From Caulobacter sp. UNC358MFTsu5.1 (GTDB lineage Bacteria > Pseudomonadota > Alphaproteobacteria > Caulobacterales > Caulobacteraceae), in NCBI RefSeq assembly GCF_000712075.1, contig NZ_JONW01000008.1, forward strand, positions 372,001 through 436,000: 64,000 nucleotides of DNA. The letters are read 5' to 3'. How positions within the stretch are numbered: position 1 is the stretch's first letter; the number at the start of each line of letters is the position of its first letter. A program made the position numbers and the translations under genes. The notes below the pieces were generated by a model. The model saw only the letters and a list, made by a program, of their open reading frames with translations. It was not told the DNA's origin and did no database searches. Below, in pieces: positions 1 to 64,000 of this stretch.

Positions 1-5
1 GGAAT

Positions 6-35
6 CGGAGGCCCGTGCGTCAGCGCGGGCCTCCG
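6..35. terminator. GC-rich hairpin at window start
   Basis: A perfect 10-bp inverted repeat (6-15 pairs with 26-35) encloses a 10-base loop. No T-run follows on either strand, so termination for an upstream gene outside the window is only a guess. Confidence 0.35.
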
Positions 36-291
36 GAACCCTTGCGACAAAAGGCCTTCTTCGGCCTCGCCCTTGACTTCGCACCTGCAATAAACGACAT
101 ACGCCGTACGCCATCCGGCGTTATCGGCCGCTCCAGCCGCGTGAGGGACCCCTTCGGTCCAGCCTGTCGAGCGCCCTGAAAGCTTCTCATCAGACCGCCC
201 GTGTCACGCGGGGCGCTCCCCACCGACCCGCCGCCAGGCGAGCCGTGCGAGGATCGCATGCGCCGCCGCGCGGCTGCACGAAAGACACTGA
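36..291 (+). promoter_or_regulatory. Leader region of RNA helicase gene
   Basis: No gene is recognised here. TTGACT at 73-78 followed after 12 bases by TAAACG (91-96) resembles a Caulobacter housekeeping promoter, which would give a leader of roughly 180 bases. The promoter call is weak. There is no clear Shine-Dalgarno sequence before the GTG at 292. Confidence 0.25.
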
Positions 292-1743
292 GTGACTCAA
301 TTCTCCGATCTCGGCCTCGCCAAGCCCCTGCTGAAGGCGCTGGCCGACAAGGGCTACACCCAGCCCACCCCGATCCAGGAACAGGCCATCCCGACCGTGA
401 TGTCGGGCCGTGACCTGCTGGGCATCGCCCAGACCGGCACCGGCAAGACCGCCGCCTTCGCCCTGCCGATCCTGCACCGCCTGGCCGAGGACCGCCGTCC
501 GGCCCCGCGCCGCGGCTTCCGCTGCCTGGTCCTCTCGCCCACCCGCGAGCTGGCCACCCAGATCGCCGACAACTTCAAGGCCTACGGCGCCCACCTGGGC
601 CTGACCGTGGCCACCATCTTCGGCGGCGTGAAGTACGGCCCGCAGATGAAGGCCCTGGCGGCCGGCGTCGACGTAGTCGTGGCCACCCCCGGCCGCCTGA
701 TGGACCACCTGGGCGAGAAGTCGGCCCACCTGAACGGCGTCGAGATTTTCGTCCTGGACGAAGCCGACCAGATGCTGGACCTGGGCTTCGTGGTGCCGAT
801 CCGCAAGATCGCCAGCCAGCTGCCCAAGGACCGCCAGAACCTGTTCTTCTCGGCCACCATGCCGGGCGAGATCGGCAAGCTGGCCGGCGAGCTGCTGAAG
901 AACCCGGCCCAGGTCTCGATCACCCCGCAGGCCACCACGGTCGAGCGCATCGAGCAGTCGCTGATCTTCATCGAGGCCCAGCGCAAGCGTCCGCTGCTGG
1001 CCGAGCTGCTGGCCGACCGCAGCGTCGAGCGCGCCATCGTCTTCACCCGCACCAAGCGCGGCGCCGACCGCGTGGCCAAGTACCTGACCGCCAGCGGCAT
1101 CGAGAGCGCCTCGATCCACGGCGACAAGACCCAGGGCCAGCGCGAGCGCGCCCTGGCGGCCTTCAAGGCCGGCGAGACCAAGGCCCTGGTGGCGACCGAC
1201 ATCGCCGCGCGCGGCATCGACGTCAACGACGTCAGCCACGTGTTCAACTACGAGCTGCCCAACGTGCCGGAGGCCTATGTCCACCGGATCGGCCGTACGG
1301 CCCGCAAGGGCAAGGACGGCGTGGCTATCAGCTTCTGCGCCGACGACGAGCGTCCGCTGCTGAAGGACATCCAGAAGGCCACCCGCCAGACGATCCCGTC
1401 CTTCGACCGCCGCAACGACAAGGGCCTGGCGGCCGCCGCGGCGGTGGCCGACAAGCTGGCTCCGCCGGAGAAGTACGTCGATCCGCGCCGCGCCGACCCG
1501 CGCAACAACGTGCCCTCGGAACTGCGCCGCCAGCGCAACCGTCCGAACAAGAACGGCGGCCAGAAGGCTCAGGGCCAGGGTCAAGGCCACGGCAAGCCGG
1601 GCGGCCAGAACCGCGGCCGCAACGGCGGCGGCCAGGGCCAGGGCCAGCAGGCCCAAGGTCAAGGCCGCTCGGGCGGCGGCGACTTCCGCGGCCCCAAGCG
1701 CGCGGCGGCCCCGTCGGAGCGCTGGAACCCCATCGACTCGTGA
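292..1743 (+). CDS. DEAD-box ATP-dependent RNA helicase (RhlE-like)
   Basis: 483 aa. It should unwind RNA duplexes using ATP; RhlE-type helicases act in ribosome assembly, RNA decay or cold adaptation. All core motifs are present: the Q motif in the first 40 residues, Walker A AQTGTGKT (46-53), PTRELA, TPGR, DEAD (156-159), SAT (187-189), ATDIAARGID (301-310) and HRIGRTAR (331-338). The last ~65 residues are a Gly/Gln/Arg/Asn-rich low-complexity tail typical of RNA-binding helicase tails. The GTG start is forced because an in-frame TGA lies immediately before it. The gene converges on secA. Family certain; the RhlE subgroup is inferred from the domain order. Confidence 0.93.
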   Translation: MTQFSDLGLAKPLLKALADKGYTQPTPIQEQAIPTVMSGRDLLGIAQTGTGKTAAFALPILHRLAEDRRPAPRRGFRCLVLSPTRELATQIADNFKAYGAHLGLTVATIFGGVKYGPQMKALAAGVDVVVATPGRLMDHLGEKSAHLNGVEIFVLDEADQMLDLGFVVPIRKIASQLPKDRQNLFFSATMPGEIGKLAGELLKNPAQVSITPQATTVERIEQSLIFIEAQRKRPLLAELLADRSVERAIVFTRTKRGADRVAKYLTASGIESASIHGDKTQGQRERALAAFKAGETKALVATDIAARGIDVNDVSHVFNYELPNVPEAYVHRIGRTARKGKDGVAISFCADDERPLLKDIQKATRQTIPSFDRRNDKGLAAAAAVADKLAPPEKYVDPRRADPRNNVPSELRRQRNRPNKNGGQKAQGQGQGHGKPGGQNRGRNGGGQGQGQQAQGQGRSGGGDFRGPKRAAAPSERWNPIDS

Positions 1744-1745
1744 TC

Positions 1746-1834
1746 CTGACGGGGACATGCCCTTGCGGCGTGTCCCCAACAGCATCCACGGAGCCAAGAC
1801 TTGGGCACACGCCACGAGGGCGTGTCCCCGTCAG
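1746..1834. repeat. Composite inverted repeat between helicase and secA
   Basis: Two ~32-base arms (1746-1777 and 1803-1834) are inverted copies with about four mismatches, starting CTGACGGGGACA. Each arm also folds on itself (GGGGACA/TGTCCCC in the left, ACACGCC/GGCGTGT in the right), giving a REP-like double hairpin. It lies just after the helicase stop codon in a convergent gap. Confidence 0.8.
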
Positions 1835-1855
1835 CTTTGGTGGAACTGAAAAAGC

Positions 1856-1895
1856 AAAACGCCCGCCCCGGTCTCCCGGGGCGGGCGTTTTCTTT
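1856..1895. terminator. Bidirectional rho-independent terminator
   Basis: A perfect 16-bp stem (1856-1871 with 1876-1891) with loop TCTC, GC-rich inside and ending in AAAA/TTTT. It has a T-rich tail on the + strand and an A-run that becomes a T-run on the - strand, so it can end both the helicase and secA transcripts. Confidence 0.9.
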
Positions 1896-1912
1896 CGTCA
1901 GACGCTCGGGCT

Positions 1913-4678
<2,766 letters not shown>

Positions 4679-4861
4679 GAAGTGAGGGTTCCGGAGCGGG
4701 TGTGTGTGAGGCCGGCGCTAGGGCTTGAAGGCCTTCACTACGGTAAATTCGAGGCGTCGAAGCGAGCGGAAAGTCCACTTCTTCTACGCGCGCGGAGACT
4801 TAAGCACCGGCCTAGCGGGTGTCAACGCGAGGCGGGGGCGTGCGGTTACGGTTTGCGCCCC

Positions 4862-4923
4862 GTTTAACAGCTTCGCGCGTTTTCCGATCCATATCGCGAA
4901 GCTGTTTCCTCTTGGCGTTAAAC
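4862..4923. repeat. Nested inverted repeat upstream of parvulin gene
   Basis: AACAGCTTCGCG (4866-4877) and its exact inverse (4895-4906) flank 17 bases, and an outer GTTTAAC/GTTAAAC pair (4862-4868, 4917-4923) surrounds them. It sits in the secA/parvulin divergent gap 45 bases before the parvulin start. It could be an operator or an mRNA hairpin. Confidence 0.6.
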
Positions 4924-4967
4924 CGCGCTAGAGCGCTGAAGGAGAGTCAGCCGGAGATCGGCCACAG

Positions 4968-5948
4968 ATGAATATTGGTAAGCCTCGCGCGTACGGCCTC
5001 GTCGCCGTCCTGGCCCTGAGCCTGCTGGTCGCCGCCTGCGGTCGCAACAAGGCCGACGAGCGTCCGCCCGAACCCGGCGACACCGCCGTCGCCCGGGTCG
5101 ACGGCCACACGGTCTGGGCCAGCGACGTCAAGCGCGAAGCCGTGGCCCAGGGCCTGATCAGCGAAGGCGAGCCGCTGGACATCGGTTCGGACCTGTTCCG
5201 CCAGCGCCTGGACGAGGTGATCGACCAGAAACTGCTGGCCGCCGAGGCGCTGAAGCAGAAGCTCGACAAGGACCCGGTGGCCCAGCGCCGCCTGGCCGCC
5301 GCGCGCGAGCGCATCCTGGGCGACATGCTGGTGGAGAGCGTGGTCGAGAAGGCGGTCAACGAGAACGCGATCCGCGGCCTCTACGCCGAGCAGCAGAAGC
5401 TGTCCAAGCGCAGCGAGGAGATCCGCGCCCGCCAGATCCTGGTCGCCAGCCAGGCCGACGCCGAGGCCGTCAAGAAGCTGCTGACCGCCGGGGCCTCGTT
5501 CGACGCCCTGGCCATGGAGCGCTCGACCGACCCGGCCACCCGCTTCAACGGCGGCGACCTGGGCTACTTCACCGTCGACGTCATGCCGCCGGCCTACGCC
5601 GCGGCCCTGCAGAACGTCGAGAAGGGCGCGCTGGTCGGCCCGTTCCAGACCGAGGGCGGCTGGGCCGTGCTGCGCGTCGAGGACAAGCGCCTGGAGGAAC
5701 CGATCACGCTGGAGGCCGCTCGTCCGCAGATCGTGCGCTTCCTGACCTATGACCAGGTCCGCGACCTGCTGGAGAAGCTGCGCGGCGGGGCCAAGGTCGA
5801 GATGCTGACCGGCAAGCCCCAGGACGTGCCCGGCGCGCCGCAGGAACCGGCCTCGGCCCCGCCCGGCTCGGCCGACCAGGCCCCCTCCTCCGACCTCGAC
5901 GACGCCCCGCCGGCGTCCGCGCCCGCTCAAGCTCCGGCCAAGAAATGA
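4968..5948 (+). CDS. Parvulin-type peptidyl-prolyl isomerase lipoprotein
   Basis: 326 aa. The N-terminus is a lipoprotein signal ending in the lipobox LVAAC, so the mature protein should be anchored at the cell envelope and face the periplasm, like PrsA or SurA-type chaperones that help exported proteins fold. A parvulin (PpiC) domain spans roughly residues 140-245, with the characteristic GGDLGYF and 'VGPFQTEGGWAVLRVED' blocks. The N-terminal half is helical and SurA_N-like. The C-terminal ~50 residues are a Pro/Ala/Ser-rich tail. The stop overlaps the argJ start (ATGA), indicating translational coupling. Confidence 0.9.
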   Translation: MNIGKPRAYGLVAVLALSLLVAACGRNKADERPPEPGDTAVARVDGHTVWASDVKREAVAQGLISEGEPLDIGSDLFRQRLDEVIDQKLLAAEALKQKLDKDPVAQRRLAAARERILGDMLVESVVEKAVNENAIRGLYAEQQKLSKRSEEIRARQILVASQADAEAVKKLLTAGASFDALAMERSTDPATRFNGGDLGYFTVDVMPPAYAAALQNVEKGALVGPFQTEGGWAVLRVEDKRLEEPITLEAARPQIVRFLTYDQVRDLLEKLRGGAKVEMLTGKPQDVPGAPQEPASAPPGSADQAPSSDLDDAPPASAPAQAPAKK

Positions 5949-7474
5949 CCAAGACCCCCTCCAAGGCTTCCAAGCCCGCCGCGACCAAGAAGGCGACCAA
6001 GGCCGAGCCGAAAGCCAAGGCCGCCAAGCCGGCCGCCGCGCCCTCGCCCACCCCGGCCGAAATCGTCGGCCAGGTCGGCGCCAGCGTCGGCCAGACCCTG
6101 GAACGGGCCCTGGACCCGCTGACCGCCGCCCTCAAGCGCGCCGGCCTGCGCCGCGCCCAGAAGGACGCCAGCCAGGGCGCGCCCGAAACCGCCCAGGCGG
6201 TCCAGGCCGCCAAGCCCGCCGGCGCCCCGGGCAAGCCGGGCCTGGCCGTCTCGCCCCTGGCCGTGCCGTTCCCGACCATCCCGCCGATCGCCGGGGTCGA
6301 GATCGCCACCGGCCGCGCCGGCTTCTACAAGCACCAGCGCGAGGACATGCTGCTGATGCGCTTCGCCGAGGGCACCAGCTGCGCCGGCGTGTTCACCCGC
6401 CACGGCGTCGGCTCGGCCCCCGTCGACTGGTGCAAGCGCCAGCTGGCCGCCAGCAAGGGCGAGGACGTCCGCGCCCTGGTGGTCAACGCCGGCTGCGCCA
6501 ACAGCTTCACCGGCAAGCCCGGCGCCGACGCCGTGCGCCGGGTGGCCACGGCCGTGGGCAAGCGCTTCGACTGCCGCCAGCGCGACGTGATGATGGCCTC
6601 GACGGGCGTCATCGGCGTCATCCTGGACGACAGCAAGATCATCTCGAACCTGCGCGAGGTGGAGACCCGCCTGACCGAGGACGCCTGGGCCGGCGCCGCG
6701 GCGGCGATCATGACCACCGACACCTTCCCGAAGGGCGCTTACGCCACGGCGATGATCGACGGCCACGAGGTGCGGATCGCGGGGATCACCAAGGGCTCGG
6801 GCATGATCGCGCCCGACATGGCCACCATGCTGGCCTTCGTGGCCACCGACGCGGCCATCGCCCCGGCCGCCCTGCAGACCCTGGTCAGCCTCTACACCCG
6901 CACCACCTTCAACTGCGTGACGGTGGACGGCGACCGCTCGACCAACGACACCTTGCTGCTGTTCGCCACCGGCCAGTCGGGCGCGCCCAAGATTCACCGG
7001 GCGGGCGACCGCCGCCTGGCCGATTTCCGCGAGAAGCTGGAGGCCGTGCTGCTGGACCTGGCCCTGCAGCTGGTCCGCGACGGCGAGGGCGCGACCAAGT
7101 TCGTCAAGATCACCGTCAACGGCGCCGAAAGCCCGCTATCGGCCCGCAAGATCGCCCGCACCATCGCCGAAAGCCCGCTGGTCAAGACCGCCTTCGCCGG
7201 CGAGGACGCCAACTGGGGCCGCATCGTCATGGCCGTGGGTCGCGCCGACGAGCCGGTCAACCGCGAGAAGCTCAGCGTCAAGTTCGGCGACCTCTACGCC
7301 GCCCGCGACGGCCTGGTCTCGGCCGAGTACGACGAGGCCAAGATGAGCAAGTACGTCAAGCGCCAGGAGTTCGAGGTCTCGGTGGACGTCGGCGTCGGCA
7401 AGGGCTCGGCCACGGTCTGGACCTGCGACCTGACCAAGCAGTACGTGGCGATCAACGGGGACTATCGGTCGTAG
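5945..7474 (+). CDS. argJ: Bifunctional ornithine acetyltransferase / N-acetylglutamate synthase ArgJ
   Basis: 509 aa. ArgJ moves the acetyl group from N-acetylornithine to glutamate in the cyclic arginine pathway. The core begins near residue 103 and carries the self-cleavage block KGSGMIAPDMATMLAF; Thr294 is the expected nucleophile at the alpha/beta chain junction. The first ~100 residues are a Lys/Ala/Pro-rich, low-complexity extension not found in standard ArgJ proteins (about 400 aa). The ATG overlaps the preceding stop by 4 bases, which supports the long start, though an internal start cannot be excluded. The YbjN-like gene follows after 2 bases. Confidence 0.95.
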   Translation: MTKTPSKASKPAATKKATKAEPKAKAAKPAAAPSPTPAEIVGQVGASVGQTLERALDPLTAALKRAGLRRAQKDASQGAPETAQAVQAAKPAGAPGKPGLAVSPLAVPFPTIPPIAGVEIATGRAGFYKHQREDMLLMRFAEGTSCAGVFTRHGVGSAPVDWCKRQLAASKGEDVRALVVNAGCANSFTGKPGADAVRRVATAVGKRFDCRQRDVMMASTGVIGVILDDSKIISNLREVETRLTEDAWAGAAAAIMTTDTFPKGAYATAMIDGHEVRIAGITKGSGMIAPDMATMLAFVATDAAIAPAALQTLVSLYTRTTFNCVTVDGDRSTNDTLLLFATGQSGAPKIHRAGDRRLADFREKLEAVLLDLALQLVRDGEGATKFVKITVNGAESPLSARKIARTIAESPLVKTAFAGEDANWGRIVMAVGRADEPVNREKLSVKFGDLYAARDGLVSAEYDEAKMSKYVKRQEFEVSVDVGVGKGSATVWTCDLTKQYVAINGDYRS

Positions 7475-7476
7475 CC

Positions 7477-7932
7477 ATGGCCCTCGATCTCACCGACATC
7501 GCCGAGACCTGCCGCGACGCCGGCTACGTCGTGACCGAGATCGATCGCGGCCTGGAGATCGCCGGCGCCGACGACGGCGGGGCCTTCTACCTGTTCCCGG
7601 AGGGCGACTGGCTGCAGGTGCGCTGCCAGGTGTTCGACGAGACCGACCTGGACCAGGCCCGCGACCTGACCGCCCTGTTCGAGACCGTGGCCCGGGCCCA
7701 GTTCCGGATGATCGGCTGCCGGTTCGGTTTCGACGAGTTGACCGGCCTCTGGCTGGTCGCCGACCTCTTCCCCGGCTTCGAGCCCGAGCGCCTGCCGGCC
7801 GTTCTGGAACAGCTGACCTTCGTCTGGAGCTCGCTGGGCGAGGTTCTGGACGCGGCGCTGAAGGGGACGGTCGTGGACGAGGTCACCCTGGACGCGGCGT
7901 TCGAACTGGAACCCGACGGCCGGCCGAACTAG
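7477..7932 (+). CDS. YbjN-like small protein, function unknown
   Basis: 151 aa, no signal or membrane segment. The pattern of a small alpha/beta domain (GLEIAGADDGGAFYLFPEGDWLQVRCQV, then a helix and 'LVADLFPGFEPERLPAVLEQLTFV'-type blocks) resembles YbjN / type III chaperone-like domains, but the match is by eye. The open frame continues far upstream inside argJ; I chose the ATG two bases after the argJ stop because it gives a protein-like N-terminus and a normal operon junction. It is probably co-transcribed with argJ. No function is assigned. Confidence 0.75.
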   Translation: MALDLTDIAETCRDAGYVVTEIDRGLEIAGADDGGAFYLFPEGDWLQVRCQVFDETDLDQARDLTALFETVARAQFRMIGCRFGFDELTGLWLVADLFPGFEPERLPAVLEQLTFVWSSLGEVLDAALKGTVVDEVTLDAAFELEPDGRPN

Positions 7933-7953
7933 GCGGCGGGGAGGCGCAGGCCC

Positions 7954-8370
7954 ATGACCGGACAGGCCGTCATGCTCAGGCTCATCATCCGGGGCCCGGT
8001 CCCGGGCGTGGCCTACAGCCTTCAGGACAAGGACAACCGGCCGGTCGGGCCCGTCACGGCGGGCGACGGCCCGATCGCGTTCGACGTGCCGGTGCGCGTG
8101 GCGCCGGGGCCGCGGTTCCTGGGGGATTTCGTGCGCAGCGAAGCCGGCGGCCGGCGCTTCGTCTACATCGCCATCGGCGTCTCGGCGGGCCAGCACGCCT
8201 CGCCGTGGACCCGGCGCGCCAAGATCGACATCCATACCCTCCCGGAAGACCTGCTGAACCAGGCGCTGGCGGGCAAGGTCCTGGAGGCCCTGCTTCCCGG
8301 CCGCGACAAGGACGGCGGCCCGGCCTGCGCGACCGTGCGGCCGATCGCCCCCTGGCGGGCCGTCGACTGA
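7954..8370 (+). CDS. DUF5990-family protein
   Basis: 138 aa, soluble. The sequence LRLIIRGPVPGVAYSLQDKD followed by a beta-rich middle and 'GDFVRSEAGGRRFVYIAIG' and 'WTRRAKIDIHTL' fits DUF5990, a small domain of unknown function in which a short beta barrel is predicted. GGGGAGG lies about 10 bases before the ATG. It follows the YbjN-like gene by 21 bases, so it is likely the last gene of the parvulin-argJ run. The family call is from memory of its conserved blocks. Confidence 0.7.
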   Translation: MTGQAVMLRLIIRGPVPGVAYSLQDKDNRPVGPVTAGDGPIAFDVPVRVAPGPRFLGDFVRSEAGGRRFVYIAIGVSAGQHASPWTRRAKIDIHTLPEDLLNQALAGKVLEALLPGRDKDGGPACATVRPIAPWRAVD

Positions 8371-8452
8371 CGTCGGCGCCGGCCGCGAGGCGCTTGAAAC
8401 CGCGGCCCCAATCGCGTTCTCATGATCGCCTGTCATTGGGGAGACGCCGCGT

Positions 8453-9202
8453 TTGACCGAAGCCCTCATCGTTCGCGGCCTCGACAAGACCTTCACCAAG
8501 CCGGCGGTCATGGACCTGGACCTCACCGTCCACGCCGGCGAGCTGTACGCCCTGCTGGGCCCCAACGGGGCGGGCAAGACCACCACCCTGCGGATGGTCG
8601 CGGGCCTGACCAAGCCCGACAAGGGCGAGATCAGCATCTTCGGGATCGACGCCCGGGCGGACCCGGCCGCCGCCAAGGCCATCACCGCCTGGGCGCCGGA
8701 CGAGGCCATGGTCTATGACCGGCTGACGCCTCTGGAATATCTGGAGTTCGTCGCCGGCCTGTGGAACGTCGAGCCCAAGGCCGCCAAGGCCCGGGCCGAG
8801 GCGCTGCTGGCCAAGCTGGGCCTGGCGGCCGAGGCGCGCACGCGCTGCGAGGGCTTCTCGCGCGGCATGAAGCAGAAGGTGGCCCTGGCCGGGGCCCTGA
8901 TCCACGACCCCAGGCTGCTGATCCTCGACGAGCCGCTGACGGGCCTGGACGCCGCCGCCGCCCGCCTGGTCAAGGACATGCTGCAGGAGCGGGTCGACGC
9001 CGGCGGCACGGTGATCCTGACCACCCACATCCTGGAGGTGGCCGAGCGGATGGCCGACCGCATCGGCATCATCGCCGGCGGCCGCCTGCTGGCCGAGGGC
9101 TCGCTGGACGCGCTGCGCACCCAAGCCGGCGAGGGAAAGGGCGGCTCCAGCCTCGAGGACGTCTTCCTGCAACTGACCGCGACCGAGGGAGCCCCCGCGT
9201 GA
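8453..9202 (+). CDS. ABC transporter ATP-binding protein
   Basis: 249 aa. Nucleotide-binding subunit of an ABC-2-type exporter. Walker A GPNGAGKTT lies near residue 40, a signature-like FSRGMKQKV near 140, Walker B LLILDEPLTGLD after it and the switch His in 'TTHILE'. The TTG start has GGGGAG nine bases upstream. The stop overlaps the GTG of the permease gene by 4 bases (GTGA), so the two form one transporter. Substrate cannot be told from the sequence. Confidence 0.93.
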   Translation: MTEALIVRGLDKTFTKPAVMDLDLTVHAGELYALLGPNGAGKTTTLRMVAGLTKPDKGEISIFGIDARADPAAAKAITAWAPDEAMVYDRLTPLEYLEFVAGLWNVEPKAAKARAEALLAKLGLAAEARTRCEGFSRGMKQKVALAGALIHDPRLLILDEPLTGLDAAAARLVKDMLQERVDAGGTVILTTHILEVAERMADRIGIIAGGRLLAEGSLDALRTQAGEGKGGSSLEDVFLQLTATEGAPA

Positions 9203-10752
9203 CCCTGTTCGCGCCGGGCTCGATCCTCTGGCTGCTGGGCCACGAGATGCGGCTGTACTGGCGCAACTTCCGCGCCGGACGGGCCGGCCGGGGCGCGCGC
9301 GGGCTGATCAGCCTGGTGATCGTGGCGGCGATGCTGCTGGGCGGCGGCGTCCTGGCGGCCCTGGGCCTGCACGACGTCCAGGTCCCGATCAATCCGATCT
9401 CGATCAGCCTGGCCGCCCTGGGCAGCGCCGTGGTCTTCACCCTGATGCTGTCCCAGACCCTGAGCGCGTCGAGCGAGGCGCTGTATGACCGCAACGACCT
9501 GGACCTGCTGTTCTCCTCGCCGATCGGGCCCGGCAAGGTGCTGTTCGTGCGCTCGCTGGGCGTGGCGGGCGGGGTCCTGACCATCTTCGCCCTGTTCGTC
9601 ACGCCCCTGCTGCTGCCGTCGGTGATCTGGGGCCATCCCGGCTGGATCGGGGTGTTCGGGATGCTGGGCGCCCTGGCCTTGAGCTCGACCGCCGTCGGCC
9701 TGCTGCTGGCCATGGCCCTGTTCGCCCTGATCGGCCCGCGCCGCACCCGCACCGTGGCCCAGGTGCTGGCGGCCCTGGTCGGCGCCGCCTTCTTCCTGGC
9801 CAGCCAGACCCGTACGATCCTGGGGGCCCAGAAGAGCAGCAGCCTGTTCCTCGAGATCGAGCGCCAGGCGCAGGAGGGACGGCTGCACCCGCCGCCGATC
9901 GTCGCCCTGCCGCTGCGGGCCATGCTGGGCGAGCCCCTGCCCCTGCTGGTCCTGCTGGCCGGCTCGGCGGCGCTGTTCGCCCTGGCCGCCCTGGCGCTGG
10001 GCCGGCGGTTCTCGGACGCGGCCGCCGCCACCCAGGGCAAGACCGCCGCCCGGCCGGCCAAGGTCCGCCGCGGCGACGCCCGCCGCGCCTTCGCCGCCGG
10101 CCCCTTCCTAGCCACCGTGCGCAAGGAGCTGCTGCTGATCGGCCGCGACGCGGCCCTGCTGTCGCAGGTGCTGCTGCGGGTCCTGTACCTGATCCCCACC
10201 GCCCTGGTGCTCAGCCGCAACGCCGCCCACGGCGCGGGCCCGGCGCTGGCCGGCGGGGCCGGGGTGGTGGCCTTCCTGGCCGGACAGGTGGCCGGAAGCC
10301 TGGCCTGGATCACCCTGTCGGCCGAGGACGCCCCCGACCTGCTGGCCGTGTCGCCGGCCAGGATCCGCACCCTGCGCCGCGCCAAGCTGGCGGCCGCCCT
10401 GATCCCTGTAGCCCTGTTCCTGGTCCTGCCGATCGCGGTCCTGACCTGGTTCCTGCCGACCGCCGGCGTCTGGACGGCCTTGGGCGCGGCCCTGGCGGCC
10501 TGGAGCAGCGGCCTGATCAATATCTGGCACCAGCGGCCGGGCAAGCGGTCGGACTTCAAACGGCGCGGCGGGGCCTCGTGGATGGCGACCATCGCCGAGA
10601 TGCTGGTCTCGGCCCTGCTGGCCGGCGCCACGGGCATCGCCGTGGCCGGCCTGTGGGCCTGGGCCCTGATCCCGCTGGGCCTGGCCGGCGCGGCCCTGCT
10701 GAGCCTGCGGCGCAGCGACGCCCAGATCGCCCGCAACCTTCGAACACGGTAA
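9199..10752 (+). CDS. ABC-2-type transporter permease
   Basis: 517 aa. Integral membrane partner of the preceding ATPase. About ten hydrophobic stretches are seen, first near residues 35-55 (ISLVIVAAMLLGGGVLAALG), then pairs through to a final one just before the C-terminus, with a charged cytoplasmic region near 270-310 (Lys/Arg-rich). The protein is long for an ABC-2 permease and looks like two fused halves. GTG start overlaps the ATPase stop. The open frame extends upstream inside the ATPase gene, but that part is a shadow. Substrate unknown; antibiotic, lipid or polysaccharide export is typical. Confidence 0.87.
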   Translation: MTLFAPGSILWLLGHEMRLYWRNFRAGRAGRGARGLISLVIVAAMLLGGGVLAALGLHDVQVPINPISISLAALGSAVVFTLMLSQTLSASSEALYDRNDLDLLFSSPIGPGKVLFVRSLGVAGGVLTIFALFVTPLLLPSVIWGHPGWIGVFGMLGALALSSTAVGLLLAMALFALIGPRRTRTVAQVLAALVGAAFFLASQTRTILGAQKSSSLFLEIERQAQEGRLHPPPIVALPLRAMLGEPLPLLVLLAGSAALFALAALALGRRFSDAAAATQGKTAARPAKVRRGDARRAFAAGPFLATVRKELLLIGRDAALLSQVLLRVLYLIPTALVLSRNAAHGAGPALAGGAGVVAFLAGQVAGSLAWITLSAEDAPDLLAVSPARIRTLRRAKLAAALIPVALFLVLPIAVLTWFLPTAGVWTALGAALAAWSSGLINIWHQRPGKRSDFKRRGGASWMATIAEMLVSALLAGATGIAVAGLWAWALIPLGLAGAALLSLRRSDAQIARNLRTR

Positions 10753-10804
10753 AGCTGCGATTAGGGTTTTACCTGATTGCGCGACATTGCGACGCAGCTA
10801 CGGT

Positions 10805-10826
10805 CTATGTCGGGTCGGGGACATAG
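10805..10826 (+). promoter_or_regulatory. Small leader hairpin
   Basis: CTATGTC (10805-10811) pairs with GACATAG (10820-10826), 20 bases before the likely ATG of the small membrane protein. It may be part of its 5' leader; the function is not known. Confidence 0.35.
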
Positions 10827-10845
10827 AGTTGAGTCGAGAGTACGC

Positions 10846-11064
10846 ATGCCCGCCGTGCACGCCACGTTCCGATCCCAGAACCACCGGGCGACCCGCCAGG
10901 AGTCGAAGGCCCTGGTCGTAGCGATCAGCGCGCTGCAGCTGGCGATGCTCTTCCTGGTCTGGCTGGTGGCCCTGATCCCGATGGCCCTGCTGGCCCTGGG
11001 CGCGACGGTGGTCCAGGCGCTGAAGCCCGCGGCCGCGAAGACCCCCGCGCCGATCGACTTCTAA
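10846..11064 (+). CDS. Small single-pass membrane protein, unknown
   Basis: 72 aa. A basic N-terminal segment (residues 1-25) precedes one long hydrophobic stretch (about 27-55, with LQLAMLFLVWLVALIPMALLALG) and a short Pro/Ala-rich tail. I recognise no family. The ATG at 10846 has CGAGAG five bases before it; an upstream in-frame start would add 23 residues and remove the leader hairpin from non-coding DNA. It stands alone, converging on a histidine kinase gene across a large inverted repeat. Confidence 0.6.
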   Translation: MPAVHATFRSQNHRATRQESKALVVAISALQLAMLFLVWLVALIPMALLALGATVVQALKPAAAKTPAPIDF

Positions 11065-11094
11065 GCGACGCCTAGGCTCTGATTTCTCCAAATC

Positions 11095-11220
11095 CCAAAA
11101 TGTTGTCATCCCGGAAGCCTCGCAGAGGCTGTCCGGGACCCAGGGGACTGGGCTGAGGCCTTGCGGTTCACCTGGGTCCCGGACGAGCGCTGCGCGCTTT
11201 CCGGGATGACAACATTTTGG
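11095..11220. repeat. Family A composite inverted repeat, copy 1
   Basis: Outer arms 11095-11118 and 11196-11220 (core TTGTCATCCCGGAA) are inverse copies differing by one inserted base. Inner arms GTCCGGGACCCAGG (11131-11144) and its inverse (11171-11184) are perfect. The whole could fold into one long interrupted hairpin. It fills the gap between two convergent genes; a second copy lies at 42199-42307. Confidence 0.9.
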
Positions 11221-11241
11221 GGCGAGCTTGTTCGCCGCCCC

Positions 11242-13542
11242 CTACCCGTCCAGCGCCGCCTCGATCCGGCACACCACGCCGTCCGGCCTGAAGTCGATGT
11301 GCGCCACGCCCGACAGCTCGGCGGCCAGGCCCCGTTCGATCAGGCGCGAGCCGAAGCCCCGACGGCTGGGCGGCGAGACCGGCGGGCCGCCGGTCTCGGT
11401 CCAGGTCAGGACCAGGCGGGGATGGGGTCCGCCCGGGACCACGGTCCAGGCGATCCGCACCTGACCCGTCGTCAGCGACAGGGCCCCGTACTTGACCGCG
11501 TTGGTCGCCAGCTCGTGCAGGGCCATCGACAGCGACAGCGCCATGCGCGGCGACAGCCGCACCGACCCGCCTTCGGTCGCGAACCGCTCGGCCCCGCCGT
11601 GCAGGTCCTCCAGGCGGCCCAGCAGGTCCAGCAGGTCGGCCCCCTCCCAGTTCTCGCGGGTCAGCAGGTCGTGGGCCTCGGCCAGGGCGACGATGCGGGC
11701 CGAGAAGGCCTCCTGCGCCTGGGGCAGGGAGCGGGCGGCGTGGAAGGTCTGGGCGGCGATGGCCTGGATGGTGGCCAGCGAGTTCTTGACCCGGTGATTC
11801 AGCTCGTTGACCAGCAGCCGCAGGTGCAGCTCGGCGCGCTTACGGTCGGTGATGTCGACCGTGGCCCCGACCACGCGCGCGGGCTTGCCGGCGTCGTCGA
11901 AGAAGCCCCGGCCCTTGGCCGAGATCCAGCGCTCCTTGGCGTCGTCGCGGCCCACCGTGCGGTACTCGACGTCGATGTCGGCGCGGCGGACAGGGTCCAT
12001 CGACGCCAGCAGCGCCGCGCGCACGGCCTCGCGATCGTCGGGATGCATGGCCGCGTAGAAGTCGTCCAGCCCGACATCGGCCCCCAGCGCCATGCCGAAC
12101 ATGCCGTAGCCGCGTTCGGACCAGCGCAGCTGGCGCTTGCGGACGTCGTAGTCCCAGGTGCCCACATTGCCCGCGTCCAGGGCCAGGGCCATGGTCGCCT
12201 CGCGCAGCACCTGGTCGGCCTCGGCCTCCTTGCGCTCGGTGACGTCGGACACCACGCCCACGAAACGCACGCACAGGCCGTCCTGGAAGAAGGCCCGGCC
12301 GAAGGTCTCGATCCAGCGCAGCGCGCCGTCGTTGTCGCGCCGGACGCGGTACTCACGGTTGATGGTGTTGTCGCCCGCCGGGTCCATGGCCGCGCGGATG
12401 GCGTCCATCAGCGCCGGCAGGTCGTCGGGATGGACCAGCCGCTCGAAGGCGTCGAGCGGGTTCTCGATCATGCCCTCCGGCAGGCCGTAGATCTCGCGGC
12501 AGCGCTTGTCCCAGTAGCGCTCGCCGGTCTGCGGATTGTGGTCCCAGCGGCCCAGGCCCGCGCCGTCGACGGCGATGCGCAGGTCGGCCTCGGCCGCTTC
12601 CAGCGCGTGCTCGATGCGCTTGCGGTCGGTGATGTCGACCATCACCCCCCGGTGGCGCACCGCCCAGCCCCGGGCGTCGCGCTCGACCTTGCCGCGGGTC
12701 TGCACCCAGCGGATCGAGCCGTCGGCCTGGATCAGCCGATACTCCTCGTCGAAATCGTTCGTGGTCCGCAGGTGGGTGCGGCCGGACTTGAGCAGCCGCG
12801 CGAAGTCGTCGGGGTGCAGGGCCTTGCTGAAATCCGCCAGCGGCAGCCCGCCGACGGCGCGCTCGGGGTCGACGTTGTGGAATCGCGCGTAGCGGGCGTC
12901 GGCATAGACCTTGTCGGCGAGGATGTCCCAGTCCCAGGTGCCCACCCCGCTGGCCGCCCTCAGGGCCAGCTGGTAGCGCTCCTCGCTGGCCCGCAGGGCC
13001 TGCTCGGCCTGGACCCGCCGCGTGACGTCGGTGAGGGCGATCAGCACCCCGCCCACGCCCGACGGCGCGGTGGCGTCGGGCATCGGGCTGAGCCGGATGT
13101 TGAAATAGCCGTCGGTGACCGAGCCGTCCGGCTGGATCGTGGTCAGGAACAGGTCCTCGATGACCGTGCCGCCGCTGGCCCCGGCCAGGATCGCCCGCTC
13201 GGGCCCCTCGGAATCGGCGGCCGAGGTCGGCGGCGCCTCGGCGAAGGTCTTGCCCAGGACGTACGGATGACGTTCGCCCAGCATGGGGGCGTAGGCGTCG
13301 TTGTAGATCAGCACCATCTCCGGACCCCAGCGAAGGGCGCTGGGAAACCGGCTGGCGACGATCATGTCGACGGCGAAGACCAGGGCGAGCGACCACGTGG
13401 CGCGGGCTCCGAGCGGCGTGGCCGCCCAGTCGAACGCCGCGATCCGCTCGCGCAGATCGCCGGGCGCGAACGCCTCCCCTGCCGAAGGCGTGCCTAACGG
13501 GGGCGTGTCGGGGGCGAGCCCCTGATCACGGGTGTCCACCAT
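11242..13542 (-). CDS. Soluble multi-PAS sensor histidine kinase, HWE type
   Basis: 766 aa with no membrane segment or signal peptide, so a cytoplasmic sensor. An N-terminal PAS-like region (about 40-175, with the SRFPSALRWGPEM block common to this class) is followed by three PAS/PAC units, each ending in a 'DITDRK/DVTERK'-type motif. The kinase part has the phospho-acceptor His in LNHRVKNSLATIQAIA, the N-box HELATNAVKYGALS and the W-x-E motif in LTWTETGG that define HWE/HisKA_2 kinases. Such kinases often act in light, stress or general stress response signalling. No response regulator lies next to it, so the partner is unknown. Confidence 0.92.
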   Translation of the reverse strand: MVDTRDQGLAPDTPPLGTPSAGEAFAPGDLRERIAAFDWAATPLGARATWSLALVFAVDMIVASRFPSALRWGPEMVLIYNDAYAPMLGERHPYVLGKTFAEAPPTSAADSEGPERAILAGASGGTVIEDLFLTTIQPDGSVTDGYFNIRLSPMPDATAPSGVGGVLIALTDVTRRVQAEQALRASEERYQLALRAASGVGTWDWDILADKVYADARYARFHNVDPERAVGGLPLADFSKALHPDDFARLLKSGRTHLRTTNDFDEEYRLIQADGSIRWVQTRGKVERDARGWAVRHRGVMVDITDRKRIEHALEAAEADLRIAVDGAGLGRWDHNPQTGERYWDKRCREIYGLPEGMIENPLDAFERLVHPDDLPALMDAIRAAMDPAGDNTINREYRVRRDNDGALRWIETFGRAFFQDGLCVRFVGVVSDVTERKEAEADQVLREATMALALDAGNVGTWDYDVRKRQLRWSERGYGMFGMALGADVGLDDFYAAMHPDDREAVRAALLASMDPVRRADIDVEYRTVGRDDAKERWISAKGRGFFDDAGKPARVVGATVDITDRKRAELHLRLLVNELNHRVKNSLATIQAIAAQTFHAARSLPQAQEAFSARIVALAEAHDLLTRENWEGADLLDLLGRLEDLHGGAERFATEGGSVRLSPRMALSLSMALHELATNAVKYGALSLTTGQVRIAWTVVPGGPHPRLVLTWTETGGPPVSPPSRRGFGSRLIERGLAAELSGVAHIDFRPDGVVCRIEAALDG

Positions 13543-13709
13543 GCCCGTGTTCCTTCCCGGCCGCGGTCAACGGCCAAGGTGCAGCAGACCTCATGGCGGG
13601 CGGGGTTTCAAGCCGCGGCGCTGGACCCTGGGATTCTCATCCAACGAAAAACAGCCCGTTCCCACCTGCGGAGGCGAAAACGGCCGATAATTCATCCGGT
13701 TGCGGTCGG

Positions 13710-15110
13710 CTAGCCGACACTGGCCGCCGTACGGCCCTCACTGCGCCACGCCAACCAGGCCGCGACCAGCAGCACCGCCGCAGCGATCAGGCCCGAGACT
13801 CGCAGTCCGGCGGCGATGCGCTCGGGACCGCCGGCCGCCAGGGCGCCCATCACCGCCACCCCCGCCGCGCCGGCCGCCTGGCGGCAGGCGTTCAGCACGC
13901 CCGAGGCCGTGCCCGAGAAATGGCGGTCGACGCTGGCCAGCAGGGCGCTGGTCATGGCCGGCACCGCCGTGCCCATGCCGCCGGGGATCAGCAGGAAGCC
14001 GGGGACCATCAGCCAGAACGGCGTGGTCGGGGTCAGCCGGCTGGTCAGGGCGTAGCCCAGCGCCGCCACCAGCACCCCGCCGGCCATGGTCCGCGCCGGG
14101 CCGAAGCGGTGGGCGATCCGGCTGCTGAGCAGGTTGGAGACGATGAAGGTCGCCGTCAGCGGCAGGAAGGCCAGGCCCGCCTGGACCGCGTCGTAGCCCG
14201 CCGAGCGCTGCAGGAAGAGCCCCAGCACGAAGATCACGCCGTAATAGGTGAAGTTGACGCCGACCCCGATCGCCACCGCCGACCAGACCATGCGGTTCCT
14301 GAACACTTCCAGGGGGACCGCCGGATGCGCGCTGCGCATCTCGACCGCCAGGAACGCCGCCCCCGCCGCGACGCCGCCGGCCAGGGCGCCCAGGACCAGC
14401 GGATCGCTCCAGCCGCGATGGCCGCCCTCGATCACCGCCCCGACCAGGCCGACCAGGGCGAGGAACGCCAGCACCTGTCCGGGCAGGTCCAGCGGCCGCT
14501 TCTCGCGCGGCGGGACCTCGGGCACGAAGGCCAGGGTCAGGGCCGCGCCCAGCAGGCAGAGCGGCAGGTTGACCAGGAACACCCAGCGCCAGCCCAGGGC
14601 GCCGATCAGCAGGCCGCCGATCACCGGTCCAGCGGCGATCGACACCCCGCCGGCCGCCGTCCACCAGCCCACGGCCCAGGCGCGGGCCTTGTCGTCGCCG
14701 GCCGCCGCGTGGGTGATCAGGGCCAGCGAGGGCGGCACCAGCAGGGCGGCGGCCGCCCCCTGGATCGCCCGGGCCAGGATCAGTTGCAGGGCGTCGTGGG
14801 CCAGGCCGCAGGCGGCGGACGACAGGGCGAACAGCACCAGCCCGGCCAGGAAGGCCCGCCGGGGTCCGAACCGGTCGCCCAGCGCCCCCGCCGACAGCAG
14901 CAGCGCCGCCAGCAGCAGGGTGTAGGCGTCCACCACCCACTGCAGGCTGGCGGTCGGGGCCCCGAACTCGCGGCCGATGGCGTCCAGGGCCACGTTGACG
15001 ATGGTCACGTCCAGCTGGACGATCGTGAAGCCGAAGCTGGCGGCCGCCAGGATCATCGGCAGGCCGGCGGGACGGCGGGCGGAGGCGGACGCGACTCGGA
15101 CGTTGGTCAT
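13710..15110 (-). CDS. MFS multidrug exporter, DHA2 (14-TM) family
   Basis: 466 aa, hydrophobic throughout, with about 14 membrane helices. Family motifs are seen: 'LDVTIVNVALDAIG' in helix 1, 'WVVDAYTLLLAALLLSAGALGDRFGPRR' (loop 2-3 motif A) and a motif C-like 'GPVIGGLL' with Gly/Pro spacing in helix 5 that marks antiporters. It should expel drugs or dyes in exchange for protons. The gene is divergent from an ArsR-type regulator with only 82 bases between, the usual arrangement of an efflux pump and its local repressor. Confidence 0.9.
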   Translation of the reverse strand: MTNVRVASASARRPAGLPMILAAASFGFTIVQLDVTIVNVALDAIGREFGAPTASLQWVVDAYTLLLAALLLSAGALGDRFGPRRAFLAGLVLFALSSAACGLAHDALQLILARAIQGAAAALLVPPSLALITHAAAGDDKARAWAVGWWTAAGGVSIAAGPVIGGLLIGALGWRWVFLVNLPLCLLGAALTLAFVPEVPPREKRPLDLPGQVLAFLALVGLVGAVIEGGHRGWSDPLVLGALAGGVAAGAAFLAVEMRSAHPAVPLEVFRNRMVWSAVAIGVGVNFTYYGVIFVLGLFLQRSAGYDAVQAGLAFLPLTATFIVSNLLSSRIAHRFGPARTMAGGVLVAALGYALTSRLTPTTPFWLMVPGFLLIPGGMGTAVPAMTSALLASVDRHFSGTASGVLNACRQAAGAAGVAVMGALAAGGPERIAAGLRVSGLIAAAVLLVAAWLAWRSEGRTAASVG

Positions 15111-15192
15111 GGCGCGATCTTCGCCCAGGTCGCGGCCCGATGTTACACGCGGGAGTGAAGCATCCGGGCGATGGCTGTCTTATAGTCAGTCC

Positions 15193-15900
15193 ATGGAAGC
15201 CAATATCGCCTCCCCCGCCGCCCTGATCGGCGATCCCAGCCGGGCGGCCATGCTGCAGGCCCTGCAGGACGGCCGGGCCCATCCGGCCGGGGCCCTGGCC
15301 TGGGCCGCGGGCCTGACGGCGCAAGCGGCCAGCAACCACCTGGCCAAGCTGGTCGACGGCGGACTGGTCAGCGTCGAGCGCGAGGGCCGCCACCGCTACT
15401 ACCGCCTGGCCAACGCCGAGGTCGCCCACGTGCTGGAGGCCCTGGCCGTGCTGGCCGCGCCGGTCCGCTCGCTGGAGCAGCCCCGCTCGCCCCAGGCCCG
15501 CGCCCTGCGCGACGGCCGCTGCTGCTACGGCCACCTGGCCGGGCGGCTGGGCATCGCCGTGACCGACGCCCTGGTCGCCCGCGACCTGATCCGCCCCGCC
15601 GACGACAAGCTCTACGCGGTCACCCCGCAAGGCCGCGCCTGGTTCGAGGACCTGGGCCTGGACCTCGAGGCCACGCGCTCCAAGCGCGGCGCGGCCCGCC
15701 AGTGCCTGGACTGGACCGAGCGCCGCCACCACCTGGCCGGCCCGCTTGGCGTGACCCTGCTCAGCCGCATGGTCGCCCTGGGCTGGATCGAGACCGTCGC
15801 CGGCAGCCGCGCGGCCAAGCTGACGACGCTGGGGCGCGAGGAACTGCGGACGCGGCTGGGGGTCGATCTGGAAGCGGTCGAGGGCCGCGCGGCGGCCTAG
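15193..15900 (+). CDS. ArsR-type winged-helix transcriptional regulator
   Basis: 235 aa. Residues 1-85 form a winged helix of the ArsR type (DPSRAAMLQALQDG ... LTAQAASNHLAKLVDGGLVSVEREGRHRYYRL). The C-terminal half repeats a similar fold and holds 'RDGRCCYGHLAGRLG' and 'RQCLDWTERRHHLAG', a pattern seen in long ArsR proteins; its Cys/His residues could bind metal or a thiol-reactive ligand, which is inference. ATG chosen at 15193 because the upstream frame overlaps the divergent MFS gene. It most likely controls that exporter. Confidence 0.85.
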   Translation: MEANIASPAALIGDPSRAAMLQALQDGRAHPAGALAWAAGLTAQAASNHLAKLVDGGLVSVEREGRHRYYRLANAEVAHVLEALAVLAAPVRSLEQPRSPQARALRDGRCCYGHLAGRLGIAVTDALVARDLIRPADDKLYAVTPQGRAWFEDLGLDLEATRSKRGAARQCLDWTERRHHLAGPLGVTLLSRMVALGWIETVAGSRAAKLTTLGREELRTRLGVDLEAVEGRAAA

Positions 15901-15912
15901 GTCTTTTTCCTT

Positions 15913-16037
15913 CCCTCCCCTTCATGGGGAGGGTGGCCCTGGCGGAGCCAGGGTCGGGTGGGGCCTGCTGAGTTAGGCGCCCTGCACCGATCCCCCACCC
16001 GTCCGCTTCGCGTCCACCCTCCCCACGAGGGGGAGGG
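15913..16037. repeat. Family C composite inverted repeat
   Basis: Left half 15913-15963 and right half 15993-16037 are inverse copies with CCCTCCCC ... GGGGAGGGTGG ends and a variable hairpin in the middle of each half (GCCCTGGCGGAGCCAGGG on the left, GTCCGCTTCGCGTCC on the right). It shares its plan with 43217-43350 and 52828-52984. Confidence 0.85.
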
Positions 16038-16145
16038 ACGGCGCCTATTGATTAGGCGTGCGTGCGATTGTCGCCCGATCGTGGAAGATGTCCCGCGTCG
16101 AGACACATCTCAGCGTTGATGATGCGTCATCCCGGGAGCCCCGCC

Positions 16146-16478
16146 ATGCCCGACTTCAAGCTCGCCCTCGCGCCCAGCCAGCTGACCCAGACGATCAATC
16201 CGTGGTCCTGGACCTTCGGCGATTTCAGCCTGTTCACCGTCAACCTGGGCAAGTCGGCCGCCCCCGGCGTCGAGGCGCGGATCCTGGACGAGGTCGGCAG
16301 CTACGGCCGCCAGCTGGGCCGGATCGGCGAGGCCCTGTCGGTGGTCATCGACTGGGCCGAGAAGCAGGGCCTGCCCGAGCACAAGGCGATCGCCGAGCTC
16401 AAGCTGCAGCTGGAGCACGTGGACGTGATCCGGCGGGAGGAAAAGGCGGCGGCGCCGACGGCGACCGCCGCCGAATAG
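16146..16478 (+). CDS. Hypothetical protein, function unknown
   Basis: 110 aa, soluble. The N-terminal third is beta-like with aromatic residues (INPWSWTFGDFSLFTVNLG), followed by helices with regular charges (VEARILDEVGSYGRQLGRIGEALSVVIDW). I recognise no domain. The ATG at 16146 follows GGGAG by about 8 bases; an upstream in-frame start would add 28 less likely residues. Its stop codon abuts the stop of the opposing membrane protein gene with no gap. Confidence 0.65.
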   Translation: MPDFKLALAPSQLTQTINPWSWTFGDFSLFTVNLGKSAAPGVEARILDEVGSYGRQLGRIGEALSVVIDWAEKQGLPEHKAIAELKLQLEHVDVIRREEKAAAPTATAAE

Positions 16479-17015
16479 CTAGGCCGCGTCGCGCAGCTTG
16501 CGCAGGCGGTTGGCGCCCCGCAGGCCGTTGTAGAACAGCAGCAGGCAGACCAGGTCCACCACCACCGCCAGGGCTTGGCGCCAGGCCGGGATCATGTGGG
16601 CGCTCGCCGTCGCGGGATTGGCCATGTTCAAGACCAGCATCAGCAGGCTGTAGAGCGCCAGCAACCCCAGCAGCAGCGGGATGACCGCGTTGGGCTTGCG
16701 CCACTGCACGACGCCGACGATCGCGAACACGGCCGCGAACCCGACGCTCATGGCGAGCGTGGTGTAGACCATCGCCGGGCCCATCATCGCCAGGGCCGCC
16801 TGCCCCGCCTGGCTGCTCTCGCCGTACATGGTGGCCGTGACGGCGCGCAGCTGGGCCAGGTAGCCGTCGATGTTCACGGCGATCAGCGCCGCGCCGAACA
16901 GGCCGTGGGCGGCGCTGACGAACGCCCCCACGGCGCCGGCGCGGCCCGAGGCCAGGGCCTCGTCCTCGGTGGAGATGGCGGCGGCCGGATTGAGCCAGCG
17001 CGACAGGTCGTTCAT
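16479..17015 (-). CDS. Four-helix inner-membrane protein, unknown
   Basis: 178 aa. Hydrophobic stretches near residues 30-50, 85-105, 110-132 and 148-166 suggest four membrane helices with short loops and a basic C-terminal tail (RGANRLRKLRDAA). No domain is recognised. The gene converges with no gap on the hypothetical gene before it and shares strand with the MsbA-like exporter upstream, separated by 68 bases, so both may come from one transcript. Confidence 0.7.
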   Translation of the reverse strand: MNDLSRWLNPAAAISTEDEALASGRAGAVGAFVSAAHGLFGAALIAVNIDGYLAQLRAVTATMYGESSQAGQAALAMMGPAMVYTTLAMSVGFAAVFAIVGVVQWRKPNAVIPLLLGLLALYSLLMLVLNMANPATASAHMIPAWRQALAVVVDLVCLLLFYNGLRGANRLRKLRDAA

Positions 17016-17083
17016 TGGAAAGCCCCCAGGGTTACAAGCTTGACCGCACCATCCGAGGTTGCGGCCGGCCGGTCAACCGGGCC

Positions 17084-18934
17084 CTAGGCCGCCTCCACCC
17101 CGAACTGCAGCCGCGCCAGCTTGGCGTAGAGGCCGCCCTGGGCCGCCAGCTCGGCGTGGGTGCCCTGCTCGACCACCCGGCCGTCCTCCATGACCACGAT
17201 GCGGTCGGCCTTGAGCACGGTGGCCAGGCGGTGGGCGATGACCAGGGTGGTGCGTTCGCTCATGGCGTCGTGCAGGGCCTTCTGGACCAGGCGCTCGTTC
17301 TCGGCGTCCAGGGCGCTGGTGGCTTCGTCCAGCAGCAGGATCGGGGCGTCGCGCACCAGGGCGCGGGCGATGGCCAGGCGCTGGCGCTGGCCGCCCGACA
17401 GGGTCTTGGCCCGCTCGCCCACCGGGGTGTCGAAACCCTCCGGCAGGGCGTTGATGAAGGCCGTGGCCTGGGCCGCGTCGGCGGCGGCGCGGGCCTCGGC
17501 CTCGGTGGCGTCCTCGCGGCCGAAGCGGATGTTGTCCAGGGCCGAGCCCGAGAACAGCGGGCTGTCCTGGGCCACCAGGGCCATGCGGTCGCGGACCTCG
17601 GCCGGATCGGCGTCGCGCAGGTCGACGCCGTCCAGGCGCACCACGCCGGTCTGCGGGTCATAGAATCGCAGCAGCAGCCGCAGCACCGTGCTCTTGCCCG
17701 CCCCCGAGGGCCCGACCAGGGCCACGGTCTCGCCCGGCTTCACGACCAGGTCGAAGCCCTTCAGGGCCGGCAGGTCCGGGCGGCCCGGATAGGCGAAGGT
17801 CACGCCCTCGAAGGCGATGGCGCCGCGCGAGGGGACCGGCAGGGTCTTGGGCTTTTCCGGCGCGGCGATGCCGGGCTGGGAATTGAGCAGCTCGGAGATC
17901 CGGTCCATGGCCCCGGCCGCCTTCTGCACGTCGCCCCAGACCTCGCCCAGGGCGCCGACCGAGCCGGCGGCGAAGATGGCCAGCATGGCGAACTGGGCCA
18001 GGGTGCCCGGCGTCATCTCGCCCGACAGCACCAGGTGCGCCCCGACCCACAGCAGCAGGGTCACGCCGCCGAACGCCAGGGTCATGACCACGACGGTCAT
18101 GCGGGCCCGGGCGCTGACCCGCCGGATCGAGGCCTTGTAGGCCGTCTCGACCGCGCCGCCGAACCGGGTGTCGGCCGCGCCCTCGCGCCCGAAGGCCTGG
18201 ACGGTGTCCAGGGCGTCCAGACTCTCGCCGGCGTAGCCGACCGCATCGGCGAACTTGTCCTGGGCGGTGACCGACAGCTTGCGGACGTTGCGGCCCAGCA
18301 GGAAGATCGGCGCCAGCACCACGGGCACCATCAACACGATGAAACCGGCCAGCTTGGGGCTGACGAAGGCCATGTAGCCCAGGCCGCCGATCAGGCTGAG
18401 CGTGTTGCGCAGGGCCACCGAGACGCTGGTGCCCACCAGTTGCTCGACGATGGTGATGTCGGTCGTCATCCGCGACAGCACCTCGCCGGTGCGGGTCTTC
18501 AGGAAGAAGGCCGGGTCCAGCTTCAGGGTGTGGCCGTAGAGCGCCCGGCGCAGGTCGGCGACGACCCGCTCGCCCAGGCGCGTGACGAAGAAGAATCGCA
18601 GGGCCGTGGCCACCGCCAGCAGCAGGGCCACCGCCGCCAGGCCGAGGAAGGCGCTGTTGACCGCCTCGCCCGAGCCCTTGCTGAAGCCCTTGTCGATCAC
18701 GCCCTTGAAGGCCCCGGTCAGGCCCAGGGTGGCGCTGGTCGAGAACAGCAGGAAGAAGCCGGCGGCCAGGGCGTCGCCCACGTGGCGGCGCACGAAAGGC
18801 AGCAGATGCGCCAGCGGACGGATGTCCTTGCGGCGCGGACGGCGGTTGGCGGCCTCGGCCAGATTCTGGACCAGCTCCGCGCCCGCGCTCGGCCTGCCCT
18901 CGGCCGAAATCTCGCCCGCGTTCACGTCACTCAT
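17084..18934 (-). CDS. MsbA-like ABC exporter (fused membrane and ATPase domains)
   Basis: 616 aa, the usual size of a homodimeric type I half-transporter. Six membrane helices occupy roughly residues 45-340 (GDALAAGFFLLFSTSATLGL is the first), followed by the nucleotide-binding domain with Walker A GPSGAGKST, Q-loop QDSPLFSGS, signature LSGGQRQR, Walker B ILLLDEATSALD and switch IAHRLATV. Such proteins flip lipids, including lipid A, or export peptides. The ATG at 18934 was chosen because AGGGAC lies just upstream; a longer in-frame start would add 35 basic residues. Divergent from rpmE. Confidence 0.9.
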   Translation of the reverse strand: MSDVNAGEISAEGRPSAGAELVQNLAEAANRRPRRKDIRPLAHLLPFVRRHVGDALAAGFFLLFSTSATLGLTGAFKGVIDKGFSKGSGEAVNSAFLGLAAVALLLAVATALRFFFVTRLGERVVADLRRALYGHTLKLDPAFFLKTRTGEVLSRMTTDITIVEQLVGTSVSVALRNTLSLIGGLGYMAFVSPKLAGFIVLMVPVVLAPIFLLGRNVRKLSVTAQDKFADAVGYAGESLDALDTVQAFGREGAADTRFGGAVETAYKASIRRVSARARMTVVVMTLAFGGVTLLLWVGAHLVLSGEMTPGTLAQFAMLAIFAAGSVGALGEVWGDVQKAAGAMDRISELLNSQPGIAAPEKPKTLPVPSRGAIAFEGVTFAYPGRPDLPALKGFDLVVKPGETVALVGPSGAGKSTVLRLLLRFYDPQTGVVRLDGVDLRDADPAEVRDRMALVAQDSPLFSGSALDNIRFGREDATEAEARAAADAAQATAFINALPEGFDTPVGERAKTLSGGQRQRLAIARALVRDAPILLLDEATSALDAENERLVQKALHDAMSERTTLVIAHRLATVLKADRIVVMEDGRVVEQGTHAELAAQGGLYAKLARLQFGVEAA

Positions 18935-19056
18935 CAACTGTCCCTTGCCAAATTCGCGCGCTTTCTTTATAGCCGCGCGTCTCCGAGAGCCACCCGCAAG
19001 GTTCGGCTCCCGCCCACACATTCTTACATGCCGCCTCAAGTCGGTTGGATCGCCCG

Positions 19057-19284
19057 ATGAAACAAGACATTCACCCCGACTATCACTTCATCACCGTCAC
19101 CCTGACCGACGGCTCGTCGTACAAGACGCGTTCGACCTACGGTAAGGAAGGCGCCACCCTGGCGCTGGACATCGATCCGCGCGTGCACCCGGCCTGGACC
19201 GGCGGCAACGCCCAGATGATGGACCGTGGCGGCCGCGTCTCGCGCTTCAACGCGAAGTTCGCCGGCTTCACCGCCAAGAAGTAA
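19057..19284 (+). CDS. rpmE: 50S ribosomal protein bL31, zinc-free type
   Basis: 75 aa. The start [19 protein letters not shown] and [11 protein letters not shown] blocks are typical of alphaproteobacterial bL31, a protein at the large-subunit central protuberance that bridges to the 30S head. The CxxC zinc ligands of the metal-binding form are absent, so this is the C-minus type. An in-frame TTG 12 bases earlier is less likely. A strong terminator follows. It stands as a single-gene unit divergent from the MsbA-like exporter. Confidence 0.95.
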
Positions 19285-19315
19285 GCGTTCCGCGCTTCTC
19301 GCCGTAAGGGCGACG

Positions 19316-19355
19316 AAAGGCCGGTTCCGCGTTAGCGGGCCGGCCTTTTCTGTTT
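19316..19355 (+). terminator. Rho-independent terminator after rpmE
   Basis: AAAGGCCGG (19316-19324) pairs with CCGGCCTTT (19340-19348) and is followed by a T-rich stretch (TTTTCTGTTTTG). Confidence 0.9.
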
Positions 19356-19361
19356 TGATCC

Positions 19362-19506
19362 GCCCTCGACGGGGCGGACAGGCGGCGCAGCCGCCAGGTG
19401 GGGGCAAGTGAGACGGGATGGGGCGCACAAAGGTTAGCGGCGGCGCGGCTAACACTTGCCCCCTACGGACCGCTTCGCGGTCGTCTTCCCCGGAGGGGGA
19501 AGAGGC
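19362..19506. repeat. Family B composite inverted repeat, copy 1
   Basis: AGGTGGGGGCAAGTG (19396-19410) is mirrored by CACTTGCCCCCT (19453-19464). Flanking modules are small hairpins: GGCGG/CCGCC, GACCGC-TTCG-CGGTC and CTTCCCC/GGGGGAAG. The same modules in reversed order occur at 30887-31008. It lies between the rpmE terminator and the end of rcdA. Confidence 0.85.
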
Positions 19507-19511
19507 GCGGC

Positions 19512-20021
19512 CTAGGCCGCGCCGAACGCCGCGCTGAGGCGGTCGAAATGCGCCTGCACCGGGCGCGGGGCTTCTTCCTCGGTGGCGGCCTCGACGTACA
19601 TGCGCTTGTCCAGGTGGCGGACGCGCTCGTAGAGGCGCTCGGAGCGCTGCAGCAGGTTGACCAGGCCGAAGGGCAGGTCCTCGACGGCGGCGGCTTCGCC
19701 GCTCTCCAGGCCCAGGCGGTAGTTCTCGGCGCAGGCGGCCTCGGCGGCCATCTCGCCTTCCTTGACCGCGCGCTGCACCAGGAGCCACGAGGCCACCTGC
19801 ATCAGGCGGGTGGTCAGGCGCATGCTTTCGCTGGCGTAGGCCAGGGCGGCGTTGCGCGAGAGGATCTTGCTGTCGTGGCGGCCGGCCCCGTCCAGATAGG
19901 CGGCGGTCTCCTCGACCAGCGTCATGCCTTCCTCGAAGGTCCGATCAAACAGTTCGGAGCGGGCGAAATCCTGGATCACGCCAGCACGCCAGGGGGCCTG
20001 GGCCACGTTCAACTCGGTCAT
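19512..20021 (-). CDS. rcdA: RcdA, CtrA-degradation adaptor (DUF1465)
   Basis: 169 aa, all-helical, soluble. In Caulobacter, RcdA (DUF1465) joins CpdR and PopA to prime ClpXP for degrading the master regulator CtrA at the swarmer-to-stalked transition. The helical blocks 'SELFDRTFEEGMTLVEETAAYLDG', 'ESMRLTTRLMQVASWLLVQRAVKEGE' and 'LPFGLVNLLQRSERLYERVRHLDKRM' match my memory of the family's three-helix bundle, and the length is right. The last residues are Ala-rich and likely disordered (AAFGAA), as in RcdA. Two GANTC sites lie upstream. Family call strong; the exact role here is inferred by orthology. Confidence 0.85.
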   Translation of the reverse strand: MTELNVAQAPWRAGVIQDFARSELFDRTFEEGMTLVEETAAYLDGAGRHDSKILSRNAALAYASESMRLTTRLMQVASWLLVQRAVKEGEMAAEAACAENYRLGLESGEAAAVEDLPFGLVNLLQRSERLYERVRHLDKRMYVEAATEEEAPRPVQAHFDRLSAAFGAA

Positions 20022-20149
20022 AGCTACTCATTGCCCCTTCGAAAGGCCGCGAGACCGTCTCGCCGGACAGGGGGACTGCAACCCCCGTGCCAGACGTGAT
20101 CGTCCCGTTTCGCGACCGCCCCTCCCCAAGTTCGACGCAAATCGTATCC

Positions 20150-20171
20150 GAGTCAGGCGGGCCCGAGAGTC
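20150..20171. promoter_or_regulatory. Two GANTC (CcrM-type) sites upstream of rcdA
   Basis: GAGTC occurs at 20150-20154 and 20167-20171, 130-150 bases before the rcdA start and close to the 3' end of the DUF1192 gene. In Caulobacter, CcrM methylates GANTC and links some promoters to replication. A role here is not shown. Confidence 0.35.
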
Positions 20172-20193
20172 CGCCTGTAGCGTAAACCGATCG

Positions 20194-20400
20194 TTAGTCT
20201 AGGCGACCAAACAGCGCATTGGCCGCGTCGCGCCCCGCCTTTTTCTTGGTCAGCTGGGCGCGGGTGCGGGCGATTTCCGCTTCCAGCGCCTCGATCCGCT
20301 CTTCCAGCTCGGCCACGCCGTAGGTGTCCAGGTCTTCATGCGTGGTGGCGTTGAGCGCATCGCCACGGAAGGCGCGCGGCTCGACCGGTTCTTCCATCAT
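20194..20400 (-). CDS. DUF1192-family coiled-coil protein
   Basis: 68 aa. The C-terminal half is a clear coiled coil (VAELEERIEALEAEIARTRAQLTKKKAG), and the N-terminal part holds 'EPRAFRGDALNATTHEDLDTYGVAEL', the hallmark of DUF1192, a small alphaproteobacterial family of unknown function. The ATG at 20400 (Met-Met-Glu-Glu) has AAAGGGAG nine bases upstream, which I prefer to a longer start at 20469. It lies upstream of rcdA on the same strand, divergent from the quinone oxidoreductase gene. Confidence 0.85.
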   Translation of the reverse strand: MMEEPVEPRAFRGDALNATTHEDLDTYGVAELEERIEALEAEIARTRAQLTKKKAGRDAANALFGRLD

Positions 20401-20489
20401 CGGATCGGTCTCCCTTTGCTCGACCCCTTTTCGATCCGGCATCTGACGCCTACCAAGGGCCGGACGCAAGCCTCACGGGATGTTCCGCC

Positions 20490-21464
20490 ATGTCCGAGAC
20501 CATGACCGCCATCGCCATCGAAGGCGGGAAAGGGGCCGCCGACGCCCTGCATCCGGTGACCGTCGAACGCCCGCAACCGGGGCCCGGCCAGATCCTGATC
20601 CGCGTGCGCGCCGCCGGGGTGAACCGTCCGGACCTGTTGCAGCGCCTGGGTTTCTACCCGCCGCCGCCCGGCGCGCCGGCCACCCTGGGCCTGGAGGTCG
20701 CGGGCGAGGTCGTGGTCGGATCGGGACGCTGGAAGGCCGGCGACAAGGTCTGCGCCCTGCTGGGCGGCGGCGGCTACGCCCAGTACGCCGTGGTCGACGC
20801 CCGCCACGCCCTGCCCGTTCCCGAAGGCTTCGACTTCGCCCACGCCGCCGCCCTGCCCGAGACGGTGTTCACGGTGTTCGCCAATGTGTTCGAACATGGG
20901 GCGCTGAAGCTTGGCGAGACGCTGCTGATTCATGGTGGGACGTCCGGTATCGGGACAACCGCGATCGCCATGGCCAAGGCGCACGGCGCGCGGGTGATCG
21001 CCACCGGCCGCGGCGCCGACAAGAAGGCCCAGGCGCTGGCCCTGGGCGCCGACATCGCCGTCGACGCCAAGACCGAGGACTTCGCCGAGGTCGCCAAGGC
21101 AGCCGGCGGCGTCGATGTGGTGCTGGACATGGTCGGGGCCAGCTATTTCGAGAAGAACCTCGAGGCCCTGAACACCGGCGGCCGCATCGTTTACATCGCC
21201 GCTCTGGCCGGGCCGGTGCTGGAGGTCCCGGTGATGAAGATCATGCAGAAGCGGGCGGTGATCACCGGCTCGACCCTGCGTCCCCGCCCGGCCGACGAGA
21301 AGGCCCGCCTGGCCGCCGAGATCGAGCGCCTGGTCTGGCCGTGGATCGCGGCCGGCAAGCTCAAGCCCGTGATCGACGCCACCTTCCCGCTGGAAGAAGC
21401 CGCCGCCGCCCACGCCCATCTCGAGGCGGGCGAGCACGTGGGCAAGGTGGTGCTGCTGGCCTAG
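20490..21464 (+). CDS. NAD(P)H quinone oxidoreductase, PIG3/zeta-crystallin type
   Basis: 324 aa medium-chain dehydrogenase/reductase without zinc ligands. Residues 1-125 are the GroES-like domain (AAGVNRPDLLQRLGFYPPPPG is a signature of the PIG3 branch), and the Rossmann part holds HGGTSGIGTTAIAMAK near residue 150-165. Such enzymes reduce quinones with NADPH by one-electron steps and deal with reactive carbonyls. It is alone on its strand, followed after 113 bases by a small membrane protein gene. Confidence 0.93.
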   Translation: MSETMTAIAIEGGKGAADALHPVTVERPQPGPGQILIRVRAAGVNRPDLLQRLGFYPPPPGAPATLGLEVAGEVVVGSGRWKAGDKVCALLGGGGYAQYAVVDARHALPVPEGFDFAHAAALPETVFTVFANVFEHGALKLGETLLIHGGTSGIGTTAIAMAKAHGARVIATGRGADKKAQALALGADIAVDAKTEDFAEVAKAAGGVDVVLDMVGASYFEKNLEALNTGGRIVYIAALAGPVLEVPVMKIMQKRAVITGSTLRPRPADEKARLAAEIERLVWPWIAAGKLKPVIDATFPLEEAAAAHAHLEAGEHVGKVVLLA

Positions 21465-21577
21465 ACGCGTCCGGACCCCGGCGGGTTGATCGCCCGGCCG
21501 GTCCGATCGCCCATCGGGGGAGCCGCCTTTCCCGCCCGCAACCTGCGGTGATAGCCCTGGGCGAACGGAGGACGCCC

Positions 21578-21943
21578 ATGAGCCTGAACGGCACTTTGCA
21601 CGGCTTGCACGCGCTGACGGTCCATCCCCACCGCGTGGAGTTGGGCGTCCTGGGCGCGGCCATGGTGATCGCCCTCGTCTGGTTCGAGGTCCGCAAGCCG
21701 GAGGCCTGGCTGCAATGGCTGACCCTGTCGATGCTGATGGGGCCGGGCTTCCTGTTCTTCCTCGACGGTCAGGGGCGAGGCCTGGACACCTCGCCGTTCG
21801 CCCTGGGCCTGGCCCTGGCCTTCGCGGTGGGCGGCGGCGGACTGGTCACCCTGCGCGCCGTCGGCCGACGCGAGCGGTTGGAAGGCCTGCGCGAAAACGC
21901 GGCTTCGACCCGCCATGCGCCGCTGAATCTGGGGAATGGTTGA
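21578..21943 (+). CDS. Small integral membrane protein, unknown
   Basis: 121 aa. Three hydrophobic stretches (about residues 20-38, 43-62 and 68-90) with a basic C-terminal tail (RAVGRRERLEGLREN). No domain recognised. The ATG follows ACGGAGG by about 7 bases, a good ribosome site. The frame is open upstream, but that part lies over the oxidoreductase gene in another frame and is a shadow. trcR follows after 94 bases. Confidence 0.65.
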   Translation: MSLNGTLHGLHALTVHPHRVELGVLGAAMVIALVWFEVRKPEAWLQWLTLSMLMGPGFLFFLDGQGRGLDTSPFALGLALAFAVGGGGLVTLRAVGRRERLEGLRENAASTRHAPLNLGNG

Positions 21944-22037
21944 TCCCCGTTCCCTTTCCCGAGAAACCGCATTATAGCTCCAGGCTGAACATCCCGCCCG
22001 GCCGCAAGGTCGGGCGCCGTCATTTCTGGAGGACCGC

Positions 22038-22757
22038 ATGTCCGACATCCTGATGCCCAAGGCGACGGCCGTCTGGCTCGTGGACAACACGTCGCTTAGC
22101 TTTGAACAGATCGCCGACTTCTGCGGCCTGCACCCCCTGGAAGTCCGCGGCATCGCCGACGGCGAAGTGGCGCGCGACATCCGCGGCGCCGACCCGATCG
22201 GCAACGGCCAGCTGACCCGCGAGGAACTGGACCGCGCCCAGGCCAATCCGGACTATCGGATGAAGGCCCAGGTCAGCCGTCACGCCGAGCTGCTGAAGCC
22301 GCAGAAGAAGGCCCCGCGCTACACCCCGGTGTCGCGCCGCCAGGACCGTCCGGACGCCATCGCCTGGTTCCTGCGCCATCACCCCGAGGTGACCGACGCG
22401 CAGATCTCCAAGCTGCTGGGCACGACCAAGTCGACCATCGAGCAGGTCCGCGCCCGCACGCACTGGAACGCCGCCAACATCAAGCCGATCGATCCCGTGA
22501 CCCTGGGCCTGGTCGGCCAGCTGGAGCTGGACGCCCTGGTCAAGAAGGCCGCCGAGAAGAAGGCCAAGGACGACCTGAAGAGGGGCATCCTGCCGGAAGA
22601 CCCGACCCTGCGTCCGGCCTCCGAGACCAGCGCCCTGCCCGAGGATCACGACGACGAGGAGGCCGCCATCCGCGCCTCGCGCATCGAGCCCAAGGCCGAG
22701 GACGTGTTCGGCAAGTCGACCTACGTGGCCGACGACGAAGAGGACGACGAGGACTAA
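22038..22757 (+). CDS. trcR: TrcR-type cell-cycle transcriptional regulator (DUF1013)
   Basis: 239 aa, soluble. Two helix-turn-helix-like segments are visible: near residues 17-40 (NTSLSFEQIADFCGLHPLEV) and near 115-140 (HPEVTDAQISKLLGTTKSTIEQVR). The C-terminal quarter is acidic and disordered, ending in Glu/Asp runs. These blocks fit DUF1013, named TrcR (transcriptional cell-cycle regulator) in alphaproteobacteria. GGAGG lies 7 bases upstream of the ATG. A strong terminator follows. The family call is firm; the cell-cycle role is taken from the family name and is not visible in the sequence. Confidence 0.82.
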   Translation: MSDILMPKATAVWLVDNTSLSFEQIADFCGLHPLEVRGIADGEVARDIRGADPIGNGQLTREELDRAQANPDYRMKAQVSRHAELLKPQKKAPRYTPVSRRQDRPDAIAWFLRHHPEVTDAQISKLLGTTKSTIEQVRARTHWNAANIKPIDPVTLGLVGQLELDALVKKAAEKKAKDDLKRGILPEDPTLRPASETSALPEDHDDEEAAIRASRIEPKAEDVFGKSTYVADDEEDDED

Positions 22758-22776
22758 GCTCCCCGCCGCTCAAGCA

Positions 22777-22817
22777 AAAGGCCCGCCCCGTCTGCACGGA
22801 GCGGGCCTTTCTGTTTT
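22777..22817 (+). terminator. Rho-independent terminator after trcR
   Basis: AAAGGCCCGC (22777-22786) pairs with GCGGGCCTTT (22801-22810), followed by CTGTTTT. Confidence 0.9.
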
Positions 22818-22869
22818 CGGCCTCCTCTGGCGGCCACCGCCATTCCGACGCGGCGATGGCTAGAGGGGG

Positions 22870-23043
22870 CTAGTGAAGTCGCGCCCTGAGGCCTTCGATT
22901 TCCTCCTTGAGCCTGAGCTTCTGCCGCTTCAACTCCCTGAGCAGGGTGGTGTCACTGACGGGACGACGGGTCTCCTCCTGAATCGTGCGGTCGAGGCTCT
23001 CATGACGGGATCCAAGCTCGCGGATACGGGATTCGATGGCCAT
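22870..23043 (-). CDS. DUF465 (YdcH-like) small helical protein
   Basis: 57 aa. The pattern 'RIRELGSRHESLDRTIQEE ... DTTLLRELKRQKLRLKEEIEGLRARL' is typical of DUF465/YdcH, a helical hairpin of unknown function found in one to several copies in alphaproteobacteria; a relative lies at 24349. The ATG at 23043 has AAGGAG nine bases upstream, better than an in-frame start at 23082. It converges on trcR and is divergent from ubiX. Confidence 0.85.
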   Translation of the reverse strand: MAIESRIRELGSRHESLDRTIQEETRRPVSDTTLLRELKRQKLRLKEEIEGLRARLH

Positions 23044-23172
23044 GGCTGTCGGCTCCTTGCTGGTGGACGTCGAAGTCAACACCCGCTGTTCGAAGCTGTC
23101 AGATCACATATGATTGCAATCGGCGGCGCTTGACCTGGCGCAGCTTGCTCCCAAGACGGACGAAAATTCACC

Positions 23173-23784
23173 ATGTCGACCTCGCCGACTTCGCCCGAAA
23201 AACCTCGCCTGGTCGTTGGAATCTCGGGAGCGTCAGGGGTTGTCTACGGTCTGCGGGCGCTGGACGCCTGCCGCGAACTGGGCGTGGAAAGCCACCTGGT
23301 CCTGTCGAAATCGGCGGCCCTGACCCTGTCGCAGGAGACCGGATTTTCCGTCGCGCAGGTCAATGAAAAGGCAGATGTCGTCCATCGCGTGGGCGACGTC
23401 GGGGCGGCGATCGCGTCAGGGTCGTATCGCACGCTGGGTATGATCGTCGCCCCCTGCTCGGTGCGGACCATGAGCGAAATCGCAACGGGCGTAACGGCTT
23501 CGCTTCTGACCCGCGCCGCCGACGTGACCCTGAAGGAGCGCCGCCCCCTGGTGCTGATGGTGCGCGAGACGCCGCTGCACCTGGGCCACCTGCGCACCCT
23601 GACCAAATTGGCGGAGATGGGCGCCGTGATCGCCCCGCCCCTGCCCGCCTTCTACGCAAAACCGCAATCGATCGCTGAGATGGTGGACCAATCGGTGGGC
23701 CGCGCGTTCGACCTGTTCGGCCTCTCGTGGCGGCCGGTCAAACGCTGGGGCGAAGACCTGGCGACGATTACTGGCGACGCCTGA
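23173..23784 (+). CDS. ubiX: UbiX flavin prenyltransferase
   Basis: 203 aa. UbiX joins a dimethylallyl group to FMN to make the prenylated flavin cofactor used by the UbiD decarboxylase in ubiquinone synthesis. The flavin-binding start VVGISGASGVVYGLRALDA, the 'IVAPCSVRTMSEIATGVTASLLTRAADVTLKERRPLVLMVRETPL' type core (residues ~90-140) and the C-terminal 'AFYAKPQSIAEMVDQ.VGRAFDLFG' blocks are all present. It likely forms a unit with the TIGR02444-like gene 23 bases downstream. COQ9 and an ABC1 protein elsewhere in the window belong to the same pathway. Confidence 0.95.
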   Translation: MSTSPTSPEKPRLVVGISGASGVVYGLRALDACRELGVESHLVLSKSAALTLSQETGFSVAQVNEKADVVHRVGDVGAAIASGSYRTLGMIVAPCSVRTMSEIATGVTASLLTRAADVTLKERRPLVLMVRETPLHLGHLRTLTKLAEMGAVIAPPLPAFYAKPQSIAEMVDQSVGRAFDLFGLSWRPVKRWGEDLATITGDA

Positions 23785-23807
23785 AAAGGCCTGAGGGGTT
23801 AACGCGG

Positions 23808-24257
23808 ATGCGGCTTTGGCAGTGGGCCCTGGAGGTCTATGCGCGACCGTCTGTCGCAGAGGCGTGCCTGTCGCTGCAGGACCAGCACGGCCAGAACGTG
23901 CCCTATCTGCTGTGGGCCGCCTGGCGAGCCAGCGAAGGACGCGACGCCGACGCCGGGGTCGCCGCCGACCTGGTCCGGCGATGGGACGCCGAGGTCGGCT
24001 CGCCCCTGCGCGCCGTCCGCCGCGCGATCAAGCCGGCCTGGCCCGCGATCGACGACGACGCGCGCGAGGATTTCCGCGGCGCGGTCAAGGCCGTCGAGCT
24101 GCGCGGCGAGAAGCTGCTGATGGAGAGCCTGGAGGCCCTGAGCGGCGATCCGGGCCCGCGGCGGGACCTGTTCGAGGCCCTGCTGGAGGCGGCCCAGGCG
24201 GCCGGCCCGCCGCCCCGTGAAGCCGCCCTGCGCGCCCTTTCCGACACGCTTTCCTAG
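23808..24257 (+). CDS. TIGR02444-family (DUF2390) protein
   Basis: 149 aa, helical and soluble. The start LWQWALEVYARPSVAEACLSLQD and 'GQNVPYLLWAAWRA' are the signature of the TIGR02444/DUF2390 family, whose function is unknown. The remainder holds charged helices (RRWDAEVGSPLRAVRRAIKPAW). It follows ubiX closely and is probably co-transcribed, followed in turn by a DUF465 gene after about 90 bases. Confidence 0.85.
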   Translation: MRLWQWALEVYARPSVAEACLSLQDQHGQNVPYLLWAAWRASEGRDADAGVAADLVRRWDAEVGSPLRAVRRAIKPAWPAIDDDAREDFRGAVKAVELRGEKLLMESLEALSGDPGPRRDLFEALLEAAQAAGPPPREAALRALSDTLS

Positions 24258-24348
24258 AGCCGCTTCAACGCCCTTTACCCGCTGTCAGGCTTTGCTATCT
24301 ATCACCGCCCTTAAGACGCCGATCGGGGCAAGGCATGGAGGAGCGTCC

Positions 24349-24570
24349 ATGAACGACGACGATCCTTCCGACGAATCCGACGTCGCCATCGAGCGACGGC
24401 TGGCCACGCTGCGCGAAGAGCACCAGGACCTCTCGGACTCGATCGAGGCCCTCGAAGAGCGCCCCCAGCCCGACATGCTGCAGATCGCCCGTCTCAAGCG
24501 CCGCAAGCTCTCCCTGAAGGACGAGATCGTCCGCCTGGAAGACCGGCTGACGCCGGACATCATCGCCTAG
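24349..24570 (+). CDS. DUF465 (YdcH-like) small helical protein
   Basis: 73 aa. An acidic N-terminal tail (residues 1-12) precedes a helical hairpin with 'IERRLATLREEHQDLSDSIEALEERPQPDMLQIARLKRRKLSLKDEIVRLEDRL'-type spacing, as in the paralog at 22870-23043. GGAGGA lies 8 bases upstream of the ATG. Function unknown. It converges on an uncharacterised membrane-anchored protein gene. Confidence 0.85.
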   Translation: MNDDDPSDESDVAIERRLATLREEHQDLSDSIEALEERPQPDMLQIARLKRRKLSLKDEIVRLEDRLTPDIIA

Positions 24571-24582
24571 GGCCGCGATCGT

Positions 24583-25068
24583 TCAGAGCCGCCGCTCCCA
24601 CGCCGCGGACTTCGTCCTGACCCAGATATTGTTGCGATACAGCACCCGGCCGTTCTCGCGCACCGACAGCATGACCAGGTGCGGCTCGGTCGCGCCCAGC
24701 CAGCCCGCCGGATACTGCAGCGCCAGATAGCGCACCTCCACCGGCCGCCCGCCCAACTCGCCGGCCGGATTGCCGCGTGCGGGGTACAGGCAGATGTTGA
24801 AGTGCGGTCCTCGGCCGCCATGGACCTGATCGCAATTGAATTGGTACTCACGGCCGTCCTCGCCTTGGAACAGGTAGGGGTCCCTCCTGTCGGCGCCCGT
24901 GGTGCTGTACGGGAAGATCCCCTGGACGGCGATGGGACCGCGAACTTCGGGCGTCTTGGGCTGAAGCTGGCGGTACTGCATGTAGGCGATGAAGCCGAAG
25001 AGGGGCGCGAACAGCAGGAGGAGGACGAGGTCCCGGAGGTTCCAGGCGTCCTTGTCGCCCTTGCTCAT
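24583..25068 (-). CDS. Membrane-anchored hypothetical protein
   Basis: 161 aa. A single hydrophobic segment at residues ~10-28 (LRDLVLLLLFAPLFGFIAYM) is followed by a beta-rich domain with two Cys (in 'FNCDQ' and 'FNICLYP'), which could form a disulfide if the domain faces the periplasm. No family recognised. AAAGGG lies 7 bases before the ATG at 25068, so I rejected a longer start. The next gene on the strand, a secreted protein, is 103 bases upstream. Confidence 0.65.
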   Translation of the reverse strand: MSKGDKDAWNLRDLVLLLLFAPLFGFIAYMQYRQLQPKTPEVRGPIAVQGIFPYSTTGADRRDPYLFQGEDGREYQFNCDQVHGGRGPHFNICLYPARGNPAGELGGRPVEVRYLALQYPAGWLGATEPHLVMLSVRENGRVLYRNNIWVRTKSAAWERRL

Positions 25069-25171
25069 GATCGCACCCTTTCGGCGGCAAGGCCGCACGC
25101 CCGCGCGACGGGGCGACAGGGGGCGTTGCGGTGCGACCTGGACATAGAGGGGCTTTCTCGACGCGAGCGAA

Positions 25172-25891
25172 CTATCTGATGGCGAACCTGGCCGCCGTTT
25201 CGTCGGGCGCGGCGGCCATCGCCTTGTAGAACATCACGCCATAACGACAGGACTGGGCGTTGTCGCCGGCGATGGCGTCCGGCGAAAAGATCGCATCGGC
25301 CTCTGGCGCTGTGCCGCCCTGCCTGACGATCAAGGCCTTGAGCCTGGCGACGTCCTCGGCGTCCAACGGCGTCCGCGAGGTCGGCCTGTCGCGCCCCGCT
25401 CCCGCCGCGTCGGCGAACGTCGCGAGGTTCTCGTAGAACAAGGCCGTGGCCAGAGGATCCCGGGTCGGGTCGAAACTGGACAGGTCCCCGCCTTTCGCCA
25501 TCACGGCGCAGGCCGCCACATCGGACGTCGCCAGGTATTGGATCAGCTTGGCGCGCGAGCGTTGCATGCGGGCCAGCTGCGGCGCGGGAGCCTTCCGCGC
25601 GAGCGCCAGCGCACCCAGGGTGTGGTCCTGGATGAACCGGCGAGCGATCGGGGCATGCTCTTCGTGCTTGAGCGTCGCGTTGGCGTATTCGACGACGAAC
25701 GCCTGATAGTCCGCGGGGAAATTGCGCTTCAGCGCCTTCCAGGCGACCTTGGACTGGCCGTTCTGGAAGCCGCGGTCGGTCTCCTTGACCGCCCATGCGG
25801 GGTCGATCAGCGAGAAATCAGGCTTGGTCTGCTGGGCGAAGGCCGGAGAGGCGATCGCGAACGCCAGGGCGATCGACAGGGCCTTGAACAT
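25172..25891 (-). CDS. Secreted hypothetical protein
   Basis: 239 aa. A cleavable signal peptide is clear (MFKALSIALAFAIASPAFA, cut near residue 19), so the mature protein should be periplasmic or outer. The rest is mostly helical with two Cys. No domain is recognised; it recalls no enzyme motif. It stands between a membrane-anchored hypothetical gene and a diguanylate cyclase gene on the same strand. Confidence 0.7.
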   Translation of the reverse strand: MFKALSIALAFAIASPAFAQQTKPDFSLIDPAWAVKETDRGFQNGQSKVAWKALKRNFPADYQAFVVEYANATLKHEEHAPIARRFIQDHTLGALALARKAPAPQLARMQRSRAKLIQYLATSDVAACAVMAKGGDLSSFDPTRDPLATALFYENLATFADAAGAGRDRPTSRTPLDAEDVARLKALIVRQGGTAPEADAIFSPDAIAGDNAQSCRYGVMFYKAMAAAPDETAARFAIR

Positions 25892-25949
25892 GCTGCTTGG
25901 GTCCGACGGCTATACTGAAGCTCGCAGCCTAGCGCCCGGAACCGAAACG

Positions 25950-26669
25950 TCACGCTTCCTTGCGCGAGCGCTTCTTCAGGAACATCGCCGCGTCGGCCTC
26001 GGCCAGGGCGACTTCGGGATCGGCGCCGGCCTCGATCTCGCGCACGCCCCACGAGACACGCAACGGCACCGACCATTCGCCCACCTGCACCGGCATGTCG
26101 CGCACGGCCGCGGCCAGGGTCTCGGCCTTGGAGACGGCGGTCTGCTGATCGGCCTGGACCAGCAGCACGGCGAACTCGTCGCCGCCGATCCGGCCCACCA
26201 CGTCGCTCTCGCGGACATTGGCCTGCAGGCGCTGGGCGACGACCTTCAGGGCCTCGTCGCCGGCCGCGTGGCCGAAGCGGTCGTTGACGGCCTTGAAGCC
26301 GTCCAGGTCGAAGAACACCAGGCTGGCGGGCGAGCCGTAGCGCTGGGCGAAGGCGGCGACCCGCTTGATCTCGCGCAGGAAGGCCCGGCGATTCAGCACC
26401 GGGGCCAGCACGTCCAGGTCGGCCAGGCCCTGCGCCTCGCCCAACTTGAACTTCAGGCGGGCGACCTCGTTGCGCAGGTCGTCGATCTCGACCATCAGGG
26501 TCTTCAGGGCCGACTGCACCTGCGGGGTCAGGTCGGCTTCCGACAGGCCCAGGAACCCGGCCGTGTCGGCGGCGACCACGGCCCGCGCCACCACCGGCCC
26601 CGCGGCCTCGGTCAGCGCCCGGCGACGGATCGCCGAGAAGGATTCGGTGCGGGCGCTGGTGATCTTCAT
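25950..26669 (-). CDS. Diguanylate cyclase (GGDEF domain)
   Basis: 239 aa, soluble. A helical N-terminal part (about 1-100, with a coiled coil 'LKTLMVEIDDLRNEVARLKFKL') is followed by a complete GGDEF domain: 'LVFFDLDGFKAVND' and GGDEF at residues 162-166. The inhibitory site RxxD (RESD, 153-156) lies exactly five residues before GGDEF, so product inhibition by c-di-GMP is expected. It should make c-di-GMP, which in Caulobacter steers motility, stalk growth and CtrA degradation through PopA. The ATG at 26669 gives a normal N-terminus; an upstream start adds 26 residues. A TTAACCAT sequence lies 66 bases upstream. Confidence 0.92.
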   Translation of the reverse strand: MKITSARTESFSAIRRRALTEAAGPVVARAVVAADTAGFLGLSEADLTPQVQSALKTLMVEIDDLRNEVARLKFKLGEAQGLADLDVLAPVLNRRAFLREIKRVAAFAQRYGSPASLVFFDLDGFKAVNDRFGHAAGDEALKVVAQRLQANVRESDVVGRIGGDEFAVLLVQADQQTAVSKAETLAAAVRDMPVQVGEWSVPLRVSWGVREIEAGADPEVALAEADAAMFLKKRSRKEA

Positions 26670-26734
26670 GGGACGACGAAAGCCACTTGGGGAATCACTT
26701 GCGGTGAAGCTTCGCGTATTTCTGCGTTCTTTCA

Positions 26735-26742
26735 TTAACCAT
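26735..26742. promoter_or_regulatory. CtrA-type half-site TTAACCAT
   Basis: An exact match to the 8-base half-site seen at many Caulobacter CtrA targets, lying between the diguanylate cyclase gene and purE. There is no second TTAA at the N7 spacing. Confidence 0.35.
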
Positions 26743-26930
26743 GACAATGGCGACGGCCATGTGTCGCAGCGTCGCGGCGCCGCACTATCGTCCGGGATCG
26801 CCTGCGGTTTTCTGGTGAGAACGGGCTTTGGAGCCCGGGCGCCAGCGGCTATAAGGCCCGCGATTCACGGCCGTCAGGTCACTGAGCGCCTCCAGCGGCG
26901 CTCCACCGCCTTCTGGGGAAATCGTCGCCG

Positions 26931-27422
26931 ATGCCCACCGCCACGCCACCCGTCGCTATCGTCATGGGCAGTCGTTCGGACTGGCCGACCATGAAGAAGG
27001 CGGCCGACGCGCTCGATTCCCTGGGCGTGGCCTGGGAGGCCAAGGTGGTCTCGGCCCACCGCACCCCCCAGCGCCTGGTCGAGTTCTCCACCGCGGCCCA
27101 GGCCGCCGGCTACAAGGTGATCGTCGCCGGAGCCGGCGGCGCCGCGCACCTTCCGGGCATGGTGGCCTCGATGACCATCCTGCCGGTGCTGGGCGTGCCG
27201 GTGCAGTCCAAGGCCCTGAACGGCCTGGATTCCCTGCTGTCCATCGTCCAGATGCCGGGCGGCGTGCCCGTCGCCACCCTGGCCATCGGCGAGGCGGGCG
27301 CCAGGAACGCCGGCCTGCTGGCCGCCCAGATCCTGGCGACCTCGGACCCCGCCCTGGCCCAGCGCCTGACCGCCTTCCGGGCCGAACAGACCGACAGCGT
27401 CGTCGAAAGCGTCGAAGACTGA
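26931..27422 (+). CDS. purE: 5-(carboxyamino)imidazole ribonucleotide mutase PurE
   Basis: 163 aa. PurE (class I) moves the carboxyl group of N5-CAIR to give CAIR in purine synthesis. The start [14 protein letters not shown], 'VVSAHRTP', '[17 protein letters not shown]' and '[10 protein letters not shown]' match the family exactly, including the active-site Ser-Asp and His. The stop overlaps the purK ATG by one base, giving a coupled purEK unit. Confidence 0.98.
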
Positions 27423-28519
27423 TGAGCATGTTCCCGCCCGCTTCCCCTTTGGCTCCTGGTTCCACGATCGGCATCCTCGGCGGGGGACAGCTGGGCCGCA
27501 TGCTGGCCCTGGCCGCCGCGCGCCTGGGCTTCGACGTGGTCATCCTCGACCCCGAGGAGAACAGCCCGGCCGGCCGCGTCGCCAGCCGCCAGATCGTCGG
27601 CCCCTATGACGACCGCTGGGCCCTCAAGCGCCTGGCCGAGGTCTGCGACGTCGTCACCTACGAGTTCGAGAACGTGCCCGCCGCCACCGTCGCCGAGCTG
27701 ACCGCCCTGGGCGTGTCGGCGGCCCCCGGCGCCAAGGCCCTGGCCGCCGCCCAGGACCGGGTGGTGGAGAAGACCTTCCTGGCCGAGATCGGCGCGCCCA
27801 CCGTCGCGTTCGCGGCCGTCGACGACGCCGAAAGCCTGGCCGCCGCCGTCGCCCAGATCGGCGCCCCGTCGCTGCTGAAGACCCGTCGCGAAGGCTATGA
27901 CGGCAAGGGCCAGGCCTGGATCCAGCGCCCCGCCGAAGCCGCCGCGGCCTTCGACAAGATCGGCCGCCAGCCGGCCATCCTGGAGGCCCCGGCCGACTTC
28001 GTGCGCGAGCTGTCGGTGATCGCCGCCCGCGGCCGCGACGGCGAGATCGCCTGCTATCCACTGTCGGACAACCACCACGAGGGCGGCGTCCTGCGCCGCA
28101 CCAGCGCGCCGGCCAAGGTCAGCGCCGCCACCCGCGACCAGGCCGAGGCCATCGTCGCCAAGATCCTGACCGCCCTGGAATATGTCGGCGTGATCGGCGT
28201 GGAGCTGTTCGAGCTGGCCGGCGGCAAGCTGCTGGTCAACGAGTTCGCCCCCCGCGTCCACAACACCGGCCACTGGACCCAGGACGGCTGCGAGGTCGAC
28301 CAATTCGAGCAGCACATCCGCGCCGTCGCCGGCTGGCCCCTGGGCCCCACGGCCCCGCGCGCCCATGTCGAGATGACCAACCTGCTGGGCCCCGAGGTCG
28401 AGGCCTGGGCCAAGCTGGCCGCCGAGCCCGAAACCCGCGTCCACCTCTACGGCAAGGGCGAGGCCCGGCCGGGACGGAAGATGGGCCACGTGAACCGGCT
28501 GCGGGGCCTGAAGGATTAG
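27422..28519 (+). CDS. purK: 5-(carboxyamino)imidazole ribonucleotide synthase PurK
   Basis: 365 aa. PurK is an ATP-grasp enzyme that makes N5-CAIR from AIR, bicarbonate and ATP, the substrate of PurE. The N-terminal 'IGILGGGQLGRMLALAAARLGFDVV' nucleotide fold, 'SLLKTRREGYDGKGQ' ATP-binding loop and 'LLVNEFAPRVHNTGHWT' metal and substrate block are all present. Its end overlaps by a few bases the end of the opposing RidA gene, tail to tail, so transcripts of the two may be antisense at their 3' ends. Confidence 0.98.
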   Translation: MSMFPPASPLAPGSTIGILGGGQLGRMLALAAARLGFDVVILDPEENSPAGRVASRQIVGPYDDRWALKRLAEVCDVVTYEFENVPAATVAELTALGVSAAPGAKALAAAQDRVVEKTFLAEIGAPTVAFAAVDDAESLAAAVAQIGAPSLLKTRREGYDGKGQAWIQRPAEAAAAFDKIGRQPAILEAPADFVRELSVIAARGRDGEIACYPLSDNHHEGGVLRRTSAPAKVSAATRDQAEAIVAKILTALEYVGVIGVELFELAGGKLLVNEFAPRVHNTGHWTQDGCEVDQFEQHIRAVAGWPLGPTAPRAHVEMTNLLGPEVEAWAKLAAEPETRVHLYGKGEARPGRKMGHVNRLRGLKD

Positions 28520-28902
28520 GCCACGGCGATGATCTCCAGCTCGATCAGCCAGTCCTCGGCCAGGGTCTGGACGACGATCGCCGTGGTCGGGATGCGCCGG
28601 TCGCCCAGGGCCTTCACGCGCGCCGCGCCGTTCGCCTCGGCATAGGCCGGATCGCGCAGGTAGCTGGTCAGGCGCACGATGTTGTCGACGGTCATGCCGG
28701 CGGCGGCCAGGATGGTCCGCAGGTTCGACCAGACCAGCTCCAGCTGATGGTCCAGGCCAGTTCCCGCCACGCCTTTGGCGTCCAACCCCATCGTCCCGGC
28801 CACGAACAGCATGCGGGCTGGATTGCGCACTTCCAGGGCATGCACGTAGTCGCCGGTGGCGGCGTAGACCCCGTCGGTCGGATTGTGGATCACGGTGTCC
28901 AT
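28516..28902 (-). CDS. RidA/YjgF-family protein
   Basis: 128 aa. RidA-type proteins hydrolyse reactive enamines and imines or have related roles. The core 'LFVAGTMGLDAKG ... QLELVWSNLRTILAAAGMTVDNIVRLTSYLRD' fits the chorismate-mutase-like fold. The Arg of the canonical RidA active site (in 'R..' near the Glu of the C-terminus) is not certain by eye, so it may be a Rid subfamily with other activity. The ATG at 28902 has GGGAGG eight bases upstream. Confidence 0.88.
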   Translation of the reverse strand: MDTVIHNPTDGVYAATGDYVHALEVRNPARMLFVAGTMGLDAKGVAGTGLDHQLELVWSNLRTILAAAGMTVDNIVRLTSYLRDPAYAEANGAARVKALGDRRIPTTAIVVQTLAEDWLIELEIIAVA

Positions 28903-28995
28903 GGCGCGCCTCCCGGGGCTTTCGCTTTGCGGCTTCACGCCCCAGCTTAGCGGAAAGACGCGCCGTCGGTGTGACGGCCCTTCGCGGAGCGCCCT

Positions 28996-29715
28996 ATGGC
29001 CGAACAAACGCTCATCGGCCAGAAACTGATCGGACTGATCGGCGGCATGAGTTGGGAGAGCTCGGCCCAGTACTACCGGCTGATCAACGAAGGGGTGCGC
29101 GACCGTCTGGGCGGGACGGCCTCAGCCCGCATCCTGATGTGGTCGTTCGACTTCGCCGAGATCGAGGCCCTGCAGCACGCTGGCGACTGGGACGCCCTGG
29201 CCGGCCAGATGGTCGATGCGGCCAAGGCCCTGCGCAAGGGCGGGGCCGACTTCCTGGTCCTGTGCACCAACACCATGCACCGCTGCGCCTGGGCCGTCGA
29301 TGCGGCGGTGAAGACCCCGCTGCTGCACATCGCCGATCCGACGGCGGCGGCGATCCAGGCCGCTGGCCTGACCCGGGTGGGCCTGCTGGGCACGGCCTTC
29401 ACCATGGAGCAGGACTTCTACCGCGGCCGGCTGGAGGACAAGTTCGGCCTGGAGGTGCTGGTCCCCGACGCCCAGGACCGCAAGGCGGTGCACGACATCA
29501 TCTATCGCGAGTTGGTCACCGGCCAGGTGCTGGACGCCTCGCGCCAGGTCTATCGCGAGGTGATCGAACGGCTGGTGGCGCGCGGGGCGCAGGGGATCAT
29601 CCTGGGCTGCACCGAGATCATGCTGCTGATCGGCCAGGAAGACAGCCCCGTGCCGGTGTTCGACACCACGACGCTGCACGCCATGGCGGCGGTGGACCGG
29701 GCGCTGGGGCGCTAG
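28996..29715 (+). CDS. Aspartate/glutamate racemase family protein
   Basis: 239 aa. The family inverts the alpha carbon of Asp or Glu with two catalytic Cys and no cofactor. 'IGLIGGMSWESSAQYYRLINEG' opens the protein, the first Cys is in LCTNTMH and the second in LGCTEIMLLI, both intact, so it should be active. The substrate (Asp, Glu or another amino acid) cannot be told. Its end overlaps the end of the opposing COQ9 gene by 4 bases. Confidence 0.92.
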   Translation: MAEQTLIGQKLIGLIGGMSWESSAQYYRLINEGVRDRLGGTASARILMWSFDFAEIEALQHAGDWDALAGQMVDAAKALRKGGADFLVLCTNTMHRCAWAVDAAVKTPLLHIADPTAAAIQAAGLTRVGLLGTAFTMEQDFYRGRLEDKFGLEVLVPDAQDRKAVHDIIYRELVTGQVLDASRQVYREVIERLVARGAQGIILGCTEIMLLIGQEDSPVPVFDTTTLHAMAAVDRALGR

Positions 29716-30380
29716 CGCGTCCCGTACCGCATCCGCGCCAGGGCCGCGGCCACCTCGGCCGCCAGGTTCATCGGCTTGATCCCGGCCTTCCACTTCTCGA
29801 AGGCCATGACGTTGTCGATGCGGCCGTCCAGATGCTTGAGCGCCGACTCGCGGCCCGAGGCCATGTCGACCGCCAGGGTCGAGACCAGGATCCCCGACAG
29901 GATCGCCCGCTTGGAATAGTGATTCTCGTCGGTGGCCGTGTCGCCGGCCCAGCGCCACAGGACGTCGGCGCTTTCCCAGATCAGAGTCAGGGCCAGCGGC
30001 ATATTGGTCGGGAAGGCCAAAAAAGCCGACAGCTTGCGCAGGGCCTCGGCGTCGCGTTGGGCGGCGTCCAGGCGGGCGATCACGCCGGCCCGGATCTTCT
30101 CCCGGATCTTGGTCGGCGGCGGGTTCAAGGCCTTCAGCGCGGCCAGGGCGGCCTTGTCGTGGCGGCGCGACAGCAGGGCGGCCAGGTCGCGGGCCCCTTG
30201 CGGCAAAAGCAGTTGCGCCTCTCCGGCGTTGAGGCCGGCGGCCACCGCTGCGGCGCGGGCCATCCCCGGGTTCCACCCCAGGCGCGGCGCCAGGCGCAGG
30301 GCCTCGTCCAGCACCCGTTGCTCGGTCGTGTCGGCCCAATCACCGGGGTCGTTGGGCGCTTCGGCGGTTTTGTCGCTCAT
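29712..30380 (-). CDS. COQ9-family ubiquinone biosynthesis protein
   Basis: 222 aa. COQ9 binds lipids and presents ubiquinone precursors to the COQ7-type hydroxylase. The TetR-like helical plan and the 'KIREKIRAGVIARL' and 'ALTLIWESADVLWRWAGDTATDENHYSKRAILSGILVSTL' type blocks are the hallmark. The ATG at 30380 is preferred to a start 13 residues earlier. Three GANTC sites lie in the divergent gap to rpsU (30381-30385, 30387-30391, 30520-30524). Confidence 0.9.
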   Translation of the reverse strand: MSDKTAEAPNDPGDWADTTEQRVLDEALRLAPRLGWNPGMARAAAVAAGLNAGEAQLLLPQGARDLAALLSRRHDKAALAALKALNPPPTKIREKIRAGVIARLDAAQRDAEALRKLSAFLAFPTNMPLALTLIWESADVLWRWAGDTATDENHYSKRAILSGILVSTLAVDMASGRESALKHLDGRIDNVMAFEKWKAGIKPMNLAAEVAAALARMRYGTR

Positions 30381-30530
30381 GAATCCGAGTCTACACGGGA
30401 GTTTAGGCCGCGTCGCCATGGACAGCGGGCCTCGCCTCTGCTATCAGCCGCCCCTCGTCGCCCGGGAGATCCCTTTCCGGGCTTATCAGGTTTTGTTCGC
30501 CCGCCCGGCCCCTGAGAGGGACTCGGGAAG

Positions 30531-30800
30531 ATGGTCGGGCCGTCGAATGGAGAGAGACCCCTGGTCCAGATTTTCGTCCGCGACAACAATGTCGATCAGG
30601 CGCTCAAGGCCCTGAAGAAGAAGATGCAACGCGAAGGCAGCTTCCGTGAAATGAAGCGCCACGTGCACTACGAGAAGCCGTCGGAAAAGCGCGCCCGTCA
30701 AAAGGCCGAAGCTGTCCGCCGCGCCCGCAAGCTGGCCCGCAAGCGCGCTCAGCGCGAAGGCCTGCTGCCGATGCCGAAGAAGCCGGCCGGCGCGCGCTAA
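30531..30800 (+). CDS. rpsU: 30S ribosomal protein bS21
   Basis: bS21 is a small basic protein of the 30S platform that helps in initiation. The region from [20 protein letters not shown] onwards is typical and ends in Arg/Lys-rich residues. The family normally begins Met-Val-Gln-Ile, but here the codon for that Met is CTG at 30561. The only upstream ATG in frame is at 30531 and gives 10 extra residues ([10 protein letters not shown]). A GGAGAGAG stretch lies just before the CTG, which fits a rare CTG start; the ATG also has a GAGAGGG upstream at a long spacing. Gene identity certain, start uncertain; coordinates use the ATG. Confidence 0.93.
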
Positions 30801-30829
30801 GCGACGCTTTCCAGGTTTCTGGAAACACC

Positions 30830-30866
30830 AAACCCGCCCGGAGCGATCCGGGCGGGTTTTGTTTTG
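30830..30866 (+). terminator. Rho-independent terminator after rpsU
   Basis: AAACCCGCCCGGA (30830-30842) pairs with TCCGGGCGGGTTT (30847-30859), loop GCGA, then TGTTTTG. A small hairpin TTTCCAG/CTGGAAA precedes it. Confidence 0.9.
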
Positions 30867-30886
30867 CCTGAGAGCTGGATGACGCC

Positions 30887-31008
30887 CCCCTTGCCCCCAC
30901 CTGACGGCTTCGCCGTCTGTCCGCCCCCGTAGGGGGCGGAGCCTCGCGCTTCAGGCTCTTCCCCCTCTGGGGGAAGACGACCGCGAAGCGGTCCGTAGGG
31001 GGCAAGTG
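30887..31008. repeat. Family B composite inverted repeat, copy 2
   Basis: Holds the same modules as 19362-19506 in reverse: CTTGCCCCCACCTGACGG near the left end and CCGTAGGGGGCAAGTG at the right end, with inner hairpins CCGCCCCC/GGGGGCGG, CTTCCCCC/GGGGGAAG and GACCGC-GAAG-CGGTC. It lies between the rpsU terminator and the end of the opposing hydrolase gene. Confidence 0.87.
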
Positions 31009-31971
31009 CTAGCCGCCCCTCCCGCCCACGAACTCCACCGCCTTGACGATATGCCCCGCGAACTGCTCGCCCAGCAGCCGCGTATGGGTGGCCGCCTCGA
31101 CGTGGTCCACATAGCCGTGCGCCGACCGCTCGGCCGGGGCGGACTGCATGGCCTTGCGCTTCTCGCGGCCCTGGACCGGCCCGGCGGTCACCACGGCCAC
31201 CGGCCAGGCGGGATCGTAGGCCGGAACGGCGACCGCCTGCCGGGCCGACTCCGACCACAGCTCGACCTCGGCGGCGGCGGTGCGGTTGTGGCGGCCGTTG
31301 GCGAAGGCCCAGCGCTTCTCGGCCTTGGCGGCCGGCGGCAGGCCGATCTTGTCGCCGAGACTGGTGTAGACCAGCGGCTTGTAGAGCCCCAGCGACGCGC
31401 CCCGCGCCGCCCAGCGCGAGGCCGTGGCGAAGGCCTGGATGAAGGGCTTGAAGGCCTCGGTTTCCGAGGCGTCGGCCGTGGCGGCGTCGACCAGCACCAG
31501 GCCGGCGATCTTGTCGGGGTTGCGCCCGGCGTATTCGCGCAGGCGCAGGCCGGCCATCGAGTGGCCGACCACGATAAACGGTCCCCGCTCGCCCGAGGCG
31601 GCGACCAGCTTCTCGAAGTCGGAGACGATGGCCAGGCCGTCGCGCGGCGCGGGTCCCGGCGGCGAGAAGCCCATGCCGGCCCGGTCGTAGGCGCAGGACC
31701 GCCAGCCGGCCTTCGTCAGGGCTTCCTGGGTCGCGCCCCAGTCGGCGGCGAAACCGAAGGCCCCCGCCTCCAGCCAGACGACGGGGCGGTCGCCCGTCGC
31801 GCCCTGGGCGGGACCTTCGCAGACCAGCCGCAGCTGTCGGCCTTCGCCGATGTCCACCATCTTGCCGCGCGGCGCGGGATGCCCGGCCGCCGACATCAGG
31901 CCGCCCACGGCGACGAACGAGACAAGGAAAAGAGCGAATCCGGCAACGGCGCGTCCGAGGAACTTGAGCAT
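31009..31971 (-). CDS. Membrane-anchored alpha/beta hydrolase
   Basis: 320 aa. An N-terminal hydrophobic segment (residues ~8-28) suggests a signal anchor or uncleaved signal, so the enzyme is likely periplasmic. The nucleophile elbow is GHSMAG (Ser near residue 140), the oxyanion region is 'WLEAGAFGFAADWG' and a His in 'ATHTRLLGEQFAGHIVKAV' completes the triad. The length and order fit the alpha/beta hydrolase fold with a lid. Substrate unknown. The gene converges on rpsU. Confidence 0.85.
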   Translation of the reverse strand: MLKFLGRAVAGFALFLVSFVAVGGLMSAAGHPAPRGKMVDIGEGRQLRLVCEGPAQGATGDRPVVWLEAGAFGFAADWGATQEALTKAGWRSCAYDRAGMGFSPPGPAPRDGLAIVSDFEKLVAASGERGPFIVVGHSMAGLRLREYAGRNPDKIAGLVLVDAATADASETEAFKPFIQAFATASRWAARGASLGLYKPLVYTSLGDKIGLPPAAKAEKRWAFANGRHNRTAAAEVELWSESARQAVAVPAYDPAWPVAVVTAGPVQGREKRKAMQSAPAERSAHGYVDHVEAATHTRLLGEQFAGHIVKAVEFVGGRGG

Positions 31972-32060
31972 GCGGCCACTCTAGCCGAGCGTCGGTGTCC
32001 GTCGAGTGACGGCCCTGTGGAAAACGCATGGAGGGCCGGGGCGCCCAAAAGGCGGGAGCC

Positions 32061-32843
32061 CTAGCCGTCGACCACGTTGATCCGCGTACGGATGCGGCCG
32101 CCCTTGACGCGGGTGACCACGCCCTCGCCGTTGGCCGACATTTTCGCCTTCACGCCGTCGGGCCAGCGCGAGACCGTGGCCAGGCGCACCTTGCGGCCCA
32201 CCTTGGCGGCGGCCTTCAGGGGCAGGTCGTCCTTCTGCGCGAAGGTCTTGCCCATGAACAGGGCCGGGTTCAGCGGCTTGCCGGCCTTGTTGCGCAGTTC
32301 GAAATGCAGGTGCGAGCCCGTCGAGCGGCCGCTGCTGCCGACATAGGCCACCGTGGTCCCGCGCTTGACATAGGCCCCGCGCTTGAAGCCCGCGTCGCGG
32401 CCGAGGTGGGCGTAGAGGGTGCGGAAGCCGTCCTTGTGGGCCACCTCGACGAACCGGCCGTAGGTGGACGAGACGCCGCTGCGCATGACGATGCCGTCGG
32501 TGGCCACGTGGACCGGCGCGCCGACCGGGGCGGCGATGTCGACGCCCTCGTGCAGGCGGCCGTTCTCTTCCCACGGCATCTGGCGCAGGCCGAACGGCGA
32601 ATTGACCACATGGCCCGGCAGCGGGGCGTCGAACACGAAGGCGGGCGGCGGCGGGGGCGGCGGCTCGGGGGCCGTGACGGGCTCGGCCGCGGTCGCCGGC
32701 GCGGGCTGCTCCAGGCCGGCGCTCATCGCCCCGATGGTCGTCACCGCATTGACCGCGCCCCAGACCACGATGGCGCCGCCCAGCGCGGCGAACGCGACGA
32801 GCGAATAGGGCGACGTGGTTGCGGCCAGGACTCGAGACGCCAA
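32061..32843 (-). CDS. M23 (LytM-type) peptidase
   Basis: 260 aa. An N-terminal membrane helix (about 14-40) anchors a periplasmic domain; a Pro-rich linker follows, then a LytM domain at about residues 75-190. Zinc ligands are visible in LHEGVDIAAP (His, Asp) and SHLHFEL (His-x-His), so it should be an active endopeptidase that cuts peptidoglycan cross-links rather than a degenerate EnvC-type activator. The C-terminal ~60 residues are basic and beta-like. TTG start with AGGA six bases upstream. It is divergent from a urcA-like gene across a low-GC gap that holds a CtrA-like box. Confidence 0.88.
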   Translation of the reverse strand: MASRVLAATTSPYSLVAFAALGGAIVVWGAVNAVTTIGAMSAGLEQPAPATAAEPVTAPEPPPPPPPAFVFDAPLPGHVVNSPFGLRQMPWEENGRLHEGVDIAAPVGAPVHVATDGIVMRSGVSSTYGRFVEVAHKDGFRTLYAHLGRDAGFKRGAYVKRGTTVAYVGSSGRSTGSHLHFELRNKAGKPLNPALFMGKTFAQKDDLPLKAAAKVGRKVRLATVSRWPDGVKAKMSANGEGVVTRVKGGRIRTRINVVDG

Positions 32844-33175
32844 GAGCGATCCTCACAGACGGGCGGTCGACCCAAAGGTCCCGCCGAAGCGGGCTCCCAT
32901 CCCACAGGTGACCTTTCGGGATGATGAAGGCGTAGCCCTATGCCGCGTCCATGAGGCGAAAAGGCGGCGCAGCTTAACCATTGGTCAATCATGGCCACGA
33001 TCAGCGGACAGATGATCCCCACTCACATTACAGGAATTTTAGAACATTACTTTGAGTACACTTCTTTAATTACACGTCATGAAGGAGACGTAACGAGTAT
33101 TCATGAGAATATCGGAATATAACTTTGGACATGGCGCAGGGACGCGCCGCCGACATCAACCAAAGGGACGATCCG
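32844..33175. promoter_or_regulatory. Low-GC divergent regulatory region
   Basis: No gene is supported in this gap between the M23 gene and the urcA-like gene. A CtrA-like box TTAA-CCATTGG-TCAA lies at 32974-32988, one mismatch from TTAA-N7-TTAA. From about 33003 to 33125 the DNA turns AT-rich, unlike the rest of the window, with several possible promoters and short start-stop frames. Confidence 0.5.
32974..32988. promoter_or_regulatory. CtrA-like binding box
   Basis: TTAACCATTGGTCAA matches the CtrA consensus TTAA-N7-TTAA with one mismatch and holds the common half-site TTAACCAT. It lies about 130 bases before the M23 start and about 190 before the urcA-like start. Confidence 0.45.
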
Positions 33176-33523
33176 ATGCGCAAGTTCATGACCAGCCTGG
33201 CCGCCGTGGCCACCGTCACCCTGGCCGCCGTGCCCGCCCTGGGCCTGCTGCAGGCCGCCCACGCCGAAACGCGCGCCACCATCTCGCTGGTGGGCCTGAA
33301 CCTCTCCAACCCCGCCCACGCCGCCGAATTCAACGCCCGCGTCGACGCCGCCGGCGAGCGCGTCTGCCGCGACCTGGTCCACGACAACCCCACGGGCGAC
33401 TTCACGATCGCCGGCTGCAAGGACGGCATCCGCAAGCAGGCCGCCTCGCAGCTGTCCCAGAGCCAGCGCGAAGCCCTGAAGATGGCCGTCCGCGCCACCC
33501 CGGTCTCGGTCGCCGCCCGCTGA
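33176..33523 (+). CDS. UrcA-family secreted protein
   Basis: 115 aa. A signal peptide (residues 1 to ~29, ending AAHA) leads into 'VGLNLSNPAHAAEFNARVDAAGERVCRDLV', the UrcA family mark, with a Cys pair (VC.D and AGCKDGI) probably forming a disulfide in the periplasm. The family is common in Caulobacterales and has no known activity. AAAGGGA lies 7 bases upstream of the ATG. A bidirectional terminator separates it from the opposing pntB. Confidence 0.85.
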   Translation: MRKFMTSLAAVATVTLAAVPALGLLQAAHAETRATISLVGLNLSNPAHAAEFNARVDAAGERVCRDLVHDNPTGDFTIAGCKDGIRKQAASQLSQSQREALKMAVRATPVSVAAR

Positions 33524-33546
33524 GCGACCGCATGATCCAGACAAGC

Positions 33547-33585
33547 AAAAGGCCCCGGACGGGAACGTCCGGGGCCTCTTCTTTT
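33547..33585. terminator. Bidirectional terminator between urcA-like gene and pntB
   Basis: AGGCCCCGGAC (33550-33560) pairs with GTCCGGGGCCT (33567-33577), followed by CTTCTTTT on the + strand; an A-run upstream serves pntB on the - strand. Confidence 0.88.
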
Positions 33586-33604
33586 GCAGACGGGATCGCA
33601 GGCC

Positions 33605-35023
33605 CTAGAGCCCCTTCACGATCCCCTCGACCATCTTCTTGGCGTCGCCGAACAGCATCATGGTGTTGTCGCGGAAGAACAGCTCGTTCTCCACGCCGGC
33701 GTAGCCCGAGCTCATGCCGCGCTTGATGAACAGCACGGTGCGGGCCTTCTCGACGTCCAGGATCGGCATGCCGAAGATCGGGCTCTGCGGGTCGGTCTTG
33801 GCGGCCGGGTTGGTGACGTCGTTGGCGCCGATCACGAAGGCCACGTCGGCCGTCGAGAACTCGCTGTTGATGTCCTCCAGCTCGAACACCTCGTCATAGG
33901 GCACGTTGGCCTCGGCCAGCAGCACGTTCATGTGGCCCGGCATGCGGCCGGCGACGGGGTGGATGGCGTACTTCACCTCCACGCCTTCTTCCTTCAGCTT
34001 GTCGGCCATTTCGCGCAGGGCGTGCTGGGCCTGGGAGACGGCCATGCCGTAGCCCGGGACGATGATCACCTTGCTGGCGTTCTTCATGATGAAGGCCGCG
34101 TCGTCGGCGCTGCCCTGCTTGACCGGACGGGTCTCGACCTTGCCGCCGGGGCCGGCGGCCGCGGCGTCGGCCCCGAAGCCGCCCAGGATCACCGAGACGA
34201 ACGATCGGTTCATGCCCTTGCACATGATGTAGGACAGGATCGCGCCCGACGAACCGACCAGGGCGCCGGTGATGATCAGGGTGGTGTTCTCCAGGGTGAA
34301 GCCGAGGGCCGCGGCGGCCCAGCCCGAATAGCTGTTCAGCATCGACACGACGACCGGCATGTCGGCGCCGCCGATCGGGATGATCAGGGTCACGCCGATC
34401 AGCAGGCTCAGCGCGAAGATCGCCCAGAAGGCCCAGATGGCCGAACCGCCCGAGATCACCAGCACCACCACCAGGGCCACGATGGCCAGGGCGATGACGA
34501 TGTTCAGCAGGTGGCGGGCCGGCAGCAGGATCGGCGCGCCGCCCATGTTGCCGTTCAGCTTGGCGAAGGCGATGACCGAGCCGGTGAAGGTGATGGCGCC
34601 GATGGCCAGGCCCACCGACAGCTCGATCAGGCTGTTGAGGTGCACATGACCGTCCGCGCCCAGGATGCCGTAGGCCGCCGGGGTGTAGATCGCCGCCACG
34701 GCCACCAGACAGGCGGCCATGCCGACCAGGCTGTGGAAGGCCGCCACCAGCTGGGGCATCGAGGTCATCGGCACCTTGCGGGCGATCACCGCGCCCACCC
34801 CGCCGCCGACGGCCACGCCGCCGATGATCAGGCCGATGGTCACCGGGTCGAGCGCGCCCTGGCTCCACAGGGTGGCCAGGGTGGTCAGCACGGCGATGGC
34901 CATGCCGATCATGCCGTAGGTGTTGCCCTTGCGGCTGGTCTCGGGGCTGGACAGCCCCCGCAGCGCCAGGATGAAAAGCACCCCCGAGACGATGTAGAGG
35001 ATGGCGGCGAGATTGGCGTTCAT
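33605..35023 (-). CDS. pntB: NAD(P) transhydrogenase subunit beta
   Basis: 472 aa. PntB provides about nine membrane helices (residues 1-270) and the NADP(H)-binding domain III at the C-terminus, with 'VIIVPGYGMAVSQAQHAL' and 'VAFVIGANDVTNPAAKTDPQSPI' as family marks. With PntAA and PntAB it couples proton entry to hydride transfer from NADH to NADP+. The ATG lies one base after the stop of the FkbM-like gene and has no strong ribosome site of its own, so translation is probably coupled to that gene. Confidence 0.97.
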   Translation of the reverse strand: MNANLAAILYIVSGVLFILALRGLSSPETSRKGNTYGMIGMAIAVLTTLATLWSQGALDPVTIGLIIGGVAVGGGVGAVIARKVPMTSMPQLVAAFHSLVGMAACLVAVAAIYTPAAYGILGADGHVHLNSLIELSVGLAIGAITFTGSVIAFAKLNGNMGGAPILLPARHLLNIVIALAIVALVVVLVISGGSAIWAFWAIFALSLLIGVTLIIPIGGADMPVVVSMLNSYSGWAAAALGFTLENTTLIITGALVGSSGAILSYIMCKGMNRSFVSVILGGFGADAAAAGPGGKVETRPVKQGSADDAAFIMKNASKVIIVPGYGMAVSQAQHALREMADKLKEEGVEVKYAIHPVAGRMPGHMNVLLAEANVPYDEVFELEDINSEFSTADVAFVIGANDVTNPAAKTDPQSPIFGMPILDVEKARTVLFIKRGMSSGYAGVENELFFRDNTMMLFGDAKKMVEGIVKGL

Positions 35024-35024
35024 G

Positions 35025-35915
35025 TCAGGTCTTGGCCCCCAAGAGCGGCGAAGAGGAAAGCTCCGGCGCGGCGTTGACGCCGAACCGGGGTGGATGGCCC
35101 GAAGGCAGGCCGGAGAGGTCGTAGCGCGGCGGCTCGTAGTGGTTGGCCGCCGTGTAGGGCGCGGCGAAGCGGGGCTGGCCGTCGGGACCGGCCAGCTCGT
35201 CCTCGCGTACGAAGAAGGCGTTGGCGCCGGAGAGATTGCAGCCGACCAGGGCGTAGCCCTTGGCGCGGCCCAGGGCCTCCAGGCTGGTGAGGCTGGCGCT
35301 GTGATAGTTGCCGCCGTCCCAGACCCGGTCGGCCTTGTACTCGGCGACGAAGGGCACGGGCGGCGGATAGGCGGCGTTGTATTCGATGATCAGGACGCGC
35401 GGGCGCACGGCTTCGATGGCCTTCCAGATCCAGTAGTCGTTGCCGTCGATGTCGATCGACAGCAGGTCCACCGAGGCGGGCCTGGCGGCGGTCCCGCCGG
35501 CCCAGGGGCCCAGCAGGCCGTCGATGTTCTCGGCGGTGACGAAGGCCTTCTGGACGGTCAGGCGCCCCTGCCCCACGGCCACGGCCTGGTGCTTCTGGGC
35601 GGCCTCGACGTACTTGTCCGAACCGTCCAGCCACAGGCCGCTCCAGCCGGCCATCAGCAGCAGGGCGGTGTTGCACTCCACGCCGGCCTGGACGCCGAAC
35701 TCGATGAAGCGCCGGTCGCCCTCGCCGATGCGGTTGAAGATCTCGAGGACGATGCCGTCCTCGTCGTTCTGGCTGTAGGTCTTGCGGCCATGGGCGATCA
35801 GCCGCCCGGGCTGGCGAGCCCGTTCGCTGCCGCGCAACTCGTCCCACCAGCGCTCCAGCGCGATGCGCCGCAGGCCGTCGGAACGGTTGGCGATTTTCTT
35901 GATCGCGCTGAACAT
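35025..35915 (-). CDS. FkbM-like methyltransferase inside pnt operon
   Basis: 296 aa, soluble. 'RFIEFGVQAGVECNTALLLMAGWSGLWLDGSD' resembles the SAM-binding loop and 'VDLLSIDIDGNDYWIWKAIEAVRPRVLIIEYNA' the acidic motif of FkbM-type methyltransferases, which often act on O-groups of sugars or lipids. Substrate unknown. The gene sits 30 bases after pntAB and 1 base before pntB, on the same strand, so it is cut into the transhydrogenase operon. Base composition is like its neighbours, so a recent foreign origin is not evident. The family call is by motif and could be a related SAM-dependent or sugar-modifying enzyme. Confidence 0.75.
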   Translation of the reverse strand: MFSAIKKIANRSDGLRRIALERWWDELRGSERARQPGRLIAHGRKTYSQNDEDGIVLEIFNRIGEGDRRFIEFGVQAGVECNTALLLMAGWSGLWLDGSDKYVEAAQKHQAVAVGQGRLTVQKAFVTAENIDGLLGPWAGGTAARPASVDLLSIDIDGNDYWIWKAIEAVRPRVLIIEYNAAYPPPVPFVAEYKADRVWDGGNYHSASLTSLEALGRAKGYALVGCNLSGANAFFVREDELAGPDGQPRFAAPYTAANHYEPPRYDLSGLPSGHPPRFGVNAAPELSSSPLLGAKT

Positions 35916-35945
35916 GGCCCGAAGGCTCCCGTCGCCTTCCGCGCC

Positions 35946-36281
35946 CTATTTCTTCTCTTTCTTCTTGTACATCGCCAGCATGCGCTGGGTGACCAGGAAG
36001 CCGCCGAAGATATTGACCGCGGCGAAGGCGGCGGCGACCGCGCCGGCGCCCTTGGAGATCCAGGTCGAGGCGGCCACCGTGCCGCCGTCCAGGTCGGAAT
36101 TGGCGCCGTGGGCCGCGGCGGCCAGCAGGGCGCCGACGATGATCACCGACGAGATGGCGTTGGTCACGGCCATCAGCGGGGTGTGCAGCGCGGGCGTCAC
36201 GCTCCAGACCACGTAGTAGCCCACGAAGATGGCGAGCACGAAGATCGCCAGGCGGAACACGGTGGGGTCGACGGCTTCCAT
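35946..36281 (-). CDS. pntAB: NAD(P) transhydrogenase subunit alpha part 2
   Basis: 111 aa. This is the small membrane part of the alpha subunit, split from the NAD-binding part as is normal in alphaproteobacteria. Three or four hydrophobic stretches are seen ([60 protein letters not shown]), followed by a Lys-rich end. It lies 28 bases after pntAA. Confidence 0.95.
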
Positions 36282-36309
36282 GGGAGCCTCCCTATTTCGA
36301 TGCGTGGAG

Positions 36310-37452
36310 TTAGGCGGTCTTCAGAGAAGGGTGCACGACTTCGCCGCCCTGGGTGACCAGGGCCGCCTTGAGGATTTCGTCCTCGAAGTCGGGGGCGAAG
36401 GCGCCCTCCTTGTTCAGGAACAGGCTCGACAGGGCGAAGAGGTTGCGGGCGTAGAGCGCGCTGGCGTCGGTGGCGATGCGGCCCGGCAGGTTGGCCGCGC
36501 CCAGGATCTTGACGCCGTTTGCGGTGACCACCGTCTCGTTCAGCTTGCCGCCCTCGACGTTGCCGCCGGCCTCGATGGCCAGGTCGACCAGGATCGAGCC
36601 CGGCTTCATCGACGCCACCTGGGCGGCGTTGACCAGCTTGGGCGCGGGGCGGCCGGGGATCAGGGCCGTGGTGATGACGATGTCCTGCTTGGCGATGTGC
36701 GAGGAGACCAGCTCGGCCTGCTTGGCCTGGTATTCCTTCGACATTTCCTTGGCGTAGCCGCCGGCGGTCTGGGCGTTCTTGAACTCTTCGTCCTCGACGG
36801 CCAGGAACTTGGCGCCCAGCGACTCGACCTGCTCCTTGGTGGCCGGACGCACGTCGGTGGCGGTGACCACCGCGCCCAGGCGGCGAGCGGTGGCGATGGC
36901 CTGCAGGCCCGCCACGCCCACGCCCATCACGAAGACCTTGGCCGCGGCGACGGTGCCGGCGGCGGTCATCATCATCGGCAGGGCCTTGCCGTAGGCCTCG
37001 GCGCCCTCGATCACGGCGCGATAGCCGGCGAGGTTGGCCTGGGAGGACAGCATGTCCATCACCTGGGCCCGCGTGATGCGCGGGATGAACTCCATGGCGA
37101 TGGCGCTGGCGCCGGCCTTGGCCAGGGCGTCCAGGGTTTCCTTGTCCTGGTGCGGATTGAGCGCGGCCGCGACGATCGCGCCCTTCTTCAGGGCGGCGAT
37201 CTCGGCGGCTTCGGGGGCGCGGACCTTGAACAGGACGTCGGCGTCCTTCAGGGCGTCCTTCGCCGTCTTGGCCAGCTTGGCGCCGGCCGCTTCGTAGTCG
37301 GCGTCCGGATACGACGCCGCGATCCCCGCCCCGGCCTGCACGACGACCGTGAAGCCGGCGGCAGCCAGTTTCTTCACGGTCTCGGGCGTGGCCGCGACCC
37401 GCGTTTCACCCGCGCGGGTCTCTTTCGTGACGGCGATGACGGCCATCGGCAT
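36310..37452 (-). CDS. pntAA: NAD(P) transhydrogenase subunit alpha part 1
   Basis: 380 aa, soluble. It binds NAD(H) (domain I). '[20 protein letters not shown]' begins the protein, and the nucleotide-binding '[30 protein letters not shown]' near residues 170-205 and '[12 protein letters not shown]' later are family marks. Two starts are possible: ATG at 37452 with GGGAGGGG very close, or ATG at 37446 with the same site at a 9-base spacing; the second may be the real one. First gene of the pnt operon. Confidence 0.96.
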
Positions 37453-37572
37453 ACCCCTCCCAAGGACGCTGCTTGCTCCGACGAGCTTGCGCGTCTCTCT
37501 AGGGGATGTTCTTGCCCGATGTCGAGCCTTACGCTCGCGTCAGAGGCAAAAAAATTCCGATGTCTACCGGTG

Positions 37573-37803
37573 TCAGTGGGCGGAGGCGGGCTTTTCGCGC
37601 AGGAACACGACGCCCACGATCGCCAGCACGATTCCCGGGACCAGGCCACCGATGAAGCCGGCGGCGGTGCAGAACCACAGGGTGATCGTCAGCAGCAGGA
37701 CGGCCACGGCCAGCGAGCCCCACTTGGTCATCTTGCCGAAACCCTCGAAGGTCGCGGCCTGCTCTTGAATGTCCATCGAACCGCGTTGGTAGTCGCCGGC
37801 CAT
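37573..37803 (-). CDS. aa3-type cytochrome c oxidase subunit IV
   Basis: 76 aa. The soluble start 'MDIQEQAATFEGFGKMTKWGSLAVAVLLLTITLWFC' and two hydrophobic stretches fit the small alphaproteobacterial COX subunit IV (PF07835), which joins the aa3 oxidase at its periphery. The large oxidase genes are not in this window. It lies 120 bases upstream of pntAA on the same strand, so it may share its promoter, though this is not shown. Confidence 0.87.
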   Translation of the reverse strand: MAGDYQRGSMDIQEQAATFEGFGKMTKWGSLAVAVLLLTITLWFCTAAGFIGGLVPGIVLAIVGVVFLREKPASAH

Positions 37804-37864
37804 GTCTGTTTCCTAGGTGGAATTAAAAAAACGCCCCGCCGCTTACAACGTGCGGCGCGTGGGC

Positions 37865-38881
37865 TCAAGCCGCCGCGATGTCGCGGTTGGCCCAGGCCTC
37901 GTCGGTGAACCGCGTTCGCACAGCCGCGACGGCCTGGTAGACCGAAATGTCGGCGATCCGCCCTTCCCCGCCGTCCAGCCGCGAGAGCCAGCGCGAATAG
38001 GCCGGTACGGGGCTGGTGCCCATCAGGCCGACGGCCGGGCGGCCGACCGAGGCGGCGACGTTCAGAGGTCCCGAGTCGTTGCCCAGGAACCCGGCCGACA
38101 GGGCGATCAGGGCCGCGCCCTGGTCCAGCGGCAGGTCGAAGACGGCCACGTCGCGGCCAGGAGGCTGAGCCTCGATCACGGGCGCGGCCCGCGCGGCGTC
38201 GCCGGGCCCGCCTAGCCAGAAGACGGTCGGGAATAGGTCGGCCAGGGCCGTCGACACGGCGGCGAAACGCTCGGCGGGCCAGGTGCGGGCCGGCTCGCTG
38301 GCCCCCACGCCCAGCACCAGCCAGGGCCCGGGCCGGTCGCCGAACCGCGCCTTGACGGCGGCCACGGCCTTGGGGTCGAGCAACAGGCCCGGCTCGCGGC
38401 TGTCGACCTTCAGCCCATGCAGGGCCTCGAAGGCGGCCAGCTTGGCCAGGCGATGCTCGGGCCGCATGGCCTTGGGCAGGAACGGCCCCCGCAGCCACTG
38501 CTCCTGGCTGGAATGGCCCAGGCCGAAGCCGCGCCGGTCCGGCACCCCGGCCAGCCAGGCGGCCTGGGCGGGACGGCCGATCTTCTCCAGGATCCAGACG
38601 GCGCGCGGCTTCACCGCGCGGCAGATGCGCCAGAAGTCGAGGACCTCCTTCACGCCCTTCAGCGATCCGGTGAAGTGGCGGGCATAGACCACGCCGGCGA
38701 TCGTCGGCTCCACCGCCAGCACCTCGGCCGCGCGGCTGGACGGTCGGGCGGCCAGCACCACCGTCCCCTCGGGTGTGGTCGCCGCGATGGCCCGGAAGGT
38801 CGGCAGGTGCCACATCAGATCGCCGATGCCCCGGTCGGGAGCGTAGACCAGCACGGGACCGGCAGGGTTTTTCGCGTTCAC
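37865..38881 (-). CDS. Glycosyltransferase family 9 (heptosyltransferase-like)
   Basis: 338 aa. GT-9 enzymes add heptose or other sugars to the LPS core. The start 'LVYAPDRGIGDLMWHLPTFRAI' and the nucleotide-sugar site 'ALIALSAGFLGNDSGPLNVAASVGRPAVGLMGTSP' (Asp-Ser-Gly-Pro) are the family marks. The GTG start at 38881 is chosen; a Shine-Dalgarno GGGAG lies upstream at a rather long spacing. It stands upstream of the COX IV gene by 60 bases. Confidence 0.88.
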   Translation of the reverse strand: MNAKNPAGPVLVYAPDRGIGDLMWHLPTFRAIAATTPEGTVVLAARPSSRAAEVLAVEPTIAGVVYARHFTGSLKGVKEVLDFWRICRAVKPRAVWILEKIGRPAQAAWLAGVPDRRGFGLGHSSQEQWLRGPFLPKAMRPEHRLAKLAAFEALHGLKVDSREPGLLLDPKAVAAVKARFGDRPGPWLVLGVGASEPARTWPAERFAAVSTALADLFPTVFWLGGPGDAARAAPVIEAQPPGRDVAVFDLPLDQGAALIALSAGFLGNDSGPLNVAASVGRPAVGLMGTSPVPAYSRWLSRLDGGEGRIADISVYQAVAAVRTRFTDEAWANRDIAAA

Positions 38882-38965
38882 GAAGGATCAGGCTCCCGAC
38901 TAGGCCCCGACTAAGGCCCTTGGGGGCTTAACGGGCGGCGCGGGCCTTGTCATCCCGGCCGGTCG

Positions 38966-39475
38966 TCAACGGCCGCCCAGCGCCCACAGCCGGTAGGCGT
39001 TCAGGTCCTCGACCATCTTCTCGGGCGAGCCGGGCCAGCCCTTGGGCAAGGCTCCGTCGGCCCCGAAGCCGCGCGCGATCCGGCCCAGGGCCGTCTGCTT
39101 GCGGGCGGCGGGCACGAGATTGTAGCCGATCATCTTGCCGCCCCGGGGCAGCTTGTAGACGAAGAGGCTCTCGACATCGCGCCAGAGCACGGTCTTGGGG
39201 GACCGGACGAAACCTCCGCGAAGCGTGAAGCCCTTGGCGTCCAGCTCCAGGACCTGGGGACGCAGCAGCATCCAGGTGAAACTCGCGATGCACAGCGTGA
39301 CGAAGCCCAGGGCGAGCCATCCCTTCCAGCCGGTCGACGGATCCCTGACCATCCAGACCGCGAGGGCGAAGAAGACCAGGCTTCCCGCCAGGTACAGCGA
39401 CATCTTGAGGCGCGACGCCTCGATGGTCCGCGGCCCGACCTGCGTGCTGATCCCGACATCGATTGGCTTGCCCAT
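38966..39475 (-). CDS. Membrane protein with PH-like domain (STM3941-type)
   Basis: 169 aa. Two hydrophobic segments (about 26-44 and 52-70) near the N-terminus form a hairpin; the cytoplasmic C-terminal half is beta-rich with 'VLELDAKGFTLRGGFVRSPKTVLWRDVESLFVYKL', a pattern like bacterial PH or STM3941-type domains. Function unknown. GGGGGA lies 6 bases before the ATG. Confidence 0.7.
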   Translation of the reverse strand: MGKPIDVGISTQVGPRTIEASRLKMSLYLAGSLVFFALAVWMVRDPSTGWKGWLALGFVTLCIASFTWMLLRPQVLELDAKGFTLRGGFVRSPKTVLWRDVESLFVYKLPRGGKMIGYNLVPAARKQTALGRIARGFGADGALPKGWPGSPEKMVEDLNAYRLWALGGR

Positions 39476-39544
39476 GACCGTCCCCCAAAAGCGTGGCCAT
39501 AGGCTAGCCAGCGGACCGGCGGCGGGACAAGCCCCGCGTGCGCC

Positions 39545-40468
39545 CTACTCCCAGCCCGCCAGCAGTCCCCGCAGCCCGGCCACGAAGGCCAGCGGTTGGT
39601 CCACCATGACGTGGTGATCGGCGTCGGGGATGGCGACGCGCAGGACGCTGCCCGGCATCTCGCCGAACATGTAGGCCAGGGTGTCTTCGCGCATCAGGGC
39701 CGAGCGCTCGCCCCACATCACCGCCGCCGGGCAGGCGATGCGCGGCAGCAGCAGGCCAAGGTCCGGCATCGAGAACCGCTGCCAGATGGCTGGATCGAAT
39801 TTCCAGGTCCAGCCGCCCTCGACCTCCTTCAGAGAGCCGCGCGCGATGTGGTCGGCGATGTAGAGGTTCTCGCAGCCCTGCGGCGGGGCCAGGCGGAAGC
39901 GGCTCAGCGCCTGCTCCAGGGTCGGATAGACCCGGTTGGCGGCGTCGGGACGCGAGGGCGGGCCCTTCCAGCGCTTCTCGGGCGGCTGGATGCTGCTGTC
40001 GACCATGACGATGCCGCGCAGCCGGTCGGCGTGCTCGACGCCGCAATAGAGGGTGGGGAAGCCGCCGAACGAGTGGCCGACCAGGATCGGCTTCACGCCG
40101 CCCGCCTCCAGGCCCGCCGCCTCGACCGCCGCGAAGATCTCGGCCGCGAACGATTGCGCCGAATAGGCCGGCCGCCAGTCCGAGCCGCCCATGCCCGACC
40201 ACGAGATGGCCGCGCAACGCCAATCCTTCGCGAAGAACGGCGCGATGAAGCTCCACCAATCGGCGTGGGCGCCGTTGCCGTGCAGGAACAGCAGGCCCGG
40301 CTTGCCGATCTCGCCCCAGATCAGCAGCTCGATCTCCGCACCTTCGACGGGGATGCGCGAGCGCTCGGGCGCGACGGCGACGGCGGCCTCGAACCAGGCC
40401 GGAGCCGGCGGCCGTTCGCCGTTGAACGGACCCAGCAGCGAGACGGGGGCGGGACGGTCGTCGGCCAT
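39545..40468 (-). CDS. Alpha/beta hydrolase
   Basis: 307 aa, soluble. 'GLLFLHGNGAHADWW' is the oxyanion block, GHSFGG holds the nucleophile Ser (near residue 130), 'MWGERSALM' carries a candidate acid and 'DADHHVMVDQPLAFV' the His. Substrate unknown. It starts 2 bases after the stop of the thioesterase gene, so the two are an operon. The ATG at 40468 is preferred to a frame open across the thioesterase gene. Confidence 0.9.
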   Translation of the reverse strand: MADDRPAPVSLLGPFNGERPPAPAWFEAAVAVAPERSRIPVEGAEIELLIWGEIGKPGLLFLHGNGAHADWWSFIAPFFAKDWRCAAISWSGMGGSDWRPAYSAQSFAAEIFAAVEAAGLEAGGVKPILVGHSFGGFPTLYCGVEHADRLRGIVMVDSSIQPPEKRWKGPPSRPDAANRVYPTLEQALSRFRLAPPQGCENLYIADHIARGSLKEVEGGWTWKFDPAIWQRFSMPDLGLLLPRIACPAAVMWGERSALMREDTLAYMFGEMPGSVLRVAIPDADHHVMVDQPLAFVAGLRGLLAGWE

Positions 40469-40470
40469 CG

Positions 40471-40944
40471 CTAGGCCTCCGCCTTGTAGGCGACCTCGCC
40501 CGGGCGCGGAGCGCGGGGCGACAGGGCCTTGAAGACGCCGGTGCCGGTCATCAGGGTCCGCTCGCCGGCCCAGATGCGGCCGCGCACGGTGAAGACCAGG
40601 TCCTGTTCCGAGATCAGCTCGCCCCGGCCCTCCACGAAGTCGCCCAGCTGGGCGCCCGACAGGAAGTCGCAGTTCAGGCGGACCGTCACCCAGCTGTAGG
40701 ACTTCTGCAGCGAAATGATCCGGCCCCAGGCCATGTCGGCGAAGCTCATCAGCATGCCGCCGTGGCAGTTGCCCAGGCCGTTGGTGTGATGCTCCTCGAC
40801 GCGGAAACCCAGGGTCGCCTCGCCGGGCCCGGCGCGCTGCTCGTACAGCGGCCCGATCTGCCGGCCGAAGCCGCGCGACCAGTTCAGCTGGCTGTAGCCC
40901 TCGGGAATGGCGGCGGCCTGGGCGTCCGTGAGATCGTCTGACAT
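40471..40944 (-). CDS. PaaI-family hotdog thioesterase
   Basis: 157 aa. '[25 protein letters not shown]' is the PaaI/YbaW hotdog active-site helix, followed by beta strands ('[25 protein letters not shown]'). Such enzymes hydrolyse acyl-CoA or aryl-CoA thioesters. It is the first gene of a two-gene unit with the hydrolase after it and is divergent from the ECF sigma gene. Confidence 0.9.
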
Positions 40945-41072
40945 GGGAGAAGTCTAACAAGCGTTTGAAGCGTGGCAAGCATTACGCGCGCGAAGTTTCA
41001 GCGAGGCTCCTAGGCGCCCTTGTAAGGACGGCGCGTCCGCCGGCGTCTAACCTTCTGAAAACGGGGCGCACC

Positions 41073-41585
41073 ATGGCGGCTGGACGACAGGAGGACGAGG
41101 CTTTCGCGGCGTGGCTGGCGTCGCACCTGGGCGCCCTGCGCCGGGTGGCCCGCGCCTTCGCCGAGCCGGCCGACCAGCACGACCTGATGCAGGAGCTGAC
41201 GGTGGCCCTGTGGAAGGCCCGGCCGCGGTTCCGGGGCGAGGCCGCCGACGCCACCTTCGTCCACCGCGTGGCCCACAACGCCGCCCTCACCTGGCGGCGC
41301 GGCGAGACCCGGCGGCGGCGACGCCAGGACGCCGCGGCGGCCGAGCTGGCCGTGCGGGCGGACCACCCGGACACGCCCGAGGCGGACCTGCTGGAGCGCC
41401 TATACGCGGCGATCCGCACCCTGCCGCCGCTGGACCGGTCGCTGATCCTGCTGTCGCTGGACGGCCTGGCCTACGAGCAGATCGCCGGGCTGCACGGCCT
41501 GACGCAAACCAATGTCGGCGCGCGCCTGACCCGCATCCGCGCCCGGCTGACGATCCTGGTGAAGGAGGACGGCGATGGAGTTTGA
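41073..41585 (+). CDS. ECF-type RNA polymerase sigma factor
   Basis: 170 aa. Region 2 is seen at 'DQHDLMQELTVALWKARPRFRGEAADATFVHRVAHNAALTW' and region 4 at 'LPPLDRSLILLSLDGLAYEQIAGLHGLTQTNVGARLTRIRARL', with an Arg-rich linker in between. It directs polymerase to a small regulon. The ATG at 41073 is chosen; the frame stays open upstream. The next gene overlaps it by 11 bases and makes a membrane protein, as sigma/anti-sigma pairs do. Confidence 0.9.
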   Translation: MAAGRQEDEAFAAWLASHLGALRRVARAFAEPADQHDLMQELTVALWKARPRFRGEAADATFVHRVAHNAALTWRRGETRRRRRQDAAAAELAVRADHPDTPEADLLERLYAAIRTLPPLDRSLILLSLDGLAYEQIAGLHGLTQTNVGARLTRIRARLTILVKEDGDGV

Positions 41586-42171
41586 CCGTCTCGAACGGGC
41601 CTGGCGCTCGGAGGCCAACACCCCCGACGCCCGGGCCCAGGCCTATCTGATGGAGCAGATGATGCAGATGCTGAAAGCCCGCCGTCGCGGCGAGACCCTG
41701 CTGTTCGCGATCCCGGTCGCGGCCATGACCCTGTTCACGGCGATCGCCGCGCGGTCGTTCCTGACCGGCCGCAGCGATCTCGCCCACGAATGGGGCGCCT
41801 TGGCCATGCTGGGGTTGTGCTGGGCCGTGCTGGCGGCGGTGTTCTTCGCCGCCCTGCTGGTCCGGCGGCCGCGCGGCGACGGCTCGCCGATGCGCCAGAC
41901 CCTGGAGGCCATGCTGGCCGCCAACCAGCGGGCGCGGATCAACTACCGGATCTTCTGGATGAGCCTGCCGGTGTTCATTCTGCCGACGCTGATCGGCCTG
42001 TTCCAGCTGAACGAGGTCGGCAAGGCCACCGACCGCAACGTCTGGCAGATGCTGCTGCTGTTCGGCGTGGCCCTGGCCGCCAGCCTCGGCTGGAACGCCC
42101 TGCGGTTCTTCAAGGTGCTGAAGCCCGAGCAGCGGCGGCTGGAGGGGCTGCTGAAGGAATATCGGGAGTAG
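41575..42171 (+). CDS. Membrane partner of the ECF sigma factor, probable anti-sigma
   Basis: 198 aa. The N-terminal ~40 residues are soluble and charged (MEFDRLERAWRSEANTPDARA); four hydrophobic stretches follow (about 45-63, 73-93, 123-141 and 152-170) and the C-terminus is basic. No zinc anti-sigma motif (HxxxCxxC) is visible, so it is not a ZAS protein. Its AAGGAGG site lies inside the sigma gene and the overlap means coupled translation. An anti-sigma role is inferred from position only. Confidence 0.75.
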   Translation: MEFDRLERAWRSEANTPDARAQAYLMEQMMQMLKARRRGETLLFAIPVAAMTLFTAIAARSFLTGRSDLAHEWGALAMLGLCWAVLAAVFFAALLVRRPRGDGSPMRQTLEAMLAANQRARINYRIFWMSLPVFILPTLIGLFQLNEVGKATDRNVWQMLLLFGVALAASLGWNALRFFKVLKPEQRRLEGLLKEYRE

Positions 42172-42198
42172 CTGAAGGACCGGTGGTCAAACCATCTC

Positions 42199-42307
42199 TT
42201 GTCATCCCGGAAAGCGTGAAGCGCTTGTCCGGGACCCAGGGCAGCCGCACCGCATCAGCCCGGTCCCCTGGGTCCCGGACAGCCTCTGCGAAGCTTCCGG
42301 GATGACA
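42199..42307. repeat. Family A composite inverted repeat, copy 2
   Basis: Outer arms TTGTCATCCCGGAAAGC (42199-42215) and GCTTCCGGGATGACA (42293-42307) and inner arms GTCCGGGACCCAGGG / CCCTGGGTCCCGGAC (42227-42241, 42266-42280) repeat the plan and much of the sequence of 11095-11220. It lies between two convergent genes. Confidence 0.9.
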
Positions 42308-42337
42308 CCGATTTGGGAAGCTTGAAACGCCCGTCCG

Positions 42338-43204
42338 TTACCCCGTCACGGCCCCGAACTTGCCGGCGTTGTAGTCGTCGATGGCCTGGATGATCTCTTC
42401 CCGGGTGTTCATCACGAAGGGCCCGTGGGCGAAGACGGGTTCGCCGATCGGCTCGGCGTGGGCCAGCAGGACCACCGCGCCCTCCGGCGCCGCGAAGGCC
42501 ACCGCGTCGCCGTCGTCGTTCAGCTCGACCAGGTTCCACTTCGGAGCCATTTGGGGCGCCGCCTGGCCGCCGACCACGATCCCGCCGGAGACCACGTACA
42601 GGAACACCGCCCTGCCCTTCGCCACCGGCAGGTCCAGCGCGCCGCCGGGAGCCAGGCGCACGACGCTCATCTCGATGCCGATCAGCGACGGGAACGGACC
42701 GGTCGCGCCGGCGACCTCGCCCGAGATCACCTCCACGGTCGCGCCGCCGGCTTCGACCTTGGGAATCTCCTCGCCCTGCAGGCCCAGATAGTTCGGCGTG
42801 GTCATCTTCAGCCGGCCGGGCAGGTTGACCCACAGCTGCAGGATCTCCATCGGCCCGCCCGCGCGCTGGAAGCTCTCCGGCGACAGCTCGGCGTGGACCA
42901 GGCCGCTGCCGGCCGTCATCCACTGCACGCCACCGGGGCCGATGATGCTTTCGTGCCCGCCGCTGTCGAGGTGCGACAGCTCGCCGTCCAGGATGAAGGT
43001 CACGGTCTCGAAGCCGCGATGCGGATGCGGTCCGAACGGCAGGCCGCGGTTGTTCGGCGGATAGACCTGCGGGCCGTGGTGGTTGAGGAACAGGAACGGG
43101 TCCAGCTGCGGGATCGCCGGCCCGGGCAGCGGTCGCCGGGTGACCAGGTCGCCGATGTCGTCGCGATGGGCGGGGTGCAGGCGCTTCAGGGTTCTGGGGG
43201 TCAT
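42338..43204 (-). CDS. Pirin-family bicupin protein
   Basis: 288 aa. Pirins are iron-binding bicupins; some oxidise quercetin, others act as redox sensors. 'GPHPHRGFETVTFILDGELSHLDSGGH' and 'GGVQWMTAGSGLVHAELSPE' in the N-terminal cupin hold the His and Glu that bind metal. The second cupin (from about residue 160) is looser, as is usual. It is the leftmost of a run of minus-strand genes with the ABC1 kinase upstream across a composite repeat. Confidence 0.92.
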   Translation of the reverse strand: MTPRTLKRLHPAHRDDIGDLVTRRPLPGPAIPQLDPFLFLNHHGPQVYPPNNRGLPFGPHPHRGFETVTFILDGELSHLDSGGHESIIGPGGVQWMTAGSGLVHAELSPESFQRAGGPMEILQLWVNLPGRLKMTTPNYLGLQGEEIPKVEAGGATVEVISGEVAGATGPFPSLIGIEMSVVRLAPGGALDLPVAKGRAVFLYVVSGGIVVGGQAAPQMAPKWNLVELNDDGDAVAFAAPEGAVVLLAHAEPIGEPVFAHGPFVMNTREEIIQAIDDYNAGKFGAVTG

Positions 43205-43216
43205 TCGGCTTCCTTA

Positions 43217-43350
43217 CTCCTCACCCGCGCAGCGGGGGAGGTGGCGCGATGCGGATACGCATCGTGGATGGGGCGTCGTACGGCGGCGGGACGCCCCCTC
43301 CGTCTCGTCGCTGCGCGCCGATCCACCTCCTCCGTTTCACGGGTGAGGAG
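43217..43350. repeat. Family C composite inverted repeat
   Basis: CTCCTCACCCG...GGGGGAGGTGG (43217-43244) is mirrored by CCACCTCCTCC...CGGGTGAGGAG (43323-43350). Inside lies another inverted pair (GGGGCGT/ACGCCCC). It fills the gap between the ABC1 kinase stop and the pirin start. Confidence 0.83.
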
Positions 43351-43351
43351 A

Positions 43352-44710
43352 TCAAGCCACCCCCGCCGCGCTCAGCACCGCCGCCTGCCTCTGGGCCAGC
43401 CCCTCTTCCGAGAAGCCCTCCAGCGACCGCTCGAACAGCGCCTTCCAGTTATGCCGCGCGCCCAGGTGCAGGAAGGCCGCGCCCAGGCCGATGGCGGCGC
43501 GGTCCATGAACACGAACTCGCGCGGGATCAGCACCGGCCCCTTGTCCTTCAGGGCCTGGCGCACCTTGAAGGCCTCGCGGCGGCCGTACTCGCCGGGCGG
43601 GGTGTCGTCGGCCACGCTGCGCACGCGGTCGTCCAGCAGCGGGCCGTAGATGAAGCGGGCCCATACGTTCAGCACGTCCACGAGATCGTCTGTCAGGTTG
43701 GCGAAGCCCCAGCTGCGATAGGCCTCGACCTGCTCGGCGCGGTCGTCGTTGGACAGGGCGCGATAGAGCCGCACCACCCCGCCCACGAACTTCGGCGGGA
43801 AGATGCGGATGCAGCCGAAGTCCAGCAGGTTCAGATGCGCCGCGCCTTCACCGCCGAACGTGTAGTTCCCCAGGTGTGGGTCGCCGTGGATGATCCCCAG
43901 GTGGGTCATCGGGCTCCACCAGGCCTCGAACAGCAGGGCGGCTATGCGGTCGCGGGTCTCCTGCGGGGCGTCCTTGAAGGCCAGCAGGCCCCGGCCCTCC
44001 AGCCAGGTCATGCTCAGCAGGCGCTTGGTCGACAGCGACGGGACGGGCTCGGGAACCTGGATGTCGTCGCGGCCGGTGAAGAACCCGCCATAGACGGCCA
44101 TCAGCTTGGCCTCGCGCTCGTAGTCCAGCTCCTCGCGCAGCCGGTCGCCGATCTCGACGATGGCCTCGCTGGGGTCGATCGAGCCGTCCATGCGCTTGAA
44201 CAGACCGATCAGGGCGCGCAGCTGGCCAAGGTCGCTTTCGACCGCGCTCTGCATGTCCGGATACTGCAGCTTCACCGCCAGGGCGCGGCCGTCGGGGCCG
44301 ACGGCGCGGTGCACCTGGCCCAGAGATGCGGCGGCGGCGGCCTCGTGCTCGAAGCTCTGGAACCTGGACGCCCAGTCCGGCCCCAGCTCGGCGGCCATCC
44401 GCCGGCGGACGAACGGCCAGCCCATGGCCGGGGCGTTGGTCTGCAGCTCGGCCAGCTCGGCGGCGAATTCCGGCGGCAGCAGGTCCGGCACCGTGGCGAA
44501 CATCTGGGCCGCCTTCATCAGCGGCCCCTTCAGCCCGCCCAAGGCCGCCTTCAGCGCCTTGGCGTTGCGGGCGTCGGCGCCCTCGCCGCCGAACAGGCTG
44601 TTGGCGCCGTAGCTGACCGCCGCGCCGGAGAGGCCGGCCCCGACCTTGGCGAAGCGCGACACGCGGCCGGCCAGGCGATTGCGTTCCGGATCGCGGGGGT
44701 CGTCGGCCAT
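43352..44710 (-). CDS. ABC1/UbiB-family kinase-like protein
   Basis: 452 aa. ABC1/ADCK proteins are atypical kinases or ATPases, many of them needed for ubiquinone synthesis. Marks are the KxGQ-like 'GPLMKAAQMFATVPDLLP', the Ala-rich loop 'EHEAAAAASLGQVHRA' in place of a Gly-rich loop, the lysine in 'LAVKLQYPD', and 'GIIHGDPHLGNYTFGG' with 'LLDFGCIRIFP' (catalytic and metal sites). No membrane helix is seen at the C-terminus, unlike E. coli UbiB, so it is closer to the AarF/ADCK3 branch. Its ATG overlaps the stop of the NTF2-like gene. Confidence 0.9.
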   Translation of the reverse strand: MADDPRDPERNRLAGRVSRFAKVGAGLSGAAVSYGANSLFGGEGADARNAKALKAALGGLKGPLMKAAQMFATVPDLLPPEFAAELAELQTNAPAMGWPFVRRRMAAELGPDWASRFQSFEHEAAAAASLGQVHRAVGPDGRALAVKLQYPDMQSAVESDLGQLRALIGLFKRMDGSIDPSEAIVEIGDRLREELDYEREAKLMAVYGGFFTGRDDIQVPEPVPSLSTKRLLSMTWLEGRGLLAFKDAPQETRDRIAALLFEAWWSPMTHLGIIHGDPHLGNYTFGGEGAAHLNLLDFGCIRIFPPKFVGGVVRLYRALSNDDRAEQVEAYRSWGFANLTDDLVDVLNVWARFIYGPLLDDRVRSVADDTPPGEYGRREAFKVRQALKDKGPVLIPREFVFMDRAAIGLGAAFLHLGARHNWKALFERSLEGFSEEGLAQRQAAVLSAAGVA

Positions 44711-45072
44711 CAGCCGAACTGCCGGGAGTCGTAGAAGAACCGCTCATGGACGATGCGATCGCCCTCCCAGACCTGGTGGGTCAGTTCCTCGAACCGCAGG
44801 GTCTCGCCCTTCTGGTTGGTCATCAGGAACACCCACTGGATGACGACATTGTCGCCATCGTGCAGGACCATGGCCGCCGGCTGGGTGTCCATCTTCGACA
44901 GCCGCGCCAGGGCCGCCGCCTCGTGCGCGACCAGGACGTCGCGACCGACGCGCGGCTGGGCGTTGTTCTCCTGCATCGAGGCGTTCGGCGCATAGAAGCG
45001 CTCGATCGCCTCCACGTGCTCGTTGCGCTCGACGGTGGCGATGAAGTCGGCCAGGCGGTCCTTGGTGGGCAT
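44710..45072 (-). CDS. NTF2/SnoaL-like small protein
   Basis: 120 aa, soluble. The helical start 'LADFIATVERNEHVEAIERFYAPNASMQENNAQP' and later beta strands 'MVLHDGDNVVIQWVFLMTNQKGETLRFEELTHQVWEGDRIVHERFFYD' fit the SnoaL-like fold used by small isomerases and unknown proteins. No catalytic residues assigned. It lies 11 bases after the pepF stop and overlaps the ABC1 gene start, so the three are likely co-transcribed. Confidence 0.85.
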   Translation of the reverse strand: MPTKDRLADFIATVERNEHVEAIERFYAPNASMQENNAQPRVGRDVLVAHEAAALARLSKMDTQPAAMVLHDGDNVVIQWVFLMTNQKGETLRFEELTHQVWEGDRIVHERFFYDSRQFG

Positions 45073-45083
45073 TCCAGCTCCGA

Positions 45084-46874
45084 TCAGACGAGGGCCTCGA
45101 ACTCGTCGACCAGGCGTTCCAGCTGGGCGCAGCCCGCGGCCCAGAACGCCTTCTCGCGCGGGTTCAGCCCGAAGGGCTTGAGCGCCTCGACATAGGTGCG
45201 CGTGCCCCCCGCCGCCAGCAGGTCCTCGTACAGCGGAGCGAAGCTTTCCGGGTCCTCGCGGCGCTTCTCCATCAGGCCGCGCACCAGCAGGTCACCGAAC
45301 GCGTAGGCGTAGACGTAGAACGGCGCGTGCACGAAGTGGCTGACATAGGCCCAGTAGTGCTCGTAGCCCTCGTTCAGCACGACGGCCGGGCCCAGGCTCT
45401 CGCCCATCACGTTCAGCCACAGCTTGCCGATCTGGTCGGGCGACAGCTCGCCGTCCTTCCGGGCCTCGTGGAAGCGGCGCTCGAACCGGTGGAAGGCGAT
45501 CTGGCGGACCACGGTGTTGAGGCCGTCCTCGATCTTGCCGGCGAGGAGCCCCATGCGGTCCTTCGGCGCGGCCTCGGCCAGCAGGCGGTCGAACACCAGC
45601 CCTTCGCCGAAGATCGAGGCCGTCTCGGCCAGGGTCAGGGGCGTGTCGGCCAGCAGGGTGCCCAGCGGCGCGCACAGGGTCTGGTGCACGGCGTGGCCCA
45701 GCTCGTGGGCCAGGGTCAGCACGTCGCGCCGCTCGCCCATGTAGTTCATGAAGACGTAGGGGTGCCGCTCGGCGGTGACCGGGTGCGAATAGGCGCCCGA
45801 CTGCTTGCCGGCGCGGGGCCGGGCGTCGATCCACGGCTTGTCGAAGAAGGTCTGGGCCGTGTGGGCGAATTTCGGGGCCAGGGCCTGGAAGCTTTCCAGC
45901 ACGATGCCCTGGGCCTCGGTCCAGTCGTAGTTCCTGGGCGCGGCGGCGGTCAGGGGCGCGTTGCGGTCCCAGTAGTCCAGGGTCTTGCGGCCCATGACCT
46001 TGGCCTTCAGCGCATAGTAGCGGTGCGACAGGCGCGGATAGGCCTCGACCACCGCCTGCTCCAGGGCGTCCACCGCGTCGGCGTCGACCTCGTTGGCCAG
46101 GTGGCGCGACTGGGCGGGGCTGTCGAACCGCCGCCAGCGGTCCTCGACCTGCTTTTCGAAGGCCAGGGTGTTCATCACCAGGCCCTGGGTCGAGGCGCGC
46201 TCTTCCAGGGCCTTGGCCAGGCCGTCGGCGGCCGCCTTCCGGCGCTTGCCGTCCGGGTCCGACAGGCGGTTCAGCGCCTCGGGCAGGGTCAGGCTTTCCT
46301 TGCCGACGCTCGCCGTCAGCTTGGCCAGGGTCTCGTCGTACAGCCGCACCCAGTTGGCCACGGCCGGTCCGCGATCGACGATGTAGCGCTCCAGGTCCGG
46401 CGTCAGCTCGTGCGGACGCGACAGGCGCAGGCGACGCAGCCAGGGCCGCCAGCGCTGGGCGGCGGGATGGGCCTCGAGGGCGGCTTCCAGCTCGTGGTCC
46501 TCCAGCTGGTTCAGCTCCAGCGAGAAGAACAGGCTTTCCGAGGCGATCTGAGACGAGCGGGCCCGCAGGTCGGCCTCGAACTTGGCCCAGGCCGGGTCGT
46601 CGCGGGCGGTCGAGGCGGCCAGGCCCGCATAGGCCCCCACGCCCCACAGGCCGTTGGTCGCCTGCTCGTAGAGGCGGATCCCGCGATCCAGCAGCACGCC
46701 CAGGCGCTCGGGCTCGCCCCGGGCCTGCAGGAACAGGCCCTCCAGGCTGGCCAGTTCGTCATTGGCGGCCTTGGCGGCGGCCAGGTCGGTCTCGATCCTG
46801 GGATCCTCGCGGCCGGCGTAGAGGTCGGCGAGATTCCACTCGGGCAGGGCGTCGGTCTTGAAGGGCGCGTTCAT
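45084..46874 (-). CDS. pepF: Oligoendopeptidase F (M3 family)
   Basis: 596 aa, the family's usual length. It is a cytoplasmic zinc peptidase that cuts oligopeptides. HELGH in 'LTLAHELGHAVHQTLCAP' (about residue 390) gives the two zinc His and catalytic Glu, and the downstream Glu is in 'LAETASIFGEGLVFD'. 'NEGYEHYWAYVSHFVHAPFYVYAYAFG' near the C-terminus is the family's substrate block. The ATG at 46874 (MNAPFKTDALPEW) is chosen over one 11 residues earlier. Confidence 0.95.
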   Translation of the reverse strand: MNAPFKTDALPEWNLADLYAGREDPRIETDLAAAKAANDELASLEGLFLQARGEPERLGVLLDRGIRLYEQATNGLWGVGAYAGLAASTARDDPAWAKFEADLRARSSQIASESLFFSLELNQLEDHELEAALEAHPAAQRWRPWLRRLRLSRPHELTPDLERYIVDRGPAVANWVRLYDETLAKLTASVGKESLTLPEALNRLSDPDGKRRKAAADGLAKALEERASTQGLVMNTLAFEKQVEDRWRRFDSPAQSRHLANEVDADAVDALEQAVVEAYPRLSHRYYALKAKVMGRKTLDYWDRNAPLTAAAPRNYDWTEAQGIVLESFQALAPKFAHTAQTFFDKPWIDARPRAGKQSGAYSHPVTAERHPYVFMNYMGERRDVLTLAHELGHAVHQTLCAPLGTLLADTPLTLAETASIFGEGLVFDRLLAEAAPKDRMGLLAGKIEDGLNTVVRQIAFHRFERRFHEARKDGELSPDQIGKLWLNVMGESLGPAVVLNEGYEHYWAYVSHFVHAPFYVYAYAFGDLLVRGLMEKRREDPESFAPLYEDLLAAGGTRTYVEALKPFGLNPREKAFWAAGCAQLERLVDEFEALV

Positions 46875-46929
46875 GGCCCACGGATATGGCCCTGTCGAAA
46901 GACGCACGCAATCGTGGCCGTGGCATTCC

Positions 46930-47580
46930 TCAGCGCCCTCGCCGCTCGGTCTGGTCCATCAGCCAGGCGAACAGGGTCGCCAGCATGTAGGCCGACAGCG
47001 AGGCGATCACCATCTGCGGGACGCCGCCGGTCGGTGGAGCCACGATGCTGACCAGCTGCAGGGCCACCAGCAGGACCAGGAACAGCGGCGTGCTCCAGCC
47101 GCTGTGCCCCTGCAGGCCGCGCCGCCAGCCCCAGGCCGTGGCGGCGATGGCCAGAAGGCCCATCTCCAGCGCCTGCTCGGGCACGGCGTGGTCCCACCAG
47201 CCCAGCCCCACCTTCGGACCGCCGAACCCCAGCGCCAGGTCGGGCCGGTGCACCAGGAAATCCAGTCCCCAGTGCGACGCCACCACCAGCCCCACGGCGA
47301 TCGCCGCCGCGCGGGGCAGCTTCAGCAGGAAGAAGGCGGCCAGGCCCGCGCCCAGCGCCCACAGGAGCGCGGCGGGCAGGCTGTGGGTGTAGGGCATGTG
47401 CGACAGGACCAGCGGGCTGCCGGCCAGATGCGGGTCCAGGCTCATCCGCTCGACCCCGGCCAGGACCAGCACGGCCCACGCCACGTCCACCACCTGGGCG
47501 CCCAGCACATAGGTCCAGAGCGGCGCCTTGGGCTGAGCGGCCTTGGCGGCCAGGGCGGCCGCGTAGTGCCCCACGAACAT
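46930..47580 (-). CDS. Membrane-bound metal-dependent hydrolase-like protein
   Basis: 216 aa. About six hydrophobic stretches with conserved polar residues between them: GHYAAA near the start, 'SHMPYTHS' and 'ASHWGLDFLVHRPDL' carry His and Asp in the way of the YdjM/DUF457-type membrane hydrolases. Activity is not proven for the family. Two adjacent ATG codons are possible; the second (47580) is 5 bases from GGAGG and is preferred. It lies 55 bases upstream of pepF. Confidence 0.72.
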   Translation of the reverse strand: MFVGHYAAALAAKAAQPKAPLWTYVLGAQVVDVAWAVLVLAGVERMSLDPHLAGSPLVLSHMPYTHSLPAALLWALGAGLAAFFLLKLPRAAAIAVGLVVASHWGLDFLVHRPDLALGFGGPKVGLGWWDHAVPEQALEMGLLAIAATAWGWRRGLQGHSGWSTPLFLVLLVALQLVSIVAPPTGGVPQMVIASLSAYMLATLFAWLMDQTERRGR

Positions 47581-47730
47581 CATCCCCTCCCACGCAACAC
47601 GAGCGGAGGCTAGGTCGGATCGGCACGCCTGAACAGCCGTTCGCATTACCGCGAATTAAAGGGCGCGCCGGCGAGTCGCCCCTTAGGATATCGCCGGTCG
47701 ACGAGGGGTTGTCGGCGAGGGCAGACATCG

Positions 47731-48129
47731 ATGAGCAAGGCCGCCGTTTCCGTCGCCCTGGCCGTGGGGCTGGTCGCCGCGCCGTCGGCGATGGCGGCGG
47801 ACAAGCCCCAGCCGATGGGCTGGCTGTCCCTGACCCTGCGCAGCGTGGTGGTGTTCCACAGCTGCACCGAGCGCCTGAAGGAGCGGTTCAACATCGGGCC
47901 GCTGAACGACATCGACATCACCAACATGGACACCGGCGGCGGCGACCTGTCGGGCGCCGTGGACGTCAAGTTCGCGGCCACGACCACCGAGAAGAAGACC
48001 CAGCGCCGTAGCCACTTCGTCGGCGTCTGCCACATCGGCCGCGAGGGCGAGACCCGCGTCGAGGCCCGCCTGGTCAGCCAGGACGGCGGCCCGATCCGCC
48101 GCGTGCCGCCGAGCCGGATCTCGGGGTAG
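47731..48129 (+). CDS. Secreted hypothetical protein
   Basis: 132 aa. A signal peptide (residues 1-22, ending SAMA) is followed by a beta-rich domain with two Cys ('FHSCTERL' and 'VGVCHIG'), likely a disulfide. No family recognised. It is separated by 51 bases from the next gene on the strand and may be co-transcribed with it. Confidence 0.68.
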   Translation: MSKAAVSVALAVGLVAAPSAMAADKPQPMGWLSLTLRSVVVFHSCTERLKERFNIGPLNDIDITNMDTGGGDLSGAVDVKFAATTTEKKTQRRSHFVGVCHIGREGETRVEARLVSQDGGPIRRVPPSRISG

Positions 48130-48180
48130 CCCCGCCCGCGCGTCCGGGGCAAGCTCTCGCCGATCGGGAGGACCGCAAGC

Positions 48181-48717
48181 ATGTTCAAGAAGCTGTTCGG
48201 TGGCTCGCCGCCGCGCAAGATCGGCGCGCTGGGCCAGACCGTACGCGCCCTCTATCCGCGACTGGTGCTGGACGTCGACGTGTCGGATATCGCGCAGGCG
48301 CTCGAGGCCTGGGCGTGGCTCGAACCACCGGCCCCGCTCCCTGACCTGATCGTCCCTTTCGGCGACATGTTCTTCGACACGCCGCGGGGCGTGATCATGC
48401 TGGACACGATGGAGGGCGCCTTGAACGTTGTGGCCGACAGCGCGGCGGCCTTTGTCGAGGCGCTGGACCAGGACCACTATCGCGACGAGATTCTCGGGGA
48501 CGTCTGGGTGCAGGCGGCCAGCCGGCGGGGACTTGTCCTTGCTCCGGGCGAGAGTTTCGACTGGACCATCGCCCCCATCCTCGGCGGCCGATGCTCGGTG
48601 GAGGCGATCACCAAGGGGAGCTTCGTCGTCAACGTCAACATCGCGGGCCAGTTGCATCGGCAGATCAAGGCCCTGCCGCCGGGAACACCCATCGGGAAGA
48701 TCACGATCAGCGACTAG
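48181..48717 (+). CDS. DUF1851-like (Tdi1-type) protein
   Basis: 178 aa, soluble. 'PFGDMFFDTPRGVIMLDTMEGALNVVADS' and the C-terminal 'GLVLAPGESFDWTIAPILGGRCSVEAITKG' with 'PPGTPIGKITIS' recall the DUF1851 domain, part of which serves as an immunity protein (Tdi1) against a T6SS ADP-ribosylating toxin and part of which has other or unknown roles. No toxin or T6SS gene is next to it. The match is by eye. Confidence 0.6.
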   Translation: MFKKLFGGSPPRKIGALGQTVRALYPRLVLDVDVSDIAQALEAWAWLEPPAPLPDLIVPFGDMFFDTPRGVIMLDTMEGALNVVADSAAAFVEALDQDHYRDEILGDVWVQAASRRGLVLAPGESFDWTIAPILGGRCSVEAITKGSFVVNVNIAGQLHRQIKALPPGTPIGKITISD

Positions 48718-48746
48718 GCCCCCGCGCGCCCAATCGTCACACCTCG

Positions 48747-48773
48747 TTAAGGGCGACCGTTAACCCCTGACTC
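48747..48773 (+). promoter_or_regulatory. CtrA-like TTAA pair and GANTC site before the TacA-like gene
   Basis: TTAA (48747-48750) and TTAACCCC (48760-48767) are separated by 9 bases, two more than the CtrA consensus N7, and a GANTC site (GACTC, 48769-48773) follows. It lies about 100-125 bases before the ATG. In Caulobacter, tacA is a CtrA target. Confidence 0.35.
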
Positions 48774-48873
48774 ACGTCTCCGAAACCCGGTCTTTACCCC
48801 GCGCCTGTATCACTCTGAACCAACAAGAGCCCTGTCCCATGTCGGACGCGGCCGGTTCTAACGGGTGTCTGCA

Positions 48874-50349
<1,476 letters not shown>

Positions 50350-50352
50350 GGG

Positions 50353-50841
50353 TCAGGCGCTGATCGCCAGGGGCGGCGAGGTTTCGGCCTCCACCTCGAC
50401 CTCGACTTCCGGTTGATCGGCCCGCACCCATCCGGCCTCGGTCCGGAGGGCCAGGCCCGTCTGCTCCAGGCCCTGCAGCTCCAGCATCACCGCGGCCAGC
50501 GGGATAGCGCGGCCCCAGCGCCGGGTCAGCTTGCGCGAGATCTCGGACGCCGCGATCGCCGCATCGCCGCTGCCCAGCACCAGCAGGATCATCTCGCGGG
50601 CCGAGCGCGGCTTGCGGCCGCGCCGGGACGCGCCGGTCGCGAAGCTGGCGGGTTCGCCCTCCAGCCCGACGTGACCATGGGCGCCGTCGGCCAGGCCGCC
50701 GCGCTCGATGGCGCCCAGGGCCAGGCTCAGCGCCCGCAGCTCGTCCTCGAACGGCGCCTGGGCGCGGCGCTGGGCTTCCAGCATGCGCGCCTCCAGATCG
50801 GCCTTCCGTCGCAAAAGGTAGTCGTAGATCGTGGTCGCCAT
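50353..50841 (-). CDS. Hypothetical protein, possibly DNA-binding
   Basis: 162 aa, soluble. A helical start (IYDYLLRRKADLEARMLEAQRRAQAPFEDELRALSLALGAIERG) is followed by a basic patch 'GASRRGRKPRSAREMILLVLGSG' and a helix-turn-helix-like 'IAASEISRKLTRRWGRAIPLAAVMLELQGLE', then an acidic tail. The Arg-Gly-Arg-Lys-Pro resembles an AT-hook (RGRKPR). Function unknown. It converges on the TacA-like gene with 3 bases between. A start 37 residues earlier is less likely. Confidence 0.65.
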   Translation of the reverse strand: MATTIYDYLLRRKADLEARMLEAQRRAQAPFEDELRALSLALGAIERGGLADGAHGHVGLEGEPASFATGASRRGRKPRSAREMILLVLGSGDAAIAASEISRKLTRRWGRAIPLAAVMLELQGLEQTGLALRTEAGWVRADQPEVEVEVEAETSPPLAISA

Positions 50842-51119
50842 CTTCGGGCTGCCCAGAAAGGCGTGAGACTCCCCACCGCGGTCACGCTGTCGCGGCGTCG
50901 GTCGCAGCCATTTTCTACGGCGCGGACAGACGACAAAAGCGATTAAAAGCAATACTTTACGCGAGCCTCAAATGTCCGCCCGTTTCGTTACCGAAAACCT
51001 AACGCCGTTCTCCGGACTCGCGTGTTTGGTGAGAAACGGGGACCATTTTCGGCGGATTCGGGGGTTCGCCGCCCGCCGTCTCAGGGATTCACCCTAGGCC
51101 GAAACTTGACCGTAGCCAG

Positions 51120-51479
51120 TCATTCGTCGTCGGACTCGACCGCCGGCGCCTCGGGCTCGCGCCCGCGCCGCGGCGAGTCGCGACGGCCGAAGCCCTTGCC
51201 GCGCGACATGGGCTTGCGCTCGCCTTTGGCCTTGGCGGCGATTTCCTTGAGCTTGATGGTCTGGTTGCCCGACATGGCCTGGCCGGCGCCGCCCTTTTCG
51301 GGATCGCCGAACGCCCGGCCGTAGGTCTCGATGCGCTGGGCGACCGAGCCCAGGAACTCGTTCTCCCACTCCGACAGCTCGATCCCGGCCTTGTCCGCCG
51401 TGCGCTTGGCGCGCTTGAGGGCGTTGAGGGCCGCCTTGCGCGCCTGAGCTCTGGGATCGGGCGGCTTCTTGGCGCGCAT
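51120..51479 (-). CDS. Basic hypothetical protein
   Basis: 119 aa. The N-terminal half is Lys/Arg/Ala-rich helical (ARKAALNALKRAKRTADKAGIELSEWENEFLGSV), and the C-terminal third is disordered (RGKGFGRRDSPRRGREPEAP). It looks like a nucleic-acid-binding protein, which is inference. A 26-base palindrome lies between it and gapR. Confidence 0.65.
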   Translation of the reverse strand: MRAKKPPDPRAQARKAALNALKRAKRTADKAGIELSEWENEFLGSVAQRIETYGRAFGDPEKGGAGQAMSGNQTIKLKEIAAKAKGERKPMSRGKGFGRRDSPRRGREPEAPAVESDDE

Positions 51480-51538
51480 GCGGGGAGACTAGCGGGCGTC
51501 GAGGGCGGGACGCACGCGGAAAAATCGCGGTTGCGGCC

Positions 51539-51564
51539 GGGGACGCCCGCATGCGGGCGTCCCC
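51539..51564. repeat. 26-base perfect palindrome downstream of gapR
   Basis: GGGGACGCCCGCA (51539-51551) followed directly by its exact inverse (51552-51564). It would be a perfect cruciform or a hairpin without a loop. On the gapR strand five T residues follow about 15 bases later, so a terminator role is possible but not typical. Confidence 0.75.
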
Positions 51565-51577
51565 GATCGCCAGCGCC

Positions 51578-51847
51578 CTAAATCTCGCCGATGGCCGACA
51601 GGTACAGGTCCAGGATCGCGTCCTCTTCCTGGCGCTTGGCGCGGTCCATCTTGCGCAGGCGGACCACCTTCTTGAGCACCTTGACGTCGAAGCCGTTGCC
51701 CTTGGCCTCGGCGTAGACTTCCTTGATCTGCTCCATGATCTCGGTCTTCTCGACCTCGAGGCGCTCGACCCGGTCGACGATGCTCTTCAGCTGACCTTGG
51801 GCGGTGGAGTTCAGCACATCGGCGTGCGGGGCGGCGTCGTCGGCCAT
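51578..51847 (-). CDS. gapR: GapR nucleoid-associated protein (DUF2312)
   Basis: 89 aa, as in Caulobacter. GapR clamps overtwisted DNA ahead of the replication fork and helps gyrase and topo IV. The start 'ADDAAPHADVLNSTAQGQLKSIVDRVERLEVEKTEI' and 'YAEAKGNGFDVKVLKKVVRLRKMDRAKRQEEDAILDLYLSAIG' match the DUF2312 family closely. The helical, coiled-coil plan fits the dimer-of-dimers DNA clamp. It is a single gene on the minus strand; a GATTC (GANTC) site lies at 51919-51923, about 75 bases upstream. Confidence 0.95.
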   Translation of the reverse strand: MADDAAPHADVLNSTAQGQLKSIVDRVERLEVEKTEIMEQIKEVYAEAKGNGFDVKVLKKVVRLRKMDRAKRQEEDAILDLYLSAIGEI

Positions 51848-51939
51848 GGAGAATGCTCGCGAAAAGGCGGGAAAACAGAGGCGCGGAACCTAGTGGCAAC
51901 GGCGCGCGAACGGAAGGCCGATTCCCCCCTCTTTTTTCT

Positions 51940-52809
51940 TTAGCGCCCTTCCACACGTCCGCGCGACACCTCGGCCAGGGCGGCCAGGTCGGGCGTCTCG
52001 CCCTCGCCCGACAGCAGGGTCTCCAGCCCGCCCTCGACCAGGTCGGCCAGGGGCAGGGCCAGGCCCTTCTCGTCGCCGGCGGCCTGGGCCAGGCGCACGT
52101 CCTTCAGGGCCAGGTCGGCGGCGAAGCCCGGCGGGTGGTAGCGGCCCTCGGCAATCATGCCGCCGTAGATCTTGTAGATCGGCGAGGCGAAGATCGTGCT
52201 GGTCAGCACGTCCAGCAGGTCGGCGGCCGGCACGCCATGCGCCGCGCCCAGGGCCGCGGCCTCGCCCATGGCCTCGACGGCCGAGACGATCATCAGGTTG
52301 CCGGCGATCTTGACGGCGTTGGCGCGGACCGGGTCCTCGCCCATCGGCCAGACCTTGCCGGCCAGGGCCTCCAGCGCCGGCGTCGCCGCCGCCACCGCCT
52401 CGGGCGCGCCCGCCGCCAGCACGTTCAGCCCACCGGCCCGCGCCACCGGCGGCCGGCCGAACACCGGCGCGGCCACGTAGCCCAGGCCCAGCTCGGCATG
52501 GCGGTCGGCCAGTTCGCGGGCGAAAGCGGTCGAGATGGTGGCCAGGTTGACGTGCACCAGACCCGGTCGGGCGCGCGGCAGGGCGTCCAGCAGGACGTCG
52601 CGGATCGCCTGGTCGTGGGCCAGGATCGACAGCACCAGATCCCCCTGCAGCGCGCCCTCGACGCCGTCGGCCACGATCGCGCCCAGGGCGGCCAGCTCGG
52701 CGGCCGGACCGGGCGAGCGGTTCCACACCGTCACGGCATGGCCCTTCTCCAGCAGGTTCTCGACCATGGCCTTGCCCATGGCTCCCAGGCCGATGAAACC
52801 GATGTTCAT
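51940..52809 (-). CDS. NAD(P)-dependent dehydrogenase, 3-hydroxyisobutyrate type
   Basis: 289 aa. 'IGFIGLGAMGKAMVENLLEKGHAVTVWNRS' is the Rossmann start of beta-hydroxyacid dehydrogenases, and the catalytic Lys sits in 'NAVKIAGNLMI' (about residue 170). The C-terminal all-helical domain follows. The family includes 3-hydroxyisobutyrate and tartronate semialdehyde reductases and many enzymes of unknown substrate. The ATG at 52809 has GGAGA six bases upstream. Confidence 0.9.
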   Translation of the reverse strand: MNIGFIGLGAMGKAMVENLLEKGHAVTVWNRSPGPAAELAALGAIVADGVEGALQGDLVLSILAHDQAIRDVLLDALPRARPGLVHVNLATISTAFARELADRHAELGLGYVAAPVFGRPPVARAGGLNVLAAGAPEAVAAATPALEALAGKVWPMGEDPVRANAVKIAGNLMIVSAVEAMGEAAALGAAHGVPAADLLDVLTSTIFASPIYKIYGGMIAEGRYHPPGFAADLALKDVRLAQAAGDEKGLALPLADLVEGGLETLLSGEGETPDLAALAEVSRGRVEGR

Positions 52810-52827
52810 GGGAAGGTCTCCGGTCTT

Positions 52828-52984
52828 CCTTCTCCCCTTGCGGGAGAAGGTGTCGGCGCAGCCGACGGATGAGGGGTCGCACAGACGTCGGACGTCTGCG
52901 TGACGGCACAACTGGTCGCGGCGGAACCGATCTTCAACCCCTCGTCCGGCGCTTCGCGCCACCTTCTCCCGCAAGGGGAGAAGG
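52828..52984. repeat. Family C composite inverted repeat
   Basis: Left half 52828-52877 (CCTTCTCCCCTTGCGGGAGA... to GATGAGGGGT) and right half 52937-52984 are inverse copies; each half carries a hairpin of its own and a variable inner hairpin. In the centre CAGACGTC-G-GACGTCTG forms a further palindrome. It is the gap between two same-strand genes. Confidence 0.88.
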
Positions 52985-52986
52985 GA

Positions 52987-53604
52987 TCAGAGGAGCCCGT
53001 GCTTCTCCACCACCGGCCGGAGCGCCGCCGGGTCGGTGAAGTGGTGGACATGGAAGCCCAGGGCGTCCGCCGCGGCGATGTTGGCGGCGCTGTCGTCGAC
53101 GAACAACAGGTCGGCGGGCTCGAGCCCGGTGCGTTCCAGGACGATCTGGTAGATGCGCGGCTCGGGCTTGATCACCCGCTCGTGGCCCGAGACCACGGTG
53201 TCGCGGAAATGGCGGAAGGCCGGGCTCCGGGCCCGCACGCCGTCCCAGGTCTCGTGGGACATGTTGGTCAGGCCGAACTGCGGCACGCCGCGCGCGGCCA
53301 GGTCCTCGATGAGGCTTTCCGTCTCGGGGATCGTTCCGGAGAACATCTCGTCCCAGCGGTCCCACCAGGCGGCCAGATGCTCGGCGTGTTCGGGATGCTG
53401 GGCGCTGCGGGCGGCGATGTTGTCGGCGAAGGTCACGCCGCGGTCGGTGGCCGCGTGCCAATCCATAGTCCCGACATGCGAAAGGAACCGGTCGAGATCG
53501 GCCGGTTCCTTGAAGATCTTCGCGTAGAGCGTGCGCGGATTCCAGCGCACGATGACGTTGCCGACATCCCAGAGCAGCGCCCTGGGAGGTCGTGCGGGCG
53601 TCAT
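52987..53604 (-). CDS. HAD-family hydrolase
   Basis: 205 aa. 'ALLWDVGNVIVRW' carries the first motif but with DVGN instead of the usual DxDGT, a common form in HAD subfamily IA (as in YihX). 'FGLTNMSHETW' gives the second motif, Lys in 'RVIKPEPRIYQIVL' and 'DLLFVDDSAANI' the acidic metal site. Likely a small phosphatase on sugar phosphates. Its ATG overlaps the rpmJ stop by one base. Confidence 0.9.
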   Translation of the reverse strand: MTPARPPRALLWDVGNVIVRWNPRTLYAKIFKEPADLDRFLSHVGTMDWHAATDRGVTFADNIAARSAQHPEHAEHLAAWWDRWDEMFSGTIPETESLIEDLAARGVPQFGLTNMSHETWDGVRARSPAFRHFRDTVVSGHERVIKPEPRIYQIVLERTGLEPADLLFVDDSAANIAAADALGFHVHHFTDPAALRPVVEKHGLL

Positions 53605-53729
53605 TAGCCTTGCTTGGCTTTGAAGCGCGGGTCGGTCTTGTTGATGATGTAGATCACGCCCTTGCGGCGGACCATCTTGCAGTCGCGGTGACGCGACTTC
53701 AGCGACTTCAGCGAGCTACGAACCTTCAT
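53604..53729 (-). CDS. rpmJ: 50S ribosomal protein bL36, zinc-free type
   Basis: 41 aa. '[24 protein letters not shown]' and '[15 protein letters not shown]' are the usual alphaproteobacterial bL36. The CxxC..C..H zinc ligands are gone (one Cys remains), so it is the C-minus type, like the bL31 in this window. The HAD gene follows with a one-base overlap. Confidence 0.96.
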
Positions 53730-53907
53730 GACCGTCTCTATACTCAGCGGAGAGGTTCGCGGCCGCCATGAGGGCGAAAGGAACATCCGGGATGTTTCGG
53801 AGGGCGTGCGTATAAGCAGGACAACCGCCGGAGTCAATGCGCGCCTTGGCTCCAAAAGCACGGAACGGCAGGGTTCCGCGCCCTTCCCCTGGTTTTAGAG
53901 CGACCTC

Positions 53908-54540
53908 ATGACGACCGCCAGCCTCGACGGAACCCAGGGCTACGATCAGGACGTCGAGGCCTTCTTCGCCCGGGCCGACGCGATCGCCTTCGCCGAAAAA
54001 TACGCCGACGTGGCGCATCTGATCCCCGCCGCCCCGGCCGAAATCCTCGATATCGGGGCCGGATCGGGCAAGGACGCGTTCGATCTGGCGGTCCTGGGCC
54101 ATCGTGTGCTGGCCGTCGAGCCCACCCCCGCCCTGCTGGCCGAGGCGATGATCCGCCACGCCCATCCCGCCATCGCCTGGCTGGACGACGGCCTGCCCGA
54201 CCTGGCCGCGACGCGGGCGCGGGGCCAGGCTTTCGACCTGATCCTGCTGTCGGCGGTCTGGATGCACCTGGACGCGGGCCAGCGCCGTCGCGCCATGCCG
54301 AACGTCGCGGGGCTGCTGGCCGATGGCGGGATGCTGATTCTGTCCCTGCGCCACGGCCCTGTCCCGCCGGGACGGCGGATGTTCGAGGTGTCGGCGGAGG
54401 AGACCATCGACCTGGCGCGCGCCGGGGGCCTGGGCGTTCGGCTTCAACAGGAGCGCGGCTCGATCCAGGCCGCCAACCGCCTGGCCGGCGTGACCTGGAC
54501 GATCCTGGCCTTCCAGAAGGTCAAAAGCTCCACAGTTTAG
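53908..54540 (+). CDS. Class I SAM-dependent methyltransferase
   Basis: 210 aa. Motif I 'EILDIGAGSGKDAFDLAVLG' and the acidic end of strand 2 in 'VLAVEPTP' are clear; 'FDLILLSAVWMHLD' follows as motif IV. The substrate cannot be told; the gene is not beside a known pathway. It is divergent from rpmJ. Confidence 0.9.
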   Translation: MTTASLDGTQGYDQDVEAFFARADAIAFAEKYADVAHLIPAAPAEILDIGAGSGKDAFDLAVLGHRVLAVEPTPALLAEAMIRHAHPAIAWLDDGLPDLAATRARGQAFDLILLSAVWMHLDAGQRRRAMPNVAGLLADGGMLILSLRHGPVPPGRRMFEVSAEETIDLARAGGLGVRLQQERGSIQAANRLAGVTWTILAFQKVKSSTV

Positions 54541-54618
54541 ACGCGTATCGGCGGGAACTTCGCCGCTCTGTCGCCCTTGTGATTGCAGCCCTGTCGCGAA
54601 CCCCGGTAGCCTGACCCC

Positions 54619-55908
54619 ATGGATAGACGCGTTTTCCTCGTTCTGCTGCTGGCCGGTTGCGCCGACACCTCGGCCAACGCGCCGCTCGCGCCGTCGGTGA
54701 CGCCGCCCAAGCCGCCGGCCGTGCCGCCGCCCGCGCCCGCCGCGCCGTCGGCCGATCCGGGGGCCTCGGGCCAGTCGGTCGGCTTCGACACCTGGCTGGC
54801 CGCCTTCAAGCAGAAGGCCCTGGCCGCCGGCCTGACCCAGCAGCTGCTGAACCGCGAGCTGGACGGCGTGACGCCCGATCCCAAGGTCATCTCGCTGGAC
54901 GGCCGCCAGCCCGAGTTCTCCAAGCCGGTCGGCGCCTACATCCAGGGCGTGGTCGGCGACGACCGCATCGCCGTGGGCCGCGACAAGCGCCAGACCCTGG
55001 CCTTCCTGCCGGATGTCGAGCAGCGCTACGGCGTGCCGCGCGACATCCTGCTGGCCGTCTGGGCCATGGAGTCGGCGTTCGGCAAGATCCAGGGCAATTT
55101 CGACGTCGTGCGCTCGATGGCCAGCCTGGCCGCCGACGGTCGCCGACGGAACTGGGCCGAGGGCGAGCTGATCGCCGCCCTGAAGATCATCGCCTCGGGC
55201 GAGGTCACCCGTGCCCAGCTGCGCGGCTCGTGGGCCGGGGCCATGGGCCAGACCCAGTTCCTGCCCTCCAACTACCTTTCCACCGCGGTCGACAACGACG
55301 GCGACGGGCGGCGCGACATCTGGGGCAGCGACAGCGACAGCCTGGCCTCGGCCGCCAACCTCCTGAAGAAGGGCGGCTGGAAGCCCGGCGTGGGCTGGGC
55401 CAAGGAAGTGATCCTGCCGGCCGGTTTCGACTACGGCCTGGCGGAAGGTCCGCGCGAGATCCCGGCCTGGTGGGAAGCCAAGGGCGTCAGGCGCGCCGAC
55501 GGCCTGCCCTGGACCGCCGCCGACGCCGCCTCGCCGGCCGGGCTGATCCTGCCCGCCGGCTGGTCGGGCCCGGCCTTCCTGGTGCTGCCCAACCACTTCG
55601 CGATCCGCACCTACAACAACTCCACCTCCTACGCCCTGGGCATAGGCCTGCTGGCCGACCGCTTCGGCGGCGGCGGGCCGCTGGTCGCGAGCTGGCCGGT
55701 CGAGACGCCGCTGAACCTGGCCGACCGCATGGCCGCCCAGATCGCGCTGGCCCGCCTGGGCTTCGATCCGGGTCCGGCGGACGGGGTGATCGGCGCGGGC
55801 ACCCGCAAGGCCCTGCGCGCCTGGCAGACCGACCGCAAGCTGCCCGCCGACGGCTACCTGTCGTCCGACATGGTGGCGCGGCTCAAGGCCCAGGCCGGGA
55901 TCAGCTAG
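54619..55908 (+). CDS. Lytic murein transglycosylase B-like lipoprotein (GH103)
   Basis: 429 aa. A lipoprotein signal with lipobox LLAGC (Cys14) anchors it to the envelope. A Pro-rich linker leads to the SLT_2 domain (about residues 55-345): the catalytic Glu is in 'LLAVWAMESAFGKIQGNF', and 'WAGAMGQTQFLPSNYLSTAVDNDGDGRRD' is a family mark. The C-terminal ~60 residues form a PG_binding_1 domain (ALARLGFDPGPADGVIGAGTRKALRAWQ). It should cut the glycan of peptidoglycan with formation of anhydro ends. Confidence 0.95.
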   Translation: MDRRVFLVLLLAGCADTSANAPLAPSVTPPKPPAVPPPAPAAPSADPGASGQSVGFDTWLAAFKQKALAAGLTQQLLNRELDGVTPDPKVISLDGRQPEFSKPVGAYIQGVVGDDRIAVGRDKRQTLAFLPDVEQRYGVPRDILLAVWAMESAFGKIQGNFDVVRSMASLAADGRRRNWAEGELIAALKIIASGEVTRAQLRGSWAGAMGQTQFLPSNYLSTAVDNDGDGRRDIWGSDSDSLASAANLLKKGGWKPGVGWAKEVILPAGFDYGLAEGPREIPAWWEAKGVRRADGLPWTAADAASPAGLILPAGWSGPAFLVLPNHFAIRTYNNSTSYALGIGLLADRFGGGGPLVASWPVETPLNLADRMAAQIALARLGFDPGPADGVIGAGTRKALRAWQTDRKLPADGYLSSDMVARLKAQAGIS

Positions 55909-56036
55909 ACCCGCCCTGGGCCGTTCCCGGCCAGGGATTACCGTCGCGCCGCAAAGGCCACTCAGCAATCCGCCCTATGGCCGCTGGGATCGCGCCCGAC
56001 CACTCTTCGAGGCCTAAAGCCACGGAGACCTGGGTC

Positions 56037-57053
56037 ATGGGCCTCACGCCGAACATCCGATCCGCCGCCCGCCGAACCGCCCTGGCGCTGGGCGCGGGCC
56101 TCGTCCTGGTCCTGGCCGCCGGGACCCAACAGGCCCAGGCGTCCGAGGGCGGGGCCAGCCTCTACCTGCTGGGATCGGGCGGACCGGGGAACGCCATCAT
56201 GCCGCCGCTGCGGGGCGTGTTCTTCGACAACGAGGTCTACTACTACAAGGGCGGGGCCAGCTCCGGAAAGCAGTTCACCGTCGGCGGCAACGTCGTGGCC
56301 GGCCTGGACGCCAAGATCCTGGCCGACTTCGCCACGGTCCTGTGGGTGCCGACGACCAACCTCAACGGCGTGACCGTGGCGCTGGGCGCCGCCCTGCCCG
56401 TGGGCAACGCCGATGTCGACGTCAACGCGGTGATCACCGGCCCGCACGGGAACCAGATCGGCCGCTCGGCCAGCGACTCCGCCACCGTGATCGGCGACCC
56501 GATCGCCACCGGGATGCTCGGCTGGAGCAAGGGGAACGTCCACTACCAGGTCTCGACCATGCTCAACGTCCCGATCGGCGACTACCGCAAGGACGAGCTG
56601 GCCAACCTGGCCTTCCACCGCTGGGCGTTCGATTCCTCGTTCGCGGTCAGCTGGCACGACCCCAAGAGCGGCTGGGACGTCAGCGGCAAGGCGGGCCTGA
56701 CCTGGAACGGCGAGAACCGATACACCGACTACACCACCGGGACCGAGATGCACGTGGAGGCCTCGGTCGAGAAGACCTTCTCGCCGAAGTGGTCGGCGGG
56801 CCTGATCGGCTACTATTTCGACCAGGTCAGCGCCGACCGCGGCCCCGGCGCCGTGCTGGGCCCGTTCCAGGGCGAGGTGACCGGCGTGGGCGCGACGGCG
56901 GCCTACAACTTCAAGATCGGCCACATGCCCGCCACCCTGCGGGCCCGGGCCTTCACCGAGTTCGACGCCACCAACCGGATGGAGGGCGACTCGTTCTGGC
57001 TGGGCCTGACCGTGCCGCTCAGCCTGAAGATGCCCGCCGCGCCGCCGACCTGA
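56037..57053 (+). CDS. SphA/MetA-pathway-type outer-membrane protein
   Basis: 338 aa. A signal peptide (to about residue 35, ending AQA) is followed by beta strands with alternating hydrophobic residues and 'AKILADFATVLWVPTTNLNGVTVALGAALPVG', 'GMLGWSKGNVHYQVSTMLNVPIGDYRKDELANL' and 'WDVSGKAGLTWNGENRYTDYTTGTEMHVEASVEKTF', which fit the SphA / phenol MetA pathway family of outer-membrane proteins. A porin-like role in uptake of hydrophobic compounds is suggested. The start at 56037 has GGAGA 8 bases upstream. Confidence 0.82.
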   Translation: MGLTPNIRSAARRTALALGAGLVLVLAAGTQQAQASEGGASLYLLGSGGPGNAIMPPLRGVFFDNEVYYYKGGASSGKQFTVGGNVVAGLDAKILADFATVLWVPTTNLNGVTVALGAALPVGNADVDVNAVITGPHGNQIGRSASDSATVIGDPIATGMLGWSKGNVHYQVSTMLNVPIGDYRKDELANLAFHRWAFDSSFAVSWHDPKSGWDVSGKAGLTWNGENRYTDYTTGTEMHVEASVEKTFSPKWSAGLIGYYFDQVSADRGPGAVLGPFQGEVTGVGATAAYNFKIGHMPATLRARAFTEFDATNRMEGDSFWLGLTVPLSLKMPAAPPT

Positions 57054-57055
57054 GG

Positions 57056-57520
57056 CTAGCGGACGGTGATGTCCACCGCGATCCGCCGGACCGCGCCGTC
57101 GGGGCTGGAGCCCTGCAGCACCATATGGTCGTGGCCGGTATAGCCCGAGGCCGCGGTGTAGAAGGCCTGATGGCCCGGCACCTTGCGGTTGTTGCAGGCC
57201 GAGCGCGGATTGGCCGGCGGGAAGGCGGCGAAATAGGGCTCGTCCTTGACCACCGCCGTGCCGTGGGACGGCGGCTGCAGGATGGTCAGTTCGGCGCCCG
57301 GAACGTGGGCCGAGCAGTCGGGATCGATGGCGGTGTTGGCCCAGACCCGGATCGGCGCGCTGCCGACGACGGCCTTGGCGACGTTCAGCTTCTCGTAGCC
57401 GGACGGATGCCCCGCCGGCTTGACCGTCACGACATACTGCTTCGGTTGGGCGGCGATGGCGGCGCCGGCCCCGATGGCCAGGCCCGCCGCGCAGGCCAGG
57501 ATGAACAGCTTGGAACCCAC
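57056..57520 (-). CDS. Secreted hypothetical protein
   Basis: 154 aa. Signal peptide MGSKLFILACAAGLAIGAGA (cut near 'AIA'), then a beta-rich domain with 'ELTILQPPSHGTAVV' and a pair of Cys ('DCSAHVPG' and 'ACNNRKVPG') and 'YTAASGYTGHDHMVL', an Ig-like or adhesin-type pattern. GTG start at 57520 with GGGAG 7 bases upstream; the ATG at 57568 lacks a ribosome site. It converges on the SphA-like gene. Confidence 0.7.
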   Translation of the reverse strand: MGSKLFILACAAGLAIGAGAAIAAQPKQYVVTVKPAGHPSGYEKLNVAKAVVGSAPIRVWANTAIDPDCSAHVPGAELTILQPPSHGTAVVKDEPYFAAFPPANPRSACNNRKVPGHQAFYTAASGYTGHDHMVLQGSSPDGAVRRIAVDITVR

Positions 57521-57604
57521 CGTAGATCTCCCTGAGGCGGACGCCTCGGGACGCTGCGCTCGGTTCATTTCACGACTATTGCAGGTCGGAAGCGTCGCCG
57601 GCCG

Positions 57605-58945
57605 TCAGTGCGGTCCCGTGGCGTCGATCGAGCTGGCGTCCACCACCTGGGCCTCGTCGCGGGCCTCGCGCGGGGCCGCGGCCTCGCCGACCCGGCGCAT
57701 GATCGGGTCGATCAGGGCGTAGGCGACCAGGCCGACCAGCACCACGACGTTCATCAGATAGGGCGACGGGTGGGCCCACTTGTACAGCGCCACGCCCAGC
57801 ACCGGGGCGATGATCACCGAAGCGCCGTTGATGGCGCTGATCGCCCCGGCCACCGCCCCCTGCTCCTCGTGCCCCACCGACAGCGAGGCGCCGGCCGTGA
57901 AGCCGGGCCGGGCGAAGCCGTATCCCAGGCTGCACAGGGCGAAGCCGACGACCAGGGTGTGGTAGTCCGGCGAGAAGGCGACGATCAGGTTGCCCAGGCC
58001 CGCGCAGCCCGCGCCCAGCCACAGCAGCTGGCGCGGGATCAGGCGCAGCATGCGGATCAGGCCCCACTGGGCCAGCAGGCTGGCCACCGCCCCGGCCATC
58101 ATGGCGATCCCCGCGAAGGCCGCCGCCTTGGCCGGGCTGATGTTGAGCTTGTCGATGACCATGAAGCCCAGGGTCTGCTGGTTCACCGTCTGGGCGCTGG
58201 CCAGCAGGAAGCCGTAGAGGATGAAGGGCATGATCCGCCGGTCGTTCCAGCGCACGCGGGCCCGGGGTTTCCGCGCCGTGTCGCCGGCGCGCTCGGGGAT
58301 CTCCTCGGGCGCTTCGGGCAGGCCGCGCATCACCAGGATCAGCACCACGCCGGCGATCAGCGCGAACGAGAACATCGGCCCCGACAGGGTCAGCAGCGGG
58401 AACACCAGGAACGGCGCGACGGCCGGGCCCAGGATCGTGCCCAGCCCGCTGGCCGAGGCCATGGTGGCCAGGGCGTTGGTGCGGTCGGCCGGCGCCGTGC
58501 GGTCGGCGACATAGGCCTGGGCCGCCGGGTTGGAGGCGCTGCCCACCAGGCCGAAGATCGCCCGCGACAGGGCCGCGCCGGCGAACACCGCCAGCGGGAC
58601 CATCAGGCCCTTCAGTCCCATCAGGATGAAGAAGCCGAAGCCCAGCATCGACACGGCGAAACCGGCCATGCCCAGGATCACCATCGGCTTGCGGCCGCGC
58701 TTGTCCGACATCCGCGCCCAGACCGGCGACATCACGCCCCACAGCAGGGCCGACAGCGAGAAGATCGAGCTGATCAGGACGTCCGGGATGCCGACCTGGC
58801 GGCCGATGGCCGGCAGCACGGTCTGCAGGGCCGTGTTGCCCGCGGCGCTGGACAGCAGGACGGCGAACAGGATGGCGAAGGCGCGGCCCTTGGCGCGGTC
58901 GTCGAGGCGCCCGAAAAGATCAGCGTCCGGGCTGGCTGCGCTCAT
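57605..58945 (-). CDS. MFS transporter (TetA-like, 12 TM)
   Basis: 446 aa, about 12 membrane helices. 'LLWGVMSPVWARMSDKRGRKPMVILGMAGFA' is the loop 2-3 motif A, and motif C-like 'GPAVAPFLVFPLLTLSGPMF' lies in helix 5. It is likely a drug or metabolite antiporter; substrate unknown. The ATG at 58945 has GGAGGGG upstream; a start 35 residues earlier is less likely. Divergent from motA. Confidence 0.88.
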   Translation of the reverse strand: MSAASPDADLFGRLDDRAKGRAFAILFAVLLSSAAGNTALQTVLPAIGRQVGIPDVLISSIFSLSALLWGVMSPVWARMSDKRGRKPMVILGMAGFAVSMLGFGFFILMGLKGLMVPLAVFAGAALSRAIFGLVGSASNPAAQAYVADRTAPADRTNALATMASASGLGTILGPAVAPFLVFPLLTLSGPMFSFALIAGVVLILVMRGLPEAPEEIPERAGDTARKPRARVRWNDRRIMPFILYGFLLASAQTVNQQTLGFMVIDKLNISPAKAAAFAGIAMMAGAVASLLAQWGLIRMLRLIPRQLLWLGAGCAGLGNLIVAFSPDYHTLVVGFALCSLGYGFARPGFTAGASLSVGHEEQGAVAGAISAINGASVIIAPVLGVALYKWAHPSPYLMNVVVLVGLVAYALIDPIMRRVGEAAAPREARDEAQVVDASSIDATGPH

Positions 58946-59132
58946 GCTTCCCCTCCAGGCGACGGCTCGCCCGCTCCTGGCCGGTTGGTCCGGCTCGTGT
59001 CGAAGCAGCGACGTCAAACATCTGTTAGGCGGGTGCGGCGAAAGGCGCAACAGGCCCGAAAACCCCCGCTCACCTTGGATTAAGCATTAACGGCGATGAT
59101 CCCGGCTGAAGTTACCCGGGGCGCCCTTCGTC

Positions 59133-60002
59133 ATGTTCCAGATCATCGGCATCGTTCTGCTGTTCGGCCTCGTGTTCGGCAGCTTCATCATGTCCGGCGG
59201 CAAGATGGACGTGATCATCGAAGCCGCCCCGCACGAGCTGATGTGCATCCTCGGCGCGGGCATCGCCTCGTTCCTGATCTCGAACTCGATGACGGTGATC
59301 AAGGCCACCGGCGCCGGCTTCGGCAAGATCTTCAAGGGCCCCAAGTGGAAGACCGCGGACTATCGCGACCTGCTGGGCCTGCTGTTCCTGCTGACCAAGA
59401 CCATGAAGTCCAAGGGCGTCATCGCCCTGGAAAGCCACATCGAGCGGCCGCACGAGAGCGGAATCTTCCTGCGCTACCCGAAGATCATCAAGGACCACTT
59501 CGCCGTCGACTTCATCTGCGACACCCTGCGGATGATGACCATGAACCTGGAGGATCCCCACCAGGTCGAGGACGCGATGGAGAAGCAGCTCGAAAAGCAC
59601 CATCACGAAGGCCTGGCCCCGGCCCACGCCCTTCAGAGCCTGGCCGACGCCCTGCCCGCCCTCGGCATCGTCGCCGCCGTGCTGGGCGTCATCAAGACCA
59701 TGGGTTCGATCACCGAGCCGCCGGCCGTGCTGGGCGCGATGATCGGCGGCGCTCTGGTCGGCACCTTCCTGGGCGTGTTCCTGGCCTACGGCCTGGTCGC
59801 CCCGTTCGCCACCCGCCTGACCGCCGTGGTCGATGAGGAGGGCTCGTTCTACAAGATCATCCAGTCGGTGCTGGTCGCCCACCTGCACGGCAACGCCGCC
59901 CAGATCAGCGTCGAGATCGGCCGCGGCAACGTCCCCAGCGAGGCCCAACCCAGCTTCCTGGAACTGGAAGAAGCCCTGCAGGCCATCCCCAACGAGGTCT
60001 GA
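59133..60002 (+). CDS. motA: Flagellar stator protein MotA
   Basis: 289 aa. MotA and MotB form the proton-driven stator of the flagellum. Four membrane helices are seen (1-20; about 32-50; 168-190; 202-220). The large cytoplasmic loop holds the Arg/Glu pairs that touch FliG, and the Pro residues of helices 3-4 ('LADALPALGIVAAVLGV', 'AYGLVAPFATRL') are present. No motB follows; a small Ala-rich lipoprotein gene does. MotB should be elsewhere, as is usual in Caulobacter. Confidence 0.97.
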   Translation: MFQIIGIVLLFGLVFGSFIMSGGKMDVIIEAAPHELMCILGAGIASFLISNSMTVIKATGAGFGKIFKGPKWKTADYRDLLGLLFLLTKTMKSKGVIALESHIERPHESGIFLRYPKIIKDHFAVDFICDTLRMMTMNLEDPHQVEDAMEKQLEKHHHEGLAPAHALQSLADALPALGIVAAVLGVIKTMGSITEPPAVLGAMIGGALVGTFLGVFLAYGLVAPFATRLTAVVDEEGSFYKIIQSVLVAHLHGNAAQISVEIGRGNVPSEAQPSFLELEEALQAIPNEV

Positions 60003-60008
60003 TCCGGG

Positions 60009-60036
60009 CGATCACGGACCGATCACGGATCCGTGA
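60009..60036. promoter_or_regulatory. Tandem 11-base repeat and 14-base palindrome
   Basis: CGATCACGGA occurs at 60009-60018 and again at 60020-60029, one helical turn apart; the second copy runs into TCACGGATCCGTGA (60023-60036), a perfect 14-base palindrome. It lies about 100 bases before the Ala-rich lipoprotein gene, just after motA, and may be an operator. Confidence 0.45.
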
Positions 60037-60137
60037 ACATTTGTCTTGCCCCTGCCACCGAACTGATGTTCTGTGACCTTGTGACGCGGCCCCAACGAGC
60101 CGCGATCGCCCAAAAAGCAGTCGCAAGGGAAGTCCCT

Positions 60138-60458
60138 ATGACCACCAAGATTCTCCGCTCGTTCCTGATCGCCGGCGTGGCCGTCTCGGCCCTGTCGCTG
60201 GCCGCCTGCGGCCCGAAGACCGACACCGCCGCCGACGCCAACGCCAGCAAGGCCGCCCAGGACGCCGCCGCCTCGGCCAGCACGGCCCAGGACGCGTCCG
60301 CGAACGCCGCCACCGCCGCCGCCGACGCCAACAAGGCCGCCGCCGACGCCGCCGCGGCTCCGGCCGCCCCGGACGCCACGACCGCCGCCGAAGCGCCCGG
60401 CACGACCACCACCACGACCACCACCACCGAAAAGAAGACCGAACCGGCCGCCCACTAA
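60138..60458 (+). CDS. Ala-rich small lipoprotein
   Basis: 106 aa. A signal with lipobox LAAC (Cys near residue 24) makes it a lipoprotein. The rest is Ala/Asp/Lys/Ser-rich with about seven-residue spacing, so one long helix like Braun's Lpp, and ends with a run of nine Thr then Glu-Lys-Lys. It lacks a C-terminal Lys for murein linkage. No family recognised. AGGGAAG lies about 5 bases upstream of the ATG; a strong terminator follows. Confidence 0.75.
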   Translation: MTTKILRSFLIAGVAVSALSLAACGPKTDTAADANASKAAQDAAASASTAQDASANAATAAADANKAAADAAAAPAAPDATTAAEAPGTTTTTTTTTEKKTEPAAH

Positions 60459-60484
60459 GGCGGGTTCGCTTCCAAGCGATCCGG

Positions 60485-60517
60485 AAGGGCCGTCCGCGAG
60501 GGCGGCCCTTCTTCTTT
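60485..60517 (+). terminator. Rho-independent terminator after lipoprotein gene
   Basis: AAGGGCCGTCC pairs with GGGCGGCCCTT around a GCGA loop (one mismatch) and is followed by CTTCTTT. Confidence 0.85.
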
Positions 60518-60561
60518 GCGGGCTTCTTCTGAAAGAGTCGGGCGCGCCCTATAAGCGGCGC

Positions 60562-62355
60562 ATGAGCGATCCGGCCGCCCCCTCCCCCGACTCCCCGCTG
60601 GTCTGGCGCGACGACGGTCTGCCGCAGTCGGCGCTGTACGGCGACGTCTACTTCTCCAGCACCGACGGCCTGGCCGAGACCCGCGCGGTGTTCCTGGCCG
60701 GCTGCGACCTGCCGGCCGCCTGGCGAGGGCGCGACCGCTTCGTCGTCGGCGAGTTGGGCTTCGGCACCGGCCTCAACATCGCCGCCCTGCTGGACCTGTG
60801 GCGGCGGGAAAAGACCCCCGGCCAGCGCCTGCATGTCTTCTCGATCGAGGCCCACCCGATCACCCGCGACGAGGCGGCCCGGGCCCTGGCGGTCTGGCCG
60901 GAACTGGGCGAGGCGGCCCAGGTTCTGCTCGACCACTGGCCGGGCCGGGCGCGAGGCTTCCACCGCATCGACCTGCCCGGCTTCGACGCCACCTTCGACC
61001 TGGCCGTGATGAACGTCGAGGACGCCCTCGCCGCCTGGGACGGGGCGGCCGACGCCTGGTTCCTGGACGGCTTCTCGCCCGCCCTGAACCCGGCCATGTG
61101 GCGCGAGGAGATCCTGGCCGCGGTGGCCGCCCGCAGCGCCCCCGGGGCGCGGGCCGCCACTTTCACCGTCGCCGGCGCCGTGCGGCGCGGCCTGGCCGCC
61201 GCCGGCTTCCAGGTCGACAAGCGTCCGGGCTTCGGCCGCAAGAAGGAACGGCTGGAGGCGGTGTTTCCGGGCGCGCCGTCCGTGATCGCCCGTCCGCGCC
61301 GCCTGGCGGTGATCGGCGGCGGGATCGCCGGCGCCGCCATGGCCCGCGCCGCGCGGGCCGAGGGCCTGGACGTGACCATCCTCGACGACGGCCGGGCGCC
61401 CGCCTCGGGAAATCCCGCCGCCCTGGTCACCCCCGCCCTGGACGCCGGCGGCGGCCCGCGCGCCGCCCTGCCGGCCCAGGCCTTCGCCCGCGCCGTCGCG
61501 CTCTACGCCGACCTGTCGGAGGCCGTGATCGCCCGGGGCGTGCTGAAGCTGGCGGTCGCGCCGCGCGACGGCGAGCGCCACGACGCCGTCGCCGCCCAGG
61601 ACCTGTTCGAACCGGGCGCCATGCGCGTGCTGGCCGCCGACGACGCCGCGGCGCGTCTGGGCGAACCGGCGGAGGCCGCCCTCGACATGGCCCAGGCGCT
61701 GGTCGTCGAGCCGGCCAGGGTGCTGGAGACCTGGCGCGGACCGGCGACCCCGGCCCGCGTGGCCCGGCTGGCGCGCGAGGACGACACCTGGCGCCTGTAC
61801 GACGCGGAGGATCGCCTGCTGGCCGAGGCCGACACCGTGGTGCTGGCCGGCGGCGTGGAGCAGGCCGCCCTGTGGCCTTCCGCCCCCATCCGCCCCGTGC
61901 GCGGCCAGGCCACCTGGGCCGAGCGCCCAGATCCCGACCACGCGCCCACCCCCGCCGCGTTCGGCGCCTATGCGATCCCGACCCGCGACGGGGTGCTGTT
62001 CGGGGCCACCCACGATCGCGGCGTCGTCGAGACCGACGCCCGCGAGGCCGACGACCGCCGCAACCTCGCGGCCCTGGCCAAGGGGATGCCCGGCCTGGCC
62101 GCCGGGCTCGCCGACGCGCCGCTACGGGGCCGCGCCGCCGTGCGCGCGACCACCGCCGACCACCTGCCGCTGGCGGGCGCGGTTCCCGATGCGCCTGTCG
62201 GGCTGTTCGTCCTGGGCGGGCTGGGCGGACGCGGCTTCTGCCTGGCGCCGCTGCTGGCCGAGCATCTGACGGCCCGGATCCTGGCCCTGCCCTCGCCCCT
62301 GCCGCGCGACCTGGCCGAGCTGGTCGAGCCCGCGCGATTTTCATCGCGCCCTTAA
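60562..62355 (+). CDS. mnmC: Bifunctional tRNA mnm5U methyltransferase / oxidoreductase MnmC
   Basis: 597 aa. The N-terminal SAM domain (about 1-235, 'FVVGELGFGTGLNIAALLDLW', 'WFLDGFSPALNPAMW') does the last methylation to mnm5(s2)U34; the C-terminal FAD oxidase (from about 250, 'LAVIGGGIAGAAMARAARAEG') removes the carboxymethyl group first. Both halves look complete, so the bifunctional form is intact. It is a single-gene unit. Confidence 0.96.
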   Translation: MSDPAAPSPDSPLVWRDDGLPQSALYGDVYFSSTDGLAETRAVFLAGCDLPAAWRGRDRFVVGELGFGTGLNIAALLDLWRREKTPGQRLHVFSIEAHPITRDEAARALAVWPELGEAAQVLLDHWPGRARGFHRIDLPGFDATFDLAVMNVEDALAAWDGAADAWFLDGFSPALNPAMWREEILAAVAARSAPGARAATFTVAGAVRRGLAAAGFQVDKRPGFGRKKERLEAVFPGAPSVIARPRRLAVIGGGIAGAAMARAARAEGLDVTILDDGRAPASGNPAALVTPALDAGGGPRAALPAQAFARAVALYADLSEAVIARGVLKLAVAPRDGERHDAVAAQDLFEPGAMRVLAADDAAARLGEPAEAALDMAQALVVEPARVLETWRGPATPARVARLAREDDTWRLYDAEDRLLAEADTVVLAGGVEQAALWPSAPIRPVRGQATWAERPDPDHAPTPAAFGAYAIPTRDGVLFGATHDRGVVETDAREADDRRNLAALAKGMPGLAAGLADAPLRGRAAVRATTADHLPLAGAVPDAPVGLFVLGGLGGRGFCLAPLLAEHLTARILALPSPLPRDLAELVEPARFSSRP

Positions 62356-62402
62356 CCTAGAGCGGTATAATCGGCGTCGAAACGGGGAAACAGGAGAACG
62401 CC

Positions 62403-62795
62403 ATGCAGCGCATGTTCCTCGTCTTGGCCGCTTCGGCCGCCGCCCTGACCAGCTTCGCCTCCCCCGCCGTCGAGGCCTCGTCCAGGAAGGTCGATCCGTC
62501 GCAGTGCTTCCGCACCGAGCGGATGGCCAACTGGGCCTCCGACGACGACCGCAACATCTATGTGAAGCTCAACACCGGCGCGGTCTTCCAGGTGACCCTC
62601 AAGGGCGACTGCCCCGGCCTGACGACCTATCGCGTCCTGTCCTTCGACACCGACTTCACCGACCAGATGTGCAACGGCCGCCCCGCCACCGTCATCACGC
62701 GCAGCGGCGCGGGCCCGCTGCATTGCGCGGTGCAGTCCATCCGCGCCCTGACGCCCGAGGAAGCCTCCGCCCTGCCGGACAAGCAGAGGCCCTGA
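62403..62795 (+). CDS. DUF6491-family secreted protein
   Basis: 130 aa. A signal peptide (to about residue 25) is followed by a short domain with four Cys ('CFRTERMANW', 'GDCPGLTTYRVL', 'QMCNGRPATVI', 'LHCAVQSIRALTPEEA'), the DUF6491 pattern, with two likely disulfides. Function unknown. It follows mnmC by 47 bases. Confidence 0.78.
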   Translation: MQRMFLVLAASAAALTSFASPAVEASSRKVDPSQCFRTERMANWASDDDRNIYVKLNTGAVFQVTLKGDCPGLTTYRVLSFDTDFTDQMCNGRPATVITRSGAGPLHCAVQSIRALTPEEASALPDKQRP

Positions 62796-62880
62796 CGGCG
62801 CGGACGCTCGCCACGAGAGCCGACACCCCCAGAACGTCGGCCTGACCGGCCCCCGACGCCCTCTCGGGATTCCGGACGAT

Positions 62881-62916
62881 GACGCTCCCGAACCGCTCGG
62901 GGGCGTCTTTCTTTTG
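62881..62916 (+). terminator. Terminator-like hairpin after DUF6491 gene
   Basis: GACGCTCCCGA (62881-62891) pairs with TCGGGGGCGTC (62897-62907; one G-T wobble) and is followed by TTTCTTTTG. Confidence 0.85.
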
Positions 62917-62955
62917 CGGATGGTCGCGCCGCCGCCTCGCTCCCAGGGAAGACGC

Positions 62956-62990
62956 AAAAGAAAAGGGCCCGGCCTTTCGGCCGAGCCCTC
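62956..62990 (-). terminator. Rho-independent terminator for the OmpA-like gene
   Basis: On the minus strand AGGGCTCGGCC and GGCCGGGCCCT pair around GAAA (62964-62974 with 62979-62989) and TTTTCTTTT follows. Confidence 0.88.
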
Positions 62991-63013
62991 AACTTCGGTA
63001 CCGGATCGCGATC

Positions 63014-64000
63014 TTAGAAGTTGATCGAGATCGTGGAACGGCGGTTCAGCGGTTCCTTCACACCGTCGCCGGTGGCGACGGCCGGTTCGCTTTCGCCCTT
63101 CCAATCCACCGCCAGGGTGGTGGCTTGGACACCGGCGCCCACCAGGGCGTCGGCGACGGCCTTGGCCCGGCGCTCGGAGAGCTTGGCGTTGTACTTCGGA
63201 GACCCCGAGGTGTCGGTGTGGCCGACCACGGTGATCTTCGTCGCGTTACCGCCCTTGGCGTAGTCAGCCGCTTGCGAGACCACGGCCTGGGCTTCCGGCG
63301 TCAGCACGTACTGATCGAACGGGAAGTAGACCACGAACTCCTTGGCCTCGTAGGCCGGCGGCGGAGGCGGCGGGGGCGGCTCCGGCGGAGGCGGCGGGGG
63401 CGGAGGCGGCGGCGGCGGGGGCGGCGGCGGCGGCGGGGGCGGCGGCGAGCCGAAGGTGTAGCGGATACCCAGCGTCAGCGAGGTGTCCTTGTACTTGCCT
63501 TCGAACGTGCCGACGTCGGTCACCGCGCCGAAGCGGCCCGGACCGCCGGTGTTGGTGGTCAGCGAACCCCATTGCAGGTCGTCCGTCGCCAGGTAGCGGC
63601 CGGTCAGGTCCAGGGACCAGTTCGGCGCGAAGTCCCAGGCCACGCCGAGGATGCCTTGCCAGGCCAGGGCCTGGTCGACGTCGTCGATGCTGGTGTTCTG
63701 GAACGCCGCGGCGCCGGCCGGCACGTTGGACAGCTGGCCGTAGACCTTGTTGTGGACCCAGGCGGTACCCAGGCCGGCGCCGAGGAACGGACGCCAGGTC
63801 GAGTCCGGCATGAAGTCGTAGATGACGTTGAACATCAGGCTCGAGGCCTTCAGCTCGCCATCCACGCCGCCGCAGGTCGGCGCGGCGGTGGTGCGCATGA
63901 CGCCGGGGGTGCAGAGACCCGACGGCGTACCCGTGCCGTGGACGCCCGACTGGTCGCCCGGGCGATAGCCGTATTCGCCTTCGACGCGCCAGTTCGGCGT
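63014..64000 (-). CDS. OmpA-family outer-membrane protein (5' end beyond window)
   Basis: At least 328 residues; the start lies past the window edge, and the frame stays open to base 64000. The visible N-terminal part is a beta-barrel (for example 'WRVEGEYGYRPG' and 'SLMFNVIYDFMPDSTWRPFLGAGLGTAWV'). A linker of about 20 Pro, one Glu and 8 more Pro leads to an OmpA C-terminal domain: 'VVYFPFDQYVLTPEAQAVV', 'KITVVGHTDTSGSPKYNAKLSERRAKAVADAL', ending 'NRRSTISINF', which binds peptidoglycan. It should fix the outer membrane to the wall. Confidence 0.93.
   Translation of the reverse strand, partial: TPNWRVEGEYGYRPGDQSGVHGTGTPSGLCTPGVMRTTAAPTCGGVDGELKASSLMFNVIYDFMPDSTWRPFLGAGLGTAWVHNKVYGQLSNVPAGAAAFQNTSIDDVDQALAWQGILGVAWDFAPNWSLDLTGRYLATDDLQWGSLTTNTGGPGRFGAVTDVGTFEGKYKDTSLTLGIRYTFGSPPPPPPPPPPPPPPPPPPPPPEPPPPPPPPAYEAKEFVVYFPFDQYVLTPEAQAVVSQAADYAKGGNATKITVVGHTDTSGSPKYNAKLSERRAKAVADALVGAGVQATTLAVDWKGESEPAVATGDGVKEPLNRRSTISINF

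Follow-up and report, generated by a model that had tools for sequence, protein, structure and literature searches.

The window analyzed here is a stretch of 64,000 nucleotides from Caulobacter sp. UNC358MFTsu5.1 (contig NZ_JONW01000008.1). It contains the transhydrogenase genes pntAA, pntAB, and pntB in this order on the same strand, with an open reading frame (ORF) of 296 amino acids between the last two; the successive intervals are 28, 30, and 1 base. Recomputed coordinates bore out this layout and these gaps as first described, and Pfam confirmed all three pnt genes. The features are as follows.

36310..37452, minus strand: pntAA, transhydrogenase alpha 1, NAD-binding (Pfam AlaDh_PNT_N/C)
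35946..36281, minus strand: pntAB, transhydrogenase alpha 2, membrane (Pfam PNTB_4TM, 1.4e-33)
35921..35939, minus strand: 6-bp hairpin (GAAGGC-loop-GCCTTC; the loop contains GGGA), within the 30-nt spacer 5' of the inserted gene
35025..35915, minus strand: the inserted gene; its 296-aa product is a predicted class I SAM-dependent methyltransferase resembling FkbM and COMT (from the ORF, its relatives, dN/dS, and a structural model)
35024..35045, minus strand: pntB leader CTCTTGGGGGCCAAGACCTGAC, with a Shine-Dalgarno (SD)-like GGGGG at 35040-35036; it doubles as the 3'-terminal codons of the inserted gene
33605..35023, minus strand: pntB, transhydrogenase beta, start in ATGA (Pfam PNTB, 1.5e-195)

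The stop codon of pntAB lies in an ATAG context, and the inserted gene opens with a separate ATG after 30 bases. The spacer hairpin was also observed in G091, G170, and G212, which together with the window make up the four genomes where the inserted gene directly follows pntAB; the raw minimum free energies of the four spacers, taken without a shuffle baseline, range from -17.0 to -18.6 kcal/mol. In these four genomes, the hairpin may reflect a regulated expression of the inserted gene. A scan of positions 33400-37900 found no promoter and revealed 8 terminator-like sites (2.4 expected, sd 1.8), among them one inside the 3' end of the inserted gene (35084-35062, minus strand) and another past pntB (33550-33577). 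The same strand encodes, 5' of pntAA, a 76-aa protein matching COX4_pro_2 (37573-37803, minus; Pfam 2.6e-14) and a member of glycosyltransferase family 9 (37865-38881, minus; Pfam 5.2e-15).

The original prediction held that pntAB and pntB are usually adjacent, and this is the case in the class at large. In a survey of one genome per family, both genes were placed together in 95 of the 123 genomes searched; outside the family of the window, the Caulobacteraceae, the two genes were separated by less than 190 bases in 88 of 93 genomes, by at least 190 bases in five (G308, G398, G302, G380, and G374), and by at least 120 bases in seven. Within the family, the gap reached at least 190 bases in 78 of 189 genomes. 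The difference is pronounced (Fisher p 2e-11, a value that ignores relatedness and sampling). The 189 genomes are those of the 299 family genomes in which the gap was examined; they do not form a random sample, and 78 of 189 is no estimate of prevalence. They comprise 124 genomes in which pntAB and pntB were both among the best 150 matches of each, a set skewed to near relatives, and 65 nonoverlapping genomes hand-picked from under-represented genera. The distribution in the first set was split, with gaps of 199 to 2155 bases in 40 genomes and of up to 86 bases in the other 84. In the second set, 38 genomes had a gap of at least 200 bases (29 of 30 in genus g3, 1 of 20 in g15, 2 of 8 in g22, 2 of 2 in g4, and 4 of 5 in others). 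The junction between pntAA and pntAB is variable as well: it measured at least 120 bases in 16 of 40 loci, and not all of these stretches are clearly coding.

ORF calling on the 78 family loci produced 138 ORFs that fall into approximately 36 families; with two loci from outside the family, there are 140 ORFs in 38 families. These ORFs were called by a custom scoring script rather than a standard gene caller, and the families, which rest on a blastp threshold of E 1e-3, might prove fewer if profiles were compared. The inserts contain one ORF at 40 loci, two at 20, three at 15, four at 2, and five at 1. They are tightly joined: at 65 of 78 loci, the pntAB stop is overlapped by 1 or 4 bases by the first of these ORFs, and 46 of 60 inner insert junctions overlap likewise. 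Unrelated occupants at one junction in related genomes are what defines a variable slot. Comparing pnt loci, as proposed with the original prediction, thus makes the passenger the better of its two readings, although the gene is only one of some 36 kinds of occupant.

Most occupants are small membrane proteins. A simple hydropathy scan predicted at least one membrane segment in 30 of the 38 families and at least two in 23. Some of the small membrane ORFs evolve fast: across three sets tested, dN/dS reached 0.95. That they are degenerate copies of pntAB was not supported at the sensitivity of the searches used (blastp best E 0.035; phmmer, none). A few ORFs, such as one of 63 aa in G094, look noncoding, and a 52-aa ORF was all that was found in the 1336 bases of G374. 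In eight genomes (G113, G199, G178, G002, G011, G049, G066, and G135), the slot at pntAB|pntB holds a HepT-like and an MntA-like gene side by side (loci L108, L109, L119, L266, L270, L275, L278, and L293); the one pair checked matched PF01934 (8.1e-17) and PF01909 (NTP_transf_2; 4.5e-08). One MntA-like protein tested also matches the PADLOC candidate PDC-S09. Furthermore, occupants can change junction, since a family of 258-aa exported-looking proteins is located at pntAA|pntAB in G022 and G047 (L117 and L123) and at pntAB|pntB in G188 and G116 (L121 and L124). Three genomes (G131, G070, and G341) have a second pntAB-pntB pair, whose pntB scores clearly lower in G131 and G070. A literature search, conducted largely outside subscription journals, found nothing on inserts in pnt operons.

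Other operons served as controls. Gaps of at least 190 bases were present at 100 of 455 junctions (22%) in the nuo operons of 40 genomes of the family. These wide gaps were unevenly distributed: they occurred at D|E (29 of 37), E|F (26), H|I (18), F|G (12), C|D (8), I|J (6), and K|L (1), and none was found at A|B, B|C, G|H, J|K, L|M, or M|N in the same 40 genomes. The atp operons of 20 family genomes were similar, with 19 of 80 junctions (24%) widened. Wide nuo and atp gaps may include miscalled starts besides genes. In the ribosomal operon of 20 genomes, only 1 of 381 tight junctions was widened, three loose junctions (medians of 147 to 229 bases) having been set aside; with these and others of a median of at least 100 bases included, 32 of 451 were widened. 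Because the nuo and atp controls are widened too and pntAB|pntB shows no excess over them, we rejected the view of pnt as a unique hotspot. By sequence comparison, insertion is a habit of the family's bioenergetic operons at certain junctions, pntAB|pntB among them.

The genome of the window has such ORFs in its own nuo and atp operons. In the former (L234), an ORF of 110 aa lies between nuoD and nuoE (4519-4851; matched in 17 of 40 genomes), a membrane ORF of 76 aa between nuoE and nuoF (5534-5764; 12 of 40), and a lipoprotein-like ORF of 82 aa between nuoH and nuoI (10489-10737; 8 of 40); one of the 17 members of the 110-aa family scores SnoaL_2 at 1.4e-10. In the latter (L258), atpA and atpG are separated by a 209-aa ORF with matches in 2 of 20 genomes (3858-4487), and atpD and atpC by one of 82 aa with matches in 6 of 20 (7048-7296).

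Since pntB was said to have no clear ribosome site, so that its translation would depend on the inserted gene, we inspected its leader. The 3' end of the inserted gene contains TTGGGGG (35042-35036), which ends 12 nt before the ATG of pntB and has a predicted anti-SD pairing energy of -8.4 kcal/mol. Among random 19-mers from these loci (median, -3.0), 2.5% attain this energy, as do 22% of the shuffled leaders, which are G-rich and have a median of -5.9 versus -8.6 for all real leaders; the signal is thus partly due to base composition. The median predicted energy was -8.4 in 75 inserted and -8.6 in 67 uninserted genomes. Three inserted (G272, G009, and G066) and two uninserted genomes with poorly placed pntAB or pntB were left out of this set; 15 of the 67 uninserted start 4-mers are not ATGA, at least eight of these being plainly misplaced, and all were kept. 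In 18 of the 19 uninserted Caulobacter genomes listed, pntAB and pntB are 22 to 31 bases apart (83 in G200), and their leaders have four or five consecutive G some 7 to 11 bases before the ATG. In G056 and G064, where the ORFs upstream of pntB are unrelated, its leader is nearly identical to that of the window; G082, with another small ORF in between, has the same leader. Conservation of the leader extends to genomes with a different gene, or no gene, ahead of pntB, and by its sequence pntB has a ribosome site of its own.

Translational coupling through the 1-base spacing may nevertheless contribute, and we considered whether coupling could be the very purpose of an intervening ORF, which would then meter PntB against PntAB. 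The products of the pnt genes form one complex, the inserted gene's stop and the pntB start are 1 base apart in six of the nine genomes that carry the gene at this junction, and the last insert ORF overlaps the pntB start at 36 of the 78 inserted loci (by ATGA at 34). Against this stand the many types and lengths of insert, or none at all, among close relatives, as well as a predicted SD of pntB that is equally strong with and without an insert. Metering thus appears an unlikely purpose.

The inserted ORF is present as a single copy in its own genome (search at E ≤ 10). Relatives (E ≤ 1e-5) were detected in 22 of the 299 family genomes, ten of which have one at an identity of at least 81%; both counts include the genome of the window. 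Nine carriers, namely, the window and eight others with 89 to 95% identity to its copy, have the gene whole between pntAB and pntB, and in the tenth (G290) the contig ends about 1 kb downstream of pntAB and cuts the gene. Among the genomes with close copies are those of Caulobacter sp. BK020, Root1455, AP07, Root655, and UNC279MFTsu5.1, along with one metagenome-assembled genome. In 36 pairs from the nine genomes, the median dN/dS of the inserted gene was 0.26 (range, 0.12 to 0.43), close to the 0.24 (0.10 to 0.33) of pntB in the same genomes, which points to purifying selection. These values were obtained with a plain Nei-Gojobori script and are rough in absolute terms for GC-rich DNA; it is the comparison with pntB that counts. 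Judged by its conservation, the ORF is a real gene.

In a tree of pntB from 52 genomes (midpoint root; 24 of 49 forks open), all nine carriers fall inside one group of 11 genomes (support, 96/99). A strain-specific insertion was thus rejected; the gene is common to a Caulobacter clade. The two other members of the group, G284 and G296, lack it, so either the gene is dispensable or these assemblies are mosaic; recombination or a mixed assembly is possible for G284, because the end of its pntAB resembles that of other genomes. Another ORF lies upstream of the inserted gene in five carriers and downstream in three. The last residues of the protein in these three differ from those in the other six, in which the last codons are also the pntB leader. 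The simplest account of this history would be a single gain followed by later change. The gene might also be a neutral passenger that landed at a tolerant junction and has since been retained by drift. The general tolerance of the junction, the two group members without the gene, and the fast evolution of some small membrane ORFs in the slot agree with such drift, whereas the dN/dS values of 0.12 to 0.43 over 36 pairs and the intactness of all nine complete copies do not, making neutrality quite improbable.

The protein was originally described as an FkbM-like methyltransferase. Its match to PF05050 (Methyltransf_21, FkbM) is weak (13.1 bits, cutoff 22.7; E 0.11) and covers residues 146-181 only. 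A further family search yielded no family at E ≤ 0.05, with Pfam and NCBIfam matches weak or absent, and PADLOC gave no match for the ORF. The sole match in a PDB sequence search was 2hnk (E 0.013), and the best E value of a profile search was 0.13. An AlphaFold2 model built on an alignment of 51 sequences had a pLDDT of 88.2, a pTM of 0.87, and seven strands; residues 275-296 had pLDDT values below 50. This model matches 563 PDB chains at E ≤ 0.001, and the best 50 of the 563 are SAM methyltransferases or enzymes of the same fold, such as AzeJ and cyclopropane synthase. Structural matches (Foldseek, VIA-align) include SafC (E 7.2e-07), TrmR (Z 12.6 over 173 residues, 3.9 Å), and rat COMT (Z 12.4 over 154 residues, 2.8 Å); among the matches listed, Z ranges from 11.3 to 12.6 over 148 to 185 residues at 7 to 21% sequence identity, and the region past about residue 243 is barely covered. 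Invariant positions among the 51 relatives include D155, D157, N159, D160, Y161, I163, W164, and E178, and E72, G74, E80, and N82 are kept in at least 90% of the sequences. With the predicted fold, an acidic/glycine motif I, and a conserved acidic motif after strand 4, the protein is a predicted member of the class I SAM-dependent methyltransferase superfamily. Its conserved acidic and glycine residues would bind SAM or metal. The methyltransferase fold is predicted with confidence, and the FkbM label is weak.

Twelve genomes have only a distant relative of the gene (32 to 49% identity), which in 11 of them is on another contig or more than 1 Mb from pnt, both places being known and many genomes being drafts. 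Relatives at 31 to 50% identity are scattered over cyanobacteria, spirochaetes, Bacteroidetes, planctomycetes, and further groups, and this patchiness suggests horizontal transfer. One to three neighbors of relatives were tested at each of seven loci, and polysaccharide genes were found at three: GDP-mannose dehydratase and a glycosyltransferase in L140, a glycosyltransferase and a sugar aminotransferase in L146, and Wzt_C in L018. None was found among the tested neighbors in L132, L013, L024, and L010. According to PMC6978808, the O-antigen of C. crescentus carries 3-O-methyl glucose. Our guess at the reaction is O-methylation of a surface-glycan precursor.

The original prediction had offered two readings, a link of the enzyme with NADPH supply or an operon that had caught a passenger; the latter is favored, with the qualification that the passenger is under selection and clade-wide. 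That the protein serves the transhydrogenase or the NADPH economy, for instance by modifying a Pnt subunit, is highly improbable: its position between two subunit genes, its retention in the clade under purifying selection about as strong as that on pntB, and a pyridine-nucleotide oxidoreductase gene upstream of the cyanobacterial relative in L132 speak for it, but an accessory subunit would be conserved wherever the enzyme is, and the gene is absent from pnt in 180 of the 189 family genomes, some 35 other families of unrelated proteins use the same slot, 88 of 93 class genomes have nothing notable there, distant relatives lie away from pnt in 11 of 12 genomes, and the predicted fold is that of a SAM methyltransferase.

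Taken together, these data indicate, with a probability of about two-thirds, that the inserted gene is an accessory gene in a variable, insertion-tolerant slot at pntAB|pntB and is maintained for its own function. Comparison of the loci shows that in this family the slot is filled time and again by unrelated genes, mostly joined through 4-base GTGA or ATGA overlaps, and that the SD-like leader of pntB is retained, becoming the 3' end of whichever ORF precedes it. The inserted gene would be cotranscribed with pnt and hence steadily expressed. Initiation at pntB would proceed mainly from its own SD, perhaps aided by ribosomes that end 1 base upstream. With lower confidence, and judging from the model, the product may be a catalytically active, cytoplasmic SAM-dependent methyltransferase that plays no role in transhydrogenation. 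An unknown gene flanked by subunit genes is apt to take its annotation from them, operons being usually read as functional units; guilt by association fails at pntAB|pntB, because about 36 ORF families occupy this junction in one bacterial family.

A broader and rather doubtful idea is that the pnt, nuo, and atp operons of the family hold general-purpose gene sockets, whose junctions would be safe harbors or nurseries for incoming or newborn ORFs. Of 75 inserted genomes, 44 have GTGA at the pntAB stop; counting ATGA as well, the figure is 61 of 75, versus 29 of 67 for uninserted genomes. The pntB start is ATGA in 73 of 75 inserted versus 52 of 67 uninserted genomes. A GTGA at the pntAB stop would provide a ready start, and the SD of pntB with its ATGA a ready stop, so that a sequence landing between these contexts could use both; a new ORF would be expressed at once and the host genes left unharmed. 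The tenants would range from small membrane proteins and toxin-antitoxin pairs to enzymes such as the predicted methyltransferase of the window. The window itself, with its ATAG and an ATG 30 bases on, is an exception to this pattern, and cause and effect cannot be told apart in the relation between these contexts and insertion. Close relatives with and without inserts form a natural series for testing how a gene enters an expressed operon without breaking it. This series could also address why pntAB|pntB, nuoD|E, and nuoE|F accept inserts, whereas nuoA|B and nuoL|M had none in our sample.

Several known systems resemble what we describe. With FkbM-type proteins (PF05050), the inserted protein shares the predicted SAM-methyltransferase fold, and 16 of the 51 alignment members match that family at E ≤ 0.01 (best, 1.6e-05); the window protein itself is below the cutoff, and its family has an invariant DxDxNDYxIW motif of its own. 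COMT-like and TrmR-like class I methyltransferases are among its best structural neighbors, but their low identity and the barely covered C-terminal part set them apart. HepT/MntA toxin-antitoxin modules have a counterpart in the HepT-like and NTP_transf_2 pair that fills the same slot in another genome; they are absent from the window and illustrate only what else the slot can contain. Alphaproteobacterial nuo operons, such as those of Rhodobacter capsulatus and Paracoccus denitrificans, contain intercalated unknown reading frames; our literature search found nothing on intercalated nuo reading frames. The likeness consists in extra small genes between bioenergetic subunit genes at some junctions, as seen here in the family's own nuo operons. 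The present case differs in that the operon is pnt, that occupants turn over within one genus, and that a methyltransferase and toxin-antitoxin pairs are among the pnt occupants.
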